38,597 bases of DNA. It comes from Prasinococcaceae sp. CCMP 1430. Its lineage: Eukaryota; Prasinodermophyta; Palmophyllophyceae; Prasinococcales; Prasinococcaceae. Numbering within the stretch: position 1 is the stretch's first letter; each line of letters begins with the position of its first letter. Below the pieces are notes generated by a model. It searched no databases and was not told the DNA's origin. It saw only the letters and a program-made list of their open reading frames with translations. Made by a program: the position numbers and the translations under genes. Below are positions 1 through 38,597 of the stretch, one piece after another. The stretch covers positions 144,813 through 183,409 of the forward strand of contig RQSC01000007.1 of the NCBI GenBank assembly GCA_013416795.1, in the 5' to 3' direction.

Positions 1-95
1 GGGGGGGGGGGGCAAAGGGGTGCGGATAGGTCAGGACCAGGCGCGGGCAAGGGCACGCTCTCCATGGCACGCGCGCGCGAACGGCGCGACCGTAC

Positions 96-238
96 CTGTG
101 CTCGTACCGCTTCGTGAGTGTGTAGAACGCCGCATCGCCGGCGCCGTTGCCACCATCGGCGGGCGCGAGCGCGTACACGACCAGCGAGCGCGGGTGCAGC
201 ACGGCGAGCGTGTCGTCGTCCGCACCGACAACGAAGCG
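96..238 (-). CDS. BBS9: BBS9/PTHB1-like exon, partial at window edge
   Basis: BBS9 (PTHB1) is a subunit of the BBSome, the coat that sorts membrane proteins into cilia. On the minus strand this stretch reads about 47 codons with LAVLHPRSLVVYAL followed by FYTLTKRYEHR. That resembles the N-terminal beta-propeller of PTHB1, where an LAVLHP..L.VY segment is followed by a YEH motif. The exon ends in a GT donor (GTACGG, at 95) and a CTGAC branch-like site lies at about 31-35, so the next exon would be beyond base 1. An in-frame TGA (239-241) sits just upstream of the exon start with no AG acceptor after it. The fragment is therefore a pseudogene piece, a sequence with an indel, or uses an unusual acceptor. 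The match is by eye and short. Confidence 0.5.
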
Positions 239-267
239 TCAGCGTGGGCGCGCGAGGGACCGCGCGC

Positions 268-1888
268 ATGCCGCCGTCGCTCGCAGACGACGGGAGCAAA
301 GTGCCGCGGCGCGGTCCCATCGAGCGATGGGAGGCCGCGCATGCCGCTGCGGGGGCGCAGGCGGGCGGCGTACGCGTGTACGCGACGTCCGATCTTCACG
401 CCGATAGGCCAGGTGCGCACGAGTCCGCGAGCGCATGCGCTGACCGGCGCGAGCGATGCGCGCCCGGACTGACCCGCCATCTCGCGCTCGCACGCGCACG
501 TTGGCCGCGCGGGGGTCGCAGACAACGCGGATTTTCTGCGGGAGCTCGTGCGCTACCGCCAGGAGACGCGCGCAGACAACTCGGACGTGCTCGTCGTCGC
601 GGGCGACGTCGCAGACGACCCCGAGGTGCTCATCGACTGCCTCGCGTCGCTGCGGGAAGCGTACGGCGGCGGAGTGGTGTTTGTGCCGGGCAATCACGAC
701 CTTTGGCAGACGGGCTCGCGCAGGGAAGGTGCGGCACGCGCGCATGTGCGGGCGCGGGAGCACGCGCGTCGGAGCGAGCGCATGGGAGCGGGCGCAGCTG
801 TGCGCGCCAGAGCTTGCGTGGCAGCGCATTGACAGCCGCGTGCGCTCGCCGTCGCAAAGGCGGCCGCTTCGAGGACTCGCTGGACAAGCTTGGCTACTTG
901 CTGCGCGAGTGCGAGGCGCGCGGGGTGCACACGCGCACGCTGCGCGTGCCCCTCTGCGGCGGCAGCAGGTCGCTGTGGGTCGTGCCTTTGTTGGCGTGGC
1001 ACCACCAAAGCTGGGATCGCGAGCCGCCCATCACGGGGCTGCAGCTGCCGCCGTTCGAGTCGTGCATGTCAGACTACAGGTGCTGCACGTGGCCCGAGGG
1101 CATCCCCGGCTGCGACGACCCCAAGTCCGACGCGTGCGCGCGCCTCCTCGACGCGTTCGAGGGGCGCAACGACGAGGCGGTGGCGCTCCTTGCGCGTGAG
1201 CGGCGCGCGGGTGACGTGGTCATCTCCTGCTCGCACTTCCTCCCGCACCAGTGCCTCATGCCCACCAAGCGCATGCTCTTCATGCCCGAGCTGCCCAAGG
1301 CGTGCGGCAGCGATTTGTTGCGTCCCCGCATCGACGCGCTGGGCGGCGTTGGCGCGCACGTCTTTGGTCACACGCATTTCGCGTGGGACATGGACGTGGA
1401 CTCCGTGCGCTTCCTGAGCTGCCCGCTGGCGTACCCCACGGAGCGGCGCAACAACATGAACGGCGGCGGGGAGTGGGTGCCGCTGCGCGTGTGGGAGGTG
1501 GAGCCCACGGCTCTAGATGGCCCTGGCGGCGCCGCGGGTGACGGAGAGCTCGGGGAGAGGTGCGTCGCGATGGCGGCGCAGGTGCATGGCTCGAGCGCTC
1601 TACGTGGCGCTGACGCGCGCCCTACCTTCCCGCCCGCGCGTCCATCCGTCACCATTGTCAATGTACGCGTGTGTGCGCGCGCGTGCGTGCGTGTGCGTGT
1701 CCATGCCCCGCAGCGTCGCGTGTGGTGACGGTGCGGTGGGCGCCTTTTGCCCGCGACAGCCCGCTTTCTGGTCGAGCTTCTACCGGTTAAACGGACGCGA
1801 CCCCACCAACATGACGCTCGCGCCGTGGGTGGAGAAGCGCCTCGGCCGCCGCATGGTCGGCAGCGCCGCTGTCTCGGCGCGCTCATGA
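268..1888 (+). CDS. Calcineurin-like metallophosphoesterase, four exons
   Basis: A predicted metal-dependent phosphoesterase of 408 residues; its substrate is unknown. Exons 268-412, 522-728, 860-1559 and 1714-1888 join in phase. All three introns start GTGCG (109, 131 and 154 bases) and carry CTGAC or TTGAC. The metal-binding motifs appear in order: SDLHAD, GDVADD, GNHDLW, a histidine in SCSHF, and FGHTHFAW. The C-terminus has FWSSFY..N.RDP followed by LAPWVEKRL, a tail I know from plant and algal members of this family, which supports the last exon. The start at 268 is the first ATG in frame with SDLHAD. The BBS9-like exon lies head-to-head 29 bases away, so the two would share a very short 5' region. 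Confidence 0.82.
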
Positions 1889-2427
1889 GCGCGCGCCGCG
1901 GCCGCCCGCCGTGTGCAACTGTACATACCATTATTCTTCGCGTCACGTGGGCAGGCAGGATCACGCCGAGGCCGCCAGCGCAGCCCCGCCCCACGCGGTG
2001 GTGCCGCGCGCCGCGTGGGCGAGGGCCTCAGGTCGCCTATCGCACAGACCCACGCACATGCACGCGCGCGCGTGCACGTGCGCACTTACGTCTGCTCGCG
2101 CGCGTGCGCACGCACCCCCCCCCCCAGCGCCGCAGGAGCCGGCGCGCACGCGAAGGTGGGTGGGTGGGTGGGGGCGGGTTTGGGGGTGGTGCGAAGGCCA
2201 GGCGGCGCGGCGCGGTTGAGCTGAGCTGATTGATCACGAGGCGATCTGATCCAGGCCCCAAAAAATGCAATGGGTGCGTTGCGAAACCCTAAATCATAAA
2301 CCCTAAACATGTTCCAACAGGGGGGGTGTTCGCCTCACCACCGTCCAAACGAATTCGAAATAATTCGAAATGGTCTCGATGGGGGTGCCACTCGGCACAT
2401 TGCGCCCGAACCTTCGAATTTGGCGCC
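1889..2427. other. Intergenic: phosphoesterase 3' end and GT31 5' flank
   Basis: No gene is recognised here. TGTACA at 1920-1925 lies 32 bases after the phosphoesterase stop. Next come GC-rich low-complexity DNA with a poly-C run near 2115 and a G-rich stretch at about 2157-2190 (repeated GGGT, possible G-quadruplex). From about 2220 the sequence becomes AT-richer and contains two telo-box-like motifs, then runs into the 5' end of the glycosyltransferase gene. Confidence 0.7.
2284..2307 (+). promoter_or_regulatory. Paired telo-box-like motif upstream of GT31 gene
   Basis: AAACCCTAAA occurs twice (2284-2293 and 2298-2307), separated by four bases, about 120 bases before the chosen start of the GT31 gene. 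AAACCCTAA is the plant telo-box, a promoter element named for its likeness to telomere repeats. A regulatory role here is inferred from position; two copies are far too few to be a telomere. Confidence 0.4.
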
Positions 2428-4065
2428 ATGGTCTTGGGCGGGAGGCTGCTGCTGGGGGCGGGAGGCGGCGCCGGCGTCAACAGCATCCCCGCGCGCTGCG
2501 CCGCGTCCTCCGTGGCTAGGCCGCGCGCGGCCACCCGCGCCGCCGCGGCGGGCCTCGCGGTCGCGGCTGTGCTGGCCCTCGCGTGCTCGGCGCTCGCCGT
2601 GTTCGCGGTGCTGCTTCGCGAAATTTGGCGGGCTTGCGCCGGGGGGCTGGACGGCGTCGGCATTGCTGGCGGAGGAGAGTCCTTCACGGCCGTGTGGACG
2701 TACACAGCGCTGCCTGACGCGCTCGAGATCTCCGCTCGTGATGACGGCTGGCGCTTTGACCACGCCGAGGCCCATCTCAGCCGCAAGCGCGGCAGCGGCG
2801 GCGGCGGCTCGGACGCCTCTTCGTCGGGGGGGCTGTTGCCGGCGCCGGACATGTTCATGGGCGTGTTTACGTCATTTGGTGAAGGGGGGCGTCGGCGGCG
2901 CGAGGCGGTGCTCAGCACGTGGGCAGCAGCACCCTCGCTCCGCGCAGAGATGCGCAAGGGGCGGGTGGCCATAAGCTTTGTGCTCGGAGCAGTTCCGGGG
3001 ACGTCGCTTGGCAACGAGGAGGAATTGGAGCAGGGCGTGGCTGCCGAGGCCGAAGCTGAACGCAGCAACGCTCGGGCTCGAGGCGGCACGCCCGTCGGCT
3101 TCCTTCGGCTGCCCGAGGTCGAAGACCGCTACGAGAATCTGCCCTGGAAGTCTCGCGTGTTCTTCACGACGGTGGTTGACCTGTATCCGAGCGCGAAGTG
3201 GATCGTGAAGGCCGATGATGATACGTACATATTCCCGTCGAGGCTGCGCTTCGCGCTGATGTCTCTTTTTCGGGAGGGACTCAGAGAGTACGTCGCCGCG
3301 CGAGAGACACCCCCCGAGGCACAGGTTTCGCTCTCCGCCAAGAGAGATGCCGCGGCGTTCAATGCGTCGATCGACCGCGCCCTGCAGGCGGACATTGACG
3401 CCGCCGTGAGCGCGTCTACTACTGAGGCGCACCCAGCCAATTCGTTCGGAGGCAATGCTTACTACGTGGGCTGCTTGAAGAAGGGCTACCCCATGCCCGC
3501 TGGTTCAAAGTGGCATGAGCCCAACGCGTATATACTGGGCGCCGAACAAAACAAGTCGCAATACCCCGCGCACGCGTGGGGTCCCATCTATGCCCTTTCA
3601 GCCGTAGCCGCGAGGGGCATCGCGTCGCAGACCCGCGAGACCCTCGAGAAAGCCAGAGCGATGCGCAATGCGAGTGCACTGCGCGAGCACCTCGCCGTTG
3701 ACTGGAGGGACGTCTATGGCAGCCTCAGACACATGAAGAACGAGGACATCAGCGTTGGTTTGTGGATGCTAGCGATGAATGTGAGCGTGCGCGACGAGCG
3801 CAGGCTGTGCCACGCTATGCTCGCGCCCAACAGCCTCGCCGTCTACGACATCCCAAAGTGTTCGGGTCTGTGCGATGCCGCAGGCACGGGGCCGCACAGC
3901 TTGGCCGGCGTCCACGAGCGCGCGGCTCGCCTGGGCGAGGGCACACCGCACGACTGGGAGGTGCTCAGCAGTCCTGCCAAGGGCTTCCTCCGGTATGTAA
4001 CGCGGGAGCACCATGCGGAGGATGGCAGCCGCAGCACCATCGAGGAAATCGAGTGGCAGGGCTAG
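2428..4065 (+). CDS. Family 31-like beta-1,3-glycosyltransferase, type II membrane protein
   Basis: A predicted Golgi glycosyltransferase of 545 residues in one exon. A short cytosolic N-terminus is followed by one hydrophobic segment (about residues 36-64), as in type II Golgi enzymes. The lumenal part starts with MFMGVFTSFGEGGRRRREA, the usual opening of GT31 domains. Then come LPEVEDRYENLPWKSR and KADDDTY with the metal-binding DDD at residues 263-265, and later GGNAYYVG and the acidic NEDISVGLWM. I chose the ATG at 2428 (context gcgccATGg) over the in-frame ATG at 2326, because the stretch between is AT-rich and looks untranslated. Donor and acceptor sugars cannot be told from the sequence. 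The gene converges on the methyltransferase/oxygenase gene with 21 bases between the stop codons. Confidence 0.85.
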   Translation: MVLGGRLLLGAGGGAGVNSIPARCAASSVARPRAATRAAAAGLAVAAVLALACSALAVFAVLLREIWRACAGGLDGVGIAGGGESFTAVWTYTALPDALEISARDDGWRFDHAEAHLSRKRGSGGGGSDASSSGGLLPAPDMFMGVFTSFGEGGRRRREAVLSTWAAAPSLRAEMRKGRVAISFVLGAVPGTSLGNEEELEQGVAAEAEAERSNARARGGTPVGFLRLPEVEDRYENLPWKSRVFFTTVVDLYPSAKWIVKADDDTYIFPSRLRFALMSLFREGLREYVAARETPPEAQVSLSAKRDAAAFNASIDRALQADIDAAVSASTTEAHPANSFGGNAYYVGCLKKGYPMPAGSKWHEPNAYILGAEQNKSQYPAHAWGPIYALSAVAARGIASQTRETLEKARAMRNASALREHLAVDWRDVYGSLRHMKNEDISVGLWMLAMNVSVRDERRLCHAMLAPNSLAVYDIPKCSGLCDAAGTGPHSLAGVHERAARLGEGTPHDWEVLSSPAKGFLRYVTREHHAEDGSRSTIEEIEWQG

Positions 4066-4093
4066 TGAGACTATCGGCTAGTGCGACTATCGG
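4062..4093. repeat. Tandem 16-base duplication across two convergent stop codons
   Basis: CTAGTGAGACTATCGG (4062-4077) is followed directly by CTAGTGCGACTATCGG (4078-4093), 15 of 16 bases identical. The first copy holds the plus-strand TAG of the glycosyltransferase (4063-4065); the second holds the minus-strand TAG of the oxygenase fusion (4087-4089). Confidence 0.85.
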
Positions 4094-6026
4094 TGTCGGT
4101 TATGTAAATAAATGCCGCCCTCATGCAGCTCCACCACGCAGCTCCGCCGGGTCCCCTTGGTCAGCGTGGCGACATTGTGGACGAGCTCGCTCGGGAATAT
4201 GACCGCGTCACCGGGCGAGGCGACATCCGTGATTTCCACCCACCTCTCATTCTCGCTGCCCTCGCCGCGCAAGACACTGAAGGCCGCGCCCTCGAATGAG
4301 GACGGGGACGAAAGGAGGACGCTCATGGTCAGCAGGGAGCCAGTGTCCCTGTGACCCCTGTCGGTGACGCCACCTCCTGGCGTGTAGCCGTGCCACTGCG
4401 CCACGCATCGCGCACAACATAGGCAGAGATTATTTTTGCGCGTCAGCGCTGTGTTCACGTTCGCGCCTGTGAGAGCTGCCAGCCACATGGCGCCAAGCAT
4501 CGCGTACCTCCATGCTCCGCACATTGACTGCGCGCCCTCTGAGGAGCCCCCAGCCCAGCCGAGCGTCGGCGTCGTACATCGCCGCGAGGAGCTTCGCGCG
4601 CACCGCGGGAAGCTGCGCCTCGATGGCGCCGTCGCGGTGGAGATGCACCACCCTGTGGGTGCCCAGAGAGTGAACCGCGTCCTCGACCGCCGAGCAGAAG
4701 CCATCCTCACCGCCACCGTCGTCGAAGAGTGCCCCCAAGAGCGCCGCGCTCAAGTCGTCCGCATCATCGCCTGAAGCAGTGGCGGTGCCCTGGGCGTCGC
4801 CAACGCCCGCGCCGTCGTTGCTGCCGGTAGCCTCCTCCGCATCGAGCATGCTTCTCGCGAGGGCATCGACAGCCGCAATGTCCTCCGCGCTGAGCACGCC
4901 GTGCAAAACCGCCGCACCGAGCGCGTCGGCCGCGCGCGCGTCCGCCGGCGCGGGTGCCGGGCGCGAGGCTGCCCACGCTTCTAGCGGCAGCGCGTCGCGC
5001 GGCGGCACCACAAAGACGCCGTACTTTGCCTCCGGACCGCGATACACCTGCGCGCGCGCGCGCTCGAGGGTCAGATCCGCGCGCTGTGGTGTCGGAAGCG
5101 CGCGCGCGTCTGCGCGCCGGCCTCACCTCCCATCCGAGCTCGTTGGTAGCCGCGAACACGCCCGCGGCGTCCCCGAAGTCCAGGCAGGTGTCAAGGGCCT
5201 CCACGCAGGTCGAGAGCACGAAGCTGCCGAGCTCATACTCGCGACGCAGCGTGGGCGCGAGCGAGGTGAGCCCCGCGCCTGTAAGGAACGCAAGGACGGC
5301 CGTCGGCGCGGGCAGGCGAGCGGCACGCCCGCCGCCTCCACCGCCTCCGCCGCCGCCACAGCTGCCGCCGCCGCCGCCGCCGCCGCCGCCATCAGGAGCA
5401 CCCTGCTCGCCCACAAGCTCGCCGGTGGCGAGGAAGCCCTCTGGTGCGTCGGTGAGGTCGGCAAGCACCCACTCGCAGCGCGCGGCGACGCCTGGCCCTG
5501 CTGCAGCCGCGCGGCGGCGGCACCCAGCGAGGCACTCGGCGTCGAGCTCCACGCCGACCGCGCGGAGCGCGGGGTAGCGGCACGCGGCCTCGATGAGCAC
5601 CCGCCCGTCGCCGCACCCGAGGTCCCACAACACGTCACCGCCGCCGCAGCCCTGCTCGCCGCCACCGTTCCCCTCACGCTCCGCGCTCCCGCCTGGCGGT
5701 CCGGCTCCGCCGCAGCCGAGCCTGAGCGCGGCGTAGATGTGCGCCAGCCTATTGGCGGCGCACGGCGCGAACGGCGCGAGCGATGTCGCGCCCCTGGAGC
5801 TCCATCGCTCGGCTGCCGACCTGTGGCCCGCGTCGCCGCCGCCGGGCGCGAGCACGTACTCCCGGAGCAGGGCGGACTGCTCCGACTCGAGCGCGTCCGC
5901 CTGCCAGCCAGAGTCTGCCGCGGACGCCATCCGCGCGAGGCGCGCAGCCAGCAGGGCGGCGCGCGCGCGGCGCTCGCGGCCGGCGTCGCGCGAGCCGGGA
6001 AAAAAGCCAAAAACGCATGCGCGCAA
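4087..6026 (-). CDS. SAM methyltransferase fused to prolyl-4-hydroxylase-like 2OG-Fe(II) oxygenase
   Basis: A two-domain protein of up to 582 residues from three exons (6026-5127, 5047-4508, 4395-4087). Its introns are 79 and 112 bases, in phase 0, with CTGAC sites. The N-terminal half is a class I methyltransferase with VLWDLGCGDGRVLIEAA (SAM-binding motif I) and the acidic GVELD, interrupted by a Gly-rich insert coded by a GCC/CGG repeat. Its tail (GWE, then VYRGPEAKYGVFVVP) is continuous across the first intron. The C-terminal half resembles prolyl-4-hydroxylase-type dioxygenases: iron ligands H495 and D497 in GHRD, the distal H553 in ELVHNV, and the 2-oxoglutarate-binding R563 in KGTRRS. 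The join ME|WHGYTPGGG restores the expected motif. The start may instead be the in-frame ATG at 5930 (MASAADSGW). Substrates are unknown; linked methylation and hydroxylation of one target is only a guess. Confidence 0.8.
5329..5391. repeat. GCC/CGG trinucleotide repeat inside methyltransferase coding region
   Basis: A run of GCC/GCT-type triplets that codes on the minus strand for two poly-Gly blocks separated by a short S-C segment. It lies between the SAM-binding core and the end of the methyltransferase domain, so it is probably a flexible surface insert and likely to vary in length. Confidence 0.8.
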
Positions 6027-6337
6027 GGCCGGTCCACGCGCCGAGGCCAGTCATTCCTCTTTTCCCATTTCTCATTTGTAGTACTGCTGGGATTACTTGC
6101 ACTGCAACGTGAATGTAGCATCACCATTCAGCCCCTGATTCCAATTGGGTTGACCCGGTCGAGCACGCGCAGGGCCTGGGTCAAAGCTGTTTTTCCCCGG
6201 GGGTATTTTCCGTTGGACTGGTCCAGCCGTGCAGGGCTGGGAGCGGTGGAGGGTGCACAGCTCCGTGTGGACCTGTGCTGTGGCCATATATACGTATTAA
6301 CCCTGGATTACAAAAACCTTAAACATGAAACACTGAC
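6027..6337. promoter_or_regulatory. Divergent promoter region
   Basis: This is the only space between two head-to-head genes, the methyltransferase/oxygenase (-) and the dehydrogenase fusion (+). It is clearly AT-richer than its surroundings. CATATATAC at 6285-6293 is TATA-like and lies about 45 bases before the plus-strand start; CCTTAAAC at 6317-6324 resembles the CCTAAAC motifs at other gene starts. Function is inferred from position only. Confidence 0.45.
6325..6336 (+). other. Minimal upstream ORF (ATG AAA CAC TGA)
   Basis: A three-codon reading frame with its own stop ends one base before the ATG of the dehydrogenase fusion (6338). If it is in the transcript, ribosomes would have to reinitiate or scan past it. 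The transcription start is unknown, so it may lie upstream of the mRNA. Confidence 0.3.
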
Positions 6338-8433
6338 ATGCGCAGGAAGGCGTGGGGCGGACGCGGCGGCGGCGGCGGGGGCAGACAGACGCTGCGGGGC
6401 GGTGGCGGTAGCGCCCTCGTGACTGGCGCGGGCTCGGGCATCGGCCGCGCCGTCGCGCAGAGGCTGGCCGCGCGTGGCTACGCGCTCACAGTCGTCGACG
6501 TCGATGCCGCCGCGGCGGAGCGCGTCGCCGCTGAGCTCGCGCACTCGGGCGCACGCGCTGCGGCGGCGCGCGCCGACGTGGCGGACGCCGCCGAACTCGA
6601 GCGCGCGTTCGGGGCGCATGTATCTCGCTACGGCGGCGTGGACGTCGTCGTGAACAACGCGGGCGTGGGAGACGGCGATGGCTCTGTCGCCGCGGGCGAC
6701 CTCGCCGTGCGCGTCAACCTCGGCGCAGTCATTGCTGGCACCAAGCTCGCCGAGCGCCACATGGCACGGCAGCCGGCACCCGCGTGCCCCAACGCCAGCG
6801 GGCGCAGGGGCACGGTGATCAATGTGGCCTCGACGGGGGGGCTATGGCCGATGCCTCACGCGCCGGTGTACGCCGCCACCAAGGCCGCAGTGCTCATGTT
6901 CACGCGCTCGGCGGCGCCGGCGCTGCTCGCGTCGTCCGGGGTCGTGTGCTGCGCGCTCGCGCCGACGTACACGCAGAACACGGGGATGGGCGACGTGATA
7001 GCGGCGCACCCCGATGGCGCGGCCTTGGTGCGCGAGGCGACGCGCGGCGCGGGGCTCGCGAAGCTATCGCACGTTGTCGACGGCGTGGAGGCGCTGGTGG
7101 ACGGCGGGCAGCCCGGCCAGGCGCTGGTGTGCGTGCCTGGCCAGCACCTCACCTGGCACTGGTCCGCGCGCAAGGACAAGGCGGCCAAGCGCAGCGAGCG
7201 AGCACTGGCCCCGCCGCTCCTCGCGCCACTGCCGCCGCTCCCAGCGACGCGCCGCGTGCTCATGGTGCGGCGCCTCACCACGGACTTTGCCAACGCCGTG
7301 GAGCTCGTCGAGGAGCCCATGCCGGCGGTGTCGGGCACGGAAGTGCTCGTCGCGCGCTGCCATGTGGGCGTGAACGCCAGCGACGTCAACTTCACAGCGG
7401 GTGCGTCGTGCGCGCGTGCGTCTGCGCGAGCGCGCGCGCTCCCGCGGAGGAGCGAGCTGACACGCGCGTGCGCTCCTCCGCCTCGCTGTCGCGCGTTGAC
7501 CTCCCAGGCCGATACTTCGGCAAGAAGGCCGCGGAGATGCTGCCCTTCCCTGCCGGCCTCGAGTCGGTCGGGTACGTCGCTGCGGCTGGCGAGGGCGCGC
7601 TCGAGGCGGGCATCCGCGTGGGTCAATGCGTATCCACGCTTGAGTACGGCGCGTTCTCCACCCACGGCGTGGTGGAGTGCGCGCGGCTGCTTCCGTGCCT
7701 CGCGCCGCCCACGCCTGAGGCGCTGGGGCTGCTCACGAGCGGCCTGACGGCCAGCCTCGCCCTGGAGCGGTCGGCGGGGCTGCGCCGCGTGGGGGAGCGC
7801 GGCGAGCGCCGCAAGAAAGTGCTTGTCACCGCCGCGGCCGGCGGCACCGGCCAGTTCGCAGTCCAGCTCGCGCGCCTTTTGGGACACGAGGTGGTGGCCA
7901 CGTGCGGCTCGGCTGCCAAGGCGAGGCTGCTGGCGGAGCTCGGCGCGCACCGTGTGATCAATTACAAAGTCGAGAGCGTGGGCGAGGTGCTCAAGCGCGA
8001 ATACAGGGAGGGGATCGACGTCATCTTCGAAAGCGTGGGCGGTGACATGTTCGACACCGTCACGCGACACGTCGCCCCGGGGGGCACGGTGATCGTCATC
8101 GGCATGATGAGCGCATACCAGGGCGCGGGCGGCGACGCGGGCGGTTGGCCACTCAGCTCCCACGCGGGGCTCACGGAGCGGTTGCTGTGGACGGGCGCCA
8201 AGTGCGTCGGATTCTTCCTGTTGCAGCACGCGGCGCACTATAAGCGCCACCTGAGCCAGCTGCACGCCCTGCTCGGCAGCGGCGCCCTGCGCGTGGCGAC
8301 CGACTCGGAGCGCTTCGATGGGATCGAGTCAGTGGTGGCGGCCGTCGAGCGCCTGCAGAGCGGCCGCAGCGCAGGGAAGGTGACCGTGCAGCTCGCGCGC
8401 GCGCCGCCCGCCGCGGCGACAGCGAAGCTCTGA
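6338..8433 (+). CDS. Short-chain dehydrogenase fused to prostaglandin-reductase-3 (ZADH2)-like oxidoreductase
   Basis: A 662-residue protein from two exons (6338-7400, 7508-8433). The 107-base intron starts GTGCGT and has TTGAC near its 3' end. Residues about 25-270 are a short-chain dehydrogenase with the cofactor motif TGAGSGIG, NNAG, INVAS and the catalytic YAATK. From about residue 306 a zinc-free medium-chain reductase begins, closely resembling human PTGR3/ZADH2: VGVNASDVNFTAGRYF across the splice junction, VLVTAAAGGTGQFAVQLARL, VINYKVESVGEVLK and IDVIFESVGG. The linker is Ala/Pro/Leu-rich. PTGR3 reduces 15-keto-prostaglandins with NADPH and related dehydrogenases oxidise 15-hydroxyl groups, so the fusion could do two successive redox steps on one lipid. 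That pairing is inference. Confidence 0.85.
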
Positions 8434-8605
8434 CTGATAAAGTGCGACCCTTACATCCTCACGCGCTGTCGATTGCGCGGCGCATGCGCTGCCGCCTGGG
8501 TACGCCTCAAGCGACGGCGCGTTGGCACAGGCATCGCTCTTCTGTGACTGAAAACGGAAGCGAATGGCCAACGGCCAATGGCTGAGCACTCCGAGTGCCT
8601 GTCAT

Positions 8606-9412
8606 CTAGTCGGCCTTCTTCTCCTCAGCTGCGTCCGCAGCAGTGTCCATGCCGGCGGCCTCTTCGGCAGGGGCCGGGGCGGCCTCGGCTGCGGGGGGGG
8701 CCGCCACGGTGTGCTTGATGAGGTAGGTGCACAGCGCCTTGCCGGTCTCGTCGTCGGCCACGGTGATGTCAAAGTCTTCATGCTTGGTCGCCCCTGGAAG
8801 ACCGCTGGGAGCGACGATGGGGTGCAGCCTGAAGGTGGTGTTGTCTCCGGCGATCGGATGCGTCACTTGCACGTCCGCAATGGACATCATCTTGGTGCCG
8901 TAGCCGCGATCGTTCATAACCATCGCGTCGGCCCTGGTGGGCGAGTCGGCAGTGAGCTTGAGCCTGTAGTCGACCGCGAGCTCGGGGGGTGAGTCCGCCG
9001 TCTTGGCCTTGGCGGCAAAGAGCACGAGTGTGTCGGGCTTGTCCGCGCGCGTCACGACGGCGAGCGCCGTGCGCGTGCCGCCCGGCGCAGCCTGCGTAAG
9101 GCCGAGCGGCCCTGCCACCGAGTCTATGGCCGTGGCAACGGTCTCCGCAACCACCGTGGCGGTTGCTGCGGCGGCCTTCTCGACGAACGCCCGCGTGTGG
9201 CCGTGCAGCGCTCCGGGCTGGATCTTCGCGACGAACTCGACCTCGGCGGCCGCGGCGACCTTGGCCTCGGGGTCCTTGGGGGCCGCGGCCCTGACGGCGG
9301 CCTCGGTGACCTCCTGTGCCTGTTCTTCGTTCGCGAACAGATGGCCTGCGACCGTCCACGCGCGGTGCGGCGGGGCCGCCGCGACGTGCAGGTTGGGCAC
9401 CGGCGACGACAT
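8606..9412 (-). CDS. Ala-rich protein of unknown function
   Basis: A 268-residue reading frame starting MSSPVPNLHVAAAPPHRAW. I do not recognise the family. It is rich in Ala, Thr and Val, with no clear signal peptide or membrane segment. The middle (LALAVVTRADKPDTLVLFAA-like; VDYRLKLTADSP; FRLHPIVAPSGLPG) looks like beta strands of a folded domain. The tail is low-complexity Ala/Pro/Glu ending EEKKAD. The frame stays open upstream of the ATG through low-complexity DNA into the GT repeat, which I regard as non-coding. The stop lies 172 bases from the stop of the convergent dehydrogenase fusion. Confidence 0.6.
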   Translation of the reverse strand: MSSPVPNLHVAAAPPHRAWTVAGHLFANEEQAQEVTEAAVRAAAPKDPEAKVAAAAEVEFVAKIQPGALHGHTRAFVEKAAAATATVVAETVATAIDSVAGPLGLTQAAPGGTRTALAVVTRADKPDTLVLFAAKAKTADSPPELAVDYRLKLTADSPTRADAMVMNDRGYGTKMMSIADVQVTHPIAGDNTTFRLHPIVAPSGLPGATKHEDFDITVADDETGKALCTYLIKHTVAAPPAAEAAPAPAEEAAGMDTAADAAEEKKAD

Positions 9413-9944
9413 GCTCGTGTCCGGAGGCGAGCAGGCGGGCGGGTCGGTCTGGGGCAGATGCGGGCGGAGAGTGCGTGGCTGCGGTCGCGCGCGCTGTGGC
9501 GCGCCCGCGCCCCCCTCTCTCCCCTCCCCCTTCCGTGCGGCGCGGGCGGCGCGCCCGCCCGTCGCCGCGCGGCGCGTGGCAGCCCCGCACTCCCACGTGG
9601 CAGCGATCGCAACGGCCCCCAGAAAAATCCGCCGCGGCGGCCCTTCCGAGGCCCAACCGGCGCTCAAACGTAAGCACACCTTCGATTGACACCGGCGGCA
9701 TTCACAGACCGCAGATACTGCAATGATTAAAACTGCCCATGATGTGATATGATATGATACGCGCGGCCAAAATGATACTTTTCTGACAATGTCTGGCAAT
9801 GCCTGCTCCGTCCGCCCGACGCCCGAGGCGAGGGCGCGTGCCGACGGCGTGCAGGGCGAAATCTCCGCGAGGATCTCCGAGGCGGCGCCGGCTGGGGTTC
9901 TAGAAGGATCGGACGCGCGGAGAGGGGGGCTTCCGTCCCGAGCA

Positions 9945-10079
9945 CGTGTGTGTGCGTGTGTGTGCGCGTGTGTGCGTGTATGTGCGTGTGTGTGCATGTG
10001 TGCGTGTGTGTGGTGCGTGTCTGTTCGTGTGTGCGTGTGTGTGCGTGTGTGTGCGTGTGTGCGTGTGTGTGTGCGTGTG

Positions 10080-10120
<41 letters not shown>
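9945..10120. repeat. GT / GTGCGT microsatellite
   Basis: About 176 bases of alternating GT with interspersed GC steps, ending in a pure GT tract of about 36 bases. Alternating purine-pyrimidine DNA of this kind can adopt Z-form. It ends exactly at the palindrome starting at 10121. Confidence 0.95.
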
Positions 10121-10122
<2 letters not shown>

Positions 10123-10137
10123 CATCGATGGTACCAT
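10121..10137. repeat. Overlapping palindromes ACCATCGATGGT and ATGGTACCAT
   Basis: ACCATCGATGGT (10121-10132) is a perfect 12-base palindrome and overlaps the 10-base palindrome ATGGTACCAT (10128-10137). The 10-mer TGGTACCATC (10129-10138) recurs at 34813-34822. It could be a protein-binding site; no function is known. Confidence 0.5.
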
Positions 10138-10593
10138 CAGGTGAACAGTACTGTACATAGCCATGCAACCCACACATGACACATGACGGCATGTACGAAT
10201 AGGAATATTACTGTAGTTCACTGATTTTACAGTCAGCCCCAACACGTCCAGGTGTGGTCCCGCAACCGATACCCGCACAATTGAGGTCAAAATGCATGAA
10301 AAAGTTAACGGAACGAATTTTCAGTGCGGCACAGGCGCGCTCCCGTTCGGATATGTATGAATCCGCATGCGCACCAAGTTTGCGTCCGCCCGACCTCCGA
10401 GTGAGGCCTCGCTTGGCCGTCGGCCTCCGCGCGCCGAATCGGGAATCGGTTTCGGTTGGGTCGGAACGGGAGCGCGCGCGCGCACTCGCACCCTCTTTGG
10501 AAAGCCGAGGAGAAGCCTGGGGAGGACGGGGAACGCGGATGGATCGGATTGGTTGGTTGGTTGGTTGGGTCGGTCGGGCGGTCAGTCAGATGA

Positions 10594-11343
10594 TGGGGAG
10601 GTTTCAACAAGTGTGACCCGCAACCGAATCCGAGTGGCGGTTGGTTGGTTTGGGGGAACATACCGTACATCATATCGGTTTGCGCGACGCACGCGACGCT
10701 GGCGCTCGCGGCGCCGCGCCGCGCGGACGCAGAGTCCAAGCCCTTCTGCGACTGGACCCAGACGCTGCCGTGCGAGCTGCTCCATAGCGGGGACGGGTAC
10801 ACGCCGATGCCCGGCTTCGAGACGGGCGCCCTCTACAGGGAGCTGCGCATCGGCGAGGGCGACGCCCCCTCCGTCGGCGACAAGGTGTGCTGCGACTGGG
10901 CGATGTACACGTTCTACCTGAGCCACGTCGTCAGCGCGAGGGGCCTCACGAAGGGCGGTGCCTTCGAGGGCGACGACGTCGACGCGACCTTCCTGCGCTT
11001 CACGCTGGGCGACGGCTCGATGATCGGCGCCGTCGAAGGCGCGCTCCTCTCGGGCATGCGGGTGGGCGGCGTGCGGCGCGTCATAATCTTCCCGGGAGCG
11101 GCGAGCTACCCGGGCATGCTGCCGAACGACAAGGGAAGGAATTGGTCGCAGCTCGGGCCGGCTCCGGAGACTCTCAGCGGCAGGCGGTCTCTGGACTTTG
11201 TGGCCAAGAACACTGCCAACGTCGACAAGAGCCTGCTGATGGACATCGAGCTGCTCGGAGTTGGCGAGGGGGCGCGCGCCGTGCGCGGACCCGGCGCGTG
11301 GACGCCCGAGGCGCTCGCGGCGGCAAAGACGGGCTCGTTGTAA
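10594..11343 (+). CDS. FKBP-type peptidyl-prolyl isomerase, 5' end unresolved
   Basis: FKBP domains catalyse cis-trans isomerisation of proline bonds. The domain is seen in LYRELRIGEGDAPSVGDKV, then FTLGDGSMIGAVEGALLSGM and GGVRRVIIFPG, then a C-terminal VDKSLLMDIELLGV strand. A hydrophobic Ala-rich stretch before residue ESKPFCDW looks like the end of a signal or transit peptide. The frame opens after a TGA (10591-10593) and has no ATG before the domain. The true start is therefore in an upstream exon that I could not place, and 10594 is only the limit of the open frame. The domain is divergent, with two adjacent cysteines (VCCDWAMY), like lumenal FKBPs of algae. The gene converges on the disulfide isomerase with 84 bases between stops. 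Confidence 0.72.
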   Translation, partial: WGGFNKCDPQPNPSGGWLVWGNIPYIISVCATHATLALAAPRRADAESKPFCDWTQTLPCELLHSGDGYTPMPGFETGALYRELRIGEGDAPSVGDKVCCDWAMYTFYLSHVVSARGLTKGGAFEGDDVDATFLRFTLGDGSMIGAVEGALLSGMRVGGVRRVIIFPGAASYPGMLPNDKGRNWSQLGPAPETLSGRRSLDFVAKNTANVDKSLLMDIELLGVGEGARAVRGPGAWTPEALAAAKTGSL

Positions 11344-11427
11344 GATATCAAATGCCACGGCAGTGCGCGCGAAGGCGGCGACGCGGCAGCGGCGTCGGGC
11401 GAAGTCGCTCCTGCCGCGAGCGCAGGC

Positions 11428-12203
11428 CTACTTGAGCTCGTCCCTGAGCTGCGTGAGGATGGCGTGCCTCTGGTTCACCCACGCCTTCAACTCGGCGGTC
11501 ATGACGTCGCCCTTCACCTTCTGGAGCCTCGCCTCCTGCGCGGCGACCTTGACTGCGCCGGCCTTGCGCATCTTCGCGATATACTGGGCCTCCCTGCTGG
11601 AGCAAGTGCTCTCCGCATCGGCCACGGAGCAACGAGCGCCGAGCTCCTCCTTGACGAACTCGCGCAGGTCGACGATGTTGCGGCCGCCGGTGTACTTCTC
11701 GCCCTCGGGCTTGTCCGAAGTGAAGTACATCACGGTCGGGTAGCCGCTCACGTCGAACCGCGAGCAGAGGTCGTTCTGTCGCGCGGAGCCGCGCCAATAG
11801 CAGCACGCACGAGAGCGTCAGCACGCGCACGCGCGGCGCAGTGTGGCGACCAGGGGCAGATCGTCAGAAGCGGCGACCACGCCCGCGCAGGCGCCGATCG
11901 GCAGCGCACGGCGAAAGGGATGGCCCACGGCGCGCGCGCGCACTGGCTCGCACCTGCTCCGTGCAGTCGACGTCGCCGATGAGCACACTGTTGGAGTCGG
12001 CCATCTCCGCACCGAGCTCATCCCACGCGGGCTTCATCGCCTTGCAGTGGCCGCACCAGGGAGCGAAGAACTTCACGAAGGCGCTCTTGCCGCCCGACAG
12101 CGCGAGCTCGTCGAAGTTCCCCTCGTCGAGCACCGTCACCGCCGCCGCGCGGGGCGCCGCGCACGCGAGCGCGAGCGCGCACACCGCCGCGCACGCGAGC
12201 GCG
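11428..12203 (-). CDS. ERp38-like protein disulfide isomerase (thioredoxin + ERp29C domain), 5' end in gap
   Basis: An oxidoreductase of the ER lumen. Exon 1 (12203-11954, open into the gap) holds a hydrophobic Ala/Leu signal-like stretch, then [14 protein letters not shown] and the thioredoxin active site [12 protein letters not shown]. After a 178-base intron (GTGCGA donor, two CTGAC sites) exon 2 (11775-11428) continues [18 protein letters not shown], joining as [12 protein letters not shown]. The second half ([20 protein letters not shown] to QRHAILTQL) fits the ERp29 C-terminal helical domain. The protein ends RDELK: an RDEL retrieval-like tetrapeptide plus one lysine. The start codon and the signal peptide start are lost in the Ns. 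The gene is divergent from the EF-hand protein across the gap. Confidence 0.85.
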
Positions 12204-12393
12204 NNNNNNNNNNNNNNNNNNNNNNNNNNNNNNNNNNNNNNNNNNNNNNNNNNNNNNNNNNNNNNNNNNNNNNNNNNNNNNNNNNNNNNNNNNNNNNNNN
12301 NNNNNNNNNNNNNNNNNNNNNNNNNNNNNNNNNNNNNNNNNNNNNNNNNNNNNNNNNNNNNNNNNNNNNNNNNNNNNNNNNNNNNNNNNNNNN
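12204..12393. other. Assembly gap (190 N)
   Basis: Unknown bases. They hide the start of the disulfide isomerase gene and part of its divergent promoter. Flanking sequence is a CG-rich repeat (gcgcgcacaccgccgcgc type), which probably caused the gap. Confidence 1.
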
Positions 12394-12575
12394 CCGGCGG
12401 CGGCGCCGCGGGAGGGGAGGGCGGCCGAGTCGAGGGGGGGTAGGGGCGAGGGAGCGCGAGAAAGGCGCCGGGCTCGCGCGCGCTCCTCGAGCGCTCGCGG
12501 GCGGAGGCGGCGGAGGCGGAGGCGCGTTCCCTTTTCGGTTGGCGGCGGGCGGCGCCGCGCGCTGCGGCGGCGGAG

Positions 12576-15500
12576 ATGTCGAGCAAGGTCGCTCCTTCGG
12601 ACGAGGCCGAGGCGTTCCCCGCCACGCCCAACAAGAGCGCGTTCAAGCTCACCAAGGAACAGCTCCCCGAATCGGTCCGTGAAGCCAAAGCGCCTGCCCC
12701 CAGTCCTACCCCCCGAAAGATGCGAACAGGGCGCGCGCTGACGGCCCCTGCTACGCCACTGGCACCGGCCCTCGCTCCGGCGCCCCCCATCCCCCATCCC
12801 CCCCATACACCTGCGCTCCCCCCCCACACACACACACACCGGCGCTCGCTGCGCCCGCGCTCGCCCCGCGCTCGCTCGCTTCTCGGGGCCACTGCCAGCA
12901 ACACCGCGTGGCGCGCGCTCCGTGCCGACGCCACCCACGCCTCGCCCGCGCGCGCGGCACCGCAGTGCCACAAGATCGTCGAAGAGATCGACGACGAGGG
13001 CAATGGCGTCATCGAGCTCGACGAGCTCATTGAGGTCTTCACCACGTTCGCCAAGCTGAAGAAGGCGAATCGCACCGGCGAGATCTTCATCGACACGCTG
13101 CCGGCGGCAGTGCGCGCGCCGCTGAGGGTGTTCGATCAAGATGGCGACGGCACGGTGGCGCCGATGGAGCTCGCGCGCGGCGCCGAGCTCTACCTGGAGA
13201 GCAAGAAGATGGTGAAGAAGCTCACGCGCCTCGCCGTGGCCCTCCTGCTGCTGATGGGGATCATGCTAGCAGCCATCACGGGCCTCGTCTTCACCGTCGT
13301 CGAGCTCTCCAAGGAGACCAAGATCGAGGGCGGCGTGACGCTGGACAAGACCACCGGCCTGCCCACCGCCTCGGCGGGGCTCAGCGACGCCTCGGGCGTC
13401 TCCAGGACCGCAGACAACAAGACGGCGTCCGCAGCGGTGAACGCGGTGCCCGCCGATCTGACCTCCTCGTTGCCCGACGAGGCCTTCGACCAGATGCGCT
13501 ACCTGCGCGTGGAGAACGAGCAGGCCAAGCTGGTCCTACAGATCCACGGCTGGGCGCGCTTCTACGAGGGCGACGGCTCCACGGTGGTGCTCATGACGCA
13601 CGCGGGCGAGTGCCGCATCACCGGCCGACAGCTGTCGTTCTCCTCGGACGTCTCGCCCGTCTTCGAGCAGGCGGGCTTCACCGTGGACGCCTCGGGCAGG
13701 CGGCTGCTCTCGCTCTACTCGCTCGTGGGGCTCTTCAACAACATCGACAGCTTCGAGGGGTTGGATGAGAACGCCCAGCTGCCCTCTTTCCCCGACAAGT
13801 TCTACGTGGAGTACGACATGTTCTACGCGTGCTACCAGACCGGCGCCGACGCCACCGGCGCCGACCGCTGCGACGGGCTGGACCTGTCCCACGCGGAGGA
13901 GGGCGCGACGTTCAACAACCTGGCGGTCACCGCCGACGCGCAACCCGCGCAGAGCAACTACATCCTGGCCGTGCGCGGCAAGATGTGGTACGACAACGGC
14001 AAGGCAGTCGAGGTCAAGGAGTCGGTGCTCCGCAAGGACGCCTACGACTCGGTGACGTTCTTCAACCCGGGAGGAGAGGGCGCCGAGGATGACCACAAGG
14101 GCTCGTGGATGTTCGACGCCAGCACGACGACCGAGCTTGGCCGCTCGTACGTGCCCCCCGCCAGCGACATTCCGGCCGACCACCCGGAGTTCCCGGGCGT
14201 GGTCATGTGCGAGCAGTCGTATGGCGAGGAGAGCGAGGTGGGCATGGGCGAGGTGCTGGCGATGCACATGGATGGCTACTTCGACGGTGAAGTCGAGGTG
14301 GTGGAGGGCTCGTACGGCCTCGGCGGCAAGACGGTGCGAAAGTTCCGCCTCGAGGGCGACGAGACAATCAAGTACATGACGGCCTACCTGTTTGACGAGA
14401 AAATGTCCGACGGCACCTACCTGCCGAGGCGGGTCTCCAACCAGCTGGACGGCGAGGGCACCGTCTTCATCCTCAAGTGCTTCAACGACGAGTGCGAGGG
14501 CGTCGACCCCGATTGGTCCATCGCCGATGCAGACCTGGAGCTGCCGCAGGGCTGCTCGGCTCCGGAGGCGGTGCTGAAGGCCTCGCCCTCGGTCGAGCTG
14601 TTCGCGGGGAGCAACCCCTTCCCGCCGGGCGCGATCGGCGACCCCAACAGCGCGTCGACCCGCAAGCTCTTCGCGAAGATCATGGACGACCGTCGGCGCG
14701 TGGCCGAAGGCACCGTGAGCGCCGATTCGCGGCGCTCGCTGCTGAGCGCCGAGCACCACCTCGGCCGCGACCTGGCCGCACTGGCGGGCATGGGCGACAT
14801 CGAGGCCGATGCGCTGCTCACCGAGGACGGCATCCGCTTCGAGCTGCCCAACCCTGTCAAGGCCGACAGCAAGGTGCTCACGGCGCCGCTGGAGGACCTG
14901 GCGATGTACGGCCTCCACAACGACGGGCGCCACCTGCTGGGGGCAGCCACCAAGTTCAAGCAGCTCTGGCAGTTGGCGGGGTCATCCAAGGCGCAGGTGC
15001 AGCTCAGCGCCAACGACCGGCCTGGAAACTGCCGGTCGGTGTACCTGCAAGGCGTCCCCGTAGGGGCGGTCTCCTATTTGGTGGGCTTCAACCCCGAGCC
15101 TGGGAAGCAGGGCACGTACTGTTTGCTCGCGATCGAGGGCGAGCTCCAGTTCGGCATGATCAGCGTGACGCTTTCGTTCATCATCGACGTGGACAAGACC
15201 AACGGCTTCGCCGGCAACTTTGAGATCGCGGGCAAGGTGACCTTCGCCGTTGGCGTGTACGGCGTGGGCATCCCCTTCGCCGAGGGCTCCATCGTCGGCG
15301 GGCAGCAGGTCAAGGGCTCGCACCCGTGCATGCAGAAGGGGGTCTGCAACGGTGACACGAACGTGGCGACGGTCGGCTACGCCGGGCTGGTCGCCAAGGT
15401 GAACGTGGTGGCCGTGTGGGGCACGCTGTACTATTACGTCTACCCCTCCCAGACGATTGACGATCGCACGCACTACCTGCTCAAGGGCGACGTCAACGTG

Positions 15501-15815
15501 GGCATCAACGTCGGCTTCTTCTCGGTGGGCGCGCAGGTGTTCAACAACGCCGACAACCCAGTGATGTGGTGGGAAGACAACGACGGCAACTCCGATACGT
15601 ACTCGGGCAAGAAACTCAACCTCGGCGACCGTTGTGGGTGGAACGACAATCAGGCCTGCTTCACGGGCGTGTGCTGCGCTTGCTACTACGGCATGGGCGT
15701 CGGCTCCGATGGCGCGTCGACGCAAGCGGGCGACATCTGCGACACGCACGAGTCGTGGTGGGGCTACTGCGAGGGCGAGTACTCCAAGGCGCAGGGCGGC
15801 AACCCGTCGTGCTAG
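12576..15815 (+). CDS. Large EF-hand, single-pass membrane protein of unknown function
   Basis: Up to 1079 residues in one open frame. An acidic N-terminus (MSSKVAPSDEAEAFPATPNK) leads to two EF-hand loops, one degenerate (DDEGNGVIELDE) and one canonical (DQDGDGTVAPME). One membrane segment follows (about residues 215-238, LAVALLLLMGIMLAAITGL), then SKETK and about 840 residues without another clear membrane span. The C-terminus has Cys-rich pieces (CFTGVCCACYYG; CDTHESWWGYCEG). The design suggests calcium sensing on one face and a large domain on the other. I know similar EF-hand plus LxxLMGIMLAAITGL-like spans from protist membrane proteins but cannot name a function. Residues about 47-128 are Pro/Arg-rich low complexity and may be an unrecognised intron ending at the CAG of 12961-12963, just before CHKIVEE. 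A hairpin follows the stop. Confidence 0.75.
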   Translation: MSSKVAPSDEAEAFPATPNKSAFKLTKEQLPESVREAKAPAPSPTPRKMRTGRALTAPATPLAPALAPAPPIPHPPHTPALPPHTHTHRRSLRPRSPRARSLLGATASNTAWRALRADATHASPARAAPQCHKIVEEIDDEGNGVIELDELIEVFTTFAKLKKANRTGEIFIDTLPAAVRAPLRVFDQDGDGTVAPMELARGAELYLESKKMVKKLTRLAVALLLLMGIMLAAITGLVFTVVELSKETKIEGGVTLDKTTGLPTASAGLSDASGVSRTADNKTASAAVNAVPADLTSSLPDEAFDQMRYLRVENEQAKLVLQIHGWARFYEGDGSTVVLMTHAGECRITGRQLSFSSDVSPVFEQAGFTVDASGRRLLSLYSLVGLFNNIDSFEGLDENAQLPSFPDKFYVEYDMFYACYQTGADATGADRCDGLDLSHAEEGATFNNLAVTADAQPAQSNYILAVRGKMWYDNGKAVEVKESVLRKDAYDSVTFFNPGGEGAEDDHKGSWMFDASTTTELGRSYVPPASDIPADHPEFPGVVMCEQSYGEESEVGMGEVLAMHMDGYFDGEVEVVEGSYGLGGKTVRKFRLEGDETIKYMTAYLFDEKMSDGTYLPRRVSNQLDGEGTVFILKCFNDECEGVDPDWSIADADLELPQGCSAPEAVLKASPSVELFAGSNPFPPGAIGDPNSASTRKLFAKIMDDRRRVAEGTVSADSRRSLLSAEHHLGRDLAALAGMGDIEADALLTEDGIRFELPNPVKADSKVLTAPLEDLAMYGLHNDGRHLLGAATKFKQLWQLAGSSKAQVQLSANDRPGNCRSVYLQGVPVGAVSYLVGFNPEPGKQGTYCLLAIEGELQFGMISVTLSFIIDVDKTNGFAGNFEIAGKVTFAVGVYGVGIPFAEGSIVGGQQVKGSHPCMQKGVCNGDTNVATVGYAGLVAKVNVVAVWGTLYYYVYPSQTIDDRTHYLLKGDVNVGINVGFFSVGAQVFNNADNPVMWWEDNDGNSDTYSGKKLNLGDRCGWNDNQACFTGVCCACYYGMGVGSDGASTQAGDICDTHESWWGYCEGEYSKAQGGNPSC

Positions 15816-15820
15816 ATAGA

Positions 15821-15839
15821 GGTCGCAGATCGTGCGACC
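15821..15839 (+). terminator. Hairpin just after the EF-hand protein stop
   Basis: GGTCGCA-GATCG-TGCGACC forms a perfect 7-base stem with a 5-base loop, six bases after the stop codon. It could affect mRNA 3' end formation or stability. In such GC-rich DNA, short stems also arise by chance. Confidence 0.35.
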
Positions 15840-15964
15840 ACTCGTGCAGTGGCAGCAGGGCCACGTGGTAAGGATCATTTGTGCAAGCAGCAAAGGGAGA
15901 TGGCTTACGTGTCGCCTCGGCTCGGCGCCCAATGCATTGCTCACGCGGGGGCCGCGCCAGCCGC

Positions 15965-16533
15965 TCACAGTCGCTGCAGCGCGAGCACCTTTGGCGCGCC
16001 CGTGCGGTTGGCCACGTCGAGCCACACGCATCGCCACTCCTTCGCCGGCAGCCCTCGGGCCCATTCGGCCAGAGCGGCGTGCTCCTCTGCGCCGCCGTCG
16101 TGGCGCAAATAGCACGTGATGACCATGACGCCGTTCGGTGCCAGGTGGCGCGCGGCCTCGGACACCGCGCGCAGCGTTGTGTGCGCCTGCGTCGCGGCGG
16201 GGCGCGTGTGCTGGCCATCGTCGCTGAACTTGCCGGGGAGGTATCCGAGGTTGGCCACGACCGCGCTGAGGTGGGCCACGCCCCGCCGGCTCACCGGCAG
16301 CGCGTCCGCGAGCTCCGAGTGGCAGCGCGCGTGCACGCGCACGCGCGCGCGCGCGCGGGCCGGAAGCGCGTCGGCCAGCCGCTGCTGCGTCGCCGCGACC
16401 GCATCGGGGCTCACGTCGAATGCGTGCACGAGCACGTGATCACCTCCGTCGTCGCCTCCGCCCACCTCGCCGCCAGCGCGCTCTGGCGCGTTGTGGGCGC
16501 CCTCGCAGCAGCACAGCTGGGCCAGCTTGAGTG
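15965..16533 (-). CDS. YtqB-like SAM methyltransferase (rRNA_methylase family), N-terminus broken at N
   Basis: The C-terminal two thirds of a small class I methyltransferase. Visible parts are LKLAQLCC, then VHAFDVSPDAVAATQQRL, VVANLGYLPGKFSDDGQHT, TLRAVSEAARHLAPNG and VMVITCYLRHDGGAEE. This order fits Pfam rRNA_methylase (YtqB/MnmM-like), whose bacterial members modify tRNA; the substrate here is unknown. The SAM motif I (D.T.G.G.DT), which should come just before LKLAQL, is absent. The reading frame meets an N at 16534 and the sequence beyond it is Arg/Gly low complexity without the motif. The single N probably marks a collapsed gap or misjoin rather than one base. It converges on the EF-hand gene. 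Confidence 0.7.
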
Positions 16534-16534
16534 N
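16534..16534. other. Single ambiguous base, probably a hidden gap
   Basis: One N falls exactly where the methyltransferase loses homology. A similar single N at 27699 sits in a poly-C run. Confidence 0.5.
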
Positions 16535-16639
16535 CCGTCCCCGCCTGCTCCGGCCGCCCCCGCGCCGACGGCGCGCTGTGGCGGCGCGGCGCGCAGGCGC
16601 GAACTCGCACGCACCGCGGGACGGGAAGGAGCACGAAAA

Positions 16640-17007
16640 CGAACGAGCCCACGTAGGGTTTACGGAAATACCTGACTTCGAACCTAAATTACATCCCATC
16701 TTTTACCCAAAACCTAAATAGGGTGACGCGCTCACCGGTCAGACGTAATGTGGTGGACCGCCCCCACCCCAAACCGGCGACTGATCGGCGGCGGCGGAAA
16801 AATTCGAGCTGCTGCGATTTCGCGCGCTCCCGCGCGCGCTCGCGCTCGCGCGGCGCCTGAGGGGGGGGGGGAGGGGCGCCACACGGCGCGCGTGCCGCTA
16901 GGTGTGGTTCTGGTTCTGGTTCTGGTTCTGGCTCGAGGGGCAGGGCAGGGCCTTGCGAGCGCTGCGCGGCCGGCGGCTGCGGGGCGGTTCCTGCGCGGGA
17001 GGGGGCG
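16640..17007. promoter_or_regulatory. RFC gene 5' flank with telo-box-like motif and hexamer repeat
   Basis: No gene is seen here. TAGGGTTTA (16654-16662, the reverse of TAAACCCTA) and further CCTAAAT/CCTAAA motifs lie in an AT-rich island at 16650-16725. A poly-G run follows at about 16861-16871 and five TTCTGG-type hexamers at about 16905-16933. The ATG of the replication factor C gene is at 17008. Promoter function is inferred. Confidence 0.4.
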
Positions 17008-18219
17008 ATGGCCCAGCCGATGGCCGTCGATGCCGGCGGCGGCGGCACGGGCGGCTCGCAGGCGGCCGACGCGAGCACAGCGCCGTGGGTCGAGAAGTAC
17101 CGCCCGCGCACGGTCGACGACGTGTCGCACCAGGGCGAGGTGGTGGCCGCGCTCCGGCGCTCGATGGACACGGGCAACCTGCCGCACCTGCTCTTCTACG
17201 GGGGACCGGGCACCGGCAAGACGACCACCGCGCTCGCGATCGCGCGCCAGATGTACGGGCCGGACCTCATGAAGACGAGGATCCTCGAGCTCAACGCATC
17301 CGACCAGCGCGGCATTGGCGTCGTGAGGAACAAGATCAAGGCGTTCGCGAGCGCGGCGGTCGGCGAGCCCGCGCCGGGCTACCCCTCGCCGCCGTACAAG
17401 CTGCTCATCCTCGACGAGGCCGACTCGATGACCGAGGACGCGCAGAACGCGCTGCGCCGCACGATGGAGGCGTACTCGCGCGTGACGCGCTTCGTCTTCA
17501 TCTGCAACTACGTCAGCCGCATCATCGGGCCGATCGCCTCGCGCTGCGCCAAGTTCCGCTTCCAGCCGGTGGACGGCGAGAGCGCCACGAAGCGCCTCAG
17601 GTTCATCGCGGAGAGCGAGGGCGTCCAGGTCGAGGAGGGCGTCTACGAGAAGGTGCTCGAGCTCTCCGGCGGCGACCTGCGCAAGGCGATCAACACGCTG
17701 CAGAGTGCGGCGAGGCTGCGGCACGGATCCGCCGTCACCGCCGAAGCCGTGGTGCGATCGTGCGGACAGGTGGAGAGCGGCGTGGCGGACGCGCTGTGGA
17801 AGAAAGTGTGCAGCAAGAGCTTCGACGACATGCACAAGGAGGTCGAGGCGACGGTGGCGGACGGGCACTCAGTGCTGCAGGTGCTCCAGCTCCTGCAGGA
17901 CGCGGCGATGCAAGGTGGGCGAGCGCCGCCGCTCGCGGCCGCCGCACCTGCAGCGCGCCCTCTCGCCGCGCAAGCGCTGACTTCGCGCGTCGCGCGTCGT
18001 GCGCCACGCTGCAACCACCAACCCGCCCGCGCAGCCGTGGTGGCCGAGGAGGAGAGCATCGCCGAGATGCACGCGGCGGCAATCTGCGTGCGACTCGCGG
18101 CGGCAGAAAAGCGCCTGCTGGATGGTGCGGACGAGTTCCTGCAGCTGCTCGACGTGTGCTCTTTCGCGCAGAGGACCCTGCAAGGCCTGCCGCAGGTGTC
18201 CATGCCAATGCACGCATGA
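17008..18219 (+). CDS. RFC4: Replication factor C small subunit (RFC4 / yeast Rfc2 type)
   Basis: An AAA+ subunit of the clamp loader that opens PCNA at primer ends. Two exons (17008-17914, 18035-18219) give 363 residues. Motifs are WVEKYRPRTVDDV, Walker A GGPGTGKT (residues 65-72), LNASDQRGI, Walker B LLILDEAD (132-139), the sensor-1 region FICNYVSRII, and the arginine-finger SRC in ASRCAKFRF. DLRKAINTLQSAARL follows. NYVSRII and the wording around it fit the RFC4 class better than RFC2, 3 or 5. The intron (17915-18034, GTGGGC to CAG, CTGAC inside) is 120 bases and lacks an in-frame stop, so an unspliced message would give a 40-residue insertion. The N-terminal 25 residues are Gly/Ala-rich. 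The stop overlaps a strong hairpin. Confidence 0.9.
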   Translation: MAQPMAVDAGGGGTGGSQAADASTAPWVEKYRPRTVDDVSHQGEVVAALRRSMDTGNLPHLLFYGGPGTGKTTTALAIARQMYGPDLMKTRILELNASDQRGIGVVRNKIKAFASAAVGEPAPGYPSPPYKLLILDEADSMTEDAQNALRRTMEAYSRVTRFVFICNYVSRIIGPIASRCAKFRFQPVDGESATKRLRFIAESEGVQVEEGVYEKVLELSGGDLRKAINTLQSAARLRHGSAVTAEAVVRSCGQVESGVADALWKKVCSKSFDDMHKEVEATVADGHSVLQVLQLLQDAAMQGGRAPPLAAAAPAARPLAAQALTSRVARRAPRCNHQPARAAVVAEEESIAEMHAAAICVRLAAAEKRLLDGADEFLQLLDVCSFAQRTLQGLPQVSMPMHA

Positions 18220-18242
18220 GCGACCCGCGGGGCGGGTCGCTC
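18218..18242 (+). terminator. 11-base-pair hairpin overlapping the RFC stop codon
   Basis: GAGCGACCCGC (18218-18228) pairs perfectly with GCGGGTCGCTC (18232-18242) around a GGG loop. The GA of the TGA stop (18217-18219) is inside the stem. It may mark the 3' end of the message or slow ribosomes at termination. Its function is not known. Confidence 0.5.
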
Positions 18243-18334
18243 AGGCGCCGCGCACCGCGCCCTGCTGGGCCGCCCGGAAGAAACCATTAAAAAAATACAG
18301 GTACCAAATATTACGTAGAATGGTGTACAGGCGC

Positions 18335-19522
18335 TCACTCGGCCGCGGCACCGCCGGTCGCCGGCTTGAGCAGCTCGAAGCTAAACCCGAGCTCTCCGAG
18401 CAGGCGCACTCGATCCTCCGGCAGCCTACCGGCCTTGAACAGGTATCGCTGCCGCACGCACCAGCTGCCCAACCCGGGGAAGTGCTTGAATTGTCGCGGC
18501 ACCGCGCAGTCGCCCGTCACGTCGTGGTAGGCGATGAGCTCGAGCAAGCGGCGCTCCCACGCCGCAGCCTCGCGGCTCTCGACGACGCTCGTGAGCGCGC
18601 GCGCCTCGGACTCGGCCCAATGGTCCGCGCTGCCCCAGTCGAAGTCCAGCACGCTCAGCCTGCTCCTCGCCGCGTCGGGCAGCTCGCCCGCGTGGTACAG
18701 CCTCTGCATGAGCTCCGCCCAGTCGCGCAGCGCCTTGGGCACGTCCCCCGCGAGCGCGGCTGCGCCCGAGCCCGAGCGGATGCGGAGCGCGACGAACTCG
18801 TCGAACATGGCCTCCCAGTGCTCGTCCATGACGCCCCAGTCGAAGCCGATGCGCTCGAGCAGGTCGCGCCGCCTCTCGCTGAGCTTGCCGCGCCGCGCGA
18901 AGATCTGCTGCGACTCGGCCCACTGGCGCATCTCCTCGGCGACCCTAGCGCTGGGCCGCGGCAGCTCGAGCTCCGCGCAGGCGGCCTCCGTCACGAAGCA
19001 GCGGAACCACTCGTCGTCCTCCACCGAGCTTCCGAGCAGCTCGGGGCAGTTGACGAGCAGCGCGCCGATCTGCGACGCGCTCGCACCCAGCTGGCACAGC
19101 AGCCGCAGCAGCGGCGCCAGGTTGTTCGTGACTGTGCGGCGCAGGCGCTTGTCGAGCAGCGCGCGCCCGCGCTTGGTGACGCGCCACGAGCACGCCGCGA
19201 CGACCACGTCGCGCGCGTCCTCGGGCGCCATGCCCAGCGCCTCCAGCGCGTTCTCGATCTCCGCGGTGGCGCTCTCCTTGGCCACGCTGGCGGCGCGCCG
19301 CCTGCGCACCACCTGCAGCGACGGGAGGATGGCTTCCCCCCAGCCCTCGCCCTCGCGCACGAGCTGGTACACCTCCTCGTACTGGCTGAGGTCGTCCGCG
19401 TCGTCCCCGGAGACGAGGCGCTCCTGCGGGGCCGCGCCGCCGTCGCCGACGCCAGCGCCGGGCGCGCCGTCGCCGGTCGCGCCGTCGTAGCCGCCGTCCT
19501 CCCAGTCCGACACGTACGTGAC
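18335..19522 (-). CDS. mTERF-like plus helicase-associated (HA) repeat protein, 5' end unresolved
   Basis: About 395 residues are supported. The N-terminal part is acidic (YVSDWEDGGYDG). It leads to NNLAPLLRLLCQLGASASQ and LLVNCPELLG, a pattern typical of mTERF repeats that bind organellar nucleic acid. Three HA-type repeats follow (W...L..F...G.L...R...L..IGF.W), the last complete: WERRLLELIAYH, CAVPRQF, LGSWCVRQRYLFKAGRLP. HA repeats are common in algal and protist proteins and may bind nucleic acid. An organelle role is inferred. The open frame has no ATG before the body (its farthest start-like codon, near 19669, is GTG and lies antisense to the neighbour's first exon). The true start must be in an upstream exon. 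Confidence 0.68.
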   Translation of the reverse strand, partial: VTYVSDWEDGGYDGATGDGAPGAGVGDGGAAPQERLVSGDDADDLSQYEEVYQLVREGEGWGEAILPSLQVVRRRRAASVAKESATAEIENALEALGMAPEDARDVVVAACSWRVTKRGRALLDKRLRRTVTNNLAPLLRLLCQLGASASQIGALLVNCPELLGSSVEDDEWFRCFVTEAACAELELPRPSARVAEEMRQWAESQQIFARRGKLSERRRDLLERIGFDWGVMDEHWEAMFDEFVALRIRSGSGAAALAGDVPKALRDWAELMQRLYHAGELPDAARSRLSVLDFDWGSADHWAESEARALTSVVESREAAAWERRLLELIAYHDVTGDCAVPRQFKHFPGLGSWCVRQRYLFKAGRLPEDRVRLLGELGFSFELLKPATGGAAAE

Positions 19523-19538
19523 CGACCCCACCGCCGAG

Positions 19539-21265
19539 CGCGGCGGTCCTCGCCGCGGCCGGCGCGAACGTCTTCCTGTGGTGGTTCGCGCCGTTTCTGA
19601 GCGGCGGCGGGTACAGCTCGGAGGCGCTCGCGCTGTTGCAGGGCCTAGCAAACTCGGCCGGCGTGGCACAGATCAAGGTGAGGCCTGCTGCGGGCGGGGG
19701 CGCAAGAAGTCAGGCGCGCGCGGCGCGGGTGTGGGCGAGCGTGCCAGCGCGCGCCGGGGGCGGCCGCTGACGGGCGCTGCCACCCATGGCTCCCACCACG
19801 CCGGCCGCGCGATCAGGCATCGCACCACGGCGATGCGTACGACAGGCGCTTCGCCGCGGGCCTTCCGCCGGCGACGGCGCGTACGCTGCGACAGGCGCTC
19901 TTCGCCGAGCTGCCGCCGCAATCGCGCCCGCTCGTCGTCGTGTGTAACTCGGAGCCTGGCGCGTGGAGCGTCACCGAACGTGGCGCGCTCTTCGAGACGG
20001 AGCAGTGCCCGCCTCAATCGGTGACCGATCCGCACGGCGTGCACCGACGGGCGGCTGTCGTCGGCCGTGTCGCGTTCGAGACCGATGGACTTAATAGTGA
20101 GCACAAGAAGCGCATCGACGCGATGGACGCCGTGTGGGTGCCAACGCAATGGCAGGCGGACGTCTTCGCGCGCGAGGGCGTGAAGACCGTCGTGCGCGTC
20201 GTACCGGAGCCCGTCGACACGGACTTCTACAGGCCGCTCAAGGGCGACAAGCAGCAGAGGCAGACCGCCGGTGCAGCGCTTGCCGAAGGCGCGCTCGGTC
20301 GAGCGCTCTCGAGCTGGCTCGGCCTCGGCGACAGCGACAGCGCTCGCAACGGCGCGGTGGCGGACGCACCGCTGCCGCTGCCGCTCGGCGGCGCCAGCGC
20401 CGTCTTCCCGCGCTGGGCACAGGAGTGCGCTGACGCAGAGCCAAAGTTTACGTTCGTATCAGTATTCAAGTGGGAACAGCGGAAGGCCTGGGACGTGCTT
20501 GCACGTGCATTCGCGGCTGAGTTCGATCCAAAGGAAGGGGTTTCGCTGCACGTACTCACATCCGAGTACCACAACGATGCGAGTGCCTTCGTTGGCGCCT
20601 TCCGCGAGGCAGCGGGTGGGGGCGACACGCCATCGTGTGCGTATGTCTCTGCCGAGCATGTGGCGCAGGCCGACATGCCGCGGCTGTATGGGGCCGCGGA
20701 CGCATTCGTGCTGGCAAGTCGCGGCGAAGGATGGGGCCGGCCGCACGCCGAGGCCATGTCGTGCGGCGTGCCCGTCGTCGCAACCAACTGGAGCGGCACC
20801 ACGGCGTTCATCAACGAGCAGACGGGCTACCTCGTGAAGGTACGCGTTGCGATCTCGTGCCGTCCAACGCGCTCACTTGCCCCGCGATGCAAATGCGCGC
20901 GCGCGACCTCACGCGGCGCGGCGGCTCACGCACTTTGCCGACGCGATACCCGACACACGCAGGTTGACCGGATGGTCGAAATCACGGACGAGGCGTCTCC
21001 GTTTCGCGGGCACATGTGGGCTGAACCCTCCGAGGTGGACTTGCGGCGGCGCATGCGCGAGGCCGTCTCAGACAAATCGGGCTTGCGCTACCGCGCGTTG
21101 GCCGCGCGACGCGAGGCGGTCATGAAGTACAGCATCGATGCCGTCGCCAAGCTGACGCTCGCGGCCGCCAAGGGCGCTGCAGGGGACCGTGAGGAGCGCC
21201 TCCAGCGAACGCGCGGCGGGGGCGTGCACGCCCAAGAGTACGTGCGCGCGCGCGACGAGCTCTGA
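19539..21265 (+). CDS. GT-B glycosyltransferase (GT4-like), 5' end unresolved
   Basis: A predicted retaining glycosyltransferase. The first visible exon (to 19677) reads FLWWFAPFLSGGGYSSEA, the N-terminal glycine-loop region of GT-B enzymes. After a 139-base intron it continues SHHGDAYDRRF, VVVCNSEPGAWS and AVWVPTQWQADVF. The donor-binding half has FTFVSVFKWEQRKAWDVL and the E-x7-E signature in SRGEGWGRPHAEAMSCG. A second intron (20840-20962, 123 bases, no in-frame stop) precedes VDRMVEITDE and a basic tail ending ARDEL. A TGA at 19519-19521 closes the first exon's frame without an ATG; an AG at 19537-19538 is a possible acceptor. The first exon would then lie inside the opposite-strand gene. 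The sugar and acceptor are unknown. Confidence 0.75.
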
Positions 21266-21321
21266 GCAGCGATGTACATTGCAGTATTTTTACATTCTTT
21301 TGTACAACAGGTGCGCCAAAT

Positions 21322-22317
21322 TCATGCGTCGTACAGGCCGAGCCCGAGCGCGTCGATGGCGCCAATTGAGATGCGATCAATGACAGCGTGCGCGGCCTCC
21401 GCGCGCTCCTGCACATTGGCCTGTCGCTCCGCGGTCTCGGTGACCAGCACACTGTACAAGCCCAGCGACTTGGCAGCGGCGGCATTCTTGGCGGAGTCCT
21501 CGAAGAGCACAGCTGCACAAGCGCGGGGGCAAAGCAGCAGCAGTTGTCAGCACATCGCCGCGAGCGATGGTGGTCGGTTGCAGCACCCACCGCTCGCATG
21601 GCCGCACAGGGTCCATCCACGGGCGCGCACCGCATGCGCAAGCGCATGTGCGCGCGCACCTCGATGCGCCTCCTCGAGGGACAAACCTGCGCGGCCCAGC
21701 GCCACCTCGAAGGCAGCCCTGTTGGGCTTTGGCTCGGAGTAGCTGTCGCTGCCGACGATTCCCTGGAAGAGACCTGGCTCGTCGAGCCCCAGGCACTCGA
21801 GGCACACCTCGGCCTCGCGCTCGCCAGTGTTGGTGAACACCAGGGCGGGAACGCTCAGGGCGCGCACGGCTTCGATGACTTCGTCATCCGGCTTAAGATA
21901 CTTCGGCGCGCCGCCCTGTCTGCAGTACGCCACGAACTCCTTGCTCTCGAAGGCGAATCCCATGCGCTGAAGCCCTCTCGCCGTCTGATTGGCGAGGGCG
22001 AACGCCTCCTGCTGCAGTGCGGGCGCGTCAGCGCGCGGCACGCCCAGCCGCTCCACGATGAACTCGACCTGTCGGCGCTTGACATCCTCGAGGTAGCCAG
22101 TGCGCGGTGCGTCGTAGAGTACGCCGTCCAAGTCGAAGAGCACTACCTGCGGCGGCTGCTGCGGCGGGATGGCCGCGGCGGCTGCGGCCGGGCGCGTCCG
22201 CCTCGCGCTTCGCGCCGCCGGCGCTGCGCGCCGCGCGCCGCGCTCTGGAAGCGGCGGCCGCGCGCGCTGCGGCCATCGCCACTCCCCGCTCCTGCCCACA
22301 GCGCCTGCAGCGCGCAC
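21322..22317 (-). CDS. HAD-superfamily phosphatase, two exons
   Basis: A haloacid-dehalogenase-type hydrolase of the pyrimidine 5'-nucleotidase/PGPase-like group. Exon 1 (to 21660) holds motif I VVLFDLDGVLYD, then ALVFTNTGERE (motif II T) and SDSYSEPKPN (motif III K). Exon 2 (21512-21322) starts AVLFEDSAKNAAAAKSLG (motif IV, E-D acidic pair). The 147-base intron opens GTGCGC and carries CTGAC. The phase-1 join gives EEAHR|AVLFEDS. Before motif I the frame is Ala/Arg/Pro-rich and could be an organelle transit peptide, but no ATG lies in frame. The limit used here is a GTG at 22317; a nearby out-of-frame ATG (MAAARAAAAS..) hints at a missed intron or indel. It converges on the glycosyltransferase with 56 bases between stops. 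Confidence 0.8.
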
Positions 22318-22414
22318 AGTGGCACATCAGGGATCGCGGTCCGCCCCGCTGGGCGCACGAGACCCCGCCAGGCGTCGGCAGAGTATCTCGCGGCGCGTTA
22401 GGGGCATTCGGATT

Positions 22415-22434
22415 TGGGTTTAGGATCAAAAAGG
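22415..22434. promoter_or_regulatory. AT-rich island with telo-box-like and GGATCAAAAA motifs
   Basis: TGGGTTTAGG is followed by GATCAAAAAGG in the divergent region between the HAD phosphatase (-) and the demethylase (+). The 10-mer GGATCAAAAA recurs in the flank upstream of the HSP70 gene (minus strand, 38480-38471), in the same orientation relative to the downstream gene. A regulatory role is inferred. Confidence 0.3.
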
Positions 22435-22813
22435 GTGCGCGACTCGCCCAGAGGATATCGAGGACCAGCGCGCGGGCGGAGCACGCGCTCGGCGCCGCGC
22501 GAGCTGGCGGCCGGCTGCAACACACGCTGTGGCCGCGGCCGCCGCCACAGGCCGCGTCGCCGCAGGCCGCAGGCCAGAGGGGCCGGCGACGGCGGGGGTG
22601 GCGGGGGCGGCCGCGGGCGTGCAGTGCTGGGAATGCGGGGCGGCGAGCGCACACGGCGGGGGCGAGAGCGGGGGACTATGTGACCAGTGCTTCGCAAGGT
22701 CGCTCACTGGGCGGCAGACGCGCTCGACGGTGAGCCGCGAGCGCCACGCGCTCCAATTGTCACTGTCGACGCACCCTCCGGAGAAAGCGGGGCACGAGCA
22801 GTCGCCAGCCGCG

Positions 22814-25800
22814 ATGGCGAGCCCTCTGGCTGGACCTCACTCCGTGCACCCGCCGGCGACCTCCGCTGCAGCGACGCCCGGCAGCAAGCGCAAGCGAACC
22901 TGCCGCACCTCCTCAGCTGGGCGCCTCACTGGGGCGCGGCCCACCACCGCCGTCCGACCTGCCGCCGCGACAGAGCGCCGAGCTTCTCTGGTGACGCCTG
23001 CACGCATGAGCGAGGCCCAGGAGATAGCTCGACACGGCGTGGTCGATGGCAAGATTCGGGCCAACATTTGTCCCTGTCATCAGTGCCGTGGCGACTCGGT
23101 CACACGATGCGTCGCTAAGGGGTCGTTCCTGATGGCCTGCCGGCAGCCTGGGTGCGACCTAATGTACTGCACGGGCTGCCTGGAGCATTGGTACGGCGCT
23201 GTGGGCGCGCCCCGAGAGTACATGGAAGCGACCACGCGAGGAGAGCACGGGTACATCGAGTGCTGCCCGCGTTGTGCGGGACTCTGTATGTGTCGCAAGT
23301 GCGTCAATGCTAAGCTGGATCCCGCGCGGCTATCCATGTATGCGGGGGGAGACGACGCCGTGGGCAGCGGCCGCAGCGCAACAGCGTTCGGGACTGGCTT
23401 CCTTGGGTCCGTCTTGGGTGACGAGGAGGCGCTCGCCGAGGCGAGGTACGTGCTGGCGTGCATACGCCGGCCACTGCTCGGACAAGCCAAGCTTCAAGAG
23501 CGCCACGCCCGGCGCGAGCTACGGCACATCCTGGCGGCGACGCGCGACGGCAACGACGAGCCCAGCCATACGGAGGTGACAGAGGCTATAGAAGCCATCC
23601 CTGTCATCGACCTGGGCGGGTGCCGCATGACGTGCACGCGCTGCAAGACGGCAATCTGGGACATCTTTGCTACGTGCAAGGCGAGCACGTGCGACGACCA
23701 GCCCGATTGCATGGATTTATGTCTGCAGTGCTGCGAGGACATTCGCGCGGAGCAACCAGGCGAAAACTTCACCTCGGTGCAGGACGCCAGCCGCGCCGAT
23801 GGCGAGGCAGGCACGAGCGCTGCTGAAGACGGTGTTAGCTGCTGTCCTCGCAACGCGCGCCCTGTGCAAAGATGCGTGAGCCCACCTCCCAGCCCGCCGC
23901 TGGCGGCCGCGCTGGAGTCCTCGGCTGCGACGGCCCTTCCCTTCGAGCCACCAGCCCTAACGTGTGCTGAAGAGAAGGGATTGCGCGATTCCCGCCGACA
24001 AGCGCGCCGGTGCCCGAGCGTCGCTCGCTTCAGCCCTGGGAAAGAGGCTCAAAGGCCACAGCATGCCATCGAGCACAGGCGGCGATCGAGCATTGGTGAC
24101 ACGGAAGCAGCACGTTCTGCGGATCAACAGAGGCAGCCACGCGGCGCGGTCACACCTGTGGTGGATGTGGACTCGAGCGCCCGTGTGGCGAAGCGCGGCC
24201 GTCCTTGCCAGGCCGCTACGGAACCTCGACCCAAGCGTCAGCGTGCCAAGGTCGACCGATACGATCCCGATAAGGAGATGTCAAAGCCACAGCTCGTCCG
24301 TGATCCGACCAAGTGCGACGTTCGAAGTATAGACGAGGTTCTGCAGGCGTTGCAAACGGGCAAGAAGAGCACACGTGCAGACAATCACGTGTCATGGACG
24401 GCTCCGCGCACATATGCCAAGGTAGGAGCTGACGGGGCACTGCGCTGTGTGCGCCCGTGCTGCCTTGGGGGCGGTAGTCGCGCGTGCGCCAGCATGCTCA
24501 CGCTCAATCGCCTCCTCCGAAACGGTTGGGAGCGAGAGATCGTGGAGCACGACGCGAGCGCAATGGAGGTGGTTACAGCTCGTGAGGCCAAGGCCACGCC
24601 GCCAGGTGTGTTGCTCGGCTCTTGTATCTCGGAGGACGAGTTTCTGGCGTGCAAACCAGAAGGGAGTGAAGATGGCCTCGTGTGGAGCCCTGACTGGGCC
24701 ACGCTCCCTCGTTCGGGCGTCGGCCACCGGGAGCCTGGCTGTGAGGAGGCCCTCGTTCGAGCCGACAAGGAGCGCGTGTCACGGTTTCGCCGCGAGTGGG
24801 CTGCAGGGCGGCCTATCGTGGTGCGCAACGCAAGTATGGGGAGCCGCATGAGTTGGGTACCCATTGCGCTGCGGCGCGCATGCATGGCAACGAGCAAGTC
24901 AGTGGACAAGAGGACAATGGGCGACGTGCGGGTAACCGTAGTCTGCTGCGAGCTGCCAGGCGAGCAATTCGCGCAGTCGAGCATCGACGAGTTTTGGGAC
25001 ACATATCAGCGCTTTGACGGGCGTGACCTGCAGGACAAGTACGAGCTTTTTAAGCTCAAGGACTGGCCTCCTGGCGAGACATTCGGCGAGTCGCTGCCAC
25101 GGCATGAGGTGGACTTCAATGAGTGCCTGCCCTTCCAGCTCTACACGCACCCGCAAAATTCGCGCGTCAGCCTGTGCAACCTCGCGACGCGCCTGCCAGA
25201 GGAGGGCGTGCTGCGACCCGACCTCGGGCCGAAGATGTACACCGCGTTCGGCCACCGCGAGCAGACCGGGAAGGTGGGGGGCGTCGGCATGTCATGCACG
25301 CGCCTGCACTGCGACATGAGTGACGCGTGCAATGTGCTCATGCACACCGTCTCCGCGTCTGTGGATGAGCGCACAGGGTCGTCGCGCGCAGCGTGTGCCT
25401 CGGCCGCATCTGTGAAGTCGCCGTCGACATCATCGCTCGCAGGCGTGGGGGCCATCTGGTACATGTGGGGGCGCGATCAGCGCCGCCAGCTCAGCGAGTA
25501 CTTGAAGTCTCGCGCGGAGCTCTACCGGGCAGAACGGAAACCGAACGACGATGCCGACCCGGTCCACGATCAGACGTACTTCGTCGCCGAGCGACAGCTC
25601 GACGAGCTGCGCGAGCATGGCCTCGAACCGTGGGTGATCTACCAGCGGCAAGGAGACGCCGTGGTGGTGCCAGCTGGCTGCCCGCATCAGGTGTACAACC
25701 TGGCGAGCTGTATTAAGGTTGCAGTGGACTTCGCCTCGCCAGAGAACGCGGACGTCTATACGACACTCAGCGACGAGTATCGAGGCCTGCCCGACGGTCA

Positions 25801-25924
25801 TCGAGCGAAAGAGGATAAGTTGCAAGCGAGGACCATGCTCGTGCATGCCGCGCACGCCGCGCTCAAGGTGGTGCGTGAAGACGCGAGGGAGGGGGCAGCC
25901 GAGCAGTGCCAAAGTCGCGATTGA
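22814..25924 (+). CDS. KDM3/JMJ25-type JmjC histone H3K9 demethylase
   Basis: A nuclear Fe(II)/2-oxoglutarate oxygenase that, in the KDM3/IBM1 family, removes mono- and dimethyl marks from H3K9. At least 1036 residues are in one exon. A RING-like zinc domain (CHQCRGD, CRQPGCDLMYCTGCLEHWYG, CCPRCAGLCMCRKCV) is followed by MTCTRCKTAIWDIF and CMDLCLQCCEDIR. This is the zinc arrangement of plant JMJ25/IBM1 proteins. A disordered middle has a basic stretch (KRGRP; PRPKRQRAK), probably nuclear localisation. The JmjC domain carries the iron ligands H and D in TRLHCDMSDACN and the distal H in AGCPHQVYNL, so it looks active. The first in-frame ATG is used. The frame is open back to 22424 and holds another Cys pair pattern (CWECG, CDQCF), so an upstream exon may add a zinc ribbon. 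Confidence 0.87.
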   Translation: MASPLAGPHSVHPPATSAAATPGSKRKRTCRTSSAGRLTGARPTTAVRPAAATERRASLVTPARMSEAQEIARHGVVDGKIRANICPCHQCRGDSVTRCVAKGSFLMACRQPGCDLMYCTGCLEHWYGAVGAPREYMEATTRGEHGYIECCPRCAGLCMCRKCVNAKLDPARLSMYAGGDDAVGSGRSATAFGTGFLGSVLGDEEALAEARYVLACIRRPLLGQAKLQERHARRELRHILAATRDGNDEPSHTEVTEAIEAIPVIDLGGCRMTCTRCKTAIWDIFATCKASTCDDQPDCMDLCLQCCEDIRAEQPGENFTSVQDASRADGEAGTSAAEDGVSCCPRNARPVQRCVSPPPSPPLAAALESSAATALPFEPPALTCAEEKGLRDSRRQARRCPSVARFSPGKEAQRPQHAIEHRRRSSIGDTEAARSADQQRQPRGAVTPVVDVDSSARVAKRGRPCQAATEPRPKRQRAKVDRYDPDKEMSKPQLVRDPTKCDVRSIDEVLQALQTGKKSTRADNHVSWTAPRTYAKVGADGALRCVRPCCLGGGSRACASMLTLNRLLRNGWEREIVEHDASAMEVVTAREAKATPPGVLLGSCISEDEFLACKPEGSEDGLVWSPDWATLPRSGVGHREPGCEEALVRADKERVSRFRREWAAGRPIVVRNASMGSRMSWVPIALRRACMATSKSVDKRTMGDVRVTVVCCELPGEQFAQSSIDEFWDTYQRFDGRDLQDKYELFKLKDWPPGETFGESLPRHEVDFNECLPFQLYTHPQNSRVSLCNLATRLPEEGVLRPDLGPKMYTAFGHREQTGKVGGVGMSCTRLHCDMSDACNVLMHTVSASVDERTGSSRAACASAASVKSPSTSSLAGVGAIWYMWGRDQRRQLSEYLKSRAELYRAERKPNDDADPVHDQTYFVAERQLDELREHGLEPWVIYQRQGDAVVVPAGCPHQVYNLASCIKVAVDFASPENADVYTTLSDEYRGLPDGHRAKEDKLQARTMLVHAAHAALKVVREDAREGAAEQCQSRD

Positions 25925-26368
25925 CATCAGTAATGTCGCTATTGCTCACACCACCTCCTCCTTCGCCCTGTTCGCTTGCGCGCGTGTGACGCGTGGGTGT
26001 GTGCCTCTCCCTCTTCTCCCGTCCCGCGTGCACGCTCCCCTGCATGCATGCGACAGGACCAGGCAGTCCACGTTGGCAATCAATCAATTTTTGCAACCGC
26101 CGAATGTGCGAACCTCAACGCTAAACCCAATCGCCTGTGCGCCGGCGGCTGGCGGCTGCAGCCGCCGACCGTGGCGTGCGTGCCAGAGAGGGGGAGAGGG
26201 AGAGCGGGGCGGGCACACGCGCCACACGCGCGCTCTCGGGCACCCTCGCGGGCGCCATGGCGCCACGCAACGCGTCGCACCCGTGGGGCGGGCGCGGCGG
26301 CGGGCGCGGCTGCGCGACCGCCGCGCCTGTGGCCCTGCCCTTCCCCGCCGCGAGTGCTGACGGTCGGA
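25925..26368. other. Intergenic and unresolved 5' part of CMS1 gene
   Basis: Follows the demethylase stop. It has pyrimidine-rich and GC-rich DNA, an AT patch CAATCAATCAATTTTTG near 26080, and CTAAACCCA (26121-26129), another telo-box-like motif. An ATG at 26257 (context gcgccATGg) opens a short frame that does not join CMS1 in phase by the GT-AG pair I tested. A first exon probably lies here. Confidence 0.4.
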
Positions 26369-26371
26369 GGT

Positions 26372-27118
26372 AAGAAGATAAACAAGCGCGCGTACGGCAA
26401 TGTCCGCAAGCAGGAGCGTGAGGAGAAAGCCAGGCAGGCACACGAGCGCCAGGCGCAGCAGCAACAGAGGAAGCACAAGCGGCGGCGAACAGAGATCACG
26501 GACGGCGCGTCGCTCGCCGAGGCGTGCGCGGCATACCGCGAGCGCCACAGCGTGGAGCGTGTGCCCGACGCGCCAGCGAAGGCGACGGTCGTCGTTGGCA
26601 ACGAGGCCGCGCTGGTCTCGGAGATAGTCACCGAGGCGGGCGGTCACGCCGAATCCAGGCAGCTGCACGCGCTCGTCCTCTCAGGCGCCGCTCTTCGCTG
26701 TGTAGACGTATACAAGGCGCTGCGGGGCGCGGCGCCGGCAACCCGTCCGCTAAAGCTCTTCGCGAAGCACATCAAGCCGCCGGAGCAGGTGGCGCAGCTC
26801 AGGCAGGCAGGACCCCGCGCCGCGGGCGCGGGCACGCCCGGACGCGTGAGGCAGCTGGCGCAGATGGGCGCGCTCGACCTCGAGTCTCTGCAGGTCCTCG
26901 TGCTGGACTGCCGCAAGGACTCGAAGGACTTCCAGCTCTGCTCACATCCGGACACAGCGGCAGACACACTGCACCTTGTGCACGAGTGTGTCAACGCGCG
27001 CGTCGTCGTCTGGCTCAGCGGCGACGACGCCAGCTTTGCCGCCGCGGCGCAGCTTGGAAACGTCGACGACGCCAACGACGATGGCGCCGTCGTCGACGCT
27101 TCTCTGCTCGAGGACTAG
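26372..27118 (+). CDS. CMSS1: CMS1-family 90S pre-ribosome protein, N-terminus unresolved
   Basis: CMS1 is a nucleolar protein of early 40S ribosomal subunit assembly with a degenerate DEAD-helicase-like fold. The sequence starts in a basic helix (KKINKRAYGNVRKQEREEKA), then KRRRTEITDG, which matches the KRRKKKITD region of human CMSS1. It goes on with LHALVLSGAALRCVDVYKAL, PLKLFAKHIKPPEQVAQL and the family hallmark GTPGRVRQLAQMGALDLESL, then VLVLDCRKDSKDFQL. No ATP-binding Walker motif is seen, as expected. 26372 is the first full codon after a possible acceptor (CGGAG, with CTGAC just before it); the start codon was not found. Convergent with the histone-fold gene; TGTACA lies 40 bases after the stop. 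Confidence 0.82.
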   Translation, partial: KKINKRAYGNVRKQEREEKARQAHERQAQQQQRKHKRRRTEITDGASLAEACAAYRERHSVERVPDAPAKATVVVGNEAALVSEIVTEAGGHAESRQLHALVLSGAALRCVDVYKALRGAAPATRPLKLFAKHIKPPEQVAQLRQAGPRAAGAGTPGRVRQLAQMGALDLESLQVLVLDCRKDSKDFQLCSHPDTAADTLHLVHECVNARVVVWLSGDDASFAAAAQLGNVDDANDDGAVVDASLLED

Positions 27119-27337
27119 AGCGCATGTTGTGGGCACTCGCAACTCAAGTAAGACAATGTACAATTACCTTGACGGCGCAGGCGCAGTGCGCAGGACCGAC
27201 CGCGACGCAGCGCTATGCATGGGGTATCGCGTTCAGTGGGACATCGCCCCACATTGCGCTGCTCGCGAGGCGACGCCCCGAAGGCGTGCGCTCGGCCGGA
27301 AGGCGAGGCAGGTGGATGCTGCACGCCAGGCACGCCC

Positions 27338-27673
27338 CTATTGCTCGCCCTCGCCCTCATCGTCACCGGCATGGGCATCCTCCGGCTCATCACCACCCTC
27401 GGCGAAGTCTGCAACAACGTCCCGTAGGAAGTCGTAGTCCTCCACCGCGTCCACCACCGCCTTGAGGTCCCCGATGCTCACCGTCTTGGCGTCGCGCTCC
27501 TTGGTCTTCTCTGCGGCCTCCTTGGCGAGCGCGCCGATGAAGAGCTCGAGCGCCTTCGAAATGAGGATTGGTGTGGTCTGGCCAATCTTGCCGACTTCGT
27601 CGTCGGCGAGCATCATCTTGCGAATGCGCGAGGCCGGGAACTTGAGCTCCGCCGCCTCCTTGCATCCGCGCAT
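27338..27673 (-). CDS. Histone-fold protein (NC2-alpha / Dpb3 / CHRAC-like)
   Basis: A 111-residue H2A-like histone-fold protein. KFPASRIRKMMLADDEVGKIG is the first helix and loop of the CBF/NF-Y/HMF family. TPILISKALELFIGALAKEA is the long second helix and AKTVSIGDLKAVVDAVEDYDFL the third. Such proteins pair with an H2B-like partner in transcription repression (NC2), DNA polymerase epsilon or chromatin remodelling. The motif wording lies between these groups, so I give no symbol. The C-terminus is acidic (GDDEGEGEQ). The ATG at 27673 lies 26 bases inside a single N at 27699. Divergent from the small ORF at 27703. Confidence 0.75.
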   Translation of the reverse strand: MRGCKEAAELKFPASRIRKMMLADDEVGKIGQTTPILISKALELFIGALAKEAAEKTKERDAKTVSIGDLKAVVDAVEDYDFLRDVVADFAEGGDEPEDAHAGDDEGEGEQ

Positions 27674-27702
27674 GGCTGCGCTCCGCCCCGTCCCCCCCNC
27701 GC

Positions 27703-27843
27703 ATGTATCTGACGCACACGTTGATGCGCGCGTCGTCGCGATTTGCCCTCGCGCGCATTGCCTCGTGCAGCAAGAAGGCCGAGACCGGCGCCCCCGAGCC
27801 GAAGACGAAGGCCAAGGACAACAAGCCTGTCTTCAACGATTAA
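27703..27843 (+). CDS. Small ORF, possible mitochondrial peptide
   Basis: A 46-codon frame, MYLTHTLMRASSRFALARIA followed by SCSKK and a Lys/Pro-rich tail ending DNKPVFND. The N-terminus is basic, hydroxylated and free of acids, like a mitochondrial targeting sequence; the tail is hydrophilic. I do not recognise a family. It starts four bases after an ambiguous N, so an upstream part may be missing. It would share a promoter with the histone-fold gene, whose ATG is 29 bases away. Coding status is uncertain. Confidence 0.35.
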   Translation: MYLTHTLMRASSRFALARIASCSKKAETGAPEPKTKAKDNKPVFND

Positions 27844-28269
27844 AGATCTGTACGTGACATTGCCAGACTGTGACTACACTACGTTGATGCGCAGGGACGT
27901 TGCGTCCGGAGGCGCGTGCGCGCGCGTGAAGCGAGCGGCGAGCTGGTGCGGCCGAGCGCGCGAGCGCTCGCAACCGTCCCTGTCCTTGCAGCTGGGCCAG
28001 AGGATGACGATGGCCAGCGCCAGAACGCGTAGGCCTGCTCGACACTATTGCACGGCCTGGGAGTTCGTCAGCACCCCCCCGTCCGGCCCGGCCTCCTGCA
28101 GTACGAGGTCTGTGACGCGGGCGTGGGAGGGGGCAAGAAGAGGGTGGGAGGTACGGTGTACCCCTTCGGACGCTTGAACCTCCGCGGAGGCCTTACCGGC
28201 GGGGGAAAGCGAGGAGGGGAGGAGCGGGTTGCGCGCCGGGCGCCGCTTTAGCGTCCCCGCGCGAGAGGC
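27844..28269. other. Intergenic region before the RNA polymerase III gene
   Basis: No gene is recognised with confidence. TGTACG lies just after the small ORF. On the minus strand a hydrophobic stretch (LALAIVILWPSCKDRD) after an intron-like CTGAC...CAG could be a last exon, but nothing supports it further. CCTCCGCGGAGG is a 12-base palindrome near 28180. The last 60 bases are the G-rich leader of the polymerase gene. Confidence 0.4.
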
Positions 28270-31200
28270 ATGTGCCCACCGGAGGACGCCATGGGGGGTG
28301 GCGGCGGCGAGGAGGCAGTGCAGACGTTCGGGGCGGATGGCGACGCGCCGGCGGGCACCCACACAGAGTTGCTCGACAAGCCGTGCTTTGCTGAGGCGCA
28401 GCGGCCGCGCACGATCGAGCACATCCGCTTTGGCCTGCTGTCGACCGACGACGTGGTGCGTCGGGCGGAGTTAAAGGTCACCGAGCGCAACCTCTACGCG
28501 CTGCCGCAGCGCAAGCCGCTGCCGGGAGGCGTGCTGGACCCACGCCTGGGCACTACCGACAAGCGGGGTGTATGCCAAACCTGTAAGGGCACGCTGTCCG
28601 AGTGCGCGGGCCACTACGGCTACATCCACCTCTACCTCCCCGTCTTCCACATCGGCTACTTCAAGTCGGTGCTCACTCTTCTTCAGTGCGTGTGCAAGCG
28701 CTGCTCTCGCGTGCTGCTGCCGGAAGACCCCGCGTTAAACGAGTCGCGACAAACGCAAGCATGGCTGAGGGGAATGCGAGACCCCCGCAGGGATGTGGGC
28801 TACCGCCGCGCCTTGCTCAAGAAAATCATTGAGGCGTGCAAGCGATGCAAGACCTGCCCGCATTGCGGCACGGCGAATGGCGCCGTCCGCAAGGTCGCGT
28901 CCGCCCTCAAGATCACGCACGACCCCTGGGGAAAGGACGGGCTTCCCGACGACGTCATCAAGGACTACCTGAACGCACGCGACAGGAACAAGGACCTCGG
29001 CACGCTCATGGCCTCCAACAAGGCGGTCGAGGACCTCACTCCTGTGCGCGTGCTGGAGATCTTCCAGGCGATGCCGCCGCGCGACTGCGAGCTGCTTGAT
29101 CTCAAGGAACGCCCCGAGCGCCTCATCCTGACGCACCTGACGGTGCCGCCAGTGTGCATCCGGCCATCTGTCGAAATGGAGGGCCAGCAGGGTACGAACG
29201 AGGACGACATCACGATGACGCTCATGCAGATCATCGAGGTGAACAACTCGGTGCGCAAAGGCCTGGAGGGCTCGCACTCGCCGAACAACCTCGCCGAGAA
29301 TTGGGACTTCCTCCAGGTCAAGGTTGCGCAGTTTATAGACTCTGGCCTGCCGGGCCTGCCGCCGTCTTACCAGGGCAACTCCAAGCCCATGAAGGGGTTC
29401 GTGCAGCGCCTCAAGGGCAAGCAGGGCCGCTTCCGCGGAAACCTCAGCGGCAAGCGCGTCGACTTCAGCGGGCGCACCGTCATCAGCCCCGACCCCAACT
29501 TGCGCATTGACCAGGTTGGCGTGCCCGAGCACATGGCGAAGACGCTCACGTTTCCTGAGCCCGTCAACAGCAGCAACATCCGCGAGCTGGCGCGCTGTGT
29601 GAAGAATGGCGTGAAGAGGCACCCCGGCGCGAACTTCCTGACGAAGAAGAAGGACGGCATCAAGACCTACCTCAAGTTCGCCTCGCGCAACGAGATGGCG
29701 GAGCACCTGGAGCCCGGCGACATCGTGGAGCGCCACCTGCGGGACGGCGACGTCGTGCTCTTCAACCGCCAGCCCTCGCTGCACAAGATGTCCATCATGG
29801 CGCACCGCGTGGTCGTGAAGAAGTGGCGCACGCTACGCTTCAACGAATGTGTGTGCGCGCCGTACAACGCCGACTTCGACGGCGACGAGATGAATTTGCA
29901 CGTGCCGCAGACGTACGAGGCGCGCTCAGAGGCACTTGAGCTCATGGGCGTTCACAACAACCTCTTCACGCCAAAGAACAGCGAGGCCCTTGTGTGCGCC
30001 ACGCAGGACTTCCTCACGAGCGCGTTCCTCCTTACGCGCCGCGACACTTTCGTCGACCGCTCCGAGCTTGGGCTCTTCCTGTCGCACATGGAGCTCCCTG
30101 ACTGCCACAATCTGGCGGCGCCTGTCATTCCGCCGCCGGCTGTCCTCAAGCCGGTCGAGCTCTGGACGGGCAAGCAGGTCATGAGCATCATGGTCCACCG
30201 CGCAATAACCTTCGCGCGCGCGGACGTCAACGGCGGAAAAGGCTCGTCGCCCGTGGGCACCTTCGGTGACATCGCTGTCCGTGGCATCACCACCGAGGTG
30301 AAGGAGCGCACGTACACTGACGGCGAGCACATGTGTGTGATGGACGGCTACGTGCACTTTAAGAACGGCGAGCTGCTCTCGGGACGCGTCGGTAAAGGCG
30401 CGCTGGGAGGCTCGAAGGCCGGCCTCTTCAGCGTGCTCGCGCGCGAGAGAGGCCCGAAAACAGCGGCTTCCGCCATGAATGTGCTCAGCCGCGTGTCGGC
30501 TCGCTGGATCGGTGAGCGCGGCTTTAGCATTGGCATCGGCGACGTGACTCCCGGCCCGAGGCTTCGCGAATTGAAGGACAGTACAGTCCAGGCGGGCTAC
30601 GACACATGCGACAACCACATCGACTCGTACCAGAAGGGCACGCTCACGCTGCAGGCGGGCTGCGACGCCGACCAGACGCTCGAGGCGAAGGTTACCGGCG
30701 AGCTCAACAAGATCCGCGAGGAGACTGGCCGCGTGTGTCAGCGCGAGCTCGGGCCGCACAACAGCACCCTGGTGATGGCGCAGGCGGGCTCCAAAGGGAG
30801 CGCCATCAACATTTCGCAGATGGTCGCCTGCGTGGGTCAGCAAACCGTCAGCGGCCAGCGCGCCCCCAACGGCTTCCTCGATCGCTCGCTGCCTCACTTC
30901 AAGCGTCGCGCGCGCGAGCCTGCGGCCAAGGGCTTCGTTGCCAGCTCGTTCTTCACGGGTCTCACGCCCACCGAGTTTTTCTTCCACACCATGGGAGGCC
31001 GCGAGGGTTTGGTGGACACAGCCGTGAAGACAGCTGAGACGGGGTACATGTCACGCCGCCTTATGAAGGCGCTCGAGGACCTGAGCGCGCAGTACGACGG
31101 CACCGTTCGAAACAGTTCCTCGAACATCGTGCAGCTTGTGTACGGCGACGACGGCCTGGACCCAGTCCTCATGGAGGGCAGCAGCTCGCCGGTCGACACC

Positions 31201-32772
31201 AAACGTGTCATGAAGCAGGTGCAGGCAGTCATTCCCAGGCGAGGGGAGGCCCCGCTGGGCCCTTCGATGCTGTCGGACTGCATTGAGGAGGTGCTGGCAG
31301 ATGCCCTCAAGGCTGCGGACGTGCTCGAGAGCGAACGGGACGATGTGCTGCGGGAGGCGATGACAGAGCCCAGCGAAGACGAGAGCTTGGTCCAATCGGA
31401 CGGCCGTTCGCGCGCGATGGGCAATTTTGTGCGCAAGCTGCGCGAGTTCTGCGATGGCGTCGCGCTGGAGACCGACAAGAAGGCGAAGCAACTGGGCTAC
31501 GGTGCAGACTGGGAGACCGCTGACTCTGACATTACGCCCATCGACATTGAGCTGATGGGTGGCCTCACGAGGGCTCAGCTTGTGGAGCTGGTCGCCACGT
31601 GCGTGCGCAAGTATTGCGCGAAGCGCGTGGAGCCTGGCAGCGCCGTGGGTGCGGTGGGCGCGCAGAGTATCGGCGAGCCCGGCACGCAGATGACCCTGAA
31701 GACGTTTCACTTCGCCGGTGTGGCCAGCATGAACGTCACCCTGGGCGTGCCCCGCATCAAAGAGATCATCAACGCCAGCAAGAACATCTCGACCCCGATT
31801 ATCACGGTGAAGCTTGAGAACGACCACGACGAGACTGCCGCACGCATGGTCAAGGCGCGAATTGAGAAGACCACGCTTGGCGACGTGGCAAAGCACGTGC
31901 GCAGCGTGCTGTCCTCCCGCCGCAGCTACATCGAGGTCGAGCTTGACTCCGAGGCCATCTCCAACTTGCAGCTCAAGATTGATGTGCAGAGCGTCGTTAC
32001 GAAGGTTCTATCCTCCAAGCTCAAGATCGCCGATCACGAAGTCAGGGTTACCGGCAAGTACAAGTTTGTGGTGCTCGTGAATGGACAAGCTCGCAGCCGC
32101 TCGGCTGCAGCCGAGGCCGAGGCCGCCAAGCTCTCGAACAACCCGTTCTTTAAACTGCAGAGCCTGCGCGCTGCACTGCCACAGGTCATCATCAAAGGCA
32201 TTGGCTCGGTGGAGCGTGCGGTGATCAACCAGGAAGACGGCAAGTACAACCTCCTCGTGGAGGGCACCAACATGTGCGAAGTAATGGGAACGGAGGGAGT
32301 CTGCGGAGAGCAGACCACCACCAACCACGTGATGGAGGCGGAAAAGACGCTGGGCATCGAGGCCGCGCGAAGCACTATCATCAGTCAGGTGGAATTCACC
32401 ATGAACTCGCACGGCATGTCCATCGACCGGCGCCACTCCATGCTGCTGGCGGACGTCATGACGTACAAGGGGGAGGTCCTGGGCATCACGCGCTTCGGCA
32501 TCGCCAAAATGAAGGAGAGCGTGCTCATGCTGGCGTCATTTGAGAAGACCACTGACCACCTCTACGACGCCGCTCTGCATGGTCGCGTTGACAAGATCGA
32601 CGGCGTGTCTGAGAGCATTATCATGGGCATGCCCGCGCCCGTCGGCAGCGGCACATTCAAGCTCGTTATGCACGACGAGCACGGCCCCACGGCGTCCAGG
32701 CCGCGCGCGCGGAAGGGCAAGACGTCCAAACAGATGTTTGTCGACGAGCCGTTCATTGAGCCGCTCACATGA
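28270..32772 (+). CDS. POLR3A: RNA polymerase III largest subunit (RPC1)
   Basis: The catalytic subunit of the polymerase that makes tRNA and 5S rRNA. 1500 residues in one exon, about 100 longer than the human protein. The clamp zinc site is CQTCKGTLSECAGHYGYIHL with CKRCSRV. The active-site magnesium motif NADFDGDEMN is at residues 533-542. The lid and rudder region has FRGNLSGKRVDFSGRTVISP, the funnel RELGPHNSTLVM, then MAQAGSKGSAINISQM and FFFHTMGGREGLVDTAVKTA. The trigger-loop region is AQSIGEPGTQMTLKTFHFAG, followed by VPRIKEIINASKNISTPIIT, wording typical of Pol III rather than Pol I or II. The N-terminal 30 residues are a Gly/Ala/Glu extension. ATGs at 28270 and 28291 are both possible. 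The long intronless frame is unusual for this window but matches the demethylase gene. Confidence 0.95.
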   Translation: MCPPEDAMGGGGGEEAVQTFGADGDAPAGTHTELLDKPCFAEAQRPRTIEHIRFGLLSTDDVVRRAELKVTERNLYALPQRKPLPGGVLDPRLGTTDKRGVCQTCKGTLSECAGHYGYIHLYLPVFHIGYFKSVLTLLQCVCKRCSRVLLPEDPALNESRQTQAWLRGMRDPRRDVGYRRALLKKIIEACKRCKTCPHCGTANGAVRKVASALKITHDPWGKDGLPDDVIKDYLNARDRNKDLGTLMASNKAVEDLTPVRVLEIFQAMPPRDCELLDLKERPERLILTHLTVPPVCIRPSVEMEGQQGTNEDDITMTLMQIIEVNNSVRKGLEGSHSPNNLAENWDFLQVKVAQFIDSGLPGLPPSYQGNSKPMKGFVQRLKGKQGRFRGNLSGKRVDFSGRTVISPDPNLRIDQVGVPEHMAKTLTFPEPVNSSNIRELARCVKNGVKRHPGANFLTKKKDGIKTYLKFASRNEMAEHLEPGDIVERHLRDGDVVLFNRQPSLHKMSIMAHRVVVKKWRTLRFNECVCAPYNADFDGDEMNLHVPQTYEARSEALELMGVHNNLFTPKNSEALVCATQDFLTSAFLLTRRDTFVDRSELGLFLSHMELPDCHNLAAPVIPPPAVLKPVELWTGKQVMSIMVHRAITFARADVNGGKGSSPVGTFGDIAVRGITTEVKERTYTDGEHMCVMDGYVHFKNGELLSGRVGKGALGGSKAGLFSVLARERGPKTAASAMNVLSRVSARWIGERGFSIGIGDVTPGPRLRELKDSTVQAGYDTCDNHIDSYQKGTLTLQAGCDADQTLEAKVTGELNKIREETGRVCQRELGPHNSTLVMAQAGSKGSAINISQMVACVGQQTVSGQRAPNGFLDRSLPHFKRRAREPAAKGFVASSFFTGLTPTEFFFHTMGGREGLVDTAVKTAETGYMSRRLMKALEDLSAQYDGTVRNSSSNIVQLVYGDDGLDPVLMEGSSSPVDTKRVMKQVQAVIPRRGEAPLGPSMLSDCIEEVLADALKAADVLESERDDVLREAMTEPSEDESLVQSDGRSRAMGNFVRKLREFCDGVALETDKKAKQLGYGADWETADSDITPIDIELMGGLTRAQLVELVATCVRKYCAKRVEPGSAVGAVGAQSIGEPGTQMTLKTFHFAGVASMNVTLGVPRIKEIINASKNISTPIITVKLENDHDETAARMVKARIEKTTLGDVAKHVRSVLSSRRSYIEVELDSEAISNLQLKIDVQSVVTKVLSSKLKIADHEVRVTGKYKFVVLVNGQARSRSAAAEAEAAKLSNNPFFKLQSLRAALPQVIIKGIGSVERAVINQEDGKYNLLVEGTNMCEVMGTEGVCGEQTTTNHVMEAEKTLGIEAARSTIISQVEFTMNSHGMSIDRRHSMLLADVMTYKGEVLGITRFGIAKMKESVLMLASFEKTTDHLYDAALHGRVDKIDGVSESIIMGMPAPVGSGTFKLVMHDEHGPTASRPRARKGKTSKQMFVDEPFIEPLT

Positions 32773-32861
32773 GACACGCTTGGGCCGATAAACATACATA
32801 CATAATAAGGGGTGATATGACGTTACGACACATTGGCCATCGCCGCGTTCCTTCGTTGCAC

Positions 32862-34703
32862 TCATTCCGCCACCGCTGAGATGGGCGTAGCCGCGGCCAC
32901 CCTCAGGCCCGCGCTGGTGGAGCGCCCACGCGCGCCTGAGCGCAGGGCTTTGTGGCTCTCGTCATCGGTCGTTTCCGTGAAGTCGGTTGAGTCCCCCATG
33001 ATCGAGCCGGCCTCCTCATCGCGGCTGTCTAGCAGGAGCTCACGCAGCTGGCTGACCGCGTCCCCTTCCTCGCGAGGGGAGGAGCCGCCCCCGCGAACGC
33101 CGTGCGCGTTCACACCCACGTGCATGAACATCACGTGCGTGCTGTCGGTGTCGGTCTCGACGTCGCTGCCAAACGCGTCGTCGTTGGGCTCTCCATCGTG
33201 GTCGTCGTCCGCGTCGCCAGCGTCGTCCGCGTCGTCCACGTCGCCCGCACAGATGCCCACGCCGTCTCTCCCGTAGCCTCTGTGACCGCCCTCTCGGCTG
33301 CCGCGAGCGTCGTGCTCCTCATCGCTGCAGTCGCCGTCGCTGTGATCGCTCGCCGCGCCGACGTCCTTATCGTCGCTGCGGTGGCGGCGGATAAACGCTA
33401 ACATGCCCTTCGAGGTCCATGGGGAGCTCGCCACCTGTGCGGAGAACAGCTCCCGCACAGGACGAGCTGAGCGCTTACGAGAGGCCGGCAGTTGTTCTTC
33501 ACCCGCCCGCTGCGGCGGTTCCGCTTGCTTGCCCTGTCGCTCCGCCCGCTGCTGTTGCTCCTGCCTCGGCGCGCGCTCCACAAGGAGTGGCTTGCCAGCG
33601 GCCATGTGCTTCACGCACGCAAAGACAGTACTCGATAAGATCGAGACGCTGCGGTCAACGTTTGAGTTGCTCAGCCTCGGCACCCCCACCTTGTCAGCCT
33701 TGGTGATGAGCCAGTCCTGGATGGTGCGGATGTTGCGCAAATACTTGACGTACTTGTTCTTGGCCGGATCGAGTGTCATGTACTTGGCGCGCACGGCGAA
33801 GCGCTCGCGGTGCTTATTCTCGTCACGAATGTAGATAAGGAATGGCACGGCGGAGCGATGCCTGCGCATGAGCTCCACCACAAGATTCAGGCTCAGGTGC
33901 ACGCCCTCCACGACGACACTCTCCAGGCGCTGCTCGCAGCGCGCGAGGAGCGCGCCGACCTGTGAAATGACCTTGCTGCTCTGGTCCTTGTACCCAATAA
34001 TGCAGCGGCGGTCGGCGCTCTGGGACGCGGGCGTGCCCCCTCCCCCGCCGCTGTTCTCCGCGCTGCCACCACCACCAACACTTCCTGCGCCCCTTGCACG
34101 CGCGCCAGCTTCGGAACCGACGGCAGTGACGAGATCCCCCGCCTCGTAGCTCGACGCGAACAGGATGGGGTCCCTCTCTGCGGTGGTCTTGGAGCGCAGC
34201 ACATGGCGCAGCGAGTCTGTGCTGACGACCGTGGTGATACCGAGGTGCGCAGCCAGCAGGCTCGCCAGCGTGCTCTTGCCGCAGCCGCTCGTGCCGCTGA
34301 GGAGTACGCTCACACTGCGTCGGCGCTCCGAGATGGACATCGCCACCCGGAGGTCGTCCATGTCGACCGCGTACCCCTGCTGCGAGAGCTCACACGACAC
34401 CACCTCCTCGAAGGCGCCGCGCGAGAGAGCGACGGCGCCCGGCAGTGCCTGCTCAGGCAGCCCCCGGCAGCACGCCCCCGCCAGCGCCCCTGGCGTGCAC
34501 CGCGCGAACACGCGCTCGCACATACGCTGGGCGTGGCGCGGCTTGGCGCCGAGCATGTGCAGCGCGGGCTGCAGCAGGTGCGGCGAGTAGCGGGGCGGCC
34601 GGGCGGGCCGCGCCGTCCCGTCCGCGAGCACCGGCTCGTCGTCCACCACATAGACGTGATCGGGCGGCCGCGGGGCCGCCCCGGGCGGCTCGCCCGGCGC
34701 CAT
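32862..34703 (-). CDS. LPA1-like P-loop kinase (2-phosphoglycerate kinase-related)
   Basis: Homolog of plant LOW PHYTIC ACID 1, needed for normal phytate levels; its exact substrate is not settled. 613 residues in one exon. The N-terminus (VYVVDDEPVL, PRYSPHLLQPALHMLGAKPR) fits the ATP-cone-like domain of LPA1. The kinase core has Walker A LLSGTSGCGKST, then LGITTVVSTDSLRHVLRS, ESVVVEGVHLSLN, FAVRAKYMTLDPAKNKYVKY and RNIRTIQDWL, all close to the plant protein. The last 200 residues are acidic and probably disordered. Start chosen at the ATG of MAPGEPPGAAP (34703), because the open frame beyond (to 35009) runs through AT-rich palindromic DNA. Convergent with the polymerase gene, 89 bases between stops. 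Confidence 0.88.
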   Translation of the reverse strand: MAPGEPPGAAPRPPDHVYVVDDEPVLADGTARPARPPRYSPHLLQPALHMLGAKPRHAQRMCERVFARCTPGALAGACCRGLPEQALPGAVALSRGAFEEVVSCELSQQGYAVDMDDLRVAMSISERRRSVSVLLSGTSGCGKSTLASLLAAHLGITTVVSTDSLRHVLRSKTTAERDPILFASSYEAGDLVTAVGSEAGARARGAGSVGGGGSAENSGGGGGTPASQSADRRCIIGYKDQSSKVISQVGALLARCEQRLESVVVEGVHLSLNLVVELMRRHRSAVPFLIYIRDENKHRERFAVRAKYMTLDPAKNKYVKYLRNIRTIQDWLITKADKVGVPRLSNSNVDRSVSILSSTVFACVKHMAAGKPLLVERAPRQEQQQRAERQGKQAEPPQRAGEEQLPASRKRSARPVRELFSAQVASSPWTSKGMLAFIRRHRSDDKDVGAASDHSDGDCSDEEHDARGSREGGHRGYGRDGVGICAGDVDDADDAGDADDDHDGEPNDDAFGSDVETDTDSTHVMFMHVGVNAHGVRGGGSSPREEGDAVSQLRELLLDSRDEEAGSIMGDSTDFTETTDDESHKALRSGARGRSTSAGLRVAAATPISAVAE

Positions 34704-35049
34704 CTCGCGGCGCCGGCGCCGCGCGCGCGCTGTGCCGCGCGCAACGGGGCCGCTCGATGCACGCCGACCCCAATCCTGACCCGACCGTGAATCCCAATTT
34801 ACATGTACCAATTGGTACCATCCATGGTAGCGGAAGGGAGTTGATCGCAGGAGGGTTCGCAATTCGGTGGACGCAGCGAAGCGCAGGTGCTCGCGCAGGC
34901 GAGCCTGGCTGGGATGTGTGAGCACGGCGCTGAGCACAGCAGACTTGGAGCAGAGCCCGTGCGCGGGCGTCGCACGACGAATGGGTCGTTTAGAAGTATG
35001 TGTGGGCAATCACTAGTGCAGATATATGCATCCCTCGCCCGACTCTAGA
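34704..35049. promoter_or_regulatory. LPA1 5' flank with palindrome cluster; HSP70 3' end
   Basis: Lies between the start of LPA1 and the stop of the HSP70 gene, both on the minus strand. TACCAATTGGTA (34806-34817) is a perfect 12-base palindrome and runs into GGTACC and CCATGG; TGGTACCATC (34813-34822) is also found at 10129-10138. This AT-rich patch is about 105 bases before the LPA1 start, a likely promoter place. No other gene seen. Confidence 0.45.
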
Positions 35050-38000
35050 CTAGCGAAGCTCGTCCTTGGCGTCCTCGGACCCCTCCTGCCCCTCGCCCGC
35101 CGCCGGGTCTTCCTCGCCCGCGGGGGCATCGACGTCTGCTGCGCCCTCGACGCCCTCGGCGCCCTCGGCGCCTGCCTGCCCCCCCTCATCGGCGCCGCCA
35201 TCCGAGGCCGCCGTGTCACCCCCCGCCGCACTCTCGCCCTCGCCCTGGCCCGCCGTGGCCTCGCCCTCGGCCTTGTCGTCGGTGGCGTTGGTCTTGGTGG
35301 CGTTGACCTTGGCCTTGGGCGGCTTAGGCTTGGGCGTCGCCTTGAGGCGATCGAAGCGCTTCTGAAGGGGCGCCACCCGCTCGGCAAGCTCGTGCACGCG
35401 GTATGCCGGCTCCTCAAGCAGGCTCCTCTCTTCCTGCTCGGCGTTCTTGTTAGCCACGAACTCCTCAAGCGCCTCGACGTCCTCGAGAAGGTTGGCGATC
35501 TTCGTCGCGTTGATGTATGGCTTCGACTCGGGCCACTGCGTGAGCGACTCCTTCGATTTGGTGATCCACTTGTTGACCGCCTTGAGGGCCGCTGGCCGCG
35601 CCTGCATCTCGTTCAGCCGCTCGAAGATGGCGTCACCGGTCTTCTTGAGCTCAGCCAGCTTGTCGACGAAGGCAGTGGATGGCTCGTCGGCACCGTCCAT
35701 GTACAGCCAGTCCTCGGCGTCGGTGAGCGCCTCGATGAACACCTCGCGCTCCTCTTCAGAGCTGACGTCGAACACGCCGCTGTCCTCGTCGCGCATTTTG
35801 GAGCGCGTCTCGATAGCGTACGCCTCGAGCTCGTTCTTGGCCGCCGCGGTGGCAAGCTTCTCCAAGTCAGCATCGTTGAGCTTCCTCATGGTTTCCTTCG
35901 CCGCCTCCATCGTCGGCGCGTCCAGCCCGGCGTACTGCATTGGGCTGATCTCGATCCTGAGCTGGGGCTTGAAGGTCTTGTTCTTGGCTTTGAGCTCGTA
36001 CTTCGGGGCCGCCGGCTTCTCCTCGGCGGGCTTCTCGCCCTCCTCCGCGGGCTTGTCGCTCTCCTCGGCACTCTTGTCGGCCTCGGCCTCCTCGGGACCC
36101 TTGGCGGCGCCCTCGTCCTCCAGCAACTTGCGGGCAGACGACGTCTCTGCGGCGGGGTCCTCGGCGGCGTCCGCTCCCTCCTCAGTCGCCTCGGTGGCTT
36201 CGTCTCCTTCGGCCTTGGCGCCCTCCTCCTCGGCCGCCTTGGTGCCCTCCTCGGCCTTGGCTTTCTCCTTCTTCGGCGCCTTCTCCTTCTTGGCCTTGGG
36301 CGGCTTGATGGTCACATTGACCATCTCCACCACCTCGACGATGGCCTCGGCCTTGTTGAGGCTCACGAGGCCGTAGCGATCGACACCGAAGTGCATCTTG
36401 ACCTTGGTGATGTTTGCAGACTCGTACTTCGGCGTCGGCAAGCGGTCGCCTCCCAGGGTGTACTTCTCCTGGACGTCGGCCATGCCGCTGACGTTGAAGC
36501 CCAGGGATTCGGCCTTGGCGACGCCCGGCGGCAGCTGAACGTCCTCCGCCGAGGGTTCGCCGTACTTGATGGTGGTGATGGCGTCCTCGCCGGTGAACGG
36601 CAGGCTGACCACGCGCTTGTTGGGAAGCACCTTGAGCGGGGGCAGGAACGAGCTGTCCTCCTCGCCCTCCATGCTGATCGTCATGGGGTACGTGGTAACG
36701 TCGTTCAGGCCGAACGGACGCATGCGGAAGGTGGTCGAGAGGTTGGCGGCGTACAGCGCCGTGCCGAAGACCACGGCCTCAGCTGAGTCCAGGTGGCGGT
36801 CGAGATCGCGGCCGCCCAGGGTCTTGGAAAGCTCCTCCACGACGCGCGGGATGCGAGTTCCGCCGCCGAGCAGCTCGATGTTCTCGATCATGTCCACGGT
36901 GACGCCAATTTCGCTCGCACGCTCGAGTACGCGCTCGAGGGGCGCCGCGACGCGCGCGAACAGATCGGCGCACAGCTCATGGAACTTGGGCGGGTTGATG
37001 GAAGACCTGAGGTCGGTGTCCTCATAGATGGCCTCGACGTTGCAGGGGGCGTTGACGTTGGCGGTCAGAGACAGCACCTCCTTGGTCTTGGCCACCTCCT
37101 TGCGCATCTTGCCCATGGCCCTCGGCACGGTGCGGATGTCGACGCCCCCCAGCATCTTCTCGTGCTTCGCGTTGAATTCCTGCGCGAAGTGGTCCATCAG
37201 GCACACGTCAAAGTCCTCGCCGCCCAGCGCCTCGTCCCACTCGATGGCGCGCGGGACGAACTGGCCGACGCTCTTCTTGGTCGAGCCCTTGCCGGTGGTG
37301 TACGAGTTGAACTCGTACAGCGCGGCCCAGGTGTTGGTGGCGCCCATGTCGTAGAACACCACGTGGGTCGTCTCCTCGAACTTCTTATCGATGCCGTACT
37401 GGAGCGCCGCGGCGCTCGGCTCGTTGAGCAGGGCGAGCACGTTCATGCCCGCGATCTCAGCGGCGTCGAGCAGCGCCACGCGGTGCTCCTGGCCGAAGAA
37501 TGGCGGCACCGTGAGCACGGCGTCGCGAATTTCGGACTTGGCGTGCTCCTTGGTGAAGTCGAGGACATAGTGGAGCATTGACGCCATCATCTCCTCCGGC
37601 GCGAACGACTGCCCCCCTTCGGCGTTGAACACAGGGACGCCGCGCTCCTCGTCGGCGGTGATGTTGTAAAAATGGAAGGTGTCCGCGTACTTTGCCACCA
37701 GCTCCTCGCTGAACCCCTGGGCGAGCGCGTCGCGCACGCGCTCAAACACGAGGTTCGGGTACCGCGGCGCGATCGCCTTGGCCTCCTCGCCTGCGAGAAG
37801 CCAGGCACGCGCGCGGGTCAGCGTGCGCCACGCCGCTCGCCGCCTCGGTCGACCGCGCGCCGATCAGCACACCGATCGAGTGCGCGCCGCGCAGAGCGCG
37901 CGCGCGCGACGCACCCAGGATGCGCTCGCCCTTGCCCTTCGAGAAGGCCACCACCGCCGGGGCTTTTCTCTTGCCCATCTCATTGAGGACGATGTCGATC

Positions 38001-38140
38001 GGGGTCTTGCCTGGCTTTACGACGCACGCCTTGAGGTTCTGCCCGCCGACGTCTACGCCGATCACCGCCGGGCGCGCCGCCGGCACCGCCGCGAGCAGCG
38101 CAGCCGCGAGCAGCGCCGTGCGCGCGCGCGCGCGCGCGCT
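35050..38140 (-). CDS. HYOU1: ER-lumen HSP70 of the GRP170/HYOU1 (Lhs1) class
   Basis: A large ER chaperone and nucleotide-exchange partner of BiP. Two visible exons (38140-37915, 37790-35050) give about 988 residues. The 124-base intron (GTGCGT donor, CTGAC) is in phase 1 and restores ERILG|EEAKAIAPRYPN. A hydrophobic Ala/Leu signal peptide ends at about AARPA, followed by VIGVDVGGQNLK (phosphate 1). AVLTVPPFFGQEHR, VFYDMGATNTWAALYEF and ENIELLGGGTRIPRVVEEL follow. A beta domain, a long Glu/Lys/Ala acidic insert (KPAEE-type repeats) and an alpha domain complete the GRP170 layout. The protein ends AKDELR: a KDEL tetrapeptide plus Arg. No ATG is in frame just before the signal peptide. An ATG in another frame at about 38179 is separated from it by a CG dinucleotide run and a TAG, so an indel or an upstream exon is likely. 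Confidence 0.88.
38119..38139. repeat. CG dinucleotide run at start of HSP70 signal peptide
   Basis: About ten CG units coding for alternating Ala-Arg just before the hydrophobic signal core. A length error here would shift the frame and could explain the missing start codon. Confidence 0.8.
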
Positions 38141-38597
38141 ACGCCGGCCGGGCCTCGGCGCCCGGTCGGTCGGCGCCCATCCGTTTCGATGTGCGCGCGA
38201 CACCGACACCGACCCACACTCAATTTGATCACCGGATCTCCTGGCTGGACGCACGGCTGATGCTGACCTGACTGAATCCCCTGCCGGTCTGTCTGTCTGT
38301 GTGGTGTGGTGCACCTCGAGCTCTTCTTCAGTCAGGTCAGGTCTCGCGAAAAGCCTGCGACGGCGAGGCTGCGACTGGCTGAACACCCGCGCGCTGTGGT
38401 CTTGCAAGCTCCGACCGACAGTTGCTGCTGCTCCTCCCCCGGCGCACGGTCCCGCGCAGGCGAAATGCCGTTTTTGATCCGATTTTGGGCGGACGCGCTG
38501 CCGCGGCGGCGGGGGCGGCGCGCGGTACCGTCCGTGGCGGTGCAGCGAGAGCCGCCTCGGCCGAGCGCGGCGAATTGGCGGAATCGCGCGGTGCGCC
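38141..38597. other. HSP70 5' flank to window end
   Basis: No further gene is recognised. The open frame runs on to an ATG at 38407 but gives about 100 non-signal-like residues, so I treat it as leader. TCTGTCTGTCTG (38288-38299) and TCAGGTCAGG-type short repeats are present. TTTTTGATCC (38471-38480) matches the motif at 22423-22432 in reverse. I looked for an ER-stress element (CCAAT-N9-CCACG) and saw none. Confidence 0.4.

What the first reader, a model, noticed from the sequence alone, without database searches (positions are those of the whole stretch)
11428..11445. A second, unrelated ER protein ends in RDEL plus one basic residue (RDELK)
The disulfide isomerase ends L-R-D-E-L-K-stop (AGG GAC GAG CTC AAG TAG). 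It is unrelated to HSP70 and 24 kb away, but has the same design: basic-DEL-basic. Two of two ER-lumen chaperones in the window sharing this makes chance erosion unlikely and suggests a modified retrieval signal or a processing step that exposes DEL.
Basis: partly seen in the sequence, partly recalled or inferred. Interest (0 to 1): 0.75.

Follow-up and report, generated by a model that had tools for sequence, protein, structure and literature searches.

The report
Chaperones with a capped ER-return tag
In an unnamed alga-like genome, two unrelated protein-folding helpers end in the standard 'send me back to the endoplasmic reticulum' tag plus one extra basic residue, which should hide the tag unless an enzyme trims it off, a trick known from toxins.

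Summary
On the minus strand a thioredoxin-fold disulfide isomerase ends RDELK-stop at 11428-11445, and a GRP170/HYOU1-like HSP70 ends KDELR-stop at 35050. The whole 24.5 Mb assembly has DEL[KR]-stop at 7 places; I judge 3 coding: these two and a GH99 enzyme (GDELR). About 0.05-0.11 coding [KRHD]DEL[KR] ends are expected under a rough composition model; two are seen, both in ER-type proteins. Raw DNA pattern counts show no excess. It is not the genome's general signal: 5 of 7 ER-type ends read finish in leucine (HDEL, KDEL, KEEL, ASEL). The canonical KDEL receptor keeps the residues that grip the free carboxylate, so direct recognition of RDELK is unlikely. The best surviving mechanism is a masked signal unmasked by a basic carboxypeptidase. 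That is documented for yeast K28 killer toxin (HDELR, trimmed by Kex1 in the trans-Golgi), and this genome encodes a carboxypeptidase-D-like enzyme. Unmasking is inferred, not shown. Erosion by stop loss, with retention by other means, is a nearly equal rival, and conservation could not be tested.

The parts
11428..11445 (-). codons for R-D-E-L-K and TAG stop of the disulfide isomerase
11428..11775 (-). exon 2 of the disulfide isomerase: second half of the thioredoxin domain plus a C-terminal region without a Pfam family
   Evidence: exon boundary inferred from the AG acceptor and homology
11776..11953 (-). intron (GT..AG), inferred
11954..12203 (-). exon 1, visible part: hydrophobic signal-peptide-like core and W-CGHC motif; start codon not seen (N run 12204-12393)
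35050..35067 (-). codons for K-D-E-L-R and TAG stop of the GRP170/HYOU1-like HSP70
35050..37590 (-). main open frame of the GRP170/HYOU1-like HSP70 (part of the HSP70 domain, acidic insert, C-terminal region)
37742..38596 (-). open frame holding a 5' exon of the HSP70: hydrophobic core shortly before IGVDVG; start codon not seen

Best explanation
The two proteins carry a masked ER-retrieval signal. Each tail is an ordinary [K/R]DEL signal capped by one basic residue. While the cap is present the KDEL receptor cannot bind, because it reads the free carboxylate of the final leucine. A lumenal basic carboxypeptidase in the Golgi, most likely the carboxypeptidase-D-like enzyme encoded on contig C92, removes the cap and exposes RDEL or KDEL, and the receptor then returns the protein to the ER. 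Shown here: the tails, their rarity, that the two coding [KRHD]DEL[KR] ends found sit in ER-type proteins, a canonical receptor gene and a fitting carboxypeptidase gene. Inferred: that the tails are cut, where, and that retrieval follows.
For: Tails and rarity. Single other residues after DEL (CTN leucine only): 24 true-stop matches besides the 7 K/R ones, all 24 fetched. I judged 4 of 24 coding: a tRNA-synthetase anticodon domain (Pfam) and, by eye, a SANT/Myb-like, an ST13-like and an unassigned protein. None looks secretory to me. Of the 3 coding K/R ends, 2 have hydrophobic N-terminal segments; the third is GH99, recalled as an ER/Golgi enzyme family. Receptor: L048 keeps R47, Y48, D50, E117, W120, Y158, R159, Y162, W166 and R169 (my numbering of the alignment; roles from PMC8248988 passages). 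Amidating the carboxylate abolished KDEL binding and cut HDEL binding about 100-fold (same passages). Cutter: the L118 frame matches duck carboxypeptidase D (E 1.4e-57), including the Asp after the N-Y motif, which I recall as the basic-specificity residue, and has a C-terminal hydrophobic segment. Human CPD is a trans-Golgi enzyme that cuts C-terminal Lys and Arg (PMC5683605 passages). Precedent: K28 toxin HDELR is unmasked by Kex1p in the trans-Golgi, and the Arg is said to prevent early retrieval (PMC5735513, PMC13211469, PMC5666379 passages). A bacterial exotoxin's terminal Lys is removed before KDEL-receptor binding (PMC4584936 passages).
Against: Only two clear carriers, 23.6 kb apart in a 24.5 Mb assembly, which the model does not explain (proximity by chance about 0.002). 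BiP uses an unmasked HDEL. Bare DNA pattern counts lie below the reversed-pattern controls (3 v 10, 18 v 49). No conservation test was possible: the two usable relatives found outside the genome (viral-contig PDIs) end KTEL without a cap. A basic cap is a cheap product of stop loss. The residue before the cap affects CPD cutting; leucine there was not checked. The CPD-like gene's own signal peptide was not identified; its specificity and location are inferred.
Confidence: 0.42

Rival explanations
1. Eroded signals. Ancestral KDEL/RDEL ends gained one codon by stop loss in front of a second stop, or by a small insertion. The receptor no longer reads them; the proteins stay in the ER by other means (recalled: GRP170 binds BiP; some PDIs are held by their C-terminal region) or partly leak.
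For: AAG-TAG is one base from TAG-TAG; CGC-TAG is two steps from TGA-TAG, one of them synonymous; CGA-TAA of the GH99 gene is one base from TGA-TAA (codons; arithmetic mine). BiP and two other PDI genes keep leucine-ended signals. No sign of a genome-wide system.
Against: Stop loss should give many residue types and mostly longer tails. Among the 4 DELX ends with non-basic X that I judged coding (of 24 true-stop matches) none looks secretory. Longer extensions were not searched. CGC is not a one-step product.
Confidence: 0.36
2. For the PDI the resemblance is coincidental: RDELK is the end of the C-terminal region and a true tail was lost.
For: The paralogue and viral relatives continue about 5-7 residues past a similar segment before ending KEEL or KTEL; without gaps RDELK lines up with that segment (reading by eye). 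Another alignment puts RDEL over KEEL with K overhanging, so alignment does not decide.
Against: Two ER-type proteins both ending [KRHD]DEL[KR] is improbable (1e-7 to 1e-6 for 50-150 ER proteins, rough model).
Confidence: 0.1
3. A receptor variant reads the five-residue signal directly, for example the divergent second ERD2 paralogue.
For: A second PF00810 gene exists (L049, contig C90).
Against: By the alignment L049 has E117R, Y158S, Y162S and R169Q, and R169 mutants lose binding; L048 is canonical.
Confidence: 0.06
4. Sequence, assembly or gene-model error: the real protein ends in DEL or elsewhere.
For: No transcript data; there is an N run in the PDI gene.
Against: Two separate genes with different codons. 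I saw no splice pair that turns DEL into a stop (by eye). Codon-position GC of both frames is high at third positions up to the stop. The window has the same composition as the rest of the assembly sampled.
Confidence: 0.06

Closest known systems
Yeast K28 killer toxin beta subunit (HDELR, unmasked by Kex1p)
   Same: xDEL plus one terminal basic residue that hides the retrieval signal
   Different: Here the carriers look like resident chaperones of the cell, not an exported toxin; no processing has been shown; the candidate enzyme is CPD-like, not a clear Kex1
Bacterial exotoxin A type: terminal lysine removed before KDEL-receptor binding
   Same: KDEL-like signal capped by lysine
   Different: Cut outside the cell, presumably by host plasma carboxypeptidases; a foreign toxin
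Canonical K/HDEL-ERD2 retrieval
   Same: The DEL core with K or R before it; canonical receptor in the genome
   Different: Leucine is not the last residue
GRP170/HYOU1 and single-thioredoxin PDI families
   Same: Domain layout of the two proteins, as far as seen
   Different: GRP170 orthologues as I recall them end NDEL/HDEL; the sister PDI here ends KEEL
Animal carboxypeptidase D
   Same: Catalytic domain plus the following small domain aligned to duck CPD; C-terminal hydrophobic segment
   Different: One catalytic domain seen instead of three; location unknown

Membership tests
Canonical KDEL-type ER retrieval signal | [KHR]DEL core at the C-terminus | tested here: met
   RDEL and KDEL present, one residue from the end
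Canonical KDEL-type ER retrieval signal | Leucine is the last residue, with free carboxylate | tested here: not met
   One further codon, AAG or CGC, before the stop
Canonical KDEL-type ER retrieval signal | Protein enters the ER | tested here: inconclusive
   Hydrophobic cores at both visible N-termini; no signal-peptide program run; start codons not seen
Masked retrieval signal as in K28 toxin | xDEL followed by one terminal basic residue | tested here: met
   RDELK and KDELR
Masked retrieval signal as in K28 toxin | Basic-specific lumenal carboxypeptidase in the same cell | tested here: inconclusive
   CPD-like gene present; specificity and location inferred. Two S10 enzymes were compared with PDB: one closer to cathepsin A (2.2e-49 v Kex1 1.4e-29), one nearly undecided (1.8e-25 v Kex1 2.2e-22); the other S10 loci were not examined
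Masked retrieval signal as in K28 toxin | Terminal basic residue is removed and the exposed signal is used | not testable with these tools
   Needs MS or reporter work
Protein disulfide isomerase domain (TIGR01126) | Score over curated cut-off | tested here: met
   113.3 against 107.2 bits
ERp29 C-terminal domain PDI (PF07749) | Pfam match in the C-terminal region | tested here: not met
   No match for the window protein; the contig C44 PDI does match
GRP170/HYOU1 (lumenal HSP110-type HSP70) | HSP70 domain closest to the HSP110 group, signal peptide, acidic insert | tested here: inconclusive
   Best PDB match Sse1, hydrophobic N-terminus, acidic insert; no orthology tree made

The most novel reading that the evidence does not exclude
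A eukaryotic cell uses carboxypeptidase-gated ER retrieval for its own chaperones: selected folding helpers (a GRP170 and a PDI) leave the ER with a capped KDEL signal, work or wait in the Golgi, and are called back only after a carboxypeptidase-D-like enzyme removes the cap. On this view the toxin trick copies or parallels a cellular sorting step.
Probability: 0.3. Interest if true: 0.8.

Novelty: new variant of a known kind. Interest (0 to 1): 0.5.

Why it matters
If the caps are removed in the Golgi, ER residence of some chaperones would be set by a protease rather than by receptor affinity alone, and a masking device described for toxins would have a cellular counterpart. The idea is testable with two tails, one receptor and one enzyme. 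If instead the tails are eroded, they are a natural case of chaperones kept in the ER without a readable KDEL signal. In the open-access library searched (listings) the masked xDEL signals I saw described were in toxins; of the 7 papers listed I opened passages of 2, and most subscription papers are not held, so this is no proof of absence.

Tried and rejected
Rejected: a genome-wide modified signal (BiP, PLA2G12-like, other PDIs and calreticulin end otherwise). Rejected: splice variants that place a stop right after DEL (none seen by eye). Rejected: the window coming from another organism (tetranucleotide distance and GC like 72 loci of the assembly, a few of which overlap the window; L054 of the GH99 gene is among the six most distant). 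The E-E-L plus one residue (K, N, R, S, Q, H) variant was scanned as a further control: 28 matches (reversed pattern 52), 6 with a true stop; the 4 with K or R were read and 1 looks coding, TRAPPC2L-like by my reading. GRP94 was looked for: two HSP90 matches, ending MEEVD and VDAEIV.

Against or beside the reading: of the 8 K/HDEL true-stop ends, all read, 3 are of secretory type (BiP, ERp29-domain PDI, PLA2G12-like). The others are an amidohydrolase, a WW-domain-like frame, two frames without known family (one had no Pfam match; one was not scanned) and one that looks spurious. Of the 10 other true-stop matches, 7 were fetched and 3 were not.

Led nowhere: HSP70 relatives in viral contigs; wider PDI scans gave the same two viral loci plus one MAG locus, used only as an outside comparator; no Rfam family reached its threshold for the paralogue; papers opened without a relevant passage. 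The organism was not identified; 'alga-like' rests on the Sec-type single-thioredoxin PDI.

Limits: a frame was called coding by eye from open length, codon-position GC and homology; borderline frames (for example L085, L100, L106, L070) could be judged otherwise. The scan for non-basic residues used CTN leucine only. Tails longer than one residue after DEL, and uncapped RDEL ends, were not scanned. Of 33 thioredoxin matches 30 loci were fetched; a scan of frames in the 52 loci then held showed retrieval-type ends in three PDIs; most thioredoxin loci were not followed to their true ends. The gene count used for expectation is assumed. No signal-peptide program was available.

Full report
What is there. 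The 18 bases at 11428-11445 read, on the minus strand, AGG GAC GAG CTC AAG TAG, so the protein ends R-D-E-L-K. The frame runs back through a 115-residue exon. A 178-base GT..AG intron (inferred) joins it to an exon with a hydrophobic signal-peptide-like core and the active-site motif W-CGHC. The start codon is not seen; a run of N lies there. The joined protein exceeds the curated cut-off for a protein disulfide-isomerase domain. Its C-terminal region has no Pfam family, so it is not shown to be the ERp29-domain type. The comparison protein is a large HSP70 whose best solved relative is yeast Sse1. It has an acidic insert, a hydrophobic segment just before IGVDVG and the end K-D-E-L-R-stop. 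I read it as GRP170/HYOU1-like; no tree was made.

Is it more than chance? The window lies in a 24.5 Mb assembly of 145 contigs. DELK followed by TRR occurs 3 times there, 2 with a true stop; DELR followed by TRR occurs 18 times, 5 with a true stop. The reversed patterns occur 10 and 49 times, so the bare DNA patterns are not in excess. Of the 7 true stops I judge 3 to end coding frames: the window PDI, the window HSP70 and a GH99 enzyme (Pfam E 3.7e-53) on contig C9 that ends GGGGDELR and shows no clear signal peptide. The other 4 are frames of 7, 26, 32 and 375 residues that look spurious by length or codon-position GC. With the composition of nine window ORFs and an assumed 6000-12000 genes, 0.27-0.54 coding DEL[KR] ends are expected against 3 seen, and 0.05-0.11 coding [KRHD]DEL[KR] ends against 2 seen. 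The model is rough: it expects 0.15-0.31 K/HDEL ends, while 8 true-stop K/HDEL matches exist, of which 3 are of secretory type and about 4 of the others also look coding; their N-termini were not examined. As a further control, DEL plus any one residue (CTN leucine) gave 72 matches, 31 with a true stop. Seven of these are the K/R ones and all 24 others were fetched. I judged 4 of these 24 coding, and none looks secretory.

What do other ER proteins of this genome use? Ends that I read: BiP HDEL, an ERp29-domain PDI KDEL, a PLA2G12-like protein HDEL, a second single-thioredoxin PDI KEEL and calreticulin ASEL. With the two window proteins that makes 7; 2 of 7 carry the extra residue and 5 of 7 end in leucine. 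Most of the 33 thioredoxin matches were not followed to their true ends, so this is a sample.

Can the receptor read it? Published work reports that the free carboxylate of the last leucine is handed along R169, R5 and R47, and that amidating it abolished KDEL binding (PMC8248988, passages). The canonical receptor gene here (L048) keeps R47, Y48, D50, E117, W120, Y158, R159, Y162, W166 and R169, and an upstream frame shows the R5/H12 segment (by eye). The second PF00810 gene has E117R, Y158S, Y162S and R169Q. Direct reading of RDELK is therefore unlikely.

Could the cap be removed? This is a documented device. In yeast K28 killer toxin the HDEL signal is masked by a terminal arginine that Kex1p removes in the trans-Golgi; the stated purpose is to avoid early retrieval (PMC5735513, PMC13211469, PMC5666379; passages read). 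A bacterial exotoxin likewise loses a terminal lysine before receptor binding (PMC4584936, passages). The genome has 8 M14 matches, two of them neighbours on one contig. The best, on contig C92, matches duck carboxypeptidase D at E 1.4e-57. The zinc-site and catalytic positions and the Asp of the N-Y-x-x-D stretch, which I recall as the basic-specificity residue, are kept in the alignment (by eye), and there is a hydrophobic C-terminal segment. Its own signal peptide was not found. Human CPD is a trans-Golgi enzyme; its second domain works best at mildly acidic pH and cuts C-terminal Lys and Arg, with the preceding residue also mattering (PMC5683605, passages). Of the S10 loci two were compared: one is closer to cathepsin A than to Kex1, the other nearly undecided.

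Homologous tails. The paralogue on contig C73 and two viral-contig PDIs end KEEL and KTEL. Alignments disagree on whether RDEL of the window protein sits over these signals or over the preceding segment. So descent of RDEL from a retrieval signal is likely from the statistics but not shown by alignment.

Judgement. Three readings remain in play: a masked, processed signal (0.42), eroded signals (0.36) and a coincidence in the PDI (0.10). The masked reading explains why exactly one residue, and a basic one, follows an intact DEL in two unrelated proteins. Erosion explains why only two proteins show it and why codons near stop codons are seen. Neither explains why the two lie 23.6 kb apart (about 0.002 by chance); a foreign contig is made unlikely by composition. 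Conservation across relatives would decide, and no close orthologue of either gene was within reach.

Noticed in passing
L032 (contig C73:667439, own genome): Sister single-thioredoxin PDI with an in-frame TGA exactly at the first Cys of the active site (W-TGA-GHC) and a KEEL end: probably a selenocysteine PDI like Emiliania huxleyi EhSEP2, which has one thioredoxin domain and a UGHC motif (PMC6254913 passages). No Rfam family, SECIS included, reached its threshold in the 3.2 kb.
   Followed up: partly
L125:4893-5558 and L126:4881-5558 (IMG/VR contigs): Two related viral contigs encode a single-thioredoxin PDI with a hydrophobic N-terminus and a KTEL end, about half identical to the window PDI over the thioredoxin domain.
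   Followed up: partly
L071 (contig C3:297275, own genome): An amidohydrolase, dihydropyrimidinase-like by my reading, ends GDAKDEL, an odd place for a KDEL end if the enzyme is cytosolic.
   Followed up: no
L075, L076, L077 (contigs C73 and C79, own genome): Three further frames end KDEL-stop (a WW-domain-like frame, a short frame, a 328-residue frame without Pfam family); whether they enter the ER is unknown.
   Followed up: no
L079 (contig C11:172136, own genome): Calreticulin ends GGHDASEL, not K/HDEL.
   Followed up: no
L054 (contig C9:60067, own genome): GH99 endomannosidase-like protein ends GGGGDELR; its first visible exon starts close to the catalytic domain without a clear signal peptide.
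   Followed up: partly
L049 (contig C90:44390, own genome): Divergent second KDEL-receptor family gene with R169Q and Y162S.
   Followed up: partly
own genome, contigs C43 and C79: Two HSP90 matches were found, ending MEEVD and VDAEIV; no GRP94 seen. The assembly may be incomplete.
   Followed up: no
window 9945-10120 and 10807-11343: Long GT-rich simple repeat upstream of an FKBP-like ORF (by eye) whose stop lies about 85 bases from the stop of the PDI on the other strand.
   Followed up: no
own genome, C46:20826-21362 and C136:112005-112541: Two thioredoxin loci of identical score on different contigs, probably a duplicated or haplotypic stretch.
   Followed up: no
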